From Pseudomonas marginalis (GTDB lineage: Bacteria; Pseudomonadota; Gammaproteobacteria; Pseudomonadales; Pseudomonadaceae): a stretch of DNA of 64,000 bases. Location of the stretch: NCBI RefSeq assembly GCF_001645105.1, contig NZ_LKEG01000033.1:227-64226 (forward strand), given 5' to 3'. The notes beneath the pieces were generated by a model that did no database searches, was not told the DNA's origin, and saw only the letters and a program-made list of their open reading frames with translations. Shown one piece after another: positions 1 to 64,000 of this stretch. The stretch's first letter is position 1. Each line of letters opens with the position of its first letter. A program made the position numbers and the translations under genes.

Positions 1-92
1 CGTTGGTTGCTACAACGGTGTGTCTTTATCTATGGCTATCGCCGGCGAGCCGGCTCAGTTTCCTGCTTGAATCCCTTCGTTAAAAAACTTTT

Positions 93-121
93 GAAAAAGT
101 CTTACTGACTTCCTGCGCGTC
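93..121 (+). promoter_or_regulatory. Possible ECF-sigma promoter upstream of hasR
   Basis: A GAAAAAG stretch (93-99) is followed about 19 bp later by CGTC (118-121), resembling the -35/-10 pair of FecI/PvdS-type iron-starvation sigma promoters. This would suit a receptor with an N-terminal signalling domain, which normally works with a HasI sigma factor and HasS anti-sigma factor. Neither is in the window; they would lie to the left. Bases 1-92 contain no gene end that I can recognise. The match is loose. Confidence 0.25.
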
Positions 122-185
122 GCACGTCTTGCTAGGTGAGAAGCATTCGCATAAACAAAAACGCTTAGCGCAGGGAACAATCGAA

Positions 186-2942
186 ATGTCAGCACTTAAC
201 AAGGGGCGTATCACCGGTAGCCGGTTAGCCCTTTCCATTCACTTGGGCCTGTTCGCCGCAGCGGCGCCGGTGTATGCCGCGCAGCCTCAATCGGGCGCTA
301 CCCAACCTGCTGTGTTGACGTTCGATATTCCCGTGCAATCTCTCGGCAGTGCCGTGCTGGCCTTTGCCGACCAGGCTGGCTTGCAGGTGTTGTTTGACAG
401 CCAGCGCCTGCAAGGTTTGAGCAGTACGGCGATCAAGGGCAGTTTCAGCGTGCAGGAAGGCCTGGGCCGTTTGCTCGGTGCCGCGCCGGTGGAGTATCGC
501 TTTACCGGCGAGCGCCAGGTCACGCTCAACCGCGTCAGTGACGATCACGACGGCGCCATGACCGTGGGCACTACCACCATTACCGGTAACACCAATGGCC
601 AGGCCGGCGATTGGGTGTACCAGACCCCAAAGTCCGTGGCAGTCATCAGCCGTGACATGATCGACAAGCGCCCACCCCGTCACGCGGCCGACATGCTGGA
701 GGAAACTGCGGGGGTCTACACCGCCGTTGACCAACGCGACCCTGGTCTTTCCGTGAACATTCGCGGCGTTCAGGACTATGGCCGTGTGAACATGAACATC
801 GACGGCATGCGCCAGAACTTCAACGTCAATGGGCACCAGCAGCGCAATGGCACCATGCTGATTGACCCGGAGTTCATTTCCAGCATCGAGATCGACAAGG
901 GCAGCCAGTCGGGGCAGGGTGGGGCGGCCGTACTCGGCGGGATCGCCTCGTTCAAGACCCTGGAGGCCAGCGAGTTCCTCAAGGACGGTAAAGAGATCGG
1001 CGGACGTTTTCGCGCGGGCAGCGGTATCGGTGAGCTGGGCAACGGTACCTACTTCAATGGCAGTGGCGTGTTTGCCTTTGGTGATGAGCGCGGCGATGTG
1101 CTGCTCGGCTACAGCGAGCGCCATTTCGGCAACTACCGGGCCGGCACCCACAATGACCAGAACCTGGGCACCAATCTGCGGGCCAGGAAGTATGCCCCGG
1201 TCGCCTTCGACGACTGGTTGAACAGCGAAGTCGGTGATACCGGCAGCGTGACCCGGTCGCAGATCGTCAAGTTCGGCCTGAACCTGCCCAACGATCAGCG
1301 CGTGCAATTGAGCTACCTGGAAAGCGATACCGACAGCAATGATGCCTGGGGCTACATCAGTGATGATCTTCAGAGCAGCTATTACGTACGCACCGGCAAG
1401 AACAACCTCAACGCGAAAAACGCGGCGCTGGACTACAGCTACAGCCCGGATAACGCGCTGATCGATTTCAAGGCCAAGCTCTATTACGTCACCACCCAAC
1501 TGGATCGCTCCAACGCCGGCAACCTTGCGTCCCTGAGTTCCGGCAACTATACGCCGGCATACACCGACCATTTCCAGACCGATACCTGGGGCCTGCAGGG
1601 CGAAAACACGGCGCGCTTCGACCTCGGCCGCGTGGGGCATCTGAGCTGGAACTATGGCCTGGAGATGTATCAGGACACCTTCAAGCCCAGTACCAACAAG
1701 ATCGAGTCCACCAACACGATCAACTCCGGATCACTGCCCTACACCCCCAGTGCCGACCCGGAAGGCAAGCGCACCATCGCCAGTGTGTTCAACAACCTGC
1801 AATACGAATATGACGACTGGCTGACCGTGGATGCCGGGCTGCGTTACGACCGTTATCGGCTGGAGGGTGTCACCGGGATGACGCTGTGGAAGCGCGACCG
1901 GTTTTACACCAGTACGACGGGCGCGAAGCGTGTCGAGGACATTTTTGATATCGACCGTGAAGACGGACGGTTTTCGCCGACCTTCGGTATCGGCATCAAG
2001 CCTGGGGTCGACTGGCTGCAACTGTATACCCGCTGGGGCAAGGGCTGGCGCCCGCCGGCTGTCACGGAAACCTTTATGAGCGGCCGCCCCCACGGTGGGG
2101 GTTCGAATGAACGGGTATTCCCCAATCCTTACCTGAAGCCAGAGGAGTCTCGCGATTGGGAAGTGGGGATGAACGTGTTCAAGGAGTCGCTCTTTTTCAA
2201 TGACGACCGACTGGGCATCAAGGTGGCGTACTTCGACACCAAGATTAAGAATTTCACCTTCCTCAATACCAGTGTGAGTTTGCCGGAGACGTCCGTTGGG
2301 GGGTTCAACGGGATCATGGCGTATACCAACAACCTCAATGACACGCGGTTCAGGGGCCTCGAGTACCAACTCAACTACGACATGGGGCGTGCGTATACCA
2401 ACCTCAGTTACACGCACATGATCGGCAGCAACGAGTTCTGTTCGAAGAATTACTACCTGGGCGGGGCCAAGAAGGCCGGTCCCAGCACCACCGTTATCGA
2501 ACGGTTTACCCGGCCTAACGGCACCATCGGTTTCCGCCCTGTGACCCGCTACGAATTGTTGGATGACGAGGCCGCCAATGCCAAGGAAAGCTGCGGCAAG
2601 ATCATGGGCAACGCCACCTACACCCCCGCTGATCGCGCGTCGTTGACGTTGGGCGCGCGCTTTTTGGACAAGCGCCTGGATACCGGTGTGCGTGTTCGCT
2701 ACAGCTCGGGTAACGGGGAAAACCTGGACAACCAGGGCTACAACCTGATCGACCAGGCCATGTGGCCCAAATACACCGTGTATGACGTCTACGCCAGTTA
2801 CTGGATGACCGATCAATTGAACATCGCGTTGGCGTTGGAAAACGCCACGGACGAAGCGTATTTCGTCGCCATGGGCGATGCCAACAACCTCAGCCTGGCT
2901 CGCGGCCGGACCTTGAGCGGAATGCTCGAATACAAATTCTGA
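186..2942 (+). CDS. hasR: TonB-dependent heme/hemophore receptor HasR
   Basis: Outer-membrane receptor that takes heme from the HasA hemophore and imports it with TonB energy. The ATG at 186 (918 aa) is preferred over an upstream TTG at 129 because AGGGAA precedes it and a signal peptide ending near VYAAQ follows directly. After the signal peptide comes an STN signalling domain (about residues 40-110), then a plug domain, then a 22-strand-type barrel ending in the typical aromatic terminus (EYKF). The RPPAVTE and NPYL motifs are the FRAP/NPNL signature of heme receptors, and His636 between them fits the heme-ligand histidine of HasR. The STN domain implies cell-surface signalling to a HasI/HasS pair. 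It heads the has operon; hasA follows after about 100 bp. Confidence 0.93.
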   Translation: MSALNKGRITGSRLALSIHLGLFAAAAPVYAAQPQSGATQPAVLTFDIPVQSLGSAVLAFADQAGLQVLFDSQRLQGLSSTAIKGSFSVQEGLGRLLGAAPVEYRFTGERQVTLNRVSDDHDGAMTVGTTTITGNTNGQAGDWVYQTPKSVAVISRDMIDKRPPRHAADMLEETAGVYTAVDQRDPGLSVNIRGVQDYGRVNMNIDGMRQNFNVNGHQQRNGTMLIDPEFISSIEIDKGSQSGQGGAAVLGGIASFKTLEASEFLKDGKEIGGRFRAGSGIGELGNGTYFNGSGVFAFGDERGDVLLGYSERHFGNYRAGTHNDQNLGTNLRARKYAPVAFDDWLNSEVGDTGSVTRSQIVKFGLNLPNDQRVQLSYLESDTDSNDAWGYISDDLQSSYYVRTGKNNLNAKNAALDYSYSPDNALIDFKAKLYYVTTQLDRSNAGNLASLSSGNYTPAYTDHFQTDTWGLQGENTARFDLGRVGHLSWNYGLEMYQDTFKPSTNKIESTNTINSGSLPYTPSADPEGKRTIASVFNNLQYEYDDWLTVDAGLRYDRYRLEGVTGMTLWKRDRFYTSTTGAKRVEDIFDIDREDGRFSPTFGIGIKPGVDWLQLYTRWGKGWRPPAVTETFMSGRPHGGGSNERVFPNPYLKPEESRDWEVGMNVFKESLFFNDDRLGIKVAYFDTKIKNFTFLNTSVSLPETSVGGFNGIMAYTNNLNDTRFRGLEYQLNYDMGRAYTNLSYTHMIGSNEFCSKNYYLGGAKKAGPSTTVIERFTRPNGTIGFRPVTRYELLDDEAANAKESCGKIMGNATYTPADRASLTLGARFLDKRLDTGVRVRYSSGNGENLDNQGYNLIDQAMWPKYTVYDVYASYWMTDQLNIALALENATDEAYFVAMGDANNLSLARGRTLSGMLEYKF

Positions 2943-3045
2943 TACCGGTGCCACGGCACCGTATCAACCACGGTTTTGCCCAGGGTTGGGTAAAAAGTGC
3001 GCAGCTGCGCATTGATCAATAGCGCTGTAATTATGAGGTTTAGTG

Positions 3046-3678
3046 ATGACTATTTCTGTTAGCTACGAGTCGTACCTGGGCACTACTTCGCTGTCTGACT
3101 ACCTGTCGGACTGGGCTCTTGGTTTTGCCACGGCAGGTCATGGCACTGGCGGCAACAACGGTGGTTTCAGCAACGGGACCTTCGCCGGTGACCAATACGC
3201 GTCCCATGGCGCCAACAACTCCGACTACGCGTTCATCGCCGACAGCGACACCAGCAACGGCCTGCACTACGTGTTCAATCCAACACTGCCGGCCAGCAGC
3301 AACTTGAACCACTACCTGTGGGGCGAACTGGATAACGTCGAGCTGGGCACCGGCCTGACCGGCGGCAGTGGCAGCGACTTCGACCTGAGTGCCTACAAAG
3401 TCGCCTTCAATGGCCTCGACCTGTCCGCCGCCGAAGGTGCAGGCCGCGTCGGCAACGATGTGCAGAGCGTGATCTACGGCCTGATCCAGGGCAACACCAG
3501 TGCACTGGAATCGGCACTCAACGAGCTGCTGGGCGCTATCGACCCGAGCCTGTCGACGGCCAACACCTTCGACGAGATCTCCGCCGGCCTCGCGGCCCAC
3601 GCGGCGTCCTCGACCACCACCGACGTTGCACTGGTGGGCGTGCAGGACGTGGCCCAGGACTGGGCACTCGCGGCCTAA
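3046..3678 (+). CDS. hasA: Secreted hemophore HasA
   Basis: Extracellular heme-binding protein of 210 aa that captures heme, including from hemoglobin, and hands it to HasR. The ATG at 3046 is used (GAGG 7 bp upstream); a GTG directly before it is in frame but less likely. His32 and Tyr75 sit exactly at the numbering of the known axial heme ligands. The supporting histidine (His83 in Serratia) appears here as His89 because the Tyr75 loop is six residues longer. There is no N-terminal signal peptide; the C-terminus (DVAQDWALAA) has the hydrophobic character of a type I secretion signal. The three genes downstream encode its exporter. Confidence 0.95.
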   Translation: MTISVSYESYLGTTSLSDYLSDWALGFATAGHGTGGNNGGFSNGTFAGDQYASHGANNSDYAFIADSDTSNGLHYVFNPTLPASSNLNHYLWGELDNVELGTGLTGGSGSDFDLSAYKVAFNGLDLSAAEGAGRVGNDVQSVIYGLIQGNTSALESALNELLGAIDPSLSTANTFDEISAGLAAHAASSTTTDVALVGVQDVAQDWALAA

Positions 3679-3696
3679 ATCCGCTGCATGAAAAAA

Positions 3697-3778
3697 GCGA
3701 ATGGAAGATCGCTCTCCCATTCGCCGCATGACACACCGCCGTTGCCCAAGCCTTCTAACTCTTCAGGCGACGGCGGTG
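3697..3778 (+). other. Two RNA hairpins between hasA and hasD
   Basis: The 173-bp hasA-hasD gap can form two stem-loops. The first pairs GCGAATGG (3697-3704) with CCATTCGC (3717-3724). The second pairs 3734-3746 with 3766-3778, a 13-bp GC-rich stem with one G-U pair. Neither is followed by a T-run, so they look like mRNA-stabilising or attenuating structures rather than a full terminator. They would let hasA accumulate above the transporter genes. Confidence 0.55.
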
Positions 3779-3851
3779 CCGAATTCTGCGCAGCGTCGCA
3801 TGGCCTGTCAACGCGACGACGCTGCCCGCTCAACCCTTTGAGAATCCCCAG

Positions 3852-5588
3852 ATGCGCCACGCCGGCAACGAAACCCTGGCCGCCCTCAAGGCCTATAAAA
3901 GTGGCTTCTTCAACATCGGCCTGTTCTCGGCGGTGATCAACCTGCTGATGCTCGCCCCGGCGCTGTACATGCTGCAGGTGTACGACCGGGTGCTGGCCTC
4001 GGGCAATCAGATGACCCTGTTGATGCTGACGCTGATGATCCTCGGCCTGTTCGTCCTGATGGGCGCGTTGGAGTGGGTGCGCAGCCAGGTGGTGATTCGC
4101 CTCGGCACGCAGATGGACATGCGTTTGAACCAGCGGGTGTACGACGCGGCGTTCGAAGCGCAACTCAAGGGCGGCACCCAGGCGGCCGGCCAGGCGCTGC
4201 ATGACCTGACCACGCTGCGCCAGTTCGCCACCGGCCAGGCGTTGTTCGCGTTTTTCGATGCGCCGTGGTTTCCGGTGTACCTGTTGGTGATTTTCCTGTT
4301 TCACCCCTGGCTCGGCCTGCTGGCACTGGTCGGCGCGCTGCTGTTGATGACGCTGGCGTGGGTCAACCACCACGTCAGTCAGGCGCCGATGGCCCTGGCC
4401 AGCCAACTGTCCATCAGCGCCAGCCAGCAGGCCACGGCCAACCTGCGTAATGCCGACACCATCGAAGCCATGGGCATGCTCGGCACGTTGCGCGCACGCT
4501 GGTTCGGCCAGCATCAAGCGTTTTTGGCCCAGCAAAACCTGGCCAGTGAAAAGACCGCGGCCGTCAGCGCCTGGTCCAAGGGCGTGCGCCTCGCGTTGCA
4601 ATCCCTGGTGCTGGGCGTGGGCGCGTTGCTGGCGGTGCAGGGCGATATTACGCCGGGGATGATGATTGCCGGCTCGATCCTGATGGGCCGGGTGTTGACC
4701 CCCATCGACCAACTGATCGGCGTGTGGAAGCAATGGGGCTCGGCGCGGCTGGCGTACGAACGCTTGTCGCAGATGCTGGAGGCCAACCCGGCGCGACCAG
4801 TCCCTATGAGCCTGCCGGTGCCTAAAGGCCAACTGAGCGTCGAGCACATCAGCGCTTGTGCCCCCGGCAGCCGTCGGCCGGCGCTGGCCAACCTCGGTTT
4901 TAACCTGGCGGCAGGCGACGTGCTGGGCGTGATCGGGCCGTCGGGCTGCGGCAAATCCACCCTGGCGCGAATACTGGTGGGCGCCTGGGCGCCCCTGGCC
5001 GGCAAGGTGCGGCTGGACGGTGCCGACCTGGCCCTGTGGGACAAGCAGCAGTTAGGTCCGCACATCGGTTACCTGCCGCAAGACATTCAATTGTTCGCCG
5101 GCAGCATTGCGGAAAACATCGCACGCTTTGCCGAGGTCGACGCGGATAAAGTCCTCGCTGCTGCGCAAATGGCTGGCGTGCATGAATTGATCCTGCAACT
5201 GCCCCAAGGCTACGACACGCAATTGGGGGAGGGCGGCGCCGGCTTGTCCGGCGGCCAGAAGCAACGCGTTGCGCTGGCCCGTGCGCTGTACGGCCTGCCT
5301 GCTTTGATCGTGCTGGATGAACCCAACGCCAACCTCGACGAGGTGGGCGAGCACGCCCTGCTCCAAGCCATCGGCCAGCTCAAGCAACAGCGCCGTACCG
5401 TGATCCTGATCACCCACAAACCCAACTTGCTGAGCCTGACTGACCAGTTGCTGATCCTCAAGGACGGTCAATTACAGGCGTTCGGCCCTACGGCGCGTGT
5501 GTTGGACGCACGGCAGAAGCCCGCTGCGAGCAAGCCGGTGTCGACCCTGAGCATGAGTTACCGCCTCGGTGAAGGAAAACAGGCATGA
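3852..5588 (+). CDS. hasD: Type I secretion ABC transporter HasD
   Basis: Inner-membrane ABC exporter (578 aa) of the PrtD/HasD family that energises HasA secretion. The N-terminal half is a six-helix membrane domain starting near residue 20 ([20 protein letters not shown]). The ATPase follows with Walker [10 protein letters not shown] (near residue 362), signature [15 protein letters not shown] and Walker [13 protein letters not shown]. There is no N-terminal peptidase domain, as expected for this family. The ribosome binding site is weak. Its stop overlaps the hasE start by 4 bp, so the two are translationally coupled. Confidence 0.93.
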
Positions 5589-6910
5589 GCCAGAGCAAAC
5601 CTGTGTTGGTCAGCGAGGCGCCGAACAACGTGCTGGCGCTGGATGACAAAAAATATTCGCGCATTGGCTGGCTGTTGGTGCTCGGTGGCTTTGCCGGTTT
5701 CCTCGGTTGGGCGGCGTTGGCGCCGTTGGACAAGGGCGTGGCGGTGTCGGGCAAGGTCATGGTCTCGGGCCATCGCAAAACCGTGCAACACCCGGCTGGA
5801 GGTATCGTCGAGCGTATCGACGTGCGCGACGGTGAGGTGGTCAGCGCCGGCCAGGTGCTGCTGCGCTTGAAGGAAACCCCATTGCGCGGGCAGATGCAGT
5901 CCCTGCGCAGCCAGTACGTGGCGTCCCTGGCCAGCGAAGCGCGCTTGAGTGCCGAAAGTGAAGGGTTGTCGGCAATCACTTTTGCTCCCGAACTGCTCGA
6001 CGATCCTGAAGCAGCGGCCACCCTGAACCTGCAACGGCAGCTGTTCAATAGCCGTGCCCAGGCCCTGGCTACCGAGCAACAAGGCCTGCGCGAAACCATC
6101 GCCGGCGCCGAGGCGCAGTTGCGCGGTACGCGGGATTCGCAAGCCAGCAAAGTCCAGCAACGTGCGGCGTTGAGTGAGCAACTGCAAGGCCTGCGCGCGT
6201 TGGCGCGTGACGGTTACATCCCACGCAACCGCCTGCTCGACAGCGAGCGCCTGTACTCGCAGGTCGATGGCGCCATCGCCGAGGACTATGGCCGTATCGG
6301 TCAGTTGCAGCGCCAGGTGCTCGAACTGCGGCTACGCATCCGTCAGCTCGGCGAAGACTTCCAGAAAGACCTGCGCGGCCAGTTGGCCGAGACCCGTACC
6401 CGCAGCGACGACCTGCGCAATCGACTGGCCTCGGCCGAGTTCGAATTGGCCAACAGCCTGGTGCGCGCCCCGGCGTCCGGTGTGGTGGTGGGGCTGGATG
6501 TGTACACCGAAGGCGGCGTAATCAAGCCCGGCCAGGCGTTGATGGACATCGTGCCCCAGGGCGAGCCCTTGCTGGTGGAGGCGCGCGTGCCGGTGCAGAT
6601 GGTCGACAAGGTGCATCCGGGCTTGCCGGTGGAGTTGCTGTTCTCGGCCTTCAACCAGGCCACCACGCCACGGGTGGCCGGCGAGGTCACACTGGTCTCG
6701 GCCGATCGCCAGGTCGATGAACGCACCGACGAGCCTTACTACACGCTGCGCGCCCAGGTCAGCGCGGCCGGTATGCAACAACTGGATGGCGTGCAGATAC
6801 GTCCCGGCATGCCGGTGGAAATCTTCATCAAGACCGGTGAGCGCTCGATGCTCAACTACCTGTTCAAACCCCTGCTGGATCGCACCCATATGGCCCTGGT
6901 GGAAGAATGA
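5585..6910 (+). CDS. hasE: Type I secretion periplasmic adaptor HasE
   Basis: Membrane fusion protein (441 aa) joining HasD in the inner membrane to HasF in the outer membrane. One N-terminal membrane segment lies at about residues 22-44 ([21 protein letters not shown]). It is followed by a lipoyl half-motif, a long coiled-coil hairpin (about 95-290), the second lipoyl half and a beta-barrel domain, the standard HlyD/PrtE order. It overlaps hasD upstream and hasF downstream by 4 bp each. Confidence 0.92.
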
Positions 6911-8223
6911 AGGCGCTGTTGTTTACCCTGTTTTTAGGTTGTACCTCGGCGGCGCACGCCTTGGGGTTGCTGGATGCCTACGACTTGGCCCTGCGCAATG
7001 ATCCGACTTTTCAGGCCGCTATCCAGGAGCGTGAAGCCGGTGAAGAACATCGCGTGATCGGGCGTGCGGCGTTGTTGCCGAACCTGTCATGGAGCTATAA
7101 CAACTCGCGCAACGCGTCTGAAGTGACGGCGGGTGAGGTCACCAGCGACCGTGACTACCGCAGCTATGCTTCGACCCTGACCTTGCAGCAACCGTTGTTG
7201 GATTACGAAGCCTATGCGCGGTTTCGCCAGGGCACCGCCCAGGCGTTGATGGCCGACGAGCGCTTTCGCGGCAAGAGCCAGGAACTGGCGGTGCGGGTGC
7301 TCAATGCCTACAGCCAGGCCTTGCTGGCGCAAGAACGTATCGAGCTGAGCCGTGCGCAGAAACGCGCGTATGCCGAGCGCCTGCAACTCAATGATCGCCT
7401 GCTCAAGGGCGGTGAGGGGACGCGTACCGATGTGCTGGAAACCCAGGCGCGCCTGAGCTTGGCCCAGGCAGAAGAAATCGAATCCCTGGATGCCCAGGAC
7501 AGTGCCCTGCGCGAGTTGGAAGCCATCGTCGGCCAGCCGCTGCAGATCGAAGAATTGGCACCATTGACGCGCCAATTCGACATCCCGCCCCTGCAGCCCA
7601 ACCGTTTCGAGACCTGGCGCGACATGGCCATGGCCAATAACCCGGAGCTTAAATCCCAGCACCACGCCCTGGACGTAGCGTCCTATGAAGTGGAGCGCAA
7701 ACGTGCAGGCCACCTGCCCAAGGTCAGCCTGTACGCCACCAGTCGCCAGACCCGTTCTGACTCGGAAAGCAGCTACAACCAACAGTACGACACCAACAGT
7801 GTCGGCATTCAGGTCAGCCTGCCACTGTTTGCCGGCGGCGGGGTGTCGGCCTCCACCCGCCAGGCGGCGAACCAGCTGTCCCAGGCCCAGTACGAGTTGG
7901 ACGCGCAAACCTCGGCCACGCTGGTGGAGTTGCGCAAGCAGTTCAACCTCAATACCAGCGGCGCCGCCAAAGTGCGCGCCTATGAAATGGCCGTCAGCTC
8001 GGCCACTGCCTTGGTGGCCGCGACCCAGAAAAGCGTCACCGGCGGTGAGCGCGTCAACCTCGACGTGCTCGACGCCGAACAACAACTCTTCACCGCCCGC
8101 CGCGACCTGGCGAATGCGCGGCATGCGTATCTGCTGGCGAGGATTCAACTGAAGTATTACGCGGGGTTGCTGAGCGAGCAGGACTTGCGGGCCTTGGCGG
8201 GGTATTTCCAGCCCTCGGCATGA
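6907..8223 (+). CDS. hasF: TolC-like outer membrane channel HasF
   Basis: Outer-membrane exit duct (438 aa) of the hemophore secretion system, TolC family. A signal peptide ends near AHA-LGLLDAYDLAL, and the body has two TolC/OEP repeats with long helices. This operon carries its own TolC partner, as Pseudomonas has and apr operons do, rather than borrowing the housekeeping one. It is the last gene of the operon, followed by an intrinsic terminator 9 bp after the stop codon. Confidence 0.9.
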   Translation: MKALLFTLFLGCTSAAHALGLLDAYDLALRNDPTFQAAIQEREAGEEHRVIGRAALLPNLSWSYNNSRNASEVTAGEVTSDRDYRSYASTLTLQQPLLDYEAYARFRQGTAQALMADERFRGKSQELAVRVLNAYSQALLAQERIELSRAQKRAYAERLQLNDRLLKGGEGTRTDVLETQARLSLAQAEEIESLDAQDSALRELEAIVGQPLQIEELAPLTRQFDIPPLQPNRFETWRDMAMANNPELKSQHHALDVASYEVERKRAGHLPKVSLYATSRQTRSDSESSYNQQYDTNSVGIQVSLPLFAGGGVSASTRQAANQLSQAQYELDAQTSATLVELRKQFNLNTSGAAKVRAYEMAVSSATALVAATQKSVTGGERVNLDVLDAEQQLFTARRDLANARHAYLLARIQLKYYAGLLSEQDLRALAGYFQPSA

Positions 8224-8231
8224 GTGGTTAC

Positions 8232-8256
8232 AACCCGGCATTCGCCGGGTTTTTTG
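8232..8256 (+). terminator. Intrinsic terminator of the has operon
   Basis: AACCCGG (8232-8238) pairs with CCGGGTT (8245-8251) around a 6-base loop and runs into a T-tract. It sits directly after hasF and closes the operon. Confidence 0.85.
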
Positions 8257-8337
8257 TGCTTACTAGTCTGTGAAACAGCTTCGGGAAAAGGGAGCCGGTT
8301 GTCGGGTGACAGGGGAAAATTGTTACTTGGCGGAAAA

Positions 8338-8356
8338 TAACCTAACGGATGGGTTA
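8338..8356. promoter_or_regulatory. Dyad overlapping the start region of the DUF4160 gene
   Basis: TAACC (8338-8342) and GGTTA (8352-8356) form an inverted repeat ending 2 bp before the ATG at 8359; TAAC is also repeated at 8343-8346, pairing with GTTA at 8353-8356. An operator at this place would suit autoregulation, as in toxin-antitoxin operons. This is inference from symmetry and position alone. Confidence 0.25.
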
Positions 8357-8358
8357 CG

Positions 8359-8787
8359 ATGAGAGTAGGCGCTTACAAGGGATATGTGATTTCGGTGTTT
8401 ATCAGGGATGAGCATTGCCCGCCCCATGTGCATGTCAGGGGGAAGGAATGGGATGCGCGTTTTCGTTTCAGTTTTCTGGATGGAGACGTGGAATTGTGGG
8501 ACGTAGAGCCAGAGCGGCGGCAGCCACCCATGGCGGTTTTGAAAGAAATACGCGGGGCGATCATGCAGCGGCATTACCTGGCGCGGGCACGCAGGATCTG
8601 GTGGGAATACCTGCAAACGGTCTGCCTGGAGAATCATTCTTGGGATTGGGAGGCCGGTGAATTGGTGCCAGGGTTAGTTATTCGACATGGAGTCCATGTC
8701 ATCGCAAGCGCCCGGCACGATGTCGTTGCGCAACGGACAATTCTGAATCTGGTAAGAGCACCAGACTGTGTGGGGATTGATTTATGA
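8359..8787 (+). CDS. DUF4160 family protein
   Basis: Protein of 142 aa. Residues 1-80 match the DUF4160 pattern: short beta strands with DEHCPPHVHV near residue 17, then a strand-turn-strand with DGDVELWDV, then a helix. Most relatives that I know are about 80-90 aa, so the last 55 or so residues (from about RRIWWEYLQ) are an extension of unknown role. The gene overlaps the DUF2442 gene by 4 bp (ATGA), so the two are coupled. DUF4160-DUF2442 pairs are often discussed as toxin-antitoxin-like, but the biochemistry is unknown. It lies between the has terminator and trmA. Confidence 0.75.
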   Translation: MRVGAYKGYVISVFIRDEHCPPHVHVRGKEWDARFRFSFLDGDVELWDVEPERRQPPMAVLKEIRGAIMQRHYLARARRIWWEYLQTVCLENHSWDWEAGELVPGLVIRHGVHVIASARHDVVAQRTILNLVRAPDCVGIDL

Positions 8788-9251
8788 AAATCGTAAAAGC
8801 CAAGGTTGTACCCTACAAACCGCTCACTGAGGCCGACGTCGAAAAGGCGATAGCCCGAGGGCGCAAGACACGGCACCTTTATGCCCGGGCCAGCTCTGTG
8901 CGTTATGAAGACAACTGCATTTCCATCGGTTTCAGCGACGGCAGTCGCGTTGTACTGCCGGTGGCTGGCCTGCCCGAGTTCGCGGGGTTTTCCTTGGAGG
9001 ACTTTGAGCAACTGGAAGTCGGCTTTGGCGGCAAGGCGCTGTGCTGTGAGGCCCGGGACTTGGATGTTTCGGTCACGGGCCTGATCGCCACCAGCAAACC
9101 GCTCATGGACCTAGCCACCAGTTTGGTTGCGTCGCGCAACGGTCGCAAAAGCAGCGCCGCCAAATCCGCCGCCGCCCGAGCCAATGGCAAGAAGGGCGGG
9201 CGGCCACGCAAGAAGGAACCTGAGGACGTTGAACTACCGCCGAGTCAGTAA
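8784..9251 (+). CDS. DUF2442 domain protein with basic tail
   Basis: Protein of 155 aa. A DUF2442-type core lies at about residues 30-95 (strands around [23 protein letters not shown]). Residues 118-150 form a Lys/Arg/Ala-rich tail ending in GGRPRKK, which resembles an AT-hook and suggests nucleic-acid binding. It is translationally coupled to the DUF4160 gene. Its 3' end overlaps the convergent trmA by 18 bp (9234-9251), with no terminator between them. If the pair is toxin-antitoxin-like, this is the more likely DNA-binding partner. Function is not established. Confidence 0.75.
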
Positions 9252-10313
9252 CACCCCGGATTCCATATGGTGCGTCCACGGGAACTGGTCAAACATTGCG
9301 CACTTCGTAATCCGGTGCGTGTCATGCAATTGCGCGATGTTCGCCGCCAACGTCTCCGGGTTGCAGGAGATGTACAGGATGTTGTCGAAGCGCCGGGTCA
9401 GTTCGCAGGTGTCCGGGTCCATGCCGGCGCGCGGCGGGTCGACGAACACGCTGCCGAACTCATAGCGCTTCAAGTCGATACCGTGCAGGCGGCGGAACGG
9501 GCGCACTTCATTCAGCGCTTCGGTGAGTTCTTCGGCGGAGAGGCGCACCAGGGTGACGTTACCCACCGCGTTTTCATCGAGGTTGCTCAAGGCCGCATTC
9601 ACCGAGGTCTTGCTGATCTCGGTCGCCAGCACCTTGCGTACACGTGTTGCCAGGGGCAGGGTGAAGTTGCCGTTGCCGCAATACAGCTCGAGCAAATCGT
9701 CCGGGCGATCGCCCAGGGCGTCATAGGCCCAGTTGAGCATCTTCTGGTTCACCGTGCCGTTGGGCTGGGTGAAGGCGCCTTCGGGTTGGCGATAGCTGAA
9801 CGTGCGGCCACCGACCTCGAGTTTTTCCACCACATAGTCGTGGCCGATTACATCGCGCTTGCCCTTGGAGCGACCGATGATGCTGACGTTCAAGTCGGTG
9901 GCGAGCTTATTCGCGGCGGTGTGCCAATGTTCGTCCAGTGGGCGGTGATAGCACAGGGTGATCATCGCATCGCCGGCCAGGGTGGTCAGGAACTCCACCT
10001 GGAACAGCTTGTGGCTCAGGGCGGCGCTGGCTTGCCAGGCGGCCTTGAGCTGCGGCATCAATTGGTTGATGCGTTGGCTGGCGATGGGGAACTCTTCGAT
10101 CAGGATCGGCGTGCGCTTGTCGTCCTGGGAAAACATCGCGTAGTGGCGCTCACCGCCTTCGCGCCACAGGCGGAACTCGGCGCGCAGGCGGAAGTTCTGC
10201 AGCGGCGAGTCGAAGACCTGTGGCTCTGGCGCGTCAAACGGTGCCAGCAGGTCACGCAAGCGCGTGACCTTGTCTTGCAGTTGAGCGGTGTAGCGTGCGG
10301 CGTCAAAAGTCAT
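9234..10313 (-). CDS. trmA: tRNA (uracil-5-)-methyltransferase TrmA
   Basis: SAM-dependent enzyme (359 aa) that makes ribothymidine at U54 of the tRNA T-loop. Visible motifs are the SAM-binding ELYCGNGNF (about residue 209), VDPPRAG, and the catalytic-cysteine motif YISCNPETL near residue 315, in a length close to the E. coli enzyme (366 aa). It is downstream of the purine permease gene and overlaps its stop by 4 bp, so the two are probably co-transcribed. Confidence 0.95.
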
Positions 10314-11605
10314 GCGTTGAACCAGCCCAGCTTGATTACAAACAGAATCGACAGAATCACCAATGCCGGGTTCAGCTCACGGTAGCGGCCCGAAAGCAGC
10401 TTGATGGCGGTCCAGGCGATGAAACCGAAGGCGATGCCGTTGGCGATGGAGTAAGTGAAAGGCATCGCCAGGGCGGTCACCACCACCGGCGCTGCAACCG
10501 TGATGTCGTCCCAGTCGATCTCGGCCAGGCCCTGGGTCATCAACACAGCCACGAACAGCAGTGCCGGCGCGGTGGCGTAGGCCGGCACGCTGGCGGCCAG
10601 TGGCGAGAAGAACAACGCCAGCAGGAACAGGATCGCGACCACGATGGCGGTCAGGCCGGTACGGCCACCGGCGCTCACGCCCGCAGCGGACTCGATGTAG
10701 CTGGTGGTGGTCGAAGTGCCCAGCAGGGAGCCCGCCATGGCGGCGGTACTGTCGGCGATCAGCGCACGGCCCATTTTCGGCATGTGACCGTCCTTGCCCA
10801 TCAGGCCGGCGCGCTTGGCCACGCCTATCAAGGTGCCGGAGTTATCGAACAGGTCCACGAACAGGAAGGCGAAGATCACGCTGACCAGGCCGATATCCAG
10901 GGCGCCCTTGATATCCAGCTGCAGGAAGGTCGGGGCCAGGGACGGTGGTGCCGAGGTGATACCGATGAACGGGGTGAAGCCCAATACGATCGAGGCGATG
11001 GTCACCGCCAGGATGCCGATCAGCACCGCGCCGCGTACGGCCAAGGCTTCCAGCGCGACGATCAGCACGAAACCCAGGGTGGCCAGGATGGGCGCCGGTT
11101 GTTTCAGGTCGCCCAGGCCCACCATGGTGGCAGGGTTGCTCACCACGATCCCGGCGTTATGCAGGGCGATCAGCGCCAGGAACAGGCCGATACCGGCGGC
11201 AATCGCCGAGCGCAGGGGCAGGGGGATGGCGTTGATGATCCACTCACGAATGCGAAAGATCGACAGCAGGAAGAACAGCACCGCCGAGATAAACACCGCC
11301 CCCAGCGCAACCTGCCAGGTGTGGCCCATGTGCAGGACCACGGTGTAGGTAAAAAAGGCGTTGAGGCCCATGCCCGGCGCAAGGGCGATCGGGTAGTTGG
11401 CGATCAGGCCCATCACGGTCGAACCGATGGCGGCGGCCAGGCAGGTGGCGACGAAGACCGCGCCTTTGTCCATGCCGGTCTCGCCGAGGATGCTCGGGTT
11501 CACGAACAGGATGTAGGCCATGGCCAGGAATGTCGTGATGCCCGCGAGGATCTCGGTGCGCACGTTGGTGTTGTGTGCCTTGAGTTGAAACAGCTTTTCC
11601 AGCAT
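10310..11605 (-). CDS. NCS2 family purine permease (AzgA-like)
   Basis: Inner-membrane proton symporter (431 aa) for adenine, guanine or hypoxanthine. The ATG at 11605 gives the usual N-terminus ([19 protein letters not shown], then [17 protein letters not shown]) of this subfamily; a longer in-frame start at 11743 would add an atypical leader. About a dozen membrane helices are visible, with [21 protein letters not shown] as the conserved substrate region. It is upstream of and overlaps trmA. The exact purine cannot be told from sequence. Confidence 0.88.
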
Positions 11606-11642
11606 GCCTGCTCCCAGTGACGCTCTGTGGCGTCGTGATTTG

Positions 11643-11658
11643 TTGACCTCTAAGTCAA
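11643..11658. promoter_or_regulatory. Possible operator upstream of the purine permease gene
   Basis: A perfect inverted repeat TTGAC-ctctaa-GTCAA lies 38 bp upstream of the permease start codon in the divergent gap (11606-11778). It is placed where a repressor could act. No regulator can be named. Confidence 0.25.
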
Positions 11659-11778
11659 AGCACAAACTGCGCCAAGCGCCTGTGGTTTCAGAGAGGATCG
11701 GAAAAAGCGGCGCATCATACCAGCAGCCGAGGCCTTGAGGCATACTGCGCCGACGTTTAAACGAAGGTCATCCGCCGC

Positions 11779-12225
11779 ATGAAAAACGCCAGCCCGTGGA
11801 GTCTAGCCCTGATCCCCTGTATCAGCCTGTTGCTCGGCGCAGCACCGGCGTGGGGCGCGACTGCACCGCCGTTGAGCGAAGTGCGTGTGTTCAAGGTCGA
11901 GTCGGCGAAGTGCAGCGAGACCATTCCGGAACGTGTAAGCACTACCCAAATGTGTGAACACCGCGGGCCCACCAGGGTTTCTGTGATGGAAGTCGGCCTG
12001 GGCAATAACCCGGTTGGCCTCTTTAATGGCGCGGTGTTGAACGGCCAGCGCACGCCGGTATGCCAGGTCGGCAACATCAGCGAGGCCTGCAGCGGGGCCG
12101 GCACGTTGATGGGCTACATCTATGTGTTTGACCTGAATGTCCAAGCCCAGGGCTGGTTCGAATACAGCAACGCCTCGATCAACCCCCCGCGAAACACCCT
12201 GAAAACCCTGCTCAATATCCGCTGA
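11779..12225 (+). CDS. Secreted DUF4879-like protein
   Basis: Small exported protein of 148 aa. A signal peptide ends near APAWGA (residue 27). The mature part has four cysteines that could form two disulfides and the pattern VSVMEVGLGN...GYIYVFDLN...GWFEYSNASINPPRNTL that I associate with DUF4879 (YolA-like) proteins. Function is unknown. It is transcribed away from the purine permease and toward the oxidoreductase genes, with about 95 bp between, and shows no clear functional link to either. Confidence 0.65.
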   Translation: MKNASPWSLALIPCISLLLGAAPAWGATAPPLSEVRVFKVESAKCSETIPERVSTTQMCEHRGPTRVSVMEVGLGNNPVGLFNGAVLNGQRTPVCQVGNISEACSGAGTLMGYIYVFDLNVQAQGWFEYSNASINPPRNTLKTLLNIR

Positions 12226-12320
12226 TCAATCTTCTTGAACGCTCAAAACCATGGGAAGTCGTACCCCTGAGACGGCGACTTTTCTAACGCCGCGGATGTA
12301 CACCAACCCGTGAGGTGTTT

Positions 12321-12827
12321 ATGAGCGCGACCCCCAATGGCGCGGCGGCCCAGCCGTTCGTCAGCCACCCGATACGCCTGCGCCTCAACGGCCAGGACCG
12401 CCAGTTGGACGTGTTGCCCTGGACCACGCTGTTGGACCTGCTGCGCGAGCAACTGGACCTGGTCGGCAGCAAAAAAGGCTGCGACCACGGCCAATGCGGC
12501 GCCTGCACCGTCTTGCGCGACGGAAAACGCGTCAACGCCTGCCTGACCCTCGCCGTCATGTGCGACGGCGCCGAATTGACCACCATCGAAGGCCTGGCCG
12601 AGGGCGACGTGCTCCACCCGATGCAGCAAGCCTTTATCAAGCACGACGCCTTCCAGTGCGGTTACTGCACCCCCGGCCAGATCTGTTCCGCCGTCGGCCT
12701 GGTCAATGAAGGCCGTGCCCACGATACCGCGCAGATCCAAGAGCTGATGAGCGGCAACCTGTGCCGCTGTGGTGCCTACAGCAATATCCGCGATGCCATC
12801 GTGGACGTCGTGGGAGGTGAGCAATGA
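12321..12827 (+). CDS. Molybdenum aldehyde oxidoreductase, [2Fe-2S] small subunit (PaoA-like)
   Basis: Electron-transfer subunit (168 aa) of a xanthine oxidase-family enzyme. The plant-type [2Fe-2S] cluster ligands are Cys54, 59, 62 and 74, and the second cluster uses Cys113, 116, 148 and 150. The ATG at 12321 is favoured, with GAGG 5 bp upstream; a GTG two codons earlier is in frame. Unlike E. coli PaoA it has no twin-arginine signal peptide, so the complex is probably cytoplasmic. It overlaps the FAD subunit gene by 4 bp. Confidence 0.9.
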   Translation: MSATPNGAAAQPFVSHPIRLRLNGQDRQLDVLPWTTLLDLLREQLDLVGSKKGCDHGQCGACTVLRDGKRVNACLTLAVMCDGAELTTIEGLAEGDVLHPMQQAFIKHDAFQCGYCTPGQICSAVGLVNEGRAHDTAQIQELMSGNLCRCGAYSNIRDAIVDVVGGEQ

Positions 12828-13813
12828 ACCCCTTCCATTACAGCAAACCGGCGGATGTACAGGAGGCGGTCCACCTCAGCAGCGCGGCATCGCGCTTTAT
12901 TGCCGGTGGCACCAACCTGCTGGACTTGATGAAGGAAAACATCAGCCGCCCCGAGCACCTCATCGACATCACCGGCCTGCCGTTGCATGACATTCAGCAA
13001 ACGGCCGAAGGCGGACTGCTGATCGGCGCCCTGGTGAGCAACGCCGACCTGGCCTGGCACCCGCTGATCGAACAGCGTTATCCATTGCTGTCGCAAGCCA
13101 TCCTCGCGGGCGCCTCGCCGCAACTGCGCAACATGGCCAGTACCGGCGGCAACCTGTTGCAGCGCACCCGTTGCTACTACTTCTATGACGCCACCGTGCC
13201 CTGCAACAAACGTGAACCCGGCAGCGGTTGCCCGGCGCGAACCGGCTTGAATCGCATCCATGCGATCCTCGGCGCCAGTGAAGAGTGTGTCGCGACCCAT
13301 CCGTCCGACATGTGCGTCGCGCTGGCTGCGCTGGAAGCGCGGGTGCATGTGGAAGGGCGTGGTGGTGCGCGGATCATCGAGTTTGCCGATTTCCATCGCC
13401 TGCCCGGTGACGCGCCGCAACGGGACAACCAATTGGCTGACGATGAGCTGATCACCGCGATCGAGCTGCCTGCCGATAACCTGGCGAGCCACAGTCACTA
13501 CCTGAAAATCCGCGACCGCGCGTCTTATGCCTTCGCCCTGGTGTCCGTTGCCGCAGCGCTTGAACTGGACGGCGACCTCATCGTTGATGCACGCCTGGCC
13601 CTCGGCGGCGTGGCCCACAAACCCTGGCGTGACCGCGCGGTGGAAGCCGGGCTGATCGGCCAGGTCGTCAGCCGCGAAACCTTTAGCCACGCCGCCGATG
13701 CCCTGCTGCAAGACGCCGAGCCGCTGGCGCACAACGGCTTCAAGATCAAGCTGGCGCGCCGGGCGATCATTCGCGCCCTGAGCGACGCTGCTGTCGCAGG
13801 AGAACAGCCATGA
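12824..13813 (+). CDS. Aldehyde oxidoreductase FAD subunit (PaoB-like)
   Basis: FAD-binding middle subunit (329 aa). The FAD-binding motif FIAGGTNLLDLMK is near residue 25 and the ASTGGNLLQRTRC segment near 105. Four cysteines (117, 127, 136, 155) lie in the insert that carries the extra [4Fe-4S] cluster in E. coli PaoB, which separates this enzyme from classic xanthine dehydrogenases. It overlaps both neighbouring subunit genes by 4 bp, giving a coupled three-gene operon. Confidence 0.9.
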   Translation: MNPFHYSKPADVQEAVHLSSAASRFIAGGTNLLDLMKENISRPEHLIDITGLPLHDIQQTAEGGLLIGALVSNADLAWHPLIEQRYPLLSQAILAGASPQLRNMASTGGNLLQRTRCYYFYDATVPCNKREPGSGCPARTGLNRIHAILGASEECVATHPSDMCVALAALEARVHVEGRGGARIIEFADFHRLPGDAPQRDNQLADDELITAIELPADNLASHSHYLKIRDRASYAFALVSVAAALELDGDLIVDARLALGGVAHKPWRDRAVEAGLIGQVVSRETFSHAADALLQDAEPLAHNGFKIKLARRAIIRALSDAAVAGEQP

Positions 13814-15993
13814 CCGCTATCGGCAAACCCTTGGACCGGGTGGACGGTCTGCTCAAAGTCACCGGCCAGGCACGTTACGCCGGGGAGTTTCCCGAGCGTG
13901 GCCTGCTGCACGGCAGCGTGGTGTCCAGCACCGTCGCCAAGGGCCGTGTGCTGCGCATCGATGCTTCCAGGGCGCTGGCCCTGCCGGGCGTGGTGGAGGT
14001 TATCCATCACCTCAACCGGCCGAGAATCGCCAGCTACGACGACGCTTTCCAGGACGACGACGCCGCCGATGGCTCGCCGTTCCGCCCGCTGTACAACGAC
14101 CGCGTGCTGTACAGCGGCCAGCCCCTGGCCTTGGTGATCGCCGATAACCTGGAGCTGGCGCGGCATGCCGGTTCCCTGGTGGACATCGAGTACGAAACCG
14201 AAGCCTTCGAAACCGACCTGCTCGCCTTGCAGGAACAGGCCCATGCTTCGCCGCAAACCCCGCCCGCGCCGCGTGGCAACTTCCAGGCCGAGTGGACCGG
14301 CGCCGCCGTCAGCCTGGATCTGCACTACAGCACGCCCATCGAACACCACAACCCGATGGAACCCCACGCCAGCACCGTGCTGTATCAACCCGATGGCACC
14401 TTGCATATCCATGACAAGACCCAGGGCCCACAGAATTGCCAGGCCTATGTGCAAAAAGTCTTTGGCCTGGATAAAAGCCAGGTGCGCATCTTCGCCGCAT
14501 TCGTCGGCGGCGCTTTTGGCTCCGGCTTGCGCCCGCAGTACCAGTTGCCGTTGGCCGTGATGGCCTCGCTGGCGCTCAAGCGCTCGGTGCGCGTCACCCT
14601 GACCCGCCAACAGATGTTCACTTTCGGCTACCGCCCGCGCACCTTGCAGCGCTTGCAAATGGGCGCCGCCGCCAACGGACGCCTGTTGGCACTGGGACAC
14701 ACCGCTATCGGCCAGACCTCGCGCTTCGAGGATTTCAGCGAACATGTGGTGGAGTGGAGCGGCATGCTCTACCACTGCGATAACGTGCAACTGACCTACA
14801 AACTGGTGCCTCTGGATGTGTTCACGCCCTTGGACATGCGCGCTCCCGGTGCCGCCCTTGGCGTGATCGGCCTGGAGTGCGCCATGGACGAAGTGGCCTG
14901 CGCGCTGGGGATCGACCCGGTGCAACTGCGGCTGATCAACTACGCCGAGCGCAACCAGAACGAAGACAAACCCTGGTCGAGCAAGGCCCTGCGCGAATGC
15001 TACAGCGAAGGTGCCGAGCGTTTCGGCTGGAGCCAGCGCAACCCGGAACCGCGCAGTATGCGCGACGGGCGCCAGCTGATCGGCTGGGGCATGGCCGGCG
15101 GGGTATGGGAGGCCATGCAGATGAAAGCCAGCGCCAAGGCGCGTATCGACGCGCAGGGCAAGCTGACGGTCAGCAGCGCCACCACCGATATCGGCACCGG
15201 CACTTACACGGTGATGACCCAGATCGCGGCCCAGGCCAGTGGTGTGGCGGTCGAGGACGTAGTGTTTATGCTGGGCGATTCGTCATTGCCCACCGCGCCG
15301 CTGCAGGGCGGATCGTTTACCGTGTCCTCTGTGGGGACCGCCGTACAGCAAGCCTGCGAGGCGCTGAATGCCAAGTTGCTGGACATTGCCCGCCAGACTT
15401 ACCCGGTCTTCAAGGACGCCGAATCCGTACGCTTCGAAGACGGCCAGTTGCATACGGGCGACGTGAGCGTGTCGCTGGCGCAGTTGGTCAAGGACAGTGG
15501 CGAAGACGCGCTGGACGTTCAGGTCGACAGCGAGCCCGACAAAAAACGCGAAGGCTACAGCACCGCCACCCATTCGGCGGTATTTGTCGAGGTGCAGGTG
15601 GATGAAGACCTGGGCACCATCAAGGTCCGTCGGGTGGTCAGCGCGATTGCCGCCGGGCGTGTGGTCAACCCGAAGATGGCGCGCAGCCAGATCCTTGGCG
15701 GTGTGGTGTGGGGTATCGGCATGGCCCTGCACGAAGAAACCCAGATCGACCATCAACTGGGGCGCTACATGAACCACAGCCTGGCTGAGTACCACCTCCC
15801 GGTAAACGCGGATATTGGCGAGATCGACGTGGTGTTTGTCGAGGAGCATGACGAGATCGTCAACGCCCTGGGGTCCAAGGGGGTTGGTGAAATCGGTATT
15901 GTCGGCGTGGCAGCGGCGGTGGCGAATGCGATTTATCACGCCACCGGCAAACGGGTTCGGGAGTTTCCCATCACCCTGGATAAGGTGCTCTGA
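13810..15993 (+). CDS. Aldehyde oxidoreductase molybdenum-cofactor subunit (PaoC-like)
   Basis: Catalytic subunit (727 aa, close to the 732 aa of E. coli PaoC). It binds molybdopterin cytosine dinucleotide and oxidises aldehydes or aromatic aldehydes. The active-site glutamate is Glu694 in GSKGVGEIG; FVGGAFGSGLRPQYQ and QGGSFTVSSVGTAVQ are the cofactor loops. The usual maturation chaperone (XdhC/PaoD type) is not next to the operon in this window. Substrate cannot be predicted beyond the aldehyde class. Confidence 0.9.
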   Translation: MTAIGKPLDRVDGLLKVTGQARYAGEFPERGLLHGSVVSSTVAKGRVLRIDASRALALPGVVEVIHHLNRPRIASYDDAFQDDDAADGSPFRPLYNDRVLYSGQPLALVIADNLELARHAGSLVDIEYETEAFETDLLALQEQAHASPQTPPAPRGNFQAEWTGAAVSLDLHYSTPIEHHNPMEPHASTVLYQPDGTLHIHDKTQGPQNCQAYVQKVFGLDKSQVRIFAAFVGGAFGSGLRPQYQLPLAVMASLALKRSVRVTLTRQQMFTFGYRPRTLQRLQMGAAANGRLLALGHTAIGQTSRFEDFSEHVVEWSGMLYHCDNVQLTYKLVPLDVFTPLDMRAPGAALGVIGLECAMDEVACALGIDPVQLRLINYAERNQNEDKPWSSKALRECYSEGAERFGWSQRNPEPRSMRDGRQLIGWGMAGGVWEAMQMKASAKARIDAQGKLTVSSATTDIGTGTYTVMTQIAAQASGVAVEDVVFMLGDSSLPTAPLQGGSFTVSSVGTAVQQACEALNAKLLDIARQTYPVFKDAESVRFEDGQLHTGDVSVSLAQLVKDSGEDALDVQVDSEPDKKREGYSTATHSAVFVEVQVDEDLGTIKVRRVVSAIAAGRVVNPKMARSQILGGVVWGIGMALHEETQIDHQLGRYMNHSLAEYHLPVNADIGEIDVVFVEEHDEIVNALGSKGVGEIGIVGVAAAVANAIYHATGKRVREFPITLDKVL

Positions 15994-16023
15994 CATGCTC
16001 TGGCAAGCACTGATTATCTAAAG

Positions 16024-16109
16024 GTGGGAGGTGGCTTGCCCCCGATGGGGGGTGTCAGTCAACGATGCTGTGACTGACATGGCGCTATCGGGGGCAAGCC
16101 CCCTCCCAC
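16024..16109. repeat. REPIN (GTGGGAGG class)
   Basis: Two REP sequences in inverted orientation: GTGGGAGGTGGCTTGCC begins at 16024 and its counterpart ends with CCCTCCCAC at 16109. The inner part TGTCAGTCA...TGACTGACA is also self-complementary. It lies between the convergent oxidoreductase and MFS genes. Confidence 0.9.
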
Positions 16110-16114
16110 ATGGG

Positions 16115-17365
16115 TTATACGCTGGTTTTTTGAATTGGCTCTTCCACCGGCACATGCATGCGATCCCGATTCGCCAGGGTCGGGAACAGCTTGATCCACA
16201 CCCCAGTCACCACCAGCGTACCGATCCCGCCCATGACCACGGCGGGCACGGTGCCGAACCAGTGGGCGGTAATCCCGGATTCGAACTCGCCCAATTGGTT
16301 GGACGCGCCGATGAACAGGCCGTTGACGGCACTGACTCGCCCGCGCATTTCATCCGGTGTCTCCAACTGCACAAACGATGCGCGGATCACCATGCTGATC
16401 ATGTCCGCCGCCCCGAGCACCACCAGCACCGCCAGGGAAAACCAGAACGACGTGGAGAGGCCGAAGGCGATGGTCGCCACGCCGAACACGCCAACGGCAG
16501 TGAACATCACACGGCCTACATGGCGGTCCACCGAGAACCGCGCCAACCACAGCGACATCAACAACGCTCCCACGGCCGGCGCCGACCGCAGCAGGCCCAG
16601 GCCCCAGGCACCCGTCAGCAGGATGTCCTTGGCGAACACCGGCAGCAACGCGGTGGCGCCGCCCAGCAGCACGGCAAACAGGTCGAGGGAAATAGCGCCG
16701 AGGATGTCCGGGCGACTGCGGATAAAACGGATGCCGGCCAACAGCGAATCCAGCGTGGCCTTGCCTTTGTTGAGCGGCGTCTGGCGTGCGGGCAGGTTGA
16801 GGGTCAGCACGCAGGCAATGAGATACAGCACCACCGTGGGGCCATACACCCACACGCTGCCAAACGCGTAGAGCAAACCGCCGAGCGCCGGCGCGACGAT
16901 GGTTGCCAACTGCTGTGCCGACTGCGATGACGCCACGGCCCGTGGGAACAACGCGCTGGGCACGATGCTTGGCAACATGGCCTGGGTGGTGGGCATTTCA
17001 AACGAGCGCGCGGCGCCGAGCAGGAAGGCGAGGATAAAGATCATCTCGCGGGTCACGTTGCCGGTCAGGCCGCCAATCGCCAGGCTCAGGGCTATCAGCG
17101 CCTGCACGGTCTGGCAGATGGCCGCGACCTTGCGCCGCTCATAGCGATCGGCCACGTGCCCGGTGTGCAACATGAACAGCACGCGCGGCACGAACTCCAC
17201 CAGGCCAACCAACCCCAGGTCCAGCACATTGCCGGTCAGTTGGTAGAGGTTCCAGCCGATGGCCACGGTGAGCATCTGGAAACCGCTGGCGGTAAAGATG
17301 CGCGCCAGCCAGAACGCTATGAAAGGGCGGTGATGACGCAACAGCAACGCGGGTTCACTAGGCAT
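16115..17365 (-). CDS. MFS exporter (MFS_3/EntS-like)
   Basis: Inner-membrane transporter of 416 aa with about 12 membrane helices. The loop between helices 2 and 3 carries HVADRYERRKVAAI, the MFS motif A (G-x-x-x-D-R-x-x-R-R). The overall pattern resembles the enterobactin-exporter/macrolide-exporter branch. The substrate is unknown. It is a single gene, transcribed toward the molybdenum enzyme operon and separated from it by a REPIN, and divergent from cioA. Confidence 0.85.
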   Translation of the reverse strand: MPSEPALLLRHHRPFIAFWLARIFTASGFQMLTVAIGWNLYQLTGNVLDLGLVGLVEFVPRVLFMLHTGHVADRYERRKVAAICQTVQALIALSLAIGGLTGNVTREMIFILAFLLGAARSFEMPTTQAMLPSIVPSALFPRAVASSQSAQQLATIVAPALGGLLYAFGSVWVYGPTVVLYLIACVLTLNLPARQTPLNKGKATLDSLLAGIRFIRSRPDILGAISLDLFAVLLGGATALLPVFAKDILLTGAWGLGLLRSAPAVGALLMSLWLARFSVDRHVGRVMFTAVGVFGVATIAFGLSTSFWFSLAVLVVLGAADMISMVIRASFVQLETPDEMRGRVSAVNGLFIGASNQLGEFESGITAHWFGTVPAVVMGGIGTLVVTGVWIKLFPTLANRDRMHVPVEEPIQKTSV

Positions 17366-17511
17366 CGGGGCTTCAGGTCAGGGCTGGAGGAGGGCCGAGA
17401 TTATCATTAAGTTGTAACAGATAGTTGCAACAACTGAGCTGAGGCAGTCTGTCACGCGGCAAAAGACCACACAGTTCATTCCTGAAAATGGGACTACTCT
17501 TTTAGCAATGC

Positions 17512-17525
17512 TTGATCCAGATCAA
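17512..17525. promoter_or_regulatory. Anr/FNR box upstream of cioAB
   Basis: TTGATccagATCAA is a perfect match to the Anr/FNR consensus TTGAT-N4-ATCAA. It sits 157 bp before the cioA ATG in the 316-bp gap after the MFS gene. In P. aeruginosa, Anr represses cioAB at low oxygen; the same oxygen control is likely here. The rest of the gap shows no gene. Confidence 0.85.
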
Positions 17526-17681
17526 TGCCCGCACGGGCATCGACCTGGCGGCCTCAGGGCCAGATTCCCTACGCGATGGTTAAAAAAAGAAACGAATTGA
17601 AATTCGCCAGACTCCATATCCGTGGGGGCAGTGGGTGCAGGCTTCCGCCAGCAGCCGGTATTACCTGACAGAGGAAGACTT

Positions 17682-19121
17682 ATGTTCGGTTTGGAGGCGC
17701 TAGATCTCGCCCGAATTCAATTTGCGTTCACCATCTCTTTCCACATCCTGTTCCCGGCGATCACCATCGGCCTGGCCAGTTACCTCGCGGTGCTGGAAGG
17801 CTTGTGGCTCAAGACCCGTAACGACACCTACCGTGACCTCTACCATTTCTGGTCGAAGATCTTCGCCGTCAACTTCGGCATGGGTGTGGTCTCCGGCCTG
17901 GTCATGGCTTACCAGTTCGGCACCAACTGGAGCCGCTTCTCGGACTTCGCCGGCGCCGTCACCGGGCCGCTGCTGACGTATGAAGTGCTCACGGCCTTCT
18001 TCCTTGAGGCCGGTTTCCTTGGCGTAATGCTGTTCGGCTGGAATAAGGTCGGGCGCAACCTGCACTTCTTCTCCACCGTGATGGTGGCCGTCGGGACGCT
18101 GATTTCCACGTTCTGGATCCTCTCGTCCAACAGCTGGATGCAGACGCCCCAGGGCTTCGAAATCATTGATGGCCGGGTGATTCCGACCGATTGGTTTGCC
18201 GTCGTCTTCAACCCGTCGTTCCCCTATCGCCTGGCGCACATGGCCACCGCAGCCTTTGTGGCCACCGCGTTCTTCGTCGGCTCCTCGGCGGCCTGGCACT
18301 TGTTGCGCGGCAAGGACAACCCGGCGATCCGTAAAATGCTCTCGATGGCGATGTGGATGGCCTTGATCGTCGCGCCTATCCAGGCGGTGATCGGCGACTT
18401 CCATGGTCTTAACACCTTGAAGCATCAGCCGGCGAAGATCGCGGCGATTGAAGGTCACTGGGAAAACATCGGCAACGAACCCACGCCGCTGATCCTGTTT
18501 GGCTGGCCCGACATGAAGGCCGAAAAAACCAAGTACGCGGTGGAAATCCCCTATCTGGGCAGCCTGATCCTGACCCACTCCCTGGACAAACAGGTGCCGG
18601 CGCTCAAGGAGTTCCCGCCTGAGGACCGCCCAAATTCGACCATCGTGTTCTGGTCGTTCCGGGTCATGGTCGGCCTGGGCTTCCTGATGATCTTCACCGG
18701 CCTGTTCAGCCTCTGGCTGCGCCGGGGCGACAAAATGTACACGTCCAAACCGTTCCTGTACCTGGCGTTGTGGATGGGCCCGTCCGGCCTGATCGCGATT
18801 CTCGCCGGCTGGTTCACCACCGAGATCGGCCGCCAGCCGTGGGTGGTCTACGGGCTGATGCGCACGGCGGACGCTTCTTCCGGGCATAGCCTGGCGCAGA
18901 TGACGATCACCCTGGTGTTGTTCGTGGTGGTGTACTTCGCACTGTTCGGTGCGGGGCTGGGCTACATGATGCGCCTGGTGCGCAAAGGGCCCCAGACCCA
19001 CGAAGGCAGCGAACCTACCCACGGTGGCCCTGGCCAGAAACGCACGCCGGCTCGTCCGTTGTCTGCAGCCGATGACGGTGCCGACGACGATCACGCGCAC
19101 ATCCAGCACAAGGGGAATTGA
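17682..19121 (+). CDS. cioA: Cyanide-insensitive quinol oxidase subunit I (CioA)
   Basis: Heme-bearing subunit (479 aa) of a bd-type terminal oxidase that reduces oxygen with ubiquinol. The ATG at 17682 is preceded by GAGGAAG; longer in-frame starts lack this. His21 corresponds to the distal heme ligand (His19 in E. coli CydA); the RLAHM histidine and the methionine in FWSFRVM fit the heme b558 ligands. The quinol-binding Q loop is short, as in CIO-type enzymes. cioB starts 1 bp after its stop. Confidence 0.93.
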   Translation: MFGLEALDLARIQFAFTISFHILFPAITIGLASYLAVLEGLWLKTRNDTYRDLYHFWSKIFAVNFGMGVVSGLVMAYQFGTNWSRFSDFAGAVTGPLLTYEVLTAFFLEAGFLGVMLFGWNKVGRNLHFFSTVMVAVGTLISTFWILSSNSWMQTPQGFEIIDGRVIPTDWFAVVFNPSFPYRLAHMATAAFVATAFFVGSSAAWHLLRGKDNPAIRKMLSMAMWMALIVAPIQAVIGDFHGLNTLKHQPAKIAAIEGHWENIGNEPTPLILFGWPDMKAEKTKYAVEIPYLGSLILTHSLDKQVPALKEFPPEDRPNSTIVFWSFRVMVGLGFLMIFTGLFSLWLRRGDKMYTSKPFLYLALWMGPSGLIAILAGWFTTEIGRQPWVVYGLMRTADASSGHSLAQMTITLVLFVVVYFALFGAGLGYMMRLVRKGPQTHEGSEPTHGGPGQKRTPARPLSAADDGADDDHAHIQHKGN

Positions 19122-19122
19122 G

Positions 19123-20130
19123 ATGGGTATTGATCTTCCGCTGATCTGGGCCGTGATCATCATCTTCGGCATCATGATGTACGTGGTCATGGACGGCTTC
19201 GACCTGGGTATCGGCATCCTCTTCCCGTTTATCCCGGGCAAGACCGACCGTGACGTGATGATGAACACCGTGGCGCCGGTCTGGGACGGTAACGAAACCT
19301 GGCTGGTACTCGGCGGCGCGGCGTTGTTCGGCGCGTTCCCGCTGGCCTATTCGGTGGTGTTGTCGGCGCTGTACCTGCCGTTGATCCTGATGCTGATCGG
19401 CTTGATCTTCCGTGGCGTAGCGTTCGAGTTCCGCTTCAAGGCCAAGGACCATAAACGTCACCTGTGGGACAAGGCGTTCATCGGCGGCTCGCTGGCCGCG
19501 ACGTTCTTCCAGGGCGTGGCGTTGGGGGCGTTTATCGACGGCATCCCGGTGGTCAACCGTCAGTTCGCCGGCGGTTCGCTGGACTGGGCCACGCCGTTCA
19601 CGATGTTCTGCGGCGTGGCGCTGATCGTTGCCTATGCGTTGCTCGGCTGCACCTGGCTGATCATGAAGACCGAAGGCCCGCTTCAGGAAAAGATGCACAA
19701 CCTCGCGCGGCCGTTGGCCTTCGTGGTGCTGGCGGTCATAGGCATCGTGAGTATCTGGACGCCACTGACGCACCCGGAAATCGCCTCGCGCTGGTTTACG
19801 CTGCCGAACCTGTTCTGGTTCCTGCCGGTGCCGATCCTGGTGCTGGTGACCATGTACGGGCTGATCCGCGCCGTGGCGCGTAATGCGCACTACACACCGT
19901 TCCTGCTGACGCTGGTGCTGATTTTCCTGGGCTATAGCGGTTTGGGCATCAGCCTGTGGCCGAACATCATTCCGCCCTCAGTGTCGATCTGGGACGCTGC
20001 CGCGCCGCCGCAAAGCCAGGGCTTCATGCTGGTGGGCACGTTATTCATCATTCCGTTCATCCTGGGCTACACCTTCTGGAGCTACTACGTGTTCCGCGGC
20101 AAGGTCACCCACGAAGACGGTTATCACTAG
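19123..20130 (+). CDS. cioB: Cyanide-insensitive quinol oxidase subunit II (CioB)
   Basis: Second integral membrane subunit (335 aa) of the bd-type oxidase. The family N-terminus LPLIWAVIIIFGIMMYVVMDGFDLG and the WDGNETWLVLGG motif are both present. An in-frame start further upstream inside cioA is rejected because AGGGGAATTG positions the ATG at 19123 well. It is followed 12 bp later by the small DUF2474 gene. Confidence 0.93.
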   Translation: MGIDLPLIWAVIIIFGIMMYVVMDGFDLGIGILFPFIPGKTDRDVMMNTVAPVWDGNETWLVLGGAALFGAFPLAYSVVLSALYLPLILMLIGLIFRGVAFEFRFKAKDHKRHLWDKAFIGGSLAATFFQGVALGAFIDGIPVVNRQFAGGSLDWATPFTMFCGVALIVAYALLGCTWLIMKTEGPLQEKMHNLARPLAFVVLAVIGIVSIWTPLTHPEIASRWFTLPNLFWFLPVPILVLVTMYGLIRAVARNAHYTPFLLTLVLIFLGYSGLGISLWPNIIPPSVSIWDAAAPPQSQGFMLVGTLFIIPFILGYTFWSYYVFRGKVTHEDGYH

Positions 20131-20142
20131 GAGGGTCGTTCC

Positions 20143-20310
20143 ATGTCCGGCAAACCTTCGTTGCACGAGATTGAACAGGCCGAGAAACAGCCGTTGTGGC
20201 GGCGCCTGGGGTGGCTGGCGATGATCTGGACCGGCAGCGTGCTGGCCCTGTTCGTCGTGGCCAGCCTGATGCGCATGTTCATGAATGCGGCCGGCCTGAC
20301 GACCCACTGA
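20143..20310 (+). CDS. DUF2474 small membrane subunit of the Cio oxidase
   Basis: A 55-aa protein starting MSGKPSLHEIEQAEKQ, with one membrane helix (about residues 22-46, LGWLAMIWTGSVLALFVVAS). The ATG at 20143 follows AGGAGGG. It has the size, topology and place of DUF2474 proteins, which follow cioB in many Pseudomonas and are thought to play a CydX/CydS-like stabilising role in the oxidase. Coupling to cioAB is direct from the 12-bp gap; the role is inferred. Confidence 0.85.
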   Translation: MSGKPSLHEIEQAEKQPLWRRLGWLAMIWTGSVLALFVVASLMRMFMNAAGLTTH

Positions 20311-20319
20311 CATCCCGAT

Positions 20320-20343
20320 CCGGGCCTTGCGGCCCGGCTTTTC
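20320..20343 (+). terminator. First terminator after the cio operon
   Basis: CCGGGCC-ttgc-GGCCCGG (20320-20337) followed by CTTTTC. It is the first of two hairpins in tandem behind the cio genes. Confidence 0.65.
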
Positions 20344-20378
20344 AACCCTGCTTTTCGCAAGAGAAGCAGGGTTTTTTT
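20344..20378 (+). terminator. Strong terminator between cio and rlmG
   Basis: A 13-bp stem (20344-20356 with 20361-20373, one G-U pair) with loop GCAA is followed by a run of seven T. The T-run overlaps the last codon of the convergent rlmG. Confidence 0.85.
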
Positions 20379-21501
20379 ATTTGCGCGCTTTGAGGATCAC
20401 GAATTTTGGCGTGGTGGCGACTTGCTCGACACCCCGGAACAAGCGCGCGAGCTTGGTGTGGTAACCCAGATGACGGTTGCCGACTATATAGAGGGCGCCG
20501 CCTACCACCAGGGCGTCCCGTGCCTGTTGGAACATGCGCCAGGCAAGGAAGTCACCGACCACTTGTTGCTGATGGAAGGGCGGGTTGCACAGCACCACGT
20601 CCAGCGAGTCGGGCGCCTGCCCTGCCAGGCCATCGCCGGCGCGTATGACCGCCTCGCGCTGGCCGAGGGCGGCGTGCCAGTTTTCCTGCGCCGATTGCAC
20701 GGCCATGTAGGATTCGTCCACCAAGGTGTAGTGCGCCTCGGGGTTCTGCAGCGCGCTGGCGATCGCCAGTATGCCGTTGCCGCAGCCCAGGTCTGCCACG
20801 CGGGCACTGCCCAGGTTCTTCGGCAGGTGTGGCAGGAACGCGCGGGTGCCGATGTCCAGGCTTTCGCGACAGAACACATTGGCGTGGTTCAGCAATTCAA
20901 TGGCCGGTGCGTCCACGGTGTAGCGGGTGGGGTAGGGCGAGACGGCAACGGGGCGGTCTTCAACGGAGGCGATCAGCAAACGCGCCTTTTTTACCGCAAG
21001 CGACGCTTGCATCGGCCCGATGTAACGCTCCAGCAATTCGCCCGCCGCCCGTGGCAAGTGCTTGATCATCGCCCCGGCGATGACTTCGGCACCCGGTGCC
21101 AGTTGGCCTTGCAAGCGAATCAGTTGTTCTTCCAACAAGGCCAGGGTTTTCGGAACGCGGATCAGCACGCGATCGAAAGGCCCGGCCAGGGTCTGATTGG
21201 CGGGAATGAACGGCACGGCGTTAAACGTCTTGCCATTGCGCACCAGGTTTTTCTCCAGACCCTGGGCCGCGAGGAACGAGTCGCCGCTGGAGGTGACCTG
21301 CACCTTGCCTTCGAGACTGGCGGCCAGGGCGCCAAAGCTGTCATTGAGGACCAACACGCGGGTGCTGGCGTTCGGCGTTTGATCGGCCAAATGGCTCAGC
21401 AGGTATTCGTCGGCGGCGTCGAAGGCTTGCAGCGGATCGTTATGTTGCTCTGGCTGGCGGATCAGATCGAGCTGGGCGAAAGGGCTTTCGAGCAGGGGCA
21501 T
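20377..21501 (-). CDS. rlmG: 23S rRNA (guanine-1835-N2)-methyltransferase RlmG
   Basis: SAM-dependent methyltransferase of 374 aa that modifies G1835 of 23S rRNA. It has the two-domain layout of RlmG/RsmC: a degenerate N-terminal methyltransferase fold, then a catalytic domain with VADLGCGNGILAI (near residue 236) and the base-methylation motif VVLCNPPFH (near 311). The N-terminal FDAADEYLL segment is typical. It is a single gene downstream of luxR but separated from it by 158 bp. Confidence 0.92.
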   Translation of the reverse strand: MPLLESPFAQLDLIRQPEQHNDPLQAFDAADEYLLSHLADQTPNASTRVLVLNDSFGALAASLEGKVQVTSSGDSFLAAQGLEKNLVRNGKTFNAVPFIPANQTLAGPFDRVLIRVPKTLALLEEQLIRLQGQLAPGAEVIAGAMIKHLPRAAGELLERYIGPMQASLAVKKARLLIASVEDRPVAVSPYPTRYTVDAPAIELLNHANVFCRESLDIGTRAFLPHLPKNLGSARVADLGCGNGILAIASALQNPEAHYTLVDESYMAVQSAQENWHAALGQREAVIRAGDGLAGQAPDSLDVVLCNPPFHQQQVVGDFLAWRMFQQARDALVVGGALYIVGNRHLGYHTKLARLFRGVEQVATTPKFVILKARK

Positions 21502-21659
21502 GGCGGGACAGGCTCTGGGTAAACGATGGGTGTTCGGCAGTCATGGGCCGAACCGTCTGAGCGAACGTCGAGCGGCACCTGGGGGGCTGCTCATCACTCA
21601 GAACCGGGCGTAAATGTTACGTTTTTTTCAGAGCGATTACATGCGGTGTTTCTGCACGG

Positions 21660-22370
21660 TTAGAACAGCCCCGCTTTGGAGGCACAGAGCACGGCGGCAA
21701 TCTTGTTATTGACCCCCAGTTTCTTGAACGTACTGCTGATGTGAAACCCCACCGTACGCTCCGACAGGCAAAGGATGGTAGCGATATCCGACGCTGTCTT
21801 GCCCATGGCGGACCACTTGAGAATTTCAGTTTCCCGTGGCGTCAGCTTACTCGGTGGCAGGGCACTGGGTTTACCGGCGTATTTTTGCGCCACGACGGCA
21901 TGCATGGCATGGCACAGCCACAAGACGTGGCCCGCCTTTTCATACAACTCTACCGGGCTTACATCGTCGGTGCCACGGCTCAGGGTCAGCATGCTGAACA
22001 CACCCTGGAAATCATGCACAGCCTGGGTCCATGCCACGTTCACATTTAAGGTTTGGGCCAAGGACCATAGGCTGGGTGCATCTTTAAATAGGGTTCCCTC
22101 CCAGACGACGGGTAATACACATCGCTTGCAGTGTTTAACAACGGGATCTACATCGAAGTAGCGCGCTTGGTTATACACGGTCGTCCATTCTTTCGGATAG
22201 TTGGTGAATTCAATCGGATTGGTTTGGTTTTCGGACACCTGCGAGCTCATTTTGAAGGAACAATATTGGAAGCCGAGTTCATACGTTTGGTTGATAACCA
22301 TCTCAAATACACTGGTGATCTCGTTCTCGCCTTCCAGTTTGGGGAGTCTAGTGTTTCGCCAGTTAAGCAT
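21660..22370 (-). CDS. LuxR-family quorum-sensing regulator (solo)
   Basis: Transcription factor of 236 aa with an N-terminal autoinducer-binding domain and a C-terminal LuxR helix-turn-helix (about 175-230, TPRETEILKWSAMGKTASDIA). The ATG at 22370 (MLNWRNTRLP) is preceded by GGAGAG; an in-frame ATG at 22433 lacks this. The ligand pocket has Tyr58, Trp62, Tyr66, Asp75 and Trp90, each exactly two residues after the LasR acyl-homoserine-lactone contacts, so AHL binding is plausible. No luxI-type synthase is nearby. It is divergent from fpr. Confidence 0.88.
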   Translation of the reverse strand: MLNWRNTRLPKLEGENEITSVFEMVINQTYELGFQYCSFKMSSQVSENQTNPIEFTNYPKEWTTVYNQARYFDVDPVVKHCKRCVLPVVWEGTLFKDAPSLWSLAQTLNVNVAWTQAVHDFQGVFSMLTLSRGTDDVSPVELYEKAGHVLWLCHAMHAVVAQKYAGKPSALPPSKLTPRETEILKWSAMGKTASDIATILCLSERTVGFHISSTFKKLGVNNKIAAVLCASKAGLF

Positions 22371-22438
22371 CGGTAACTCTCCATGGGTTTCTCTGACTTG
22401 GGGTACGTCCTGGACCCCCAACGCTGTACGCAAGTGAG

Positions 22439-22456
22439 TGTAGGACAGGGCCTACA
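22439..22456. promoter_or_regulatory. lux-box-like dyad upstream of the LuxR solo
   Basis: TGTAGGACAGGGCCTACA is an 18-bp dyad (7 of 8 pairs match), located about 70 bp upstream of the luxR start. The left half equals the half-site of the Vibrio fischeri lux box, but the spacing is 4 bp longer than in a classic box. It could be an autoregulatory site. The remaining gap to fpr (22457-22751) is AT-rich and shows no convincing gene. Confidence 0.35.
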
Positions 22457-22751
22457 TTGCGAAAGGAAATTTTTGTTCTTACGCGGCAGGGTTTAAGGTT
22501 TTTTCACTGGATGTTTAGTAAGCCTCAAAAAGGCGTCATTTAGTTTCTTACGGTTTTTTAGTGGGTTGGGCACGCTGTAACGCTCAACTAACAGTATGTT
22601 TGTGACGTTGTGATACACGCTAATAGCGAAATGTTTTGGGGTTGGTATTAAATTGCCACTGTTCTGTGGGTTTACGATGCCACTACCAACCATAGGTGTT
22701 TCCACAGGCGACTTTGAGGGACACTAGGGCACCTGTAGAACGGAGCCCCCC

Positions 22752-23528
22752 ATGACGGCCAGTGCTGAGAAATTTACCCGCCAGACCTTGCTCGATGTGC
22801 AATCGCTGACCCCCAGCCTGTTTACGCTGCGCACCACCCGCGACCCAGGCTTTCGTTTTACCGCCGGCCAGTTCGTGCGCCTGGGGGTGACCAAGGCGGA
22901 TGGCAGCACCGTATGGCGCGCCTATTCCTTGGTGTCTTCGCCGTTTGATGAGCACCTGGATTTCTTCTCGATCGTCGTCCCGGAGGGTGAGTTCACCAGT
23001 GAGCTGAGCCGCCTGAGAGTGGGCGATACCTTGATGGTGGAGCGCCAGGCCACGGGGTTCCTGACCTTGAATCGCTTCGTCGATGGTCGCGACTTATGGC
23101 TGTTGGGCACCGGTACTGGCGTGGCGCCGTTCCTGTCGATCCTGCAGGACTTCGAAGTCTGGGAGAAATTCGAGCGCATCATCCTCGTCTACAGCGCGCG
23201 GGAAGCCAGGGAGTTGGCTTATCAGTTGCTGATCAAGGCACTGGGCGAGCGCGAGTACCTGGCTGAGCATGCGCATAAGCTCACCTACATCCCTATCGTC
23301 ACCCGTGAGCAACATCCGGGCGCGCTGAATGGGCGCATTACCACGTTGATCGAAAATGGCGAGCTTGAACGCGCGGCCGGTGTCGAACTGACCCCGGAAC
23401 ATTCCCGCGTGTTGATTTGCGGTAACCCGCAGATGGTCGATGACACGCGCCAGTTGCTCAAACAGCGCGACATGAATCTGAGCTTGAGCCGCCGCCCTGG
23501 CCAGGTGGCCGTGGAAAACTACTGGTAA
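22752..23528 (+). CDS. fpr: Ferredoxin/flavodoxin-NADP+ reductase
   Basis: FAD enzyme (258 aa) that passes electrons between NADPH and ferredoxin or flavodoxin. The FAD motif RAYSLVSSPFDEHLDF, the nicotinamide motif GTGTGVAPFLSI near residue 118 and the C-terminal VAVENYW are those of bacterial subclass-I Fpr. The position next to mscL and katB matches the FprB locus of P. aeruginosa as I remember it. Its role would be supply of reducing power under oxidative stress and for Fe-S biogenesis. Confidence 0.9.
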   Translation: MTASAEKFTRQTLLDVQSLTPSLFTLRTTRDPGFRFTAGQFVRLGVTKADGSTVWRAYSLVSSPFDEHLDFFSIVVPEGEFTSELSRLRVGDTLMVERQATGFLTLNRFVDGRDLWLLGTGTGVAPFLSILQDFEVWEKFERIILVYSAREARELAYQLLIKALGEREYLAEHAHKLTYIPIVTREQHPGALNGRITTLIENGELERAAGVELTPEHSRVLICGNPQMVDDTRQLLKQRDMNLSLSRRPGQVAVENYW

Positions 23529-23529
23529 T

Positions 23530-23754
23530 AAAAAAGGCGCCTCAAGCAGGCTAATACCAGTCAGTTAAGGGTGAGCACCGTACCTGTGGCGAGGGAGCTT
23601 GCTCCCGCTGGGTCGCAAGCGGCCCCAGCTCTTTGTTTCAAAAGACTGGGACTGCTGCGCAGTCCAGCGGGAGCAAGCTCCCTCGCCACAGGTTACTGTT
23701 CGCTCTTGCTGCTTCTTAACTGACTGGCATTAGCCTCAGGCAGGCGCCTTTTTT
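23530..23754. repeat. REPIN nested inside a bidirectional terminator
   Basis: The whole fpr-mscL gap folds as one long palindrome. Outer arms AAAAAAGGCGCCT (23530-23542) and AGGCGCCTTTTTT (23742-23754) are perfectly complementary and form a bidirectional terminator. Inside them AGGCTAAT pairs with ATTAGCCT, and CCAGTCAGTTAAG (23557-23569) with CTTAACTGACTGG (23715-23727). At the core, a 29-base arm starting CCTGTGGCGAGGGAGC (23583-23611) pairs perfectly with 23664-23692, a REPIN of the GTGGCGAGG class. Confidence 0.88.
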
Positions 23755-23766
23755 CCAAGCCTGTAC

Positions 23767-24186
23767 TTACGGAAGCGGCTTGTCATTCTGCGCCTTGAGC
23801 AGATCGCGGATCTCACCCAGCAATACTTCTTCCTTGGTCGGCGTTGGTGGCAAGCTAGGCGCTACCGCCTCTTCACGCTTCAGACGGTTGATCGCCTTGA
23901 CCCCCATGAAGATCGCAAACGCGACGATCACAAAGTCGATCACGCTCTGGATGAACTTGCCGTATGCCAGCACCACCGCAGGCACATCGCCCTGCGCCGC
24001 CTTGAGCGTGACCGCCAGGTCGCCGAAGTCCACACCACCGATCAACAGACCTATGGGCGGCATCACCACGTCGCCTACAAACGAAGAAACAATTTTGCCG
24101 AAGGCTGCGCCGATGATGATACCGACGGCCATGTCGACCACATTACCTTTGACCGCGAAGGCCTTGAACTCACTGATCACGCCCAT
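23767..24186 (-). CDS. mscL: Large-conductance mechanosensitive channel MscL
   Basis: Pentameric inner-membrane safety valve (139 aa) that opens under hypo-osmotic shock. The N-terminal amphipathic helix ([23 protein letters not shown]), two membrane helices and the C-terminal helical bundle ([17 protein letters not shown]) are all present, and the length is normal. It converges with fpr on the shared terminator/REPIN and is divergent from katB. Confidence 0.96.
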
Positions 24187-24473
24187 AGGTTATTCCTTGT
24201 TACAGATGAGAAGGGTGGCACTTAGTGTAAGTCAGTCGTAGCGGGCTTGCCTGACACAACCGCTAACACTGTTAGCTTTAATCGACACATTAAATCGCAA
24301 ATAGTTTGCAAAGTGCCACCAATCGCGCGCGAAATACGCGTGGCATCAGTGGGTTACCAGATTATTTTATTAATCGGGTTGGTATGGCTTTTCTATTTAT
24401 CTTCTGGCGCTCGGGTCACTAGCCTCTGGCAAGCACAACTGAATGTGCACTAAAAAAACCAGAGGAAACCTTG

Positions 24474-26015
24474 ATGAAAACCCCAATGACCCGCGGGCCT
24501 GTTGCAGCGCGAACCGCGCTGGTACTGGTGACCGCCAGCCTGCTTTCCCTCTCAGTGCAAGCCGCTAACCTGACCCGCGATAATGGTGCCGCTGTCGGCG
24601 ACAACCAGAACTCGCAGACCGCCGGCGCGAATGGCCCGGTGCTGCTGCAAGACGTGCAGCTTATTCAAAAGCTGCAACGCTTTGACCGCGAGCGCATCCC
24701 CGAGCGCGTGGTACACGCCCGTGGCACCGGCGCCCACGGCACCTTCACCGTCACTGACAGCCTCAGCGACCTGACCAAGGCCAAGGTATTCGCAGCCGGC
24801 GAAGCCACCCCGGTGTTTGTGCGTTTCTCCGCCGTGGTCCACGGCAACCACTCCCCGGAAACCCTGCGTGACCCACGCGGTTTCGCCACCAAGTTCTACA
24901 CCGCCGACGGCAACTGGGACCTGGTCGGCAACAACTTCCCGACGTTCTTTATCCGTGATGCCATCAAGTTCCCGGACATGGTCCACGCCTTCAAGCCGGA
25001 CCCGCGCACCAACCTGGATGACGATTCCCGTCGCTTCGATTTCTTCTCCCACGTACCCGAGTCCACCCGTACGCTCACCGAGCTGTACTCCGACTCCGGC
25101 ACCCCGGCCAGCTACCGGGAGATGGACGGCAACGGCGTGCACGCCTACAAGCTGATCAACGCCAAGGGCGAGGTGCACTACGTCAAGTTCCACTGGAAGA
25201 GCCTGCAAGGCATCAAGAATCTTGATCCCAAGCAAGTCACCGAAGTGCAGGGGCGTGACTACAGCCACATGACCAACGACCTGGTCACCCATATCAACAA
25301 GGGCGACTTCCCCAAGTGGGACCTGTACGTGCAGGTGCTCAAGCCTGAAGACCTGGCCAAGTTCGACTTCGACCCGCTGGACGCCACCAAGATCTGGCCG
25401 AATGTGCCCGAGCGCAAAGTTGGACAGATGGTGTTGAACCGTAACCCGGCCAACGTCTTCCAGGAAACCGAGCAGGTGGCCATGGCCCCGGCCAACCTGG
25501 TGCCGGGCATCGAGCCGTCGGAAGACCGCCTGCTGCAAGGCCGCGTGTTCTCCTACGCCGACACCCAGATGTACCGCCTGGGCGCCAACGCCCTGCAACT
25601 GCCGATCAACGCGCCACGGGTGACCGTCAACAACGGTAACCAGGACGGTGCACTCAATACTGGCAAGACCACCAGCGGCGTGAACTACCAGCCAAGCCGT
25701 CTGGAACCTCGCGAAGAGCCACAGACCGCGCGTTACAGCCAGTCGGCGCTGTCGGGCAGCACCCAGCAAGCGAAGATCCAGCGCGAGCAGAACTTCAAGC
25801 AGGCCGGTGACCTGTATCGCTCTTACAGCCCCAAAGAGCGTCAGGACCTGATCGATAACTTCGGCGGCTCCCTGGCCACCACGGATGACGAAAGCAAGCA
25901 CATCATCCTGTCGTTCCTCTATAAGGCCGACCCGGAATACGGCACTGGCGTGGCCAAGGTCGCCAAAGGTGACCTGTCGCGCGTGAAAGCGCTGGCTGAA
26001 AAACTGACTGACTGA
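24474..26015 (+). CDS. katB: Periplasmic catalase KatB
   Basis: Heme catalase of 513 aa. The ATG at 24474 follows AGAGGAAA. A cleavable signal peptide ends at LSVQA-ANLTRDNG, which marks the exported KatB type rather than cytosolic catalases. The distal-site histidine is in VVHARGTGAHG and the asparagine in DLVGNNFPTFFIRDA; the proximal heme-tyrosine motif is GRVFSYADTQMYRLG. In P. aeruginosa this gene is peroxide-induced through OxyR; no clear OxyR site was recognised in the 287-bp upstream gap. ankB follows. Confidence 0.93.
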   Translation: MKTPMTRGPVAARTALVLVTASLLSLSVQAANLTRDNGAAVGDNQNSQTAGANGPVLLQDVQLIQKLQRFDRERIPERVVHARGTGAHGTFTVTDSLSDLTKAKVFAAGEATPVFVRFSAVVHGNHSPETLRDPRGFATKFYTADGNWDLVGNNFPTFFIRDAIKFPDMVHAFKPDPRTNLDDDSRRFDFFSHVPESTRTLTELYSDSGTPASYREMDGNGVHAYKLINAKGEVHYVKFHWKSLQGIKNLDPKQVTEVQGRDYSHMTNDLVTHINKGDFPKWDLYVQVLKPEDLAKFDFDPLDATKIWPNVPERKVGQMVLNRNPANVFQETEQVAMAPANLVPGIEPSEDRLLQGRVFSYADTQMYRLGANALQLPINAPRVTVNNGNQDGALNTGKTTSGVNYQPSRLEPREEPQTARYSQSALSGSTQQAKIQREQNFKQAGDLYRSYSPKERQDLIDNFGGSLATTDDESKHIILSFLYKADPEYGTGVAKVAKGDLSRVKALAEKLTD

Positions 26016-26027
26016 TCCGTTGGTTGC

Positions 26028-26055
26028 GGTCGACGCCCATGCCTGGGCGTCGACC
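26028..26055 (+). other. Hairpin between katB and ankB
   Basis: GGTCGACGCCC (26028-26038) and GGGCGTCGACC (26045-26055) form a perfect 11-bp stem with a 6-base loop. No T-run follows, so it is more likely an mRNA-stabilising or partial attenuating element that sets the katB:ankB ratio than a full terminator. Confidence 0.6.
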
Positions 26056-26073
26056 CTTGCAGGAGAACCCCTC

Positions 26074-26613
26074 ATGCGTATCTCTATCGGTTTGCTGATG
26101 GCCATGCTGGCTTTTGTCGCCCAGGCCGAGTCCCCTGACCCGGCGGCGCTCAAGGCCCAGCTGCAGGACTACTATTTCGACGCTGCCCGGCGGGGCGATA
26201 TCGACATGCTCAATACCTTTATCGACTCCGGCTACAGCCTCAACACTCAGGACGATAAGGGCTACACCGCGCTGATCCTCGCCGCCTACCACGGGCAGGG
26301 CCCGTTCGTGGAACGCCTGCTCAGCGCCGGCGCCGACGCCTGCGTGCAGGATAAACGTGGTAACACCGCACTGATGGGGGCGATTTTCAAAGGCGAACTG
26401 AAGATTGCCCAGCGCCTGCTCGCCACCGACTGCAACCCCGACCAGCGCAACGGCGCCGGGCAGACCGCGGCCATGTACGCCGGGCTGTTCAAGCGTGTCG
26501 AGTTGCTGGACGAACTCAAAGCCAAGGGCGCGGACCTCAATGCTGAAGACCCGATCGGCAACAGTGCTTCACGATTGGCCAGCGGTGAAATCCGGACCCC
26601 GGCGCCGCGCTGA
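26074..26613 (+). CDS. ankB: Ankyrin-repeat protein AnkB
   Basis: Periplasmic ankyrin-repeat protein of 179 aa. The ATG at 26074 follows AGGAGAA; a signal peptide ends near AFVAQA-ES. About four ankyrin repeats follow (for example DDKGYTALILAAYHGQ, KRGNTALMGAIFKG and GAGQTAAMYAGLFK). In P. aeruginosa AnkB supports full KatB activity, and the same pairing is seen here. Confidence 0.9.
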   Translation: MRISIGLLMAMLAFVAQAESPDPAALKAQLQDYYFDAARRGDIDMLNTFIDSGYSLNTQDDKGYTALILAAYHGQGPFVERLLSAGADACVQDKRGNTALMGAIFKGELKIAQRLLATDCNPDQRNGAGQTAAMYAGLFKRVELLDELKAKGADLNAEDPIGNSASRLASGEIRTPAPR

Positions 26614-26648
26614 GCTATCATCGCGGTTTTTCAGTTGGAGGTTCTCAA

Positions 26649-28016
26649 ATGGCAAAGGCCAAGCGCATGTACGGCTGCACGGAGTGCGGCGCGACCTTTC
26701 CCAAGTGGGCCGGCCAGTGCACCGAATGCGGCGCGTGGAACACCCTGACTGAAACCATGATCGAAAGCGGCGGCGCGGCGGCTCCCACCGGCCGTGCCGG
26801 CTGGACCGGCCAGCAGGCGCAGATCAAGACCCTGGCCGAAGTCAGCGTGGAAGAAATCCCGCGCTTCTCCACAGCCTCCGGTGAGCTCGACCGCGTGTTG
26901 GGCGGCGGCCTGGTGGACGGCTCGGTGGTGCTGATCGGCGGCGACCCTGGTATCGGCAAGTCGACCATCCTGTTGCAGACGCTGTGCAGCATCGCCAGCC
27001 GCATGCCGGCGCTGTATGTCACGGGCGAAGAATCCCAGCAACAAGTCGCTATGCGCGCCCGCCGCCTGGGCTTGCCCCAGGACCAACTGCGGGTGATGAC
27101 CGAAACCTGCATCGAAAGCATCATCGCCACGGCCCGGATCGAAAAACCCAAGGTCATGGTGATCGACTCGATCCAGACGATTTTCACCGAGCAACTGCAA
27201 TCGGCGCCGGGCGGTGTATCCCAGGTGCGTGAGAGCGCCGCGCTGTTGGTGCGGTATGCCAAGCAGAGCGGCACGGCGATCTTCCTGGTCGGCCATGTGA
27301 CCAAAGAGGGCGCATTGGCCGGGCCACGGGTGCTGGAGCATATGGTCGACACCGTGCTGTATTTCGAAGGTGAATCCGATGGCCGCCTGCGTTTGCTGCG
27401 AGCGGTAAAGAACCGGTTCGGCGCGGTGAATGAGTTGGGCGTGTTCGCCATGACTGACCGCGGATTGAAAGAAGTCTCCAACCCGTCGGCGATTTTTCTG
27501 ACCCGCGCCCAGGAAGAAGTCCCAGGCAGCGTGGTGATGGCGACGTGGGAAGGCACTCGCCCGATGCTGGTGGAAGTGCAGGCGTTGGTGGATGACAGCC
27601 ATCTGGCCAACCCGCGCCGCGTGACGCTGGGCCTGGATCAGAACCGGTTGGCGATGCTGCTGGCGGTGCTGCACCGTCACGGTGGTATTCCGACCCACGA
27701 CCAGGACGTGTTCCTTAACGTAGTGGGCGGGGTCAAGGTATTGGAAACCGCCTCCGACCTTGCGTTGATGGCGGCTGTGATGTCGAGCTTGCGCAATCGG
27801 CCGTTGCCTCATGACCTGCTGGTGTTTGGCGAAGTCGGGCTGTCGGGCGAAGTTCGCCCGGTGCCCAGCGGCCAGGAGCGCCTCAAGGAAGCAGCCAAGC
27901 ACGGCTTCAAGCGCGCCATCGTGCCCAAGGGTAATGCGCCGAAGGAGTCGCCGCCGGGTATACAGATTATTGGGGTGACGCGCTTGGAGCAGGCGTTGGA
28001 TGCACTTTTCGAGTAG
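26649..28016 (+). CDS. radA: DNA repair protein RadA
   Basis: Branch-migration ATPase (455 aa) in recombinational repair. It has an N-terminal four-cysteine zinc finger (C-x2-C ... C-x2-C within the first 27 residues), a RecA-like core with Walker A GGDPGIGKST (about 98-107), the diagnostic KNRFG motif and a C-terminal Lon-protease-like domain. The length is standard. The following gene begins 16 bp downstream of the stop. Confidence 0.96.
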   Translation: MAKAKRMYGCTECGATFPKWAGQCTECGAWNTLTETMIESGGAAAPTGRAGWTGQQAQIKTLAEVSVEEIPRFSTASGELDRVLGGGLVDGSVVLIGGDPGIGKSTILLQTLCSIASRMPALYVTGEESQQQVAMRARRLGLPQDQLRVMTETCIESIIATARIEKPKVMVIDSIQTIFTEQLQSAPGGVSQVRESAALLVRYAKQSGTAIFLVGHVTKEGALAGPRVLEHMVDTVLYFEGESDGRLRLLRAVKNRFGAVNELGVFAMTDRGLKEVSNPSAIFLTRAQEEVPGSVVMATWEGTRPMLVEVQALVDDSHLANPRRVTLGLDQNRLAMLLAVLHRHGGIPTHDQDVFLNVVGGVKVLETASDLALMAAVMSSLRNRPLPHDLLVFGEVGLSGEVRPVPSGQERLKEAAKHGFKRAIVPKGNAPKESPPGIQIIGVTRLEQALDALFE

Positions 28017-28032
28017 ATCAAGGATGGATGCA

Positions 28033-28767
28033 ATGCAACGATCAAGTAGGTGGGGCGTAATCGCCTTGTTTATCGCCTTGGCCGGGTTGCCTGCGATGGC
28101 GTGGGCCGACACGGCCAAGCTGCCGGCCGGTTACCGCCTGGCCCAAAAACTAGTGACGCAAGACGGCAGCGTCTTGCAGGTACTCGAAGATCAACGCATC
28201 AGCGCACAGATGCACAAGGACAGTTGGGGCAGTGGCCTGGATGAGGATTCGTTCGACGAACCCGGTGACCTGGTAGAAAACCCGCTGCTCGGAGCCCAGG
28301 TGCGATTGCTGTCGGCGTCGGGGGATTTAGTCGCGCACGACGACCTCGGTTATCCTTTGGCCGAGGTCAAGAAAGCCCCGCTCAAAGGCCTACCGGACGC
28401 GGTGTATTTTCTGATCATTGATCAGACCGCGCCAATGGGGAGTTACAGTGGGCCGGCGACTCAACTGCTGCTGCCGGCCAAGCAAAAACTTGAGCCTATG
28501 AGTTACAAGGACGCTGACGGCAAGGTCAAAACGCTGACCTTGGCCCAGACCGGCAAGGCCGCGTGGCGGGTTGCATCGCCGGTCAAAGGTGGCGCGGATG
28601 AGCTGCTGCAAGTTTCTTCATTTATGGACGGTGATGGCGAGGATGATTTTGCCACCCGCTACCAAACTTATCGTTTTGTGGATGGGCAGTGGCAGGTCGC
28701 GGTGAGCCAGAAAGCGGGTTACTGGGACACGGAAAGCGACTTCCCCACGCGTACGGCATTTCCCTGA
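28033..28767 (+). CDS. Exported protein of unknown function
   Basis: Protein of 244 aa that I do not recognise. The ATG at 28033 has AAGGA 8 bp upstream; upstream in-frame starts lack spacing or overlap radA. A signal peptide ends near AMAWA-DTAKLPAGY. The mature part is acidic and looks beta-rich, with the VSSFMDGDGEDDFATRYQTYRFVDGQW segment resembling an integrin-like calcium-loop strand pair. It lies directly after radA and is probably co-transcribed. Confidence 0.75.
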   Translation: MQRSSRWGVIALFIALAGLPAMAWADTAKLPAGYRLAQKLVTQDGSVLQVLEDQRISAQMHKDSWGSGLDEDSFDEPGDLVENPLLGAQVRLLSASGDLVAHDDLGYPLAEVKKAPLKGLPDAVYFLIIDQTAPMGSYSGPATQLLLPAKQKLEPMSYKDADGKVKTLTLAQTGKAAWRVASPVKGGADELLQVSSFMDGDGEDDFATRYQTYRFVDGQWQVAVSQKAGYWDTESDFPTRTAFP

Positions 28768-28794
28768 ACTGTCGTTTTTCCCGTGAGAGAACCG

Positions 28795-29541
28795 TTACCA
28801 GAAGAGCATTTTCAACGCCAAGGCGACGACGACGACATTGAAAGCGCTCTCCATCCACTTATCGCCTTTCTGTAGAGCAAACTTGGCGCCCGCATTGGCG
28901 CCCACCAGCGTGCCTATGATCAGGCAACATCCGTACTGCCAATTAATGATGCCGCTGATACCGAATATTATTAACGAGCCAACGGAGAGGATGAGACCTC
29001 CGACTTTCCGAGTACCAATTGACTCACTGATCGTTTTTTTAAAAAAAATAATATACAAATAAGTTGATAACTTGGCTTGGCCGCCAAATAAACCGCCAAT
29101 CATGCCCACGGGAACAAACAGTACATAGCCGCAAAAGCGCCTGAGCGATGAGGGTGTAGCCTTCGGCGAATGAGGCTTCCTGATGAGTGAAAGTGCCACC
29201 AAGAGTAGCGTCAGGCCGCCAATGATTTTATGCAGCAGCGCGGGGTCTATTTGCACGAGCAGACTTGCACCGATCAAGGCGCCCGCCAACCCAAGTGCCG
29301 CCGCGGGGGCCGCTAGCCTGTAATCCACTTTTCCACTGTTATGAAAGTGCCTCAAGCCGGCGAACATAGTGCCTACCGAAGCCAGGCGAGCGGTCGCTAT
29401 CGAAGACTGAGGGGGTATCCCAAGCCAGATCATCACTGGAACGGTTAGAAATACACTGCCTCCCGTATTGGTTCCGATAAAACCCGTTATAACACCCAGC
29501 AGCACCAATCCAGCGCCTGTCAGCCATTCATGCTCAACCAT
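28795..29541 (-). CDS. TSUP family membrane permease (TauE/SafE type)
   Basis: Integral membrane protein of 248 aa with about eight helices and two related halves, each with a glycine-rich entry (GVITGFIGTNTGG and VPVGMIGGLFGG). The family exports or imports sulfur compounds such as sulfite or sulfoacetate; the substrate here is unknown. The gene includes a local AT-rich stretch (about 28960-29070), unlike its neighbours. It converges with the gene downstream of radA and is followed on the same strand side by mapZ upstream. Confidence 0.85.
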   Translation of the reverse strand: MVEHEWLTGAGLVLLGVITGFIGTNTGGSVFLTVPVMIWLGIPPQSSIATARLASVGTMFAGLRHFHNSGKVDYRLAAPAAALGLAGALIGASLLVQIDPALLHKIIGGLTLLLVALSLIRKPHSPKATPSSLRRFCGYVLFVPVGMIGGLFGGQAKLSTYLYIIFFKKTISESIGTRKVGGLILSVGSLIIFGISGIINWQYGCCLIIGTLVGANAGAKFALQKGDKWMESAFNVVVVALALKMLFW

Positions 29542-29550
29542 AATGGGGGT

Positions 29551-29919
29551 TCATACCTCCAGCAAAGCACCCAGCTCTCGCTCCAACTCTTCCTGGTCGC
29601 CCAGATTCAACTCGATCAGCCGCCGCAAGTGGCTGATCGACTCCAGATCGATGTCTTTGCACACAAAACCCAGTTGCCCATGATCCTCATGAGTGAGCTT
29701 CACTTGCATCTTTATATGCGCCTTGGGGTCCAGGCGTATGTCGACATCGAACGGCAGCGCCTTATTGCCCTTCCAGTCTTCGGGCCGTTGCACCAACAGG
29801 CCCCTCAGCGACAAATCTACTAATTGCACTGGCCATTCGCGCCCGTTTTGCCGAAGTTCGGTCTTGGCATCAAAGGCGATCCGGCGAAAACGACGGCGGT
29901 CAGACGGCTGCTCGGTCAT
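29551..29919 (-). CDS. mapZ: PilZ-domain c-di-GMP adaptor MapZ
   Basis: Single PilZ domain of 122 aa. The c-di-GMP-binding motif RRRFRR is at residues 8-13 and the second motif DLSLRG at about 34-39. The C-terminal IDLESISHLRRLIELNLGD matches my memory of P. aeruginosa PA4608 (MapZ), which binds c-di-GMP and inhibits the chemotaxis methyltransferase CheR1 to alter flagellar switching. It lies near morA in the same locus, as in P. aeruginosa. Confidence 0.85.
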   Translation of the reverse strand: MTEQPSDRRRFRRIAFDAKTELRQNGREWPVQLVDLSLRGLLVQRPEDWKGNKALPFDVDIRLDPKAHIKMQVKLTHEDHGQLGFVCKDIDLESISHLRRLIELNLGDQEELERELGALLEV

Positions 29920-30093
29920 GGTGAAACCCTCTGTGGTTAAAAGGATTGTAGCCCTGCGCCATCATCGGGCCGTTATTTCTGCTTTTTTTGCCCCTAGAAG
30001 GCTCTAGACCAACGTAGGGGGGTGGCCTTTAAGGCCAGTAGCGCTAAACTCCGGATGGCTGTCCTTTCTGTCCACCCTGGCTGGAATATAAAA

Positions 30094-32160
30094 ATGAAAA
30101 ATAATAATAGCCTGCTACGCCACCTACCCTGGCTGGTGCTGGCAATTGTAGGAGCGTGCGCCCTAGGCGTAGTGGCCTTGCGCCGCGGCGAGGCGATCAA
30201 CGCCTTGTGGATTGTGGTCGCGGCTGTGGCCATCTACTTGGTTGCGTACCGTTACTACAGTCTGTTCATCGCTAACAATGTGATGCAACTCGACCCACGG
30301 CGGGCCACCCCCGCAGTGCTCAACAACGACGGTCTGGACTATGTGCCGACCAACAAACACATCCTATTCGGTCACCACTTTGCCGCGATTGCCGGTGCAG
30401 GCCCGCTGGTCGGCCCGGTGCTGGCGGCGCAAATGGGCTATTTGCCCGGCACGCTCTGGCTGATTGCCGGCGTGGTCCTGGCCGGTGCGGTGCAGGACTT
30501 CATGATCCTGTTCTTGTCCACGCGTCGTAACGGCCGTTCCCTGGGGGATATGGTTCGCGAAGAGATGGGTCGCATCCCCGGCACCATCGCGCTGTTTGGC
30601 TGCTTCCTGATCATGATCATCATCCTCGCGGTGCTGGCGCTGATCGTGGTCAAGGCCCTGGCCGAGAGCCCGTGGGGCATCTTCACCGTGATGGCGACCA
30701 TCCCGATCGCGATGTTCATGGGCATCTACATGCGCTACATCCGCCCGGGCCGCATCGGTGAAATCTCGATCATTGGCGTGCTGTTGCTGCTGGGTTCGAT
30801 CTGGCTGGGTGGGCAGATTGCTGCTGATCCGGTGTGGGCCAAGGCCTTCACCTTCACCGGGATCCAGATCACCTGGATGCTGATCGGCTACGGTTTCGTT
30901 GCAGCGGTACTGCCGGTGTGGCTGATCCTTGCGCCGCGTGACTACCTCTCCACCTTCCTGAAAATCGGCACCATCATCGCGCTTGCCATCGGCATCCTGG
31001 TGACCATGCCCGACCTGAAAATGCCGGCACTGACCCAGTTCATCGACGGCACCGGCCCGGTGTGGAAGGGCGGCTTGTTCCCGTTCCTGTTCATCACCAT
31101 CGCCTGCGGCGCGGTCTCGGGTTTCCACGCGCTGATTTCTTCGGGCACTACGCCCAAGTTGTTGGCCAGCGAAAGCCATGCCCGCTACATCGGTTATGGC
31201 GGCATGTTGATGGAGTCGTTCGTGGCCATCATGGCGATGGTTGCCGCTTCGGTGATCGAGCCCGGCGTTTACTTCGCCATGAACAGCCCGGCCGCTATTG
31301 TCGGTACCGACGTGGTGACCGTGGCGCAAACCGTCAGCAGCTGGGGTTTTGCAATTACCCCTGAAGCCCTGTCGGCCGTGGCCCATGACATCGGTGAAAC
31401 CACCATCCTGGCGCGTGCCGGCGGTGCACCGACCCTGGCGGTGGGTATCGCGCAGATCCTGCACAGCGTACTGCCGGGTGAAAACACCATGGCGTTCTGG
31501 TACCACTTTGCGATCCTGTTCGAAGCGCTGTTCATCCTGACCGCCGTCGACGCCGGTACCCGTGCCGGTCGCTTCATGCTGCAGGACTTGCTGGGCTCCT
31601 TCGTGCCCGCGCTGAAACGCACCGAGTCATGGACCGCCAACCTGATCGCGACCGCCGGTTGCGTGGCCATGTGGGGTTACCTGCTGTACCAAGGCGTGAT
31701 CGACCCACTGGGCGGCATCAACACCTTGTGGCCGCTGTTCGGTATCTCCAACCAGATGCTGGCGGGTATCGCGCTGATGCTGGCGACCGTTGTGCTGATC
31801 AAAATGAAACGCCAACGCTACATCTGGGTGACCATGCTGCCGGCCGTCTGGCTGCTGATCTGCACCACCACCGCGGGCTTCATCAAGCTGTTCGACGCCA
31901 ACCCGGCGATCGGCTTCCTGTCGCTGGCCAAGAAGTACAGCGATGCGTTGGCCAATGGTCAGATCCTGGCCCCGGCCAAGAACATCGACCAGATGCAGCA
32001 CGTGATCTGGAACGCCTACACCAACGCAACGCTGACGGCGCTGTTCCTGTTCGTGGTATTCAGCATCCTGTTCTATGCGCTCAAGGTCGGCGTCGCCGCC
32101 TGGGGCAACAAAGAACGTACGGATAAAGAAGCCCCGTTCCAGGCTGTTCCGGACGCGTGA
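30094..32160 (+). CDS. cstA: Carbon starvation/pyruvate permease CstA (BtsT type)
   Basis: Large inner-membrane transporter of 688 aa with many helices, family CstA/BtsT, which import pyruvate and perhaps peptides. The ATG at 30094 gives MKNNNSLLRHLPWLVLAIVG; a longer in-frame start adds an atypical leader. The family motif GHHFAAIAGAGPLVGPVLAAQMGYLPG is split by nothing and lies near residue 90. The gene order cstA-yjiX-yjiA is that of E. coli btsT-yjiX-yjiA. Confidence 0.92.
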   Translation: MKNNNSLLRHLPWLVLAIVGACALGVVALRRGEAINALWIVVAAVAIYLVAYRYYSLFIANNVMQLDPRRATPAVLNNDGLDYVPTNKHILFGHHFAAIAGAGPLVGPVLAAQMGYLPGTLWLIAGVVLAGAVQDFMILFLSTRRNGRSLGDMVREEMGRIPGTIALFGCFLIMIIILAVLALIVVKALAESPWGIFTVMATIPIAMFMGIYMRYIRPGRIGEISIIGVLLLLGSIWLGGQIAADPVWAKAFTFTGIQITWMLIGYGFVAAVLPVWLILAPRDYLSTFLKIGTIIALAIGILVTMPDLKMPALTQFIDGTGPVWKGGLFPFLFITIACGAVSGFHALISSGTTPKLLASESHARYIGYGGMLMESFVAIMAMVAASVIEPGVYFAMNSPAAIVGTDVVTVAQTVSSWGFAITPEALSAVAHDIGETTILARAGGAPTLAVGIAQILHSVLPGENTMAFWYHFAILFEALFILTAVDAGTRAGRFMLQDLLGSFVPALKRTESWTANLIATAGCVAMWGYLLYQGVIDPLGGINTLWPLFGISNQMLAGIALMLATVVLIKMKRQRYIWVTMLPAVWLLICTTTAGFIKLFDANPAIGFLSLAKKYSDALANGQILAPAKNIDQMQHVIWNAYTNATLTALFLFVVFSILFYALKVGVAAWGNKERTDKEAPFQAVPDA

Positions 32161-32175
32161 TTGAGGATTGCAACC

Positions 32176-32373
32176 ATGTTCAATGACATCAGTCGCCTCG
32201 GTAAATACCTCGGTCAGGCCGCGCGCCTGATGGTCGGCATGCCCGACTACGACACCTACGTCGAGCATATGCAAACCAAGCACCCGGACAAACCGATGAT
32301 GGACTACAAGGCGTTCTTCCGGGAACGCCAAGAGGCCCGTTACGGCGGCAAGGGTGGGCCCAAGTGCTGCTGA
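32176..32373 (+). CDS. yjiX: YbdD/YjiX small protein
   Basis: Protein of 65 aa starting [21 protein letters not shown]. It carries the family features [11 protein letters not shown] and the C-terminal [18 protein letters not shown]. The ATG at 32176 follows TGAGGA; an in-frame TTG at 32161 is less likely. The gene always travels with cstA/btsT and is thought to assist the transporter. It begins 15 bp after the cstA stop. Confidence 0.9.
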
Positions 32374-32403
32374 CTCGGTAACCCGGGCTAGCAGTGGTTT
32401 ATT

Positions 32404-32489
32404 GTGGGAGGGGGCTTGCCCCCGATAGCGATGTGTCAGTGACATACCCGTGCCTGACACACTGCTATCGGGGGCAAGCCCCCTCCCAC
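32404..32489. repeat. REPIN (GTGGGAGGGG class)
   Basis: Inverted pair of REP sequences, starting GTGGGAGGGGGCTTGCC at 32404 and ending CCCTCCCAC at 32489. It splits yjiX from yjiA. Confidence 0.92.
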
Positions 32490-32521
32490 ATTTGTTTTTG
32501 TATTCCTCCAAGGAGAATATT

Positions 32522-33481
32522 TTGTCCTCTCCCATTCCAGTAACCATCCTCAGCGGCTTCCTCGGGGCCGGCAAGACCACCTTGCTGCGCCACCTGCTCA
32601 AGGCCGAGCATGGCCTTAAAATCGCGGTGATCGAAAACGAATTCAGTGACGCCGGTATCGACACCCAGCTCTTGGGCGCCGAACCGGTGCAAGTCATGAC
32701 CCTGTCCAACGGCTGCGTGTGCTGCACCATCCACACCGACCTGACCAAAGCCCTGTACCTGCTGCTCGAGCGCCTGGACAGCGGCGAGATCGCCTTCGAC
32801 CGCCTGGTGATCGAGTGCACCGGCCTCGCCGACCCCGCCCCCGTGGCCCAGACCTTTTTCATCGACGAGGAACTGCGCGAGCGCTACATCCTCGATGGCA
32901 TCATCACTTTGGTGGACGCAGCCCACGCTGAACATCACCTGACCCAGACCATTGCCCAGGCCCAGATCGGTTTTGCCGACCGCCTGCTGGTGAGCAAACG
33001 CGACCTGGTGGATGACGCCACCTTCGATGCGCTCAGCGAACGCCTCACGCGCATCAACCGCCGTGCGCCGATACGCGTGGTGGACCATGGCATCATTGAC
33101 CTGGCTGAACTGCTCGATGTGCGCGGTTTCAACCTCAACGCCGGCATGAGCCTGCGCCCGGTGAGCGCCGCGCCGTCCGTCGACCGTATTTCCAGCCTGG
33201 TGCTGCGTACCGAGGAACCGCTGGATATCGACCGGCTCAGTGAGTTCATGAACGAACTGCTGGAAGACCATGGCAAGCAATTGCTGCGTTACAAGGGCGT
33301 GTTGAACATCGCCGGGGAAGACCGGCGCATGGTGTTCCAGGGTGTGCTTAAGCTCTACGGTTTCGATTGGGATACCGAGTGGGCCGAAGGCGAGGCACGG
33401 GAGAGTGTGATTGTGTTTATTGCCGACGAATTGCCGGAAGACAAGATTCGCGAAGGGTTTGCAAAGGTCTATCAACCCTGA
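32522..33481 (+). CDS. yjiA: Zinc-type GTPase YjiA (COG0523/CobW family)
   Basis: Metal-binding GTPase of 319 aa. The likely start is the TTG at 32522, with AGGAG 6 bp before and the normal N-terminus SSPIPVTILSGFLGAGKTTLLRHLL following; longer frames run back into the REPIN. Walker A is GFLGAGKTT, the metal motif C-x-C-C is in NGCVCCTIH, and a CobW C-terminal domain ends the protein. The family acts as metallochaperone or metal sensor, often for zinc. Linkage to cstA-yjiX mirrors E. coli. Confidence 0.88.
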   Translation: MSSPIPVTILSGFLGAGKTTLLRHLLKAEHGLKIAVIENEFSDAGIDTQLLGAEPVQVMTLSNGCVCCTIHTDLTKALYLLLERLDSGEIAFDRLVIECTGLADPAPVAQTFFIDEELRERYILDGIITLVDAAHAEHHLTQTIAQAQIGFADRLLVSKRDLVDDATFDALSERLTRINRRAPIRVVDHGIIDLAELLDVRGFNLNAGMSLRPVSAAPSVDRISSLVLRTEEPLDIDRLSEFMNELLEDHGKQLLRYKGVLNIAGEDRRMVFQGVLKLYGFDWDTEWAEGEARESVIVFIADELPEDKIREGFAKVYQP

Positions 33482-33554
33482 TTTGACCTGAAACACAGTC
33501 AAAAATGGGGGAGGGGGGCTTGCACAGGTTGAGAATTCAGTGTTTTCAAGCATA

Positions 33555-33585
33555 AAAAAGCCCGGCTCAAGCGCCGGGCTTTTTA
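33555..33585. terminator. Bidirectional terminator between yjiA and glyA
   Basis: AAAAAGCCCGGC pairs with GCCGGGCTTTTT around a short loop. It has A- and T-runs on both sides and serves the convergent yjiA and glyA genes. Confidence 0.9.
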
Positions 33586-33600
33586 GTCAAGCAACTGCAA

Positions 33601-34854
33601 TCAAGCGCCGTACACCGGCAGCTTCTTGCAGATGGCCTTGACCTTCTCACGCACCGCGTCGATCACGGCTTCGTTGTTCAGGTCAGCCAGGATGTCGCAG
33701 ATCCAGCCAGCCAGTTCCTTGCACTCTGCTTCCTTGAAGCCGCGAGTGGTCACCGCCGGGGTGCCGAAGCGCAGGCCCGAAGTCACGAACGGCGAACGTG
33801 GGTCGTTCGGCACGGAGTTCTTGTTCACGGTGATGAAGGCTTTGCCCAGGGCAGCGTCAGCATCTTTACCGGAAATGTCCTGCTTGATCAGCGACAGCAG
33901 GAACAGGTGGTTCTCAGTACCGCCGGACACCACGTCAAAGCCGCGCTCGATAAACACGCTGGCCATGGTCTGGGCGTTTTTCACCACTTGTTGCTGGTAA
34001 GTCTTGAACTCAGGCTGCAGCGCTTCCTTGAAGCAGATCGCTTTGGCGGCGATGACGTGCTCCAGCGGGCCACCTTGGGCGCCAGGGAATACGGCGGAGT
34101 TCAGCTTCTTCTCGATCTCGGCGTTGGCGCGTGCCAGGATCAGGCCGCCACGTGGACCGCGCAGGGTCTTGTGGGTAGTCGTGGTCACTACGTCAGCGTA
34201 AGGCACCGGGTTCGGGTAGACGCCAGCGGCGACCAGACCGGCTACGTGAGCCATGTCAACGAACAGGTATGCGCCCACCTTGTCGGCGATGGCGCGGAAG
34301 CGTGGGAAATCCAGGATCTGCGAGTAGGCAGAGAAACCGGCCACGATCATTTTTGGCTTGTGCTCGACCGCCAGGCGCTCGACTTCGTCGTAGTCGATCA
34401 GGCCGTTGGCATCGATACCGTATTGAACGGCGTTGTACAGCTTGCCGGAGGACGAAACGCTGGCGCCGTGGGTCAGGTGACCGCCGTGGGCCAGGCTCAT
34501 GCCCAGGATGGTGTCGCCGCCTTGCAGCAGGGCCAGGTACACGGCGCTGTTGGCTTGGGAACCGGCGTGCGGCTGGACGTTGGCGTAATCGGCGCCGAAC
34601 AGTTCTTTTGCACGGTCGATGGCCAACTGCTCAACCACGTCGACGTACTCGCAACCACCGTAGTAGCGCTTGCCTGGGTAGCCTTCGGCGTACTTGTTGG
34701 TCAGAACCGAACCTTGAGCCTCCATCACCGCAGGGCTGGTGTAGTTTTCCGAAGCGATCAGCTCAATGTGCTCTTCCTGGCGCACGGCTTCTTGCTCCAT
34801 GGCGGCGAAGAGATCGGCGTCGTACTTGGCAATAGTCAAATCACGGCTGAACAT
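33601..34854 (-). CDS. glyA: Serine hydroxymethyltransferase
   Basis: PLP enzyme (417 aa, the standard length) converting serine and tetrahydrofolate to glycine and 5,10-methylene-THF. The ATG at 34854 follows GAGGA. The catalytic-lysine motif [16 protein letters not shown], the [14 protein letters not shown] segment and [16 protein letters not shown] are all intact. Pseudomonas has several glyA copies; by synteny this is the one next to morA. Confidence 0.96.
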
Positions 34855-34980
34855 GGCGGTCCTCAAGGATCGGGGGCAGAAAAGGAGGGCATTCTAACCC
34901 AATGGGTTTTAGATGGCATATGAAAGGACATCATGTCGCGGACAAGCGGGGCTCATCTGGGATAGGCGGTGGCTGTGAGT

Positions 34981-35062
34981 GCCTAATCGGGGGCAGGCTC
35001 CCTCCCACAGTTGAATGTGTTCACAGATCAGAATGTGGGAGGGGGCTTGCCCCCGATTAGGC
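34981..35062. repeat. REPIN (GTGGGAGG class, arms reversed)
   Basis: GCCTAATCGGGGGCAGGCTC begins at 34981 and its complement ends GATTAGGC at 35062. The order of the two REP sequences is reversed relative to the other REPINs here, so the GTGGGAG ends face inward. It lies between glyA and morA. Confidence 0.85.
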
Positions 35063-35083
35063 CAGTGGCCTCACCGCAGAATT

Positions 35084-38000
35084 TCAGTCGAACATGAACA
35101 GCGCATCATTGCTGAACTGCGCCTCGAACCGATTCGCCGGCATCGGCCGCCCGAACAAGTAGCCCTGCACCTCGTCACACCCATGCTCACGCAGGAAGTC
35201 CAGCTGCTCATGGGTTTCCACGCCCTCGGCGATCACGGCCAGGTTCAGGCTGTGGGCCATGGCGATAATCGCGCGGGCGATCTGCGCGTCCTGTTCGCCG
35301 GACGGTAGGCCATCGACGAAGGTGCGGTCGATCTTCAACACATCGATGGGGAATTGCTTGAGGTAGTTGAGCGACGAATAACCCGTGCCGAAGTCGTCGA
35401 CCGCAATGCTCAGGCCCAGGTTTTTCAGGCTGTCGAGGATATGCAGGGCTTCGTTGACTTCGCGCATCAGGATACTTTCGGTCAGCTCCAGCTCCAGGCA
35501 TGCCGGCGGCAGGCCGGTGTCCTTGAGAATGGTGGCGATGCGCGTGCCCAACTGCCCGTCGGAGAACTGCCGCGCCGAGATGTTCACCGAGACTTTCGGC
35601 ACGCGCACCTTGTTCTGGTGCCAGGTCTTGAGCTGGCGACAGGCTTCGCTGATCACCCAGTCGCCCACGTCCACCACCAGGCCCAATTCTTCCAGCACCG
35701 GGATGAAATCCCCCGGCGGCACCAGGCCACGTCGTGGATGACGCCAGCGCAGCAAGGCTTCGGCGCCGGTCAGGCGTTTACCGTCGCCGCTGAACTGCGG
35801 TTGGTAATAGAGCACGAATTCGTTCTGGTCCAGGGCGTGGCGCAGGTCGCTTTCCAGCTCCAGGCGCTCCAGGGCGCTGGCGTTCATGTCCGCCTGGTAG
35901 AACTGGAAATTGTTCTTGCCGCGTTCCTTGGCGTGATACATCGCGGTGTCGGCGTTTTTCATCAGCTGACTCAGCTCGTTGCCGTCCTGCGGGCTGAGGG
36001 CGATGCCGATACTGGCCGTCACAAAGAACTCGCGGCCTTCCAGTACGAACGGTTTCACCAGGCTGGCGAGGATCTGCTCGGCCACATGGATCGCACGGTT
36101 CAGCGCCATTTCGCGGCTGATCCGCGGTTGCAGGAGCAAGGTGAACTCGTCGCCACCCATGCGCGCCACGGTATCGTCTTCGGCCACGCAGCCCAGCAGG
36201 CGCGTGGCCATTTCCTTGAGCATGCGGTCGCCGGCGGCGTGGCCCAGGGAGTCGTTGATCGGCTTGAAGCGGTCGAGGTCGAGGAACATCAGCACCACCC
36301 ACGACTTCTGCCGTTCGGCCGACTGCAACGCAGTGTGCAGGCGGTCCTGGAACAGCGTGCGGTTAGGCAGGTGGGTCAGGGCGTCGTAGTAGGCCAGGCG
36401 GTGGATGCGTTGCTCGCTGGCCTTGCGCTCGCTGATATCACTGAAGAAGCACACATAGCTGGCCAGGTCGCCTTCGTCGTCGAACACGGCGGTGATGCCG
36501 ACCCAGGCGGGGTAATGCTCGCCGTTGCGGCGCTTGAGCCACACTTCGCCTTCCCAGGTGCTGTGCTGGTGCAACTGTTTGAGCACGTAGCGCAGGTGGG
36601 CTTCCTGCTGTTCGTCGACGGTAAGCATGTTCGGCAACTGGTCGAGTACATCGCTGACCTCATAGCCGCTGACCCGGCTGAACGCCTCGTTGGCTTGCAC
36701 GATGTAACCGGCGGGGTCGGTGATCAGGATCGCCGACGTGGAGTGTTCGAAAACCGTGGCCGCCATGCGCAGGTCTTTCTCGGCACGGCGTTGCTGGCTG
36801 ATATCGCGGCCCACGCCAAGGATGCCTTCGAATGCGCCGTGTTCGTCCCACACCAGCACCAGGCGTAACTCGATCGGCACTTTGCGACCGTCAGCGCGCA
36901 GGCAGTCGAACAGGAACAGTTGGGTTTGAATCTCATCGCGCAGCTTATTCAGTGCTTCGATATCGCCCAAGGCGCGGCTGACCTGTTCCACCAGGCTATA
37001 AATGCCGGTCAGTTGCTGCGGGTTGGCGATGATCGACTGCCAGCCGTTCTTGAACACCCAATCCACGTCATAGCCCAGCACGGCGTTGACCGAAGGGCTG
37101 ATGTAATTGAGGGCCAACTGGCTGTCGGTGGAGCAGATCACGTCGCTGATGCTTTCGGCGAGCATGCGGTAACGCTGTTCGCTGTCGCGCAGGGATTCGC
37201 TGGCTTCGATCTGATCGGTGATGTCCTTGGCCACGCCGATGATGCGGGTGATCTGCGCAGACTTGTCGCGGGCCAGGGCCTGTTCGCGGATGTCAAAACG
37301 CCGCCATTGGTTGTTGCGATGGCGAAAGCGCAGCTGGCATTGCAATTGGGTGGTGTAGCCGACCTGGCGTTGTTGCTGGCGCAAGTCGTGGTAGTGCTCG
37401 GCGTCCTCGGGGTGCAGCAGGATTTCCCAGAAGTATTCGCCCATTTGCTGCAGTTCGGCTTTGTTATAGCCGAGGGTGTGGCCCAAATGGTGGTTGCTGA
37501 AAATCATGCGCTGGCTGATCACGTCCTGCACGTACAGGTGATCGGGGACGGTGCGCACCACGTCCGACCAGAAGCTCTCGCGCTCCACCAACGACAACTC
37601 GATCAGTTTGCGGCTGGTGATATCACTGATGCTGAGGATCACGGCCTTGGAGTCGTCCTGCTGCTCCGGCAGGCGCATCACCAGCCACAGGTACTGCTCG
37701 TTACCGGCCACGTCCTTGAGCTGGATTTCCAGCTCCAACTGGTGCTGTTGGGTCAGTACGGCTTCGAGGATCTGGTAGCCGATGGAGGTGGCGTTGCGCG
37801 GGCAGTCATCGATCAGGCGCTCCCAGGCCTCCTCGCAAGAGCCCACGTTGAGCAGGCGCACCGCCACTTGGTTGACCTCGGTGATGCGCAGTTCCTTTAG
37901 CAGTTGCTGACGCTCATCGGGGTTGTCCTGCAGCCAGGCGTGCAGTTGCTCGCGAGTCTCCAGTGGGGTCCTTTGGAAGAAGGTATTCAGGCCTGACAGG

Positions 38001-38935
38001 TCAAGCACGCACAGGGCCACGCCGGTGCCTTCGAAAATATCCTGGTAGCGTCGCCGCCCTTCATGCACCTGGCGCTGGCGACGGCGCATGTTCAGCAGCA
38101 CGATTACCGGGATCAGCGAGAAGGCCAGGCCCAGCAGGCATTTGCCGATGAACGCCGGCAGCAGTTGTTCCAGCACGGCGGTGCGGTCGAACAACCCGCG
38201 CAACTGCCAGTCGCTTTTGCTCAGGGGCGTGACCAGTACGCTTTTATTCAATTCGTCCGGGGTGAGGGCGGACGTCCACTGCGCCGGCATACCACTGTCG
38301 CGGCTGATGACGCGGTGGTTGAGGCGATTCTCGATGGCCCACATGGGGCGCAGGCCCTGACCGTCCTGGCGTGTGAGGTTTGCCAGGTAATTGGGCGACA
38401 GGCGCAGCGCCCAGTAAACCCTCGAGCCACCGCTGGGCTGGTGCAGCAATAGATAGATGAGGGTGCCGTCGTTGCTGTTGCTCAGGTAGTAGGACTGGCC
38501 GTGGCTGCGCTGCACCAACTCCTCGAGCAAGGCGCTGTCCTGGCTGTCACTGGCGCTGTCACTGATCACCGCGCCGCTGGGGGCGAGCAGGGCGAGGCTG
38601 CGCAGCTCCGGCAGCGAGCGCTGCAGGGTGCGCATCAACGCTTGTTGCTGTTCGCTGTCGCGCGGTGGTTCGATCATCGGCAGCAGGTTCAGGGCGATTT
38701 TTGCGCTCAGGGCCATGTTCAGGCTGATCTGTTCAGCCAGGTCGGCGCTGTAGTCGATGGTGTATTGCTGCTGGTTCTTCTGGTTTTGCTGCAGCTGGTC
38801 CAGCAGTTGCCAGAACAATAAGGCGAGCAGCATGAGGACGAGCGTCGCCAATGCGCCTTTGAGGGTGCCGTGCAGGGGCGCTCCCGGCGCAATATGAGCG
38901 GCGCGCAGGGGAGTTGGCGGCGTGACTTTGGACAA
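35084..38935 (-). CDS. morA: PAS-GGDEF-EAL c-di-GMP enzyme MorA
   Basis: Membrane-bound bifunctional c-di-GMP enzyme of 1283 aa. One helix is near residues 27-45, a periplasmic sensor follows, and a second helix is near 258-283. Several PAS domains span about 295-850. The GGDEF domain has an intact MGGDEF (about residue 927) and the EAL domain an intact EALLRW (about 1059) plus [10 protein letters not shown], so both synthesis and hydrolysis are possible. MorA controls motility and biofilm in Pseudomonas; the glyA-morA linkage supports the name. Confidence 0.88.
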
Positions 38936-39051
38936 GCTGTGATCCTGCGGTTTGGCTGGACTGGCGCGCGACGTGCACTATAAGCCGGACGCCCGGAGGG
39001 CGGCTAGCATGCCTTGACTTGTGGCAAAGTGCCAGCCCCGCTTGGCGGGGA

Positions 39052-39663
39052 CTAAAGCGCGCTGCCGGTATGGATCAGGCTGTCTGCCAGCCGGGTCAGG
39101 ATCGCCAGCGTGAAGAGGCTGATCACCACAGAGGCCGCGCGGTTGATGGTGTGGGGCGTCAACCAGGCGTATCCGCCTTGTTTGATGCGGGCTCCGAACA
39201 GTACCCAGGTGCACCCCACCGGTATCACCACCAGCGTGAATTGTGCGACGAACTGCACATACAGGTTCACGTCGGCAAACGTCTGCATCGGGACGATGAA
39301 CGAGACGATCAGCAATCCCTTGGGGTTGATCAGCGTCAGCAAAAAGAAATGCAGTTTGGATACGCGTGCTGCAGGCGCGGAGTTGAGTGTTTCGTCGGGA
39401 TTGCACCACAGCAGGTAGGAAGTCCTGATCAAATAACAGACCGAAGCGAACTGCACGAGCTTGAGCCCCCATGGCGCGCTGTCGCCCAGATGGCTGAGCA
39501 GGTAGCCCCAAAAGGATATTTGCACCAGGTACGCCAGGCATTCCAGCAGGCTCAGTGGCCAGGCGCGCCTGAACCCGGTGAGTAATCCCGAGCGCAATAG
39601 CAATGTGTTGGTGGGCCCCGGCATTAACAGCAGCAACGCGAGTGCAGACATGACGCTGAGCAT
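39052..39663 (-). CDS. LysE-family exporter
   Basis: Inner-membrane protein of 203 aa with about six helices. The N-terminal LLLLMPGPTNTLLLRSGLLTGFR is the LysE/RhtB signature (normally PGP). The family exports amino acids or related small molecules; the substrate is unknown. It lies between morA and ettA as a single gene; the 163-bp gap to ettA shows no further gene. Confidence 0.85.
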   Translation of the reverse strand: MLSVMSALALLLLMPGPTNTLLLRSGLLTGFRRAWPLSLLECLAYLVQISFWGYLLSHLGDSAPWGLKLVQFASVCYLIRTSYLLWCNPDETLNSAPAARVSKLHFFLLTLINPKGLLIVSFIVPMQTFADVNLYVQFVAQFTLVVIPVGCTWVLFGARIKQGGYAWLTPHTINRAASVVISLFTLAILTRLADSLIHTGSAL

Positions 39664-39826
39664 GAAGGTTGTTTCCTGAAACCGCTGAGGGGGGGATGGC
39701 CGGCTAATCTAACAGATAGATTTCGATACGCTCGGTCACTTAGGTTAACCTTGAGGATTCGCAATGCTATGTACCGCGCCATGACGCTACGTAGGCCTGT
39801 TCTCACTTTTTCATGAGGTCCACATT

Positions 39827-41491
<1,665 letters not shown>

Positions 41492-41512
41492 TCTGGGTGG
41501 GTGGTGTGAAAG

Positions 41513-41543
41513 AGCGGAGCCTTCGGGGCTCCGCTTTTTTTTT
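41513..41543 (+). terminator. Terminator of ettA
   Basis: GCGGAGCC (41514-41521) pairs with GGCTCCGC (41527-41534), followed by a run of nine T. It directly follows ettA. Confidence 0.9.
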
Positions 41544-41703
41544 GCGTCTTTTCTGGAAGATCAAGGCAGTTTAACTATTGGTGCGTGCCCTGAGTTGAAA
41601 TCCCTTTTTTGGTGCGAGCAAGCGCGTTTATTTATATCAAACGCACCATTTAAATTCACAATGGCGACATTTTGCGCTTTTCAGGTGCGATTCGAGTTGC
41701 TAA

Positions 41704-43574
<1,871 letters not shown>

Positions 43575-43644
43575 GACGTTCTCCCTCTATGGAGCTTGGG
43601 CCATGGTCGCCGCGCTTTAGTTTCGATGGATGTCTGAAAACGAC

Positions 43645-44001
43645 CTATTGCGAGCGATAGGCCCGGGCTGCGTCGCGGTCTTTCTCGTGCTGCCAGGCGC
43701 GGTCGCGGTCGTCCCAGTGATTGTCTTTGTAGTCACGCAGCTCTTCATTCTCACGCATGGCTTTGCACTGGCGAAAACCATCTTCCCAGCCTTCGGCGTA
43801 TTCGCGGTTTTTGAGATAACGCGGCACGTTCTTGCGAAACTCCCCGCTTATGACGCCAGCCGCCTGGCGACCACTGCTGCAGCCATCGTCAAAACCATCA
43901 GCAAAGGCCGGTGGGTAACCTTTGGCCAGTAAATCCTGATGGGTCGATTGGCAACCCGACAGCCCCACCCACACACACAGCAATACCGCAGACCGCCACA
44001 T
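43645..44001 (-). CDS. Small predicted lipoprotein
   Basis: Protein of 118 aa with a lipobox LSGC (Cys17) at the end of a short signal peptide. The mature chain is rich in charged and aromatic residues, with two related GYPPAFADGFDDGCSSG / EYAEGWEDGFRQC segments that look like a repeated motif. I do not recognise the family. It sits alone between the GreA/B-like gene and the damaged DUF3077 gene. Confidence 0.75.
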   Translation of the reverse strand: MWRSAVLLCVWVGLSGCQSTHQDLLAKGYPPAFADGFDDGCSSGRQAAGVISGEFRKNVPRYLKNREYAEGWEDGFRQCKAMRENEELRDYKDNHWDDRDRAWQHEKDRDAARAYRSQ

Positions 44002-44118
44002 GGCGTACTCCCTGGCCGTTTCACGGCTGATAGGGAGAGTCTAGAAGGGGATTTGTCGAGGAGGTGTGAAAGGCGCGTGAGAAAGGTGTTGGGCTAAAGG
44101 GCTATCAACGACGATTCC

Positions 44119-44406
44119 CTTAACGTCGTCCCCGACCCACCCCTGTCCTCAATCACCACCCTCGGCGTCGTCACATTTGGCGACTACGGCGAAAACGAGA
44201 AACCTCTGTTCCGCGTCAATTCCGGCATGCCGATTGATCAAGCACTGGAGCATGCCTCCACCCTGCTTTTTTACTCCAAGAAACTCGCCATGGAAGCCGC
44301 CATGGATGTGCGTGGTGAGCAATACGCCTGGGCCGCTCACTATCTGTGCGAGATGGGCAAGGCAGTCGTGGATGACCTGACCCAAGCGATGACGCCAGCA
44401 GCCTAA
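44119..44406 (+). pseudogene. DUF3077 family gene without a start codon
   Basis: The frame ending TAA at 44406 reads NVVPDPPLSSITTLGVVTFG ... LFRVNSGMPIDQALEHAS ... AMEAAMDVRG ... CEMGKAVVDDL, a clear DUF3077 protein of about 95 aa. Relatives that I recall begin M-x-x-I-VPDPP; here the position of the initiator is CTT (44119) and the frame closes upstream at TAA 44095, with no ATG, GTG or TTG before residue 37 or so. There is no clear ribosome binding site. It is either a start-codon-loss pseudogene or uses a rare start. Function of the family is unknown. Confidence 0.6.
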
Positions 44407-44424
44407 TAGGTCGGCACTGCCTTT

Positions 44425-44468
44425 GTGGTGAGCAGGCTTGCCCTGCGCAGGGCAGGCCTGTTCACCAC
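44425..44468. repeat. REP palindrome (GTGGTGAGC class)
   Basis: GTGGTGAGCAGGCTTGCC (from 44425) pairs with GGCAGGCCTGTTCACCAC (to 44468) around CTGCGCAG. It is a compact single palindrome of the third REP class, between the DUF3077 remnant and the damaged nuclease gene. Confidence 0.85.
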
Positions 44469-44536
44469 GAGGTTTATCGATGACTCCGGCCATCCAGGCG
44501 CGACTGTCAGTCGTAATAGCCCACAGTTTTTTTCAG

Positions 44537-45592
44537 TTAATCCGCATACTCGTAAATTTCATCGATAGATGAAATAGCGTGTCGGGTCTCATTTTTTTCC
44601 TCATCGAATATCCCGATGTACTTCTGGCTTCGATTGAAGTGAAGTCGGCAGATGGGCTTGCGGTTATTGTCGTCTAGCAGTATCCCAAAATAGCTCTGGG
44701 TATCTCGTTGAACGATGCGTTTTGCATCGACTACGGATCGGACGAGGGCGCGAACGATGTGGTAACCCTCCAGTTCTTCAAGCGTAGTTAGAATCTTATC
44801 TTCGGACTCGTCCCTGTCCTGCGCATCTGCATTCGCGCTGTTCGCGATGGGGATTGATGCCATTGTCGGTTGGATCGCGCCACTCATCGCCGACTTCAGC
44901 CGATCGTTGATCTGGTCGTTCAGAAATTGCGCTAACGCTTTTCGGGTCAGTTCAAAAAATTGCTCACGCACTTTTTGCGTGATGACACCCTCGTAAACAC
45001 GGGATGCGAAGAACTTCACGAAGTCGTCTTCTGGTTTGCTTACCTGACTGCCAATGAGCTTTTTAAGCTGGCTGACGTACTTCAGCTCTCCGGCTGCATT
45101 GATGATGGAGTCAACATCGAAAGCCGACTTGGTGAGTTTGACCAACTCCGGTACCGCGTACTCGTCAATATCCAGCAGGTCCAGCTCTAGAAATGGCTTC
45201 TCGTCCATTTTGTTGGGGGCGTCCAAGTCGGTAAAAAACCTGTAGACCTGGCCGTTGGTGAGAATTGAGATCCTTGCGCTCGTAACATGAAAATACCGAA
45301 AAAGCTGTGAGGCATGGTTGATGCTCAATGACTCACCAATTTTTTTGCATTCGATGAGTATTTGGACTTCACCCTATTTCATGATCGCGTAATCTATTTT
45401 TTCACCTTTCTTCGTCCCTACATCACAGACAAATTCTGGCGTTACTTCCTGTGGATCAAATACGTCGTAGCCCAACACGGTGTTGATGAAAGGCATTACG
45501 AAAGCATTTTTTGTCGCTTCTTCTGTTTGAATGGCAGGGCCTTGTAGCCGAACTTTTGCTGCCAAACTGGTTAGCTTTTCGAAGAAATCCAT
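44537..45592 (-). pseudogene. Orphan type I restriction-like nuclease gene split by an in-frame TAG
   Basis: One gene of about 351 codons, read from ATG 45592 to TGA 44537, with a TAG at codon 73 (45376-45374). The first 72 codons (MDFFEKLTSLAAKVRLQ, then TEEATKNAFVMPFINTVLGYDVFDP) and the frame after the stop (GEVQILIECKK ... HASQLFRYFHVTSARISILTNG) are in the same phase and form one continuous HSDR_N-type domain. The stop lies between the catalytic Asp (KIDYAI) and the E-x-K (ECK) of the PD-(D/E)xK nuclease. No hsdM or hsdS is nearby. Base composition is lower in GC than its neighbours, suggesting transfer. Confidence 0.85.
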
Positions 45593-45769
45593 AGTGAGCC
45601 TCTTACCTATTCAGATCCGTGTATAGATGGGATGGCAATTTGATTGCCGCCCGATACTAGTCCAAAACACCCTTAAAAAGGATGAGGTCGGAGGCAGTTT
45701 GGCTTGACTGAAAAAAGCTAAAAAAATGTCCGAAATTTCCCGCCTATTTTTCAATAGGTTAGAAGCAAG

Positions 45770-46096
45770 CTAAGAATTTGTATGTGTAAGTGCTGGTTCT
45801 CTTTGGGCTGTTGGAGCGGCGTGCTCAGCCAACTCCAACTGAATAAACGCCGCAATCATCGCTCGATATACCTGTTCAGTGACCTCGGGATTGGCACCCA
45901 CGGTCTCCGATATACCCCGCACCTTGGCTATCACCTGTTCAACCCGTTGCGGTGCCTTGACGCCATCCGCGTCTTTTTTGAAGCGCGCGGCCTGGCATAC
46001 GTAGCGGCCGCGTTCGGCCAGCAGGGTGACGATCTGTTGGTCAAGGTGATCGATGTTTGCGCGGATTTCTTCGAGGTTGGTGCAGATAACGGCCAT
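45770..46096 (-). CDS. Chorismate mutase (AroQ/PchB family)
   Basis: All-helical AroQ-type protein of 108 aa. Arg12, Arg29 and Lys40 sit at the spacing of the active-site residues of PchB and the E. coli chorismate mutase domain; at the position of the PchB glutamine there appears to be Glu88. It could convert chorismate to prephenate, or act as isochorismate-pyruvate lyase; no pch genes are near. It is a stand-alone gene between the damaged nuclease and a REPIN. Confidence 0.8.
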   Translation of the reverse strand: MAVICTNLEEIRANIDHLDQQIVTLLAERGRYVCQAARFKKDADGVKAPQRVEQVIAKVRGISETVGANPEVTEQVYRAMIAAFIQLELAEHAAPTAQREPALTHTNS

Positions 46097-46156
46097 GTTG
46101 ATGGAACTCCTGATTGGGCGGGCAACGCCATGCGTCTGAATATAAGCGAGACAAAT

Positions 46157-46243
46157 GTGGGAGGGGGCTTGCTCCCGATAGCGGTATGTCAGTCACTGGA
46201 TACTTAACTGGCACACCGCCATCGGGAGCAAGCCCCCTCCCAC
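46157..46243. repeat. REPIN (GTGGGAGGGG class)
   Basis: Inverted REP pair, starting GTGGGAGGGGGCTTGCTCC at 46157 and ending CCCCTCCCAC at 46243. It separates the chorismate mutase start from the DUF4105 gene end. Confidence 0.92.
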
Positions 46244-46269
46244 ATTGGATCTTCGCCGGGTCTTACCGA

Positions 46270-48123
46270 TCAGTAGTGATACCACTTCACTTCAAGCATC
46301 ACTTCATTCACCGGCGTTGATAAATGGCTGTACTCGCGCTGTGCACTCAGGCGCAGGCCCAGGTTGCGGGACAACTCCCACTGCTGGTTCAGGCTGATGC
46401 TGCGCCTTACTTCGCCGTTGGTGAAGAAGTCCCCTTTGGCTTCCAGGCTCAGGTTGCCCAGCGGATTCTTCCACAGCACGCCGGTGTTGAACCCGGCCGC
46501 CGGGGAGATGGCTTCGTTGAAGTCGTTGTTGTGTTCCACGCGTACGGTGCCAAGGGCGAAGCCGAGCATGTCGTCGCGCAGTTGCCAGGTGCTGCCGGCT
46601 CCGCCGTTGACGTGGGCGACCAGGGTTTCGTCGTCGTGCTTGCCCGGTACTCGCTCCAGGCCGCCGGTGACTTGCCATGACCATGGCTGCAACAGGGCGT
46701 TGCGCGGGGTCAGGGAGCGGATGGTGGCCAGGTCCAGTTGCTGCAGTTGCCAGTGGTTGCCTTCGTACTGGCGCAGTTTCATTTGCAGGATTTCGATCTG
46801 CGCGCCCAGCGGGAAGCCTTCGGCGTTGTCGTTGAGGTCGTGGTAGGCCATGCGCAGGCCGTATTCGCCAAAGGCTTTGTCGCCACGGGTGCCGATGCCG
46901 GCTTGCCAGGTGCGCGACTCGTGACCGTTTTCCGGCAGGCCTGGGGGCGTGATCTTCAGGTCAGGCGCGGGGTTCTGGTTGATGGCGCGCAGCAGTTCGA
47001 AGCTGCGTTGGGAGCGTTCGGCGTCGCGTTCCAAGCCATTCGCGCGGTAGCGGCCGAGGCGGTAGGCGGCGTCGATGATCAGGGCCTGGCGTTCGCGGGG
47101 CAGCGCTTTGAAAGCCGGCTCCTGCAGTTGCTTCTGGTCGTCGCTGACCTTCAATACCCATTGTTGCTCGTCGCTGTCCAACGGCTTGGCGCGTTCCAGC
47201 AACTCGCGTTCACGGGAGGGGCGATAGTCGATTTTCTCGACCAGGCCGGCGTCCTTCACGGCTTTTACCGTGTCGGTGGGGATGGCGGTCAGCGGGAATT
47301 GTTCGGTCAGGCGCAGGCCGGGGCGGGCCACTTGCAGCAGTTCCAGCAGGCGATAGGAGCAATTTTCGTCGAAGAAGAAGTAGTCGAACTGGATCTGCTT
47401 GAGTTCCCACACGTGTTCGACCATACGCTCGGTCTCGACCTGGGTGAGGTTGAGGCGGTATTCCCACAGGTCGCGATTTTCGAGGCTGCGGTATTCCGAC
47501 AACTTCTCCTGATAAGGCACCAGCGCGAACAGGCCGGGATAACCGCCCATCAGGCCTTTCCAAGCGTAGAGGATGCTGTTGTCGGAGCCTTCGATGTAGG
47601 CGCCGAAGTTGATCGCGTAGCTGAGCAAGGCGGTGTTGTTGCTTTGCACGTCGGCCTGGTCGATGCGCAGCAGGGTGTGACCGAACATCGACGACGGGCT
47701 GTTGAGGTAGGCCGCCGGGAAGATCATCACCGCGCTGTGGGGCGCAACGTCCTTGAACCACTGTTTGAATTCTTTGCAGTCGACAGCGGGCAGGTCGGCC
47801 AGGTGCAACTGGTCCTTGAGCCAGCGGGTGCGCGCGGGGTAAACGCATTGGGCGTGTTTTTCACCCAGGCTGGCCGGGGCGTAGAGGGCATCGACCGTGG
47901 CCTTGAGTTCGGCGTCCGGGTGGTGGGCGCCGTCAGCGGCGAGGAAAAACTTTTTTTCGCTGACATAGCTGCGCCAGCCACTGATTTTTCCGGCTTCGTA
48001 GTGGCCCAAAGACAACCAGAAAGGGTCGTTGGCCAGTTGCTGCAAACGTTGATCATCGAGGTGCGGGGCCGCATGCAGCGGGGCGCAGGCGAAGAGAGCC
48101 AGGCAAGCGAGGCGTTTGAGCAT
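46270..48123 (-). CDS. Exported DUF4105 (Lnb-type) envelope protein
   Basis: Protein of 617 aa with a signal peptide ending near APLHA-APHLDD. The central DUF4105 region (about 125-300) has SPSSMFGHTLLRID and the cysteine-containing FDYFFFDENCSYRLLELL; this domain resembles NlpC/P60-like folds (Cys-His pair) and is known as the Lnb N-terminal periplasmic domain. The C-terminal 200 residues are beta-rich, ending EVKWYHY, and look like an outer-membrane barrel. The function is unknown. It is downstream of the DUF3015 gene, separated by a terminator. Confidence 0.82.
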   Translation of the reverse strand: MLKRLACLALFACAPLHAAPHLDDQRLQQLANDPFWLSLGHYEAGKISGWRSYVSEKKFFLAADGAHHPDAELKATVDALYAPASLGEKHAQCVYPARTRWLKDQLHLADLPAVDCKEFKQWFKDVAPHSAVMIFPAAYLNSPSSMFGHTLLRIDQADVQSNNTALLSYAINFGAYIEGSDNSILYAWKGLMGGYPGLFALVPYQEKLSEYRSLENRDLWEYRLNLTQVETERMVEHVWELKQIQFDYFFFDENCSYRLLELLQVARPGLRLTEQFPLTAIPTDTVKAVKDAGLVEKIDYRPSRERELLERAKPLDSDEQQWVLKVSDDQKQLQEPAFKALPRERQALIIDAAYRLGRYRANGLERDAERSQRSFELLRAINQNPAPDLKITPPGLPENGHESRTWQAGIGTRGDKAFGEYGLRMAYHDLNDNAEGFPLGAQIEILQMKLRQYEGNHWQLQQLDLATIRSLTPRNALLQPWSWQVTGGLERVPGKHDDETLVAHVNGGAGSTWQLRDDMLGFALGTVRVEHNNDFNEAISPAAGFNTGVLWKNPLGNLSLEAKGDFFTNGEVRRSISLNQQWELSRNLGLRLSAQREYSHLSTPVNEVMLEVKWYHY

Positions 48124-48171
48124 GGGGGCTACTTAAGTCGGAATAAAAAAAAGACCCAAGGGGGACAGGTC

Positions 48172-48205
48172 GAAAAAATAAAACCCGCGCCTCGAAAGAC
48201 GCGGG
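48172..48205 (-). terminator. Terminator of the DUF3015 gene
   Basis: On the minus strand CCCGCG (48205-48200) pairs with CGCGGG (48189-48184) and is followed by TTTTATTTTTT. It lies between the DUF3015 and DUF4105 genes. Confidence 0.8.
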
Positions 48206-48215
48206 CGGATCGAGC

Positions 48216-48704
48216 TTAAGCCTGGGTAGCGTATTTCGCCAGACGGGCATCGCTTTTCAGTACAGCAATGGTGTTGTTGTGCACGTCGTCAGCGGTCACG
48301 TCAGCCTTGCTGAAGATCTGCTGGAAGTGCTCGTGGGTCACGGCAGCAAAGTGCTCGCGATCTTCAGGCGCAACGCCCAGTACCACAGCGTAGGTGGTCA
48401 GCGCTTCGCCGTTACCCTTGGCCATGTCTTCGGACAGCTCGTTCATCATGCCATTCATGGCAATCCACGATTTGCCGCCGTAAGTCAGGGCGCTGTTGGT
48501 GCTGCAACCGTTGGTGCCCGAGGTCATGCCGAAGGTGGCGTTACCCGAAGTACCGTTGGTGGTGGAAGCCAGGAAGTGAGCTGGAGTACCGCGCTGGCCT
48601 TCGAACAACATGTTGCCCCAACCGCAGTTCGGGCCACCTGGTGCTTCTGCCATTGCATTGAGGGAGACGACGGTGAAGAGAGTACCGAGAAGGATCCGTT
48701 TCAT
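48216..48704 (-). CDS. DUF3015 periplasmic protein
   Basis: Protein of 162 aa, starting MKRILLGTLFTVVSLNAMA, so exported. The mature N-terminus PGGPNCGWGNMLFEGQRG and the two cysteines are typical of DUF3015. The function is unknown. The ATG at 48704 is chosen because the signal peptide starts there; an upstream in-frame start at 48752 is atypical. It is transcribed away from the Lon-like protease gene; the 269-bp divergent gap shows no other gene. Confidence 0.85.
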   Translation of the reverse strand: MKRILLGTLFTVVSLNAMAEAPGGPNCGWGNMLFEGQRGTPAHFLASTTNGTSGNATFGMTSGTNGCSTNSALTYGGKSWIAMNGMMNELSEDMAKGNGEALTTYAVVLGVAPEDREHFAAVTHEHFQQIFSKADVTADDVHNNTIAVLKSDARLAKYATQA

Positions 48705-48973
48705 AGCTTTGTTCTCTATTGTGTGCAAACCAATGGACAAGGGTTCAGGCACTTCATAGCGCCCTAGGGATCGGTTATTAGTCCAACCCGCGCAGTTTGG
48801 AGTTTAGGCACGTTCCAAGGGTTCCGTGTGTTTTTATAAAACAATTCGCGATGTCGCGTTTTTTTTGCAGGACGCATCCCGCGTCTATGGCTTTCCCTCA
48901 AGCGCGCCTTGCCAGAGCGCGTAAGCGGGAGCCAGAATGCCGTCATCTGCCCCGCCTGATGTAAGGAAGCCCG

Positions 48974-51412
48974 ATGCCTGATCCTGTTGCTGCCAGCTTG
49001 CGTCTAGCGCCCGAAGCGCTGACTCGCCCTTTCTCCGCTGAACAGTTCAGCTTCTCGACCACCAATGATTTGGAGCCCTTTCGCGGTGTGCTTGGCCAGG
49101 AACGTGCGGTTGAAGCCTTGCAGTTCGGTGTGGCCATGCCACGCCCTGGTTACAACGTGTTTGTCATGGGCGAGCCGGGTACCGGCCGCTTTTCGTTCGT
49201 CAAACGCTACCTGAAGGCCGAAGGCAAGCGCCTGCAGACCCCGGCGGACTGGGTCTATGTGAACAATTTCGATGAACCTCGCGAACCGCGTGCCCTGGAA
49301 TTACCGGGCGGCGGCGCAGCGGCGTTCATCAGCGATATCAACGGCCTGGTCGACAACCTGGTGGCCACTTTCCCGGCGGTCTTCGAGCACCCGACGTATC
49401 AACAGCGCAAAAGCGCCATCGACCGTGCGTTCAACCAGCGCTACGACAAGGCACTGGACGTGATCGAACGCCTGGCCCTGGAAAAGGACGTGGCGCTGTA
49501 CCGTGACAGCACCAACATCGCGTTCACGCCGATGCTCGACGGCAAGGCGCTGGACGAGGCCGAGTTCTCGCAGTTGCCGGAAGCCGACCGTGAGCGTTTC
49601 CACACGGATATTTCCGAGCTGGAAGAGCGCCTCAACGAAGAACTGGCCAGCCTGCCGCAGTGGAAGCGTGAGTCCAACAACCAACTGCGCCAGTTCAACG
49701 AAGAAACCATCACCCTGGCCCTGCAGCCCTTGCTCGCACCGCTGTCGGAAAAGTATGCGGAAAATGCGGCTGTCTGCGGTTACCTGCAAGCCATGCAGGT
49801 GTACCTGCTCAAGACCGTGGTCGAGCAATTGGTCGACGACGCCAAAACCGACGCGCAGGCGCGCAAGCTGCTTGAAGAACAGTACTGCCCGAGCCTGGTG
49901 GTCGGCCATCCGGTCAACGGTGGCGCACCGGTGGTGTTTGAACCGCACCCGACCTACGACAACCTGTTCGGCCGTATCGAATACAGCACCGACCAAGGTG
50001 CGCTCTACACCACTTATCGTCAGTTGCGCCCAGGTGCGCTGCACCGTGCCAACGGCGGTTTCCTGATTCTTGAAGCCGAAAAAATGCTCAGTGAGCCGTT
50101 TGTCTGGGACGCCCTCAAGCGCTCCCTGCAGTCGCGCAAGCTGAAGATGGAATCGCCATTGGGCGAGCTGGGCCGCCTGGCCACCGTGACCCTCAACCCG
50201 CAGATGATCCCGTTGCAGGTCAAGGTCATCATCATTGGCTCCCGCCAGCTGTACTACGCGTTGCAGGACGCCGACCCGGACTTCCAGGAGATGTTCCGGG
50301 TGCTGGTGGACTTCGACGAAGACATCCCGATGGTCGACGAAAGCCTGGAGCAGTTCGCCCAGTTGCTCAAAACCCGCACCTCGGAAGAAGGCATGGCGCC
50401 GCTGACCTCGGATGCGGTGGCACGGCTGGCCACTTACAGCGCACGCTTGGCGGAACACCAGGGGCGCTTGTCGGCGCGCATTGGTGACTTGTTCCAGCTG
50501 GTCAGCGAGGCGGATTTCATTCGCCACCTGGCGGGTGACGAGATGACCGACGCCGGCCATATCGAGCGTGCACTCAAGGCCAAGGCCACGCGCACTGGGC
50601 GAGTCTCGGCGCGGATTCTCGACGACATGCTCGCCGGGGTCATCCTGATCGACACCGCCGGTGCGGCGGTGGGCAAGTGCAACGGGCTGACGGTGCTGGA
50701 AGTCGGTGACTCGGCCTTTGGCGTGCCGGCGCGGATTTCCGCCACGGTGTACCCGGGCGGCAGCGGTATTGTCGACATCGAGCGTGAGGTCAACCTCGGC
50801 CAGCCGATTCACTCCAAGGGCGTGATGATCCTCACCGGTTACCTGGGCAGCCGTTATGCGCAGGAATTCCCGCTGGCGATCTCCGCGAGCATTGCGCTGG
50901 AGCAGTCCTACGGCTACGTGGACGGCGACAGTGCGTCTCTGGGCGAGGCGTGCACCTTGATTTCGGCCTTGTCGAAAACCCCGCTCAAGCAGTGCTTTGC
51001 CATCACCGGTTCCATCAATCAGTTTGGTGAAGTGCAGGCGGTGGGCGGGGTCAACGAGAAGATCGAAGGCTTCTTCCGCCTGTGTGAAGCGCGCGGTTTG
51101 ACCGGGGAGCAGGGGGCGATCATTCCCCAGGCCAACGTCGCCACGCTGATGCTCGATGAAAAGGTGCTGCAGGCCGTGCGTGCCGGGCAGTTCCATATCT
51201 ATGCGGTGCGCCAGGCGGATGAGGCATTGAGCCTGCTGGTGGGCGAGGATGCCGGTGAGCCGGATGCAGAAGGTCAGTTCCCGGAAGGCACGGTCAATGC
51301 GCGCGTGGTAGAGCGTCTGCGGGCAATTGCCGAGATGATCAGCGAAGAGGACCTGAAGGAGGCCGAGAAGGAGCTGGTCCAGCAGGCGCTGGCGGAAGCC
51401 AAGCCCACTTGA
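48974..51412 (+). CDS. Lon-like ATP-dependent protease (AAA_32 + S16)
   Basis: Protein of 812 aa. The C-terminal S16 peptidase domain (about 570-780) has the Ser-Lys dyad Ser653 (GDSAS) and Lys696 (GGVNEKIEG). The N-terminal ATPase part has a Walker-A-like GEPGTGRFS at 66-74 in which Arg72 replaces the usual lysine, as seen in some members of this LonB-like bacterial branch. A helical insert (about 190-260) splits the ATPase. It is soluble. The role is probably protein quality control or specific proteolysis; the substrate is unknown. Confidence 0.88.
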   Translation: MPDPVAASLRLAPEALTRPFSAEQFSFSTTNDLEPFRGVLGQERAVEALQFGVAMPRPGYNVFVMGEPGTGRFSFVKRYLKAEGKRLQTPADWVYVNNFDEPREPRALELPGGGAAAFISDINGLVDNLVATFPAVFEHPTYQQRKSAIDRAFNQRYDKALDVIERLALEKDVALYRDSTNIAFTPMLDGKALDEAEFSQLPEADRERFHTDISELEERLNEELASLPQWKRESNNQLRQFNEETITLALQPLLAPLSEKYAENAAVCGYLQAMQVYLLKTVVEQLVDDAKTDAQARKLLEEQYCPSLVVGHPVNGGAPVVFEPHPTYDNLFGRIEYSTDQGALYTTYRQLRPGALHRANGGFLILEAEKMLSEPFVWDALKRSLQSRKLKMESPLGELGRLATVTLNPQMIPLQVKVIIIGSRQLYYALQDADPDFQEMFRVLVDFDEDIPMVDESLEQFAQLLKTRTSEEGMAPLTSDAVARLATYSARLAEHQGRLSARIGDLFQLVSEADFIRHLAGDEMTDAGHIERALKAKATRTGRVSARILDDMLAGVILIDTAGAAVGKCNGLTVLEVGDSAFGVPARISATVYPGGSGIVDIEREVNLGQPIHSKGVMILTGYLGSRYAQEFPLAISASIALEQSYGYVDGDSASLGEACTLISALSKTPLKQCFAITGSINQFGEVQAVGGVNEKIEGFFRLCEARGLTGEQGAIIPQANVATLMLDEKVLQAVRAGQFHIYAVRQADEALSLLVGEDAGEPDAEGQFPEGTVNARVVERLRAIAEMISEEDLKEAEKELVQQALAEAKPT

Positions 51413-51434
51413 TGGTGTCGTGACTGGTGGGCTG

Positions 51435-51586
51435 TTGTGGTGAGCACGCTTGTTGTGGTGAGCGGGCTTGCCCCGCGCTGGGCTGCGTAGCAGCCCCAAA
51501 ACCAAACAATTCAATCTCACTGGCACACCGCACCGGTCCCACTGGGGCCGCTTCGCAGCCCAGCGCGGGGCAAGCCCGCTCACCAC
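51435..51586. repeat. REPIN (GTGGTGAGC class) with a partial tandem duplication
   Basis: The main inverted pair runs from GTGGTGAGCGGGCTTGCC (51455) to GGCAAGCCCGCTCACCAC (ending 51586). In front, an 18-bp unit TTGTGGTGAGCACGCTTG (51435-51452) is followed by the near-identical TTGTGGTGAGCGGGCTTG (51453-51470). It fills most of the 357-bp gap after the Lon-like gene; bases 51587-51769 hold no other recognisable feature. Confidence 0.88.
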
Positions 51587-51769
51587 ATGACGGGCTAAAC
51601 CGTCACAAATTTGGCGAGACTTTAGCGCCGACGCCCGTTGGTCTCTACAACCTTGGTTTGTCGTGGTTTTCTTCTATTCTGAGCTCAAGGGATATCCACA
51701 GGAGTCGCTGGATAGAAACAGCCTCGCCCCAGGCGCAGGTTGAACACCGATCTACCGAGGGCCGCCGCC

Positions 51770-52087
51770 ATGTCGCGCAACCTCTGCCTCACCCGCCAGT
51801 GCTTTGGCCTGGTCACCCGTATTGAATGTTCCATTCGCCCTCTTGCGGGGGATAACGGGATGTGGACCTTGTTGTTTGCCGCCGGAATGACCGGTGAACA
51901 GCCGTCCACCATCAAGTCCCAAGGCCCGTTTCCAGGGCCTTTCGTGGCGGAAAATATTCTCGAATCCATCGTGGACAGCCTGACCCTGCACGGCTATGAG
52001 CTGGCGGGCGACCCGCAGATCTGGTGCCTGCACATGCAGGCCCATCTGCGCCAGCTCAACGGTGGGCATGACCAACTGGCCCTGTAG
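51770..52087 (+). CDS. Small conserved protein of unknown function
   Basis: Protein of 105 aa, starting MSRNLCLTRQCFGLVTRIEC. The ATG at 51770 has a GAGGG upstream, and a longer in-frame start at 51740 is less well placed. There is no signal peptide or membrane helix; three or four cysteines and an IKSQGPFPGPFVAENILESI segment are visible. I recall a similar short protein after the Lon-like gene in P. aeruginosa (PA4575). The function is unknown. It converges with the large lipoprotein gene, 7 bp apart. Confidence 0.7.
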   Translation: MSRNLCLTRQCFGLVTRIECSIRPLAGDNGMWTLLFAAGMTGEQPSTIKSQGPFPGPFVAENILESIVDSLTLHGYELAGDPQIWCLHMQAHLRQLNGGHDQLAL

Positions 52088-52094
52088 GCGCCGG

Positions 52095-53918
52095 TCACTT
52101 GCTCTCGGGCTTGTCCAGTTTGACTTCGAAGCCGTATTGCACGGTACTCAGGTCGGTGCGCTGGTAACTTTCCAGGGTCGTCGGCTGGCCGTAGAAGTAA
52201 TGCACGTCAAACATCGCCGTACCGTACTCCTCGGCGCGGTGGCTCACACCCAGGATTTCCTTGAGGTAGTTGCCGCTGGCGTCCTTGGCGTAGAAGCGCC
52301 AGCTGTCGGCGGGGAATTCCTTTTGGTCGACGACCAGCGCGTTGTCCTTGAGCGACAGTCCTTTAGGCAGCTTGGCCACGTCTATCTCGGCTTTCTCGAT
52401 GGTCGCCAGGAACAGCGGAATCGAGCCCACCACATACGCCGGATTTTCTGGAAACAGGTTGAGATCGTAGGTGAGGGTGCCGCGCGCCGGGTTCAGTTCG
52501 AAGGCCTCGGTCGGTAATTCGATCGGCTCGCCGCGTTCGCCTTTTTCGTCGGCGGTGAAGAAGGTCACCGGTGACTCGCTGCTGTTGCGCTCGCTGCCCA
52601 CCAGGTCGTCATTGAAGGTGAAAGGGTGGTCAAACACGATGTGCGCCGCGCTGGCGTCTTCGACCGACTGGCTGATGGTGACGCTGTTTTTCAACTGTTC
52701 TTCGGTCATGCTCGCGTCTTTGAGCCAACTGGCGGCGCCGTCGTCATACACGGTGACCGGCATCGGCAAGGCCTGTACGGTTTGTTGCAGGCTGTTCTTG
52801 TCGAAACGCAGCACCGGCAGGTCGAGGTCCTTGCGGGTGCGGGTAGCGGTGGAGAAATCCAGTACGTTGACCTGCAGGTTGTCGATCACGCCATTGAAAT
52901 ACACCTTGGCGTAATGGCTGCTCTGCTTGTGTTCGAAGGCTTTTTGTTCATCGGTAAGCTGTTTTTCGAATGCCTCCGACCAGGCCTTCTGCTTTTGCAT
53001 CTCGGCCAGTTGTTTCTCGTAGAACGCCACCTGCGCGCTGCTCTCATTGATCGAGCCCGAGCGCGTTAGGAATTGCCCGGTGCTGTCCCGTGCCTGTACC
53101 AGCAGCGGGTTGGGCGATTCATCGCCGACTTCCGGCGCCAACGCTTGGCTGTTGGTCAGCTCGATCTCGGCGTAGTTTTTCTCCAGGAGCAGCAGCTTGA
53201 GGGTGATATTGCCTTCGGTACGCGTGTGGCCCACGTCCTTTTTCGACAGGTCAAACGTCAACACCTTGCCCGGCGCGATCACTTCGACCGTGCCCTTTAG
53301 GTTGATGGGTTGGGGCTGGCTCTTGTTTTCCGTCTCGATGCCGTCGATGAACGGGTAGGTCACCGTCAGGTCATCCGGGTTGGTCAAGTTGGAGCTGCTG
53401 GGGCTCAGTTGGATGCCGGGATCGGTTTCCGACCATTCCGGCTGGAAGGGGATGACCTTTTTGTTGCTCAAGGTGACCGACTGCCATTCCAGGCCATGGG
53501 GGAAGGGGAACTGGTCAGACGTATTGAACGTGAACGGGAAGACCGGTTGCAAGTCCGTCAAATAGTCGGAATGGGAGGTCTTGCGCAGTACGAACAGGCC
53601 ATTGATGTAGGTGTCCACCAGCGCCTGGGGCGTGGGGTAGTGCTTGAGCAGCGCCAAGCTGTCTTCGCCGTATTCGGCTTCGATGGGCTTGGTGGCGAGC
53701 TTGGCCTGAGCCCGTTCCAGTAACAGCAACGAACCGCCCAGATCGGCGATGGCGTCGCGCAGCTTGGTGTCCTGGATGCTGTCGAGGGACTGTTCGAACT
53801 TGGCGGTTTTCTCTTCGAGGGTCGCCTGCTTCTGCTCGTCGCTGGGGGAGCAGCCGCCGGCCAGCAGCAATGCCGCGCACAGGCCGATACTGGCCAAAGG
53901 GGATCGCACATCCATCAT
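52095..53918 (-). CDS. Large predicted lipoprotein, unknown function
   Basis: Protein of 607 aa with a lipobox LAGGC (Cys23) and a charged coiled-coil-like start (SPSDEQKQATLEEKTAKFEQ). The rest looks beta-rich with repeated strand-loop segments and a second helical stretch (about 310-345, YEKQLAEMQKQKAWSEAFEKQ). I do not recognise any family. It is a single gene divergent from yqhA. It may be envelope-localised in the periplasm, anchored to a membrane. Confidence 0.75.
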   Translation of the reverse strand: MMDVRSPLASIGLCAALLLAGGCSPSDEQKQATLEEKTAKFEQSLDSIQDTKLRDAIADLGGSLLLLERAQAKLATKPIEAEYGEDSLALLKHYPTPQALVDTYINGLFVLRKTSHSDYLTDLQPVFPFTFNTSDQFPFPHGLEWQSVTLSNKKVIPFQPEWSETDPGIQLSPSSSNLTNPDDLTVTYPFIDGIETENKSQPQPINLKGTVEVIAPGKVLTFDLSKKDVGHTRTEGNITLKLLLLEKNYAEIELTNSQALAPEVGDESPNPLLVQARDSTGQFLTRSGSINESSAQVAFYEKQLAEMQKQKAWSEAFEKQLTDEQKAFEHKQSSHYAKVYFNGVIDNLQVNVLDFSTATRTRKDLDLPVLRFDKNSLQQTVQALPMPVTVYDDGAASWLKDASMTEEQLKNSVTISQSVEDASAAHIVFDHPFTFNDDLVGSERNSSESPVTFFTADEKGERGEPIELPTEAFELNPARGTLTYDLNLFPENPAYVVGSIPLFLATIEKAEIDVAKLPKGLSLKDNALVVDQKEFPADSWRFYAKDASGNYLKEILGVSHRAEEYGTAMFDVHYFYGQPTTLESYQRTDLSTVQYGFEVKLDKPESK

Positions 53919-54081
53919 CTGAGTTTTTCCTGTCCGACGTCATCGAGCCGATTTATTGGGCTCGACACTAGCAGAAAAATTCCCTTACAGATGCCGCCCA
54001 CGTCAGTTTTCTGGTGGTGACAGGTGTCTTGTGGCGGCTGGTATACTCGCCGCCATTTCTAGCCAAGCTGTGTGAGATCCA

Positions 54082-54570
54082 ATGGAACGCTTTATCGAAA
54101 ATGCTATGTACGCCTCGCGCTGGCTACTGGCGCCGATCTATTTCGGCTTGTCCCTGGGGTTGTTGGCGCTGGCGCTGAAATTCTTCCAGGAAGTGATTCA
54201 CCTGCTGCCGAGCGTGTTCTCGATGGCCGAGTCCGAGTTGATCCTGGTGCTGCTGTCGTTGATCGACATGGCCCTGGTCGGTGGCTTGCTGGTCATGGTG
54301 ATGATCTCCGGCTACGAGAACTTCGTCTCGCAGCTGGATATCGATGACAACAAAGAGAAACTCAACTGGCTGGGCACCATGGACTCTTCGTCGCTGAAGA
54401 TGAAAGTGGCGGCGTCCATCGTGGCGATTTCGTCCATCCACTTGCTGCGCATCTTCATGGACGCCAAGAACGTCGATCCGCAGCACTTGATGTGGTACGT
54501 GATCATTCACATGACCTTCGTGGTCTCGGCGTTTGCCATGGGTTACCTGGACAAAGTCACCAAGCACTGA
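54082..54570 (+). CDS. yqhA: UPF0114 membrane protein YqhA
   Basis: Integral membrane protein of 162 aa with four helices (about 12-37, 50-75, 106-125, 134-157). It has the family signature N-terminus [20 protein letters not shown] and the [11 protein letters not shown] loop. The function is unknown in all species. It converges with the glycosyltransferase gene, 15 bp apart. Confidence 0.9.
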
Positions 54571-54585
54571 TGCCCTGCGCTGGCC

Positions 54586-56019
54586 TTACTCCTCCACGAA
54601 GTAGTAAGGCTGGCGATTGATCGACATCTGCTTGATCACCTTGACCGGGGTGGTCAGGTCATCGGTATGGTCCAGCAATGCAACGTTGCCGGGCTTGGCA
54701 CTGAGGTAGTTGTGCAACTGCGCCTCGGTTTGCAGGATCGGCAAATAGGCCTGCAGGTAAAACACGCTGGCCCCGGCGATGCGCTCGTTAGGCCGGAACA
54801 ACACCACCTCCCTGCCTTCGTCTTTCAATGCCTGCACCTGGCTGATCACCGGTATAAACGAGTGGTGCGCGTCGGCTTTGGGCGCGAACCAGAAGGCCGC
54901 AATCAGGTAGCAACCGACGGCCAGGGTGAACACGCCGCCCACCAGGGTTCTGTGATGTGTGTGCAGTGCGGGTTTGTGAGTTTTCAGCCAGTCCAGCAGC
55001 ACCCGTGCGTATTCCGCAGCCAGTACGGCGGCGGCCGGAGTGAGTGCCATCAGGTACACGGTGCGTTTGCTCGATGCCAGGGTCAGCAGGGTGAACTGCG
55101 CCACCAGCCAGACACTGAAGAACAGGTGGTAGCGGTTGCGCATCAGGCTTTTACGGAAATGCCACAGGCCCAGGTAGACCAGGATGTTCCAGGGCAGGAA
55201 CGCTTCGGGCAACTTGGCGATGTAGTAGTAGAACGGCTCGTAGTGTCCGGCCTCGACAAACGAGCCGCTGAACCGGCCGACGCTGTTGGTCAACACCACT
55301 TCGGCCACGGCCTGCAGCCCGCCGCGTTGGAACAGGAAACCCAACCAAATCACCAGCGGCACCAACGCCAATAAGGTAAACAGCGCAGGCTTGAGCCAAT
55401 CGCCAATGCGCAGGCGCTTGTCCATCAGGCTGGTGATGGCCAGGTACACAAAAATCACAATGCCCGGCATCGCCAGGCCCAGCACGCCTTTGCTGAGCGT
55501 GGCGATCACCATCCCTGCAGTAAACAGTGCCCATGCGCCCGCGCTGGAGCCTTCACGATCGGGCCGCACGGCCTGGTAGAACGCCAGCAACGCGGTGGTC
55601 ACGCCGAGGGTAAGCAGCGAGTCTTCACCCACGCCGCGCACATTGCCCCAGTAGCTGGCCATGGTCGCCAGGATCAAGGCCGCACTGAACGCCAGCGTCT
55701 GCGGTCGCCCGAACCTGCGCAGCATGCCATACAGCAGCATCACGCTGAACAACCCGGCAAACGCCGAAGCCAGGCGCACGGCCCAGGTGGTGCCGCCGAA
55801 CAGGCGAATCGCCCCGGCATCGATCCACAGGCTCAGGGGCGGTTTTTCCAGGAAGGGCTCACGAAATAGCTGGGGCACCACCCAGTTATTGTCCAGGTGC
55901 ATGGCCATGGCGATGCCGGCCACGCGGGCTTCGGTGGAGCCTTGCAATTCATGGTTACCGAGGGCGAAGAAAAACAACAGACCAGCCAGCAGGAGCAGGA
56001 GGGGAGCGGTACGCGTCAT
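54586..56019 (-). CDS. GT39-family membrane glycosyltransferase (ArnT-like)
   Basis: Multi-helix inner-membrane protein of 477 aa. The first periplasmic loop has GNHELQGSTEARVAGIAMAM, with the acidic residue expected of GT-C enzymes (usually D/E-E in E-x-R), and FLEKPPLSLWIDAGAIRLFG, the dolichyl-mannose transferase-like motif. The family moves sugars from polyprenyl-phosphate donors to lipid A or other envelope acceptors. The length is shorter than ArnT (about 550 aa), so the lipid A-aminoarabinose role is unlikely; no arn genes are near. Confidence 0.8.
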   Translation of the reverse strand: MTRTAPLLLLLAGLLFFFALGNHELQGSTEARVAGIAMAMHLDNNWVVPQLFREPFLEKPPLSLWIDAGAIRLFGGTTWAVRLASAFAGLFSVMLLYGMLRRFGRPQTLAFSAALILATMASYWGNVRGVGEDSLLTLGVTTALLAFYQAVRPDREGSSAGAWALFTAGMVIATLSKGVLGLAMPGIVIFVYLAITSLMDKRLRIGDWLKPALFTLLALVPLVIWLGFLFQRGGLQAVAEVVLTNSVGRFSGSFVEAGHYEPFYYYIAKLPEAFLPWNILVYLGLWHFRKSLMRNRYHLFFSVWLVAQFTLLTLASSKRTVYLMALTPAAAVLAAEYARVLLDWLKTHKPALHTHHRTLVGGVFTLAVGCYLIAAFWFAPKADAHHSFIPVISQVQALKDEGREVVLFRPNERIAGASVFYLQAYLPILQTEAQLHNYLSAKPGNVALLDHTDDLTTPVKVIKQMSINRQPYYFVEE

Positions 56020-56165
56020 AGGGTGTGGCTACCGAAGCAGGGGGGCGCTCGGGGGAGCGGCCCGCAATCAGTGAGTATAGGGAGGCGATTCTTAATATTT
56101 GATGAACAAAAAACAGATTGAAGGCGCTGGGCCAGGGGGATCACCCCCTGGCTTCGCTGGAGGCG

Positions 56166-58328
56166 CTAAGAGGCTTTGACTTTAAAGCGGCTCAGCCCTT
56201 GCTGCATGGCGTTGGCCCGTTCCGACAGGTTCCGCGCGGCCACTGCGCATTGCTGGGAGTTGGTCTGATTTTGCTGAGTGACTTCATCAATTTGCTCCAG
56301 CCCGATACTGGCCTGTTGCAAGCCGGAGGCCTGTTCACTGGAGGCTTGGTAGATCAATGAGACCAGACTGGAAACCGTGCTGGTGCCGGTCACGATGTTT
56401 CTCAATGAATCGGCCGTGCGCCCGGCGATAACCATGCCACGCTGCGTTTTGGTCGAAGAGTCCGCAATCAGCGCCGCTGTTTGCTGGGCTGCTTCGGCGC
56501 TACGGGCGGCGAGGCTCCTGACCTCATCGGCAACCACTGCAAAACCTCGGCCCAACTCCCCGGCGCGTGCAGCCTCGATTGCAGCGTTCAAGGCCAGCAG
56601 GTTGGTTTGGGCGGCGATGTTGTCGATGGTGGTGATGATGGCGGTAATGTCTTTACCCGAGTTGTCGATCTCCGCCATGGCGGCTATCAATTCACTCATC
56701 AGCTTGTCACTTTCACCTGCGTCGGCTCGCGAGGCTTGGGATTGCTCGTCGGCTTTTTTGGCGTTGGCAGCGTTGTCGGTGGTTTGCGCCGCCATTTGGG
56801 TCATGACAGCGCTGATTTCGGTGATGGACGATGCCGAGTTGGATGCGCCGTCGGACAACGACTGGCTCAATTCGGTGACCTGTGCGGAGCTGCCGGTGAT
56901 CTGCGTTGCACTGGCCTGCACTTGGGAAATCAACGCGTTCAAGTTGCCGACCATTTTTTCCAGCGATTTGCCCAACGTGTCGTTGGGGGAGGATAGGCGT
57001 ACCTCCAGGTCCAGGTCTCCCTCGGAAATGCGCTCGGCTACACGGACCTGGCGCTGCAGGCTTTCCGACATGTCGTTCAAGGCGAAGGACAATTGGCCGA
57101 CTTCATCTTCGGATTTTTGCACCAGGCGATGAGAGAAATCGCCCAGGCTGATGTTGGCGGCCAAGGCGGCGGCTTCACGTATCGGGCCGACGATTTTTGC
57201 GGTGGCAAACCAAAGAGCAAGCAATGCCGCTACCGAGATGAGTACGCCGACCGAAACCTGCCATACGCTGCTCTTGAAGCCGCGAGATTGCAATTCCTTC
57301 TCCAGGGCAAGGGCCTGGCTCATGACCACGGCTTTGGGCAAGTGGATCAGTATGGCCCAGGGTTTGTCGGTGCGGCCCAAGGGGATGGGCATCTGCACCT
57401 CGATTTCCTGGGACTCTTGATTGAGTCGGCTATCGCCCTGGCCTTTCTGCACATTGGCCAGCACCTTATCCCAGGTGTTGGGTAGCAACCCCTTCAGTGG
57501 CTGGCCGATCAGTTCCGGCCGTTTACTGTCGGCCACCACCAGCCCTTGATGGCTCACAATCGACACGGAGCCTTTACCGCCGTACAGGTCGGCAGACATT
57601 TGCTCGCTGAGCTTCTGGATAAACGAAATGTCGAAGTCAGCGCCGACGACGCCGTAGAAAGTGCCATTGGCAGTGATTGGAACCGACAGCGTAGTGAGCC
57701 ACACGTTTTTGCCTTGCACCACGTAGGGAATGGGGTCCAGCACGCTTTCCTTCTGGGTATCCCGAGGGCCGGAGTACCAGCCGCCCTTCAATACACCGTT
57801 GGGGTGGCGGGTGTCGGAGTCATACTCGACCAGCGGTTGTACCGCGATGTGGCCATCTGCGCTGCGCGTCCAATAGGGGGTGAAGCGGCCGGTCAATGGG
57901 TTGTTGCCGCCTTCATTGTTACGAAAGGCTTGATCCTGGCCGTCCAGTGCATCCGGCTCCCAGCATGAATACGTGCCGTTGAAGTCCGGGTTGTCTTTGA
58001 GCACGCTGAGCAACATCGCATTGATATGATCACGGCCTAATGTCAGCGAACTGTGTGCATTTTTGCTGGCGCCCAGTGTGTTGGCCAGGGTACGAGCCGA
58101 ATCCAGGGCAGTCTGCAGTTTGGCCTGTATGGCGTTGGCGCGGGACTCCGCCAGGTTTTGCATTTCGCGGATGGTGGCGCTTTCAATCAATGTTGAAACT
58201 TCGGTGCCCACATAGGCTTGATTGGCGTTTGAAGAGTACAGCCCATACAACACCAGACTCGCACATGAGATAAACAGGCAGAGTCCGGCGGTGAAGCAAA
58301 TTCGAGTCTGCAATGATTTGAATTTCAT
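56166..58328 (-). CDS. Methyl-accepting chemotaxis protein with dCache sensor
   Basis: Transmembrane chemoreceptor of 720 aa. The first helix lies at about residues 8-30, a large periplasmic dCache_1 domain follows to about 350, then helix two (about 356-379), a HAMP domain and the MCP signalling domain with the conserved tip [20 protein letters not shown]. The sensor has [21 protein letters not shown] and [17 protein letters not shown], a pattern I associate with amine- or amino-acid-type dCache receptors; the ligand cannot be assigned. It is followed in order by the HD-GYP and cheV genes upstream on the same strand. Confidence 0.9.
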
Positions 58329-58458
58329 GGTATTTCCCGCCCACGCTAATAGTTGTCGACATAATCGGATGTCGACATTCCAATATATTTTTCACGCAAG
58401 GCTTAGTGCTTGATCATGTGCTGCTTAGGCATCGGAATGCTGTACAGCTGTAGAGTGC

Positions 58459-59604
58459 TTAACTCTGTGTGTGCGTATCTTCATCGCGCCATAAACGCTC
58501 GGTATCTTTAAATCCATAACGCTGTGACGGCACGCGCGCAATAATTTTATCGGTCTGGGTGGGGTCGCTCAAATCGATTGTTTTGGGGGTGATGTAGATG
58601 TTTAGAACCGGCAAAAAGAATAATTTGATCTTGGGCGTTAACAGGGAGTGGGCATGTTGCTCAATGACGACACCAATTGTGCCGCTTTTTAGTTGAACGA
58701 TGGACCCGACAGGGTAAATACCCACAGCCTTTAAAAACGCCCGAAACACCTCATCATCAAAATGCCCTTCCCACGTCGACATTTGCTGGATGGCAACGGC
58801 GGGATCCCAACCTTGATTGTAAGAACGGTCCGACGTGACGGCATCATAGACATCACACACAGCGGCCATCCGAGCGAAAAGGCTGATCTGTTCGCCTGCC
58901 AACCGATCCGGGTAACCGGTGCCGTCGAACCGCTCGTGGTGATGCAGGCATACATCCACGACCATTTCGCACACCTGCGATGTGCCCAGCAGGGTTTTCT
59001 CACCTTCCAGCGGATGGGTACGCATCAGTTGCAATTCGTCATCGCTCAGCCGACCTGGCTTGTTCAGCACGGCACCGGGTATGGCCATCTTGCCGATGTC
59101 GTGCAGCAGGCCGGCCAGCCCGACCCTGCGCACCATTGCGGCGGGTAGGGCAAGTTGATTGGCCAGTGCAATCATCAGTGCGCACACGGCGACCGAATGC
59201 ATATAGGTGTAGTCGTCGAGACTTTTCAGGCGTGCCAGGCTGATAAACGCATTGGGATGGCGTGCGATTGAACTTGAAATATCGTCGACCAGCGTACTGA
59301 TGTGTTCAAGCTCGAGGGCTCGGCCCATGCGAGCGTGGCTGAACATCTCGACCACGGCGGTCTTGGCTCGGGCGCAGATGGCCTGTGCAGCGACCAGCTC
59401 CTCTTGCATGGAGGTCGAGGTTATCGGGGGGGCTGTGATGTCCTGCGGTGGGGTCGTCTCAGGCAAGGTGACCGAGTGGGTAGGCTGTACGCCGCAGCCC
59501 AGTGCGCATTGGATAGCCGACTGCGCGTTACGCGCGCGGTCCCGCCAGAAAGGTCTTGCCTCGCTGTCTGGCGCCAGATGGTAGAACTCATTACATTTCA
59601 ACAT
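58459..59604 (-). CDS. HD-GYP c-di-GMP phosphodiesterase
   Basis: Cytosolic protein of 381 aa. The HD motif is HDIGKMAIP (His168-Asp169) and the GYP motif is [11 protein letters not shown] (222-232), both complete, so c-di-GMP hydrolysis to GMP is likely. The N-terminal 70 residues look unstructured, and the C-terminal 100 residues hold a small beta-rich domain ([17 protein letters not shown]). It lies between cheV and a chemoreceptor gene, linking c-di-GMP to chemotaxis. Confidence 0.9.
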
Positions 59605-59679
59605 GATATTACCTCTGTTGATTTGTTCTTATACGTTTCTTGCTAGCCTCCTTGGCTTGGGTGTTGTCGGGCTAACGCT

Positions 59680-60612
59680 TCAGTTCGGATGTGCAGCCTT
59701 GATGCGCGTAACAACGCGCCCGGCCAGGTCGTCGGGGCGAAACTTGGCCAGGAAGTCATCGGCGCCCACTTTCTTGACCATGGCTTGGTTGAACCCGCCG
59801 GAGAGCGAGGTGTGCAGCACAATGTGCAGCTTGGCCATGCGCGGGTCGTTACGGATTTCGGCAGTCAGGGTATAGCCGTCCATCTCTGGCATTTCGATGT
59901 CGGAGATCATCATCAGAAACTCCTCCTCCGGCTTGCGTCCCTCGTCGAGCATGGATCGCAGGTAATCAAGCGCTTGTCGACCGTCATTTAAGGCAACCAC
60001 CTCGACACCAACGGTTTCCAAGCAGCGTGTCACCTGTTTACGCGCGACGAGGGAGTCATCCACGGTCAGGACACGCAGGTGTCTGGCCCGCAGGGTGACC
60101 TCGTGATCCACCACGCCGCTGGATATTTCCTCGGACGATGGCGATATTTCAGTCAGTACTTTTTCAACGTCAATAATCTCGACCAGACGATCATCCGCAT
60201 GGGTCACGGCCGTCAGGTAATTGTGTTCACCACTGCCCTTGGGCGGTGGATGAATGTCTTCCCAGTTCAAATTGACGATGTGCTCAACCGCATAGACGAG
60301 GAAACCTTGAACGCGGTTGTTGTACTCCGTAAGTATGATAAAAGCACTTTCCTGGTCTTGTACGCCTGGCAGTCCAGTGGCCATGGCGAGGTCTAGAATA
60401 GGAATGCAGGCGCCTCGAATATTGGCAACGCCACAGATATTGTTATTAGACTTTGGTAGTAGAGATAACTTTGGGCAACGTATAACTTCTCGAACTTTAA
60501 AAACGTTGATCCCGTACAGCTGGAGGTTGTTGAACCTGAAGAGTAGCAGCTCAAGCCGGTTCTGACCGACCAGTTGTGTGCGACTGTTAACGGATGCCAA
60601 TACACCTGTCAT
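59680..60612 (-). CDS. cheV: Chemotaxis coupling protein CheV
   Basis: Protein of 310 aa with an N-terminal CheW-like domain (about 18-155) and a C-terminal response-regulator receiver domain (about 178-305). The phosphorylated aspartate is Asp238 in SDIEMPEMDG. The ATG at 60612 is preceded by AAGGAG; a GTG two codons earlier is less likely. CheV couples receptors to CheA with phosphorylation-dependent tuning. It is the first gene of the cheV/HD-GYP/MCP block. Confidence 0.92.
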   Translation of the reverse strand: MTGVLASVNSRTQLVGQNRLELLLFRFNNLQLYGINVFKVREVIRCPKLSLLPKSNNNICGVANIRGACIPILDLAMATGLPGVQDQESAFIILTEYNNRVQGFLVYAVEHIVNLNWEDIHPPPKGSGEHNYLTAVTHADDRLVEIIDVEKVLTEISPSSEEISSGVVDHEVTLRARHLRVLTVDDSLVARKQVTRCLETVGVEVVALNDGRQALDYLRSMLDEGRKPEEEFLMMISDIEMPEMDGYTLTAEIRNDPRMAKLHIVLHTSLSGGFNQAMVKKVGADDFLAKFRPDDLAGRVVTRIKAAHPN

Positions 60613-60967
60613 ACACACTCCTTTAGCTCGGCTGACAGCGTTGATGCCGTAATGACACTATCCTATGTAGGGCTATGTAAAAGATATGTGAAAATAAATA
60701 AATCTTGGGTTTATCGTTAAAGCGATATGAAATTAATTGGTTGTCTATTCGGATGAGTGTTTGAAATGGTTAGTTGGCTAACTTATTGGTGCTATTGTTG
60801 AGAACGATTTAGAACGGCAGTTTCATACTGCGTGTGTTGTCCGTTCAGTACAGGACGCGTCATTTAACTTTGTTAAGCGGCGGTTGTGCAGCGGGCCGGT
60901 GCGGACACCCAGCGCGCGCCTCGTGCTGTAGCGAATATCGGCTTGCTGCTGGGCTTTTTGTCCCCAT
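60613..60967. other. Gene-free AT-rich stretch upstream of cheV
   Basis: This part of the 1.1-kb gap before the WYL gene contains the cheV leader and an AT-rich run (about 60640-60830) with no intact gene on either strand. It probably holds the cheV promoter and marks a boundary between core and accessory DNA. Confidence 0.5.
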
Positions 60968-61123
60968 ATGTGCGGGTTTTTTGGCAGGGACGCCGACGTA
61001 CTGGCGGTGTTGGTCGGCGTCGCGCTATGTGCGCACTTGATCATCATCGCCAAGCCATGGCCGTCGAGCGTATTTCACCTATTTCAATCGGACGCCGCAG
61101 TCGACCGTGGCTCGCATTTTTGA
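60968..61123 (+). pseudogene. Fragment of a membrane protein
   Basis: A 51-codon frame starting MCGFFGRDADVLAVLVGVAL and then CAHLIIIAKPW has one clear membrane helix but ends at a TGA, with no family-length frame around it. It looks like a leftover of a larger membrane protein. No ribosome binding site is evident. Confidence 0.35.
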
Positions 61124-61147
61124 CAAAACCGTCCACGAGCCGAGGAT

Positions 61148-61300
61148 ATGGGCCGCTCGCTGCTTGATCAGCTAAGTGGGTCCCAGCGTGATCACCACTT
61201 GGGCATTTATGAGGCCAACCTGATCGGCCATTCCCTCGGCGGGTGTCTGGTTATCAGTCGCTCGAAACACCTCGCCGCCGCACGCACTCGCCGTCAATGA
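61148..61300 (+). pseudogene. Fragment of an alpha/beta hydrolase
   Basis: A 50-codon frame (MGRSLLDQLSGSQRDHHLG, then IYEANLIGHSLGGCLVISRS) carries the lipase nucleophile-elbow motif GHSLGG but nothing before or after it completes a hydrolase fold. It is most likely a decayed lipase or hydrolase gene, possibly from the same lost element as the fragment upstream. Confidence 0.45.
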
Positions 61301-61413
61301 CGTGTTGCCGAGGGCTGCCGCTGTTGCCATCTGGAATGCCAACGCGCCTGGAACTCACAAACCTTGCAAAGCCCCCTAAGCGCTGAAGCCCTGCATTTAC
61401 TGGATGTCAGGCA

Positions 61414-61443
61414 TAAAAAAAGACGTCCAAGGACGTCTTTTTT
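61414..61443. terminator. Bidirectional terminator in the eroded stretch
   Basis: AAAAAAAGACGTCC-AA-GGACGTCTTTTTT, a perfect stem with A- and T-runs on the two sides. No intact gene ends here now, which fits loss of the gene it served. The remaining bases to 61767 hold an 8-bp inverted repeat GGTCGCCC/GGGCGACC (61578-61599) and no intact gene. Confidence 0.75.
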
Positions 61444-61767
61444 CGTTGAAGTGCCGGGGTAATCTGAATTAGGTCGGTAACATGTTGATTAATTGGGTGA
61501 ATTCCGGTTTGTATTTTAAGCTGGAATACCGATTGGAATACTGCGAGAAGTGTTCCTGGCCTGCCGATGACCAGCTCGGTCGCCCGCTGTAGGGCGACCC
61601 TTGGTCCAAGCGCGGTCACTGAGCTAAACGACTACGAGATAACACGCATCACCCCACAATGTGTCCGGGTTATCCAGCATCAGCAGAATGATGACCGGAA
61701 CTAGCTTGCCGAGCAGGTTGGCGCAGTCACGCAGTTGATCTCGGTTGACGCTGCTAAGATCCAAGCG

Positions 61768-62643
61768 TCAGTATTTCATCAACCACGGCTGCAGTTCCTG
61801 GAGGTTGTTCACCACCAGTTGCTGGGCCTCGGGAAGTATCGCCATGTTGCGGTGGTCAATCTGGTACCGCTGCAACACATACTTCACCAATGCCCTGCGG
61901 CTTGGCACCACCAATTGCCCCTGCGTCATGCCGTAGTCGGTTTCGATGATTGCCTTCTGCGCCTCGTTCAACCGCCCATCAGGCGCGAAGATGACCGGCA
62001 CCTCGACATTCCAGTCTTTATCCTGCTCGCGCGTGTTCGGTGAAACGTCGAGCAAGTCTGGCTGCCCACGCAGGCGGCTAAGGACGAAGTCGCGGTATTG
62101 GCCGTTCTTTTCGCAATAGGCTCGCACGTGCCAGCGCATACCGGTGTAGACCAGTGTGTGGGGGGCGATCAGGCGCACCTCGACATTGGGGGTGTTGAAG
62201 GACACGTATTCGGTTTCCAGGCGCAGGCCTTCACGGCAGGCCTTGAGCAAAGGGCGCAGTACCTCTGGCCGAATGGGGCGGTCAGGCACTTCCAGTACCC
62301 GGGTGTGCGCATACGCCAGAGCCAGCCCGTCGATGTGCGGGGCGCGCTCATTGTTCTGGTAGAGCAGGTGCAGGTAGGCGCTGGCGCTGTTGTCGATGAA
62401 CAGCGGCTTGAAATGCTTGCTCGGCACATAGCCCTTGAGCTGCTTGTCATATGTCAAGTTTTTGGGCGCATGTTCGGTGATGTACGTATTGATGTCCTTA
62501 GACGCCTGCTGGCGGCTGATGCCAAAGCTCTGCATCAGGTGGCCCGTGGTCAGCCGGCCTTCCCACCAGGCAACGGTCTCGATCAAGCGATAGCGAAGTG
62601 CCAGGTCCCAGCGTACCCGCTCGATGGATTGCTTGCGTTTCAT
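61768..62643 (-). CDS. WYL-domain transcriptional regulator (BrxR/CapW type)
   Basis: Protein of 291 aa. An N-terminal winged helix (about 10-75, SFGISRQQASKDINTYITEHAP) is followed by NLTYDKQLKGYVPSKHFKPLF, a WYL domain (about 125-200, GMRWHVRAYCEKNGQYRDFVLSRL) and a C-terminal WCX-like extension. This layout and the linker sequence match BrxR and CapW, repressors that guard BREX and CBASS phage-defence loci and sense a nucleic-acid-type ligand. It is divergent from the small coiled-coil gene and the dynamin-like gene, with two inverted repeats in the shared promoter. Confidence 0.85.
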   Translation of the reverse strand: MKRKQSIERVRWDLALRYRLIETVAWWEGRLTTGHLMQSFGISRQQASKDINTYITEHAPKNLTYDKQLKGYVPSKHFKPLFIDNSASAYLHLLYQNNERAPHIDGLALAYAHTRVLEVPDRPIRPEVLRPLLKACREGLRLETEYVSFNTPNVEVRLIAPHTLVYTGMRWHVRAYCEKNGQYRDFVLSRLRGQPDLLDVSPNTREQDKDWNVEVPVIFAPDGRLNEAQKAIIETDYGMTQGQLVVPSRRALVKYVLQRYQIDHRNMAILPEAQQLVVNNLQELQPWLMKY

Positions 62644-62679
62644 ACCCTCTCCATGTGCGCGATTACTTTACCTGTATAA

Positions 62680-62712
62680 GTCTACATTCTAGACGTGTAA
62701 TTTCACATTACA
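62680..62712. promoter_or_regulatory. Two adjacent inverted repeats in the divergent promoter
   Basis: GTCTA-cattc-TAGAC (62680-62694) and TGTAAT-ttcac-ATTACA (62696-62712) are perfect inverted repeats, one base apart and each with a 5-bp spacer. They lie between the WYL regulator start (62643) and the small gene start (62763). They are the best operator candidates for the WYL regulator. Confidence 0.6.
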
Positions 62713-62762
62713 TATCTTTCGCTTGTCTTTGGAATACTTCGCAGGCAGCAAAGGATATGAGT

Positions 62763-63020
62763 ATGGCTATGCCGGAAGTGGTTGCGACGGGTGCATTGGT
62801 GGCGATGGGGATCATCCTGCTGGTGCTGATTCAGCAGGGGTTAAAGCTCGGCGAGCTTGGGAAGACGGTGGAGCACTGCCAGAGGGATCTGCGCTGGTTG
62901 CAGATTTGGGAGATGGAGAATAGTGAGCTGCGGTCAGCGTTGCGGGCGGAGCGAGAGCATGTGGTGCAGTTGCGGCGCAAGTGTGAGTTGCTGGAGGCGT
63001 TGGTGCCGGTTGCGGAGTGA
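62763..63020 (+). CDS. Small membrane-anchored coiled-coil protein
   Basis: Protein of 85 aa, not recognised. The ATG at 62763 has AAGGA 7 bp before it; ATG at 62757 is too close to that site. Residues 5-27 (VVATGALVAMGIILLVLIQQG) form one membrane helix; about 30-80 is a charged coiled coil (ENSELRSALRAEREHVVQLRRK). It lies between the WYL regulator and the dynamin-like gene, 243 bp before the latter; a role as membrane partner of the GTPase is speculative. The 243-bp gap shows no clear feature. Confidence 0.65.
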   Translation: MAMPEVVATGALVAMGIILLVLIQQGLKLGELGKTVEHCQRDLRWLQIWEMENSELRSALRAEREHVVQLRRKCELLEALVPVAE

Positions 63021-63263
63021 TCAGCGGCAATGGATTGAGTAGCGTGCCGTTCAGGGCGTTTGCATAGCGGGCTATCGCCATGTCTGGGGTGGCGTGGTCA
63101 GGGTTATGCCGCTCTTTGTTTGCCCACTGGCAATCGTGATTTGAGTTCACAGTAGGTTGCTGTCATTTTGATATTATCGGCGTGACGAAGATAGGCCGCT
63201 TGTCTGCGGTAGGCGTTTTACGGATGACTAGAGGCCAATGGTGCCTCGCGCAAGGAGTTTTTG

Positions 63264-64000
63264 ATGCAGGAACAATCGATAGATCTGCTACGTGATGAAG
63301 CTCGTAGGCTTCTAAGCTTGGAACTAGGCTTGCTGCATCACGTGCAGGAAGGCGAAGGTGTGCTGTCTGATGATCAGGGTGATGAGCATCAGACCTTCAG
63401 CAAAGCGAATGTCATCCAAGAGATTGGTTACCTCGAAGGCGAGCTGGTCAAAGTCGGCGAATTGAAGATGGTCCTGGCCGTGGTCGGCACCATGAAGGCC
63501 GGTAAATCGACCACAATCAATGCCATCGTTGGACATGAAGTGCTGCCTAACCGCAACCGGCCAATGACTGCGTTGCCGACTTTGATCGAGCACACCCCTG
63601 GCCAAGTCGAGCCAGTGTTGGAGCTGAAAAACTGCAAGCCGATCAACGACCTCATTGTGCAGCTTGGCAAAGTAATCTCATCTGACCGAGGTGACGCGGT
63701 GCTGCAGAATCTGGAGCGTACCGATGACATGCTTGACCTGCTGAAGCTGATTGATCAGCGGGGAAGTTTCAAAGCGCTATATGAGGGGTCGGAAAATATC
63801 TTCTGGTTCCTCAAAAGCCTGAACGATTTGGTACGGCTTGCGGCGTTTCTGGGGGTGGACTTCCCCTTTGGCAGCTACTCCAGTATCGACGATTACCCTG
63901 TCATCCGCATCGAATTTTCTCATCTCGGCCAGGCGGCGGGTCAGGGTAAATTGGCATTGCTCGATACACCCGGCCCCAATGAGGCGGGCCAGCAGCATCT
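63264..64000 (+). CDS. Dynamin-like GTPase, CrfC/YjdA family (partial, runs off window)
   Basis: The first 245 codons of a large GTPase; the frame is still open at the window end. The ATG at 63264 follows AAGGAG by 6 bp. The P-loop GTMKAGKST is at 75-83 (Lys81), the next segment NRNRPMTALPTLIEHTPGQ matches the G2 region, and the G3 motif DTPG is at 234-237. The sequence agrees closely with my memory of E. coli CrfC (YjdA), a dynamin-like protein linked to the replication clamp and to chromosome colocalisation. Full relatives are about 740 aa. Confidence 0.88.
   Translation, partial: MQEQSIDLLRDEARRLLSLELGLLHHVQEGEGVLSDDQGDEHQTFSKANVIQEIGYLEGELVKVGELKMVLAVVGTMKAGKSTTINAIVGHEVLPNRNRPMTALPTLIEHTPGQVEPVLELKNCKPINDLIVQLGKVISSDRGDAVLQNLERTDDMLDLLKLIDQRGSFKALYEGSENIFWFLKSLNDLVRLAAFLGVDFPFGSYSSIDDYPVIRIEFSHLGQAAGQGKLALLDTPGPNEAGQQH

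Follow-up and report, generated by a model that had tools for sequence, protein, structure and literature searches.

The right-hand end of the window, that is, of the whole stretch of 64,000 nucleotides analysed here (C32:227-64226 of a 6.6-Mb assembly; a window position is the C32 position minus 226), raises the question of what a dynamin-like GTPase related to E. coli CrfC does beside a repressor of the type known from phage-defence islands, and which of the genes at this place belong together. An earlier note, made from the letters of the window, had described an accessory locus composed of a WYL regulator, a small divergent membrane coiled-coil gene and the dynamin. The accessory nature of the locus and its position at an insertion site have been confirmed, but the conserved unit is a different one, namely CrfC-RdcB-patatin (6/6 loci in the genus), which the window end had hidden. 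This trio is a real, conserved and mobile three-gene module, often found in defence company and with a defence-type repressor.

The dynamin, RdcB and patatin genes and their island

The dynamin gene (plus strand, 806 aa) starts with an ATG at 63264, is cut by the window end at 64000 and continues to C32:65910. Its product scores 64.1 bits with Dynamin_N (cut-off 27) and 571.9 bits with the CrfC model NF007368 (NCBIfam), under the model cut-off of 1146; the proposed membership in the CrfC family thus holds as kinship, and a true CrfC equivalog has been rejected on this score and on the lack of MASE1 matches in the genus carriers searched. CrfC possesses an N-terminal clamp-binding motif, and in alignment A1 the corresponding region of our dynamin differs. 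Beyond the window follow the genes for RdcB/YjcZ (302 aa, C32:65907-66815; PF13990 188.3 bits, cut-off 27) and for a predicted patatin-like phospholipase (359 aa, C32:66812-67891; PF01734 104.9 bits, cut-off 27.7), both scores lying above the family cut-offs; dynamin and RdcB genes overlap by 4 bp, as do those of RdcB and patatin. The patatin motifs GGGAxG, GxSIG and DGG are invariant in 10/10 aligned rows, likewise S42 and D225, and the dynamin motifs MKAGKST, DTPGPNE and NKxD in 12/12; dN/dS values from 12 comparisons lie between 0.077 and 0.240. By these measures the trio is under purifying selection, and the predicted catalytic and nucleotide-binding residues are intact. Identity to the K. 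oxytoca copy amounts to 49% for patatin, 42% for RdcB and 40% for dynamin. Among solved patatins PlpD comes closest (E 1e-19), whereas a cUMP-AMP-activated phospholipase has been matched only at E 6e-5; single-sequence AlphaFold predictions were too poor for use (mean pLDDT 45.8 for RdcB, 36.2 for dynamin). The PADLOC models of 2023 do not recognise the trio (LeoA at 42 bits for the dynamin, a CBASS-type effector at 23.7 bits for the patatin, none for RdcB); names of known systems are used here as PADLOC and NCBIfam labels.

Within the degraded stretch left of these genes, earlier taken as the sign of an insertion site, a copy of the terminator flank of ssrA has been recognised by matches to ssrA flanks (~61332-61443), and hence that guess was right. 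This attL-like copy at the left end of the island matches the ssrA flank of its own genome at 92% over 49 bp; a longer local alignment of the stretch reaches L003 (13265-13379), and a 129-bp match of 81% has been found to the ssrA-adjacent stretch of a further genome (G031, L038). Homology to a P. juntendi BML3 contig (L014) begins at 61453, the common left edge by BLASTN, and the ssrA (tmRNA) gene at C32:93386-93782 forms the right border. Because of the flank copy on the left and the P. juntendi homology from 61453, an island of ~31.7 kb has been delimited, from C32:61679 to ssrA at C32:93386. Within it a 104-bp direct repeat A (61652-61755) and a repeat B of 84% identity to A, 6381 bp to the right of A and past the patatin gene (C32:68259-68362), bracket a block of five genes; no third copy of the repeat has been found in the own genome. 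The further genes that had been thought possible past the window end are RdcB, patatin and the rest of the island, through which the locus continues to ssrA rather than running straight into core genes. About 640 bp past the patatin gene stands a 260-aa protein without assigned family, followed by two GmrSD-type proteins (the second with GmrSD_C), a DrmD-like SNF2 helicase, an Eco57I-type methyltransferase of 1651 aa, a DruE-like helicase of 2145 aa, a UvrD-like helicase and, at the right end, two integrase-type recombinases before ssrA; the genes past ssrA are read as core metabolism. The P. juntendi homology breaks off shortly after the patatin gene (L002 position 7968), and therefore what both have in common is the five-gene block, WYL to patatin, without the GmrSD and helicase genes. 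Eight other genomes, compared by blastn at the ssrA border, share the ssrA flank and part of the recombinase genes, but their cargo does not match; a trio module within an ssrA island has also been observed in G034 (L011), and the 260-aa, GmrS-like and GmrSD genes recur at 90-94% identity in G003 (L095), there between other GTPases and Zorya I.

The WYL cassette and its surroundings

The WYL gene (61768-62643, minus strand) encodes a 291-aa protein with 49.7 bits in Pfam WYL (cut-off 21.8), which by phmmer matches the BrxR structure 7t8k over residues 12-262 (E 8.5e-65) and S. maltophilia CapW over residues 8-289 (E 5.3e-42). The earlier assignment to the BrxR/CapW WYL regulators is thereby borne out by homology, which covers most of the chain. 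Divergent from it lies the companion gene of 87 aa (62757-63020, plus strand), whose product has, by eye, a single hydrophobic N-terminal stretch with a charged heptad-like tail behind, in line with the membrane coiled coil described before; a family search has given no match above any cut-off. WYL relatives at E < 1e-70 occur in 70/298 genus genomes at 85 places, and the small gene is found in 29 of the 30 best WYL loci, with a displaced or partial match in three (L053, L057, L061). The small coiled-coil gene belongs with the WYL gene, not with the dynamin to which it had been joined earlier, and as a dynamin partner it has been rejected. Small gene and dynamin could be separated by a terminator-like hairpin that lies between them (63086-63115) and does not exceed chance; a special RNA structure in this interval has been rejected (z 0.03).

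Between the divergent genes, an alignment of 32 loci, a few of them clearly diverged, together with a dyad scan has revealed a conserved intergenic element (62667-62712) with two dyads, GTCTA-CATTC-TAGAC at 62680-62694 and, following it in this copy, TGTAATTT-C-ACATTACA at 62696-62712. The first dyad and its flank recur without any mismatch in 19 of the 30 best loci, and at up to 2 mismatches this dyad has one occurrence in the own genome (reversed control 0). The element is probably the WYL operator together with the divergent promoters. Upstream inverted repeats have been reported for 193/347 BrxR homologues and are thus not universal, the published BrxR site consisting of 11-bp arms around a 5-bp spacer (PMC9122601); the trait appears to be present here with two conserved dyads, although their arms are shorter than the 11 bp of BrxR. 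As these conserved dyads lie between the divergent genes, it is plausible that the WYL protein controls the dynamin.

Across the genus, 20 cassette loci have been read, and the nearby genes vary, several loci being without anything recognised. Near the cassette we have observed Eleos proteins (LeoA, 858 bits, in L100; LeoBC, 575 bits, in L097), Zorya I (ZorA1, 1290 bits, in L095), a type III methyltransferase (L096), further multi-dynamin loci (L099, L101, L104, L105) and GTPase sets (L095 and L109 by Pfam; L108, L111 and L112 look alike). The 70 WYL-bearing genomes contain 62 Dynamin_N places in 46 clusters, 18 of which lie within 20 kb of the cassette against ~0.4 expected under random placement, an expectation that assumes a genome size of 6 Mb; as related genomes, moreover, are not independent, the P value is indicative at most. 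Without the trio carriers G000, G009 and G034, 15/43 clusters are near the cassette. Among the 30 dynamin places away from it, one is the G222 trio and 22 score 50-55 bits, which may be one family. Seen from the cassette, a dynamin is within 20 kb of 19/85 places, namely near 12/21 cassettes with at least 85% identity to the own WYL and near 7/64 of the others. Of those 12 closest loci, six have the dynamin genes in the same direction as the small gene and six in the opposite one; because of this mixed orientation the association is a positional one, and simple operon control is not general. If true, the WYL and membrane-peptide cassette with its own dyads would mark dynamin-type loci in the genus and would aid their discovery.

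Occurrence of the trio and its relation to the core pair

At E < 1e-30 the dynamin has been detected in 5/298 genus genomes, the own included, which together with the P. juntendi contig give six loci. Dynamin, RdcB and patatin stand in this order at 6/6; the dynamin-RdcB overlap is 4 bp in 6/6 and the RdcB-patatin overlap 4 bp in 4/6. RdcB and WYL are frame-broken in L011, and the patatin start is uncertain in L013. The suggestion that CrfC homologues would recur with WYL and coiled-coil partners has been upheld in part: this WYL is close to 4/6 loci (own, L011, L012, L014), but the small gene to just 3/6, and CrfC itself is rare at 5/298. L010 has no such WYL, and neither of the two neighbours searched there has a family match; type I R-M genes lie within ~6 kb of the trio at L011, L012 and L013. 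The P. juntendi contig carries the five-gene block with a dynamin 97% identical to the own, for which reason the genus is taken as Pseudomonas, and was the sole match in a genome-contig scan with one query sequence.

A plasmid search with the dynamin has yielded 42 records, of which 12 were opened. Six have an annotated trio (L016, L017, L018, L086, L021, L088), the carriers including Klebsiella, E. coli and two Nostoc plasmids, and L018 being a conjugative plasmid; an unannotated record (L122) matches both dynamin and patatin at the spacing seen in the trio, and the others are broken (L019, L087), hold the core pair (L020, L043) or a fragment (L022). On two Klebsiella plasmids a patatin is left without dynamin and RdcB, adjoining IS26. 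At least 80% of the trio DNA is held at one place by 2426/5426 complete E. coli genomes, a place that may be IS-interrupted; the place count, which allows for as many as five per genome, includes fragments, and 3384/3385 places are chromosomal. Five chromosomal places were opened: a GTPase gene stands alongside all of them, cah alongside two, YeeS/CbeA/CbtA-type genes come after, and the borders differ (tRNA-Ser, tRNA-Ile, yeeA). Type I R-M occurs among these five in L085 only, whose patatin is incomplete. A PF13990 search over the class has found 1/369 genomes, the own alone, and a search with alignment A2 over the phylum 6/398, five of them of family f188, which is taken as Enterobacteriaceae because its crfC-rdcB loci are of core type. 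A pattern-based scan of viral contigs has given no dynamin relative, and the RdcB query no match in phage records. Seven patatin-like matches, short or distant, were seen in viral contigs.

CrfC had been introduced in the earlier note as known from chromosome work; a second published role is that of RdcA, which in E. coli binds RdcB and activates the cyclase DgcE through its MASE1 domain, in dependence on GTP hydrolysis and as a soluble cytoplasmic protein (PMC6510439). Like the trio, E. coli RdcA-RdcB combines a dynamin GTPase with a partner in overlapping genes; unlike it, the pair is core, with DgcE as client via MASE1, and lacks a patatin at seven loci (L020, L043, L115-L119). It covers at least 80% in 5354/5426 E. 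coli genomes, and no relative of the own patatin has been found in the 14 kb covered at five core-type f188 loci. Core and mobile forms share 34-37% identity in the dynamin and 24-32% in RdcB. MASE1 is present in 5/5 f188 core-type genomes with four or five matches each, and at E 1e-6 in 0/5 genus carriers (G222 being just 78% complete and P. juntendi lying outside the search). Since the searched carriers have no MASE1 match, the linked phospholipase would be the natural candidate for the client. In the dynamin tree core and accessory RdcA form separate groups, and a position of the core inside the patatin-linked group is not settled (54/62); in the RdcB tree, which has long Nostoc branches, core RdcB joins enterobacterial accessory copies (89/90), and the patatin tree is poorly supported. 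The RdcB tree would favour a descent of the core pair from a patatin-linked form. The patatin-linked state looks old, as patatin is found on two Nostoc plasmids.

What the module may do

We lean slightly towards reading the mobile block as a candidate abortive-infection system related to RdcA-RdcB, in which a GTPase pair licenses a phospholipase. The five-gene block would consist of the WYL repressor, the palindromic element, the small membrane protein and then the dynamin-RdcB-patatin effector module. The WYL protein would hold expression low until derepressed, and the complex of GTPase and RdcB would restrain the phospholipase or detect infection; upon phage infection, GTP-dependent assembly would release or recruit the phospholipase, which would cut membrane lipids and thereby stop the infected cell. 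Gene order, intact residues, purifying selection, mobility, the company of defence genes and a natural fusion can be read from the genomes, at the level of sequence. Binding of RdcA to RdcB and client activation dependent on GTP hydrolysis are known for the relatives only and would apply here by analogy; that patatin is the client, membrane damage the outcome and phage the trigger, we infer. It is the genomic context that suggests protection from phage.

The fusion is a single 1238-aa protein beside the WYL cassette in G105, with Patatin (residues 12-192, 81.8 bits) and Dynamin_N (residues 722-883, 60.2 bits) in one chain, and its patatin part is 29.5% identical to the own patatin over 322 aa (E 1e-21). 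It adjoins further dynamin genes, and no RdcB has been recognised at its locus, which hence is no copy of the trio. Among plasmids the sole fusion match (Moraxella osloensis) covers the dynamin part, with no patatin beside it. The fusion supports a joint function of patatin and dynamin and strengthens the abortive-infection reading. Also counted for defence are the own island with its GmrSD-type, DrmD-like, Eco57I-type methyltransferase and DruE-like genes, the type I R-M genes near three genus loci, the closeness of the WYL cassette to Eleos, Zorya I and dynamin clusters, the MASE1 result and the patchy spread (5/298 genus genomes, 2426/5426 in E. coli). Counted against are the lack of recognition by PADLOC, the opened E. 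coli places, which adjoin GTPase, Cah and YeeS/CbeA/CbtA-type genes, the surroundings of L010, the opposite gene direction in six of the 12 closest WYL loci, the rarity of the fusion (1/298 genus genomes), the solo patatin on two Klebsiella plasmids and the possible hairpin at 63086-63115.

Known systems resemble the trio in part. Eleos consists of a pair of LeoA and LeoBC; it shares dynamin-like defence genes and the same WYL cassette near two of its loci (L097, L100), but the trio has one dynamin (LeoA 42 and LeoBC 38.6 bits for the same protein), with RdcB and patatin in the place of the second. The trio as Eleos has been rejected, a search of the island proteins having shown no further dynamin. 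In CBASS a CD-NTase adjoins its effector, CapV being a patatin effector and CapW a regulator, and the likeness lies in the patatin protein and the BrxR/CapW-family regulator; here too the identification has been rejected, with no cyclase or CD-NTase among the island proteins searched and dynamin and RdcB instead. The open-access literature, covered together with few subscription papers and preprints, has offered no treatment of dynamin, RdcB and patatin as one system. Patatins and 'rdcB' figure in one published account of the genes of an E. coli island (PMC13182975), and the words dynamin and patatin are absent from the available part of a 2026 BREX survey (PMC12839542).

Three other readings have been weighed against abortive infection. 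RdcA-RdcB might act on c-di-GMP or biofilm signalling while the patatin remodels lipids for the envelope without killing, as a module of surface lifestyle. The activation of DgcE in E. coli (PMC6510439) and the position of the E. coli module after the autotransporter gene cah or a GTPase gene speak for it, but the docking domain MASE1 gave no match in any of the five genus carriers searched (another docking site being possible), the island proteins searched contain no GGDEF domain, and restriction systems, Eleos and Zorya lie near the WYL cassette; we regard this reading as unlikely. It seems improbable, too, that the trio upholds the envelope under stress and delays phage lysis indirectly, in the manner of B. 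subtilis DynA. DynA slows lysis by phage and, it seems, helps to keep the membrane intact (PMC8844932), and the likeness is that of a bacterial dynamin tied to phage tolerance. E. coli RdcA, however, is described as soluble and cytoplasmic (PMC6510439), and a patchy, island-borne spread with a defence-type repressor suits a costly effector better than housekeeping. We know of no patatin or RdcB partner of DynA.

Plasmid copies, one of them on the conjugative plasmid, and E. coli copies in islands with the CbeA/CbtA pair would fit a system of anti-plasmid or inter-element competition, or a stability gene of islands and plasmids; as no antitoxin-like gene has been recognised in the block, nearly all E. 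coli places are chromosomal (3384/3385) and broken copies persist on plasmids, there is little to expect from this explanation. Abortive infection is kept as the working reading. Its wider form, in which the trio is an unnamed abortive-infection system spread over E. coli, some Pseudomonas and cyanobacterial plasmids and E. coli RdcA-RdcB-DgcE arose from it by a swap of the client from phospholipase to cyclase, is put forward tentatively, as a conjecture that may well prove wrong. If true, the trio in close to half of the complete E. coli genomes would have an overlooked immune function, the pair that serves c-di-GMP signalling in E. coli would be the domesticated relative of a defence module, and the control of a client enzyme by a soluble dynamin would become directly testable.

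Chemotaxis-like genes at the island edge

At the edge of the ssrA island, a gene for a CheW-response regulator fusion has been located together with its left-hand neighbours (window 56166-60618), which include an HD-GYP-like gene and a chemoreceptor-like gene, both named by sequence appearance. In the genome G004, a block related to this segment is followed by a repeat resembling the ssrA flank.

Surroundings of the dynamin genes and the WYL cassette

Two of the six genus loci with the dynamin, RdcB/YjcZ and patatin trio carry mutually similar genes upstream of the dynamin (L010:11434-12846 and L011:6301-7203), and the L010 copy, the one searched, has shown no Pfam or PADLOC match. A fusion of patatin and dynamin domains in a single chain of 1238 aa is encoded in G105 on the minus strand (L123:10682-14395, equal to G105:C203:76681-80394); several dynamin-like genes neighbour it, and the cassette of WYL regulator and small membrane protein genes adjoins the locus. 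Multiple dynamin-like genes in tandem have also been observed near this cassette in L099, L101, L104 and L105, and a PADLOC search of L099 and L101 has not matched the full Eleos pair. An ADP-ribosylglycohydrolase-like gene, assigned by Pfam in L011 and L101 and by sequence appearance in L100, L102, L104, L105 and L107, recurs after the cassette in these seven loci.

A probable second defence block

To the right of the trio, the same island holds a probable second defence block beyond the window end (C32:68529-89640, window-equivalent 68303-89414), which comprises an unassigned 260-aa gene, two GmrSD-type genes, a DrmD-like SNF2 helicase, a 1651-aa Eco57I-type methyltransferase, a DruE-like helicase and a UvrD-like helicase. 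Likenesses to DISARM, Druantia, type IIG and type IV systems are seen in parts of it, and, judged by eye, none of these alone accounts for the block. Genes 90-94% identical to the 260-aa, GmrS-like and GmrSD genes of the P. marginalis island have been found in G003 (L095, G003:C1:614000-626600), with a pair of GTPase genes on one side and Zorya I on the other. Because so similar a set sits between GTPases and Zorya I there, these genes look like another exchangeable cassette.
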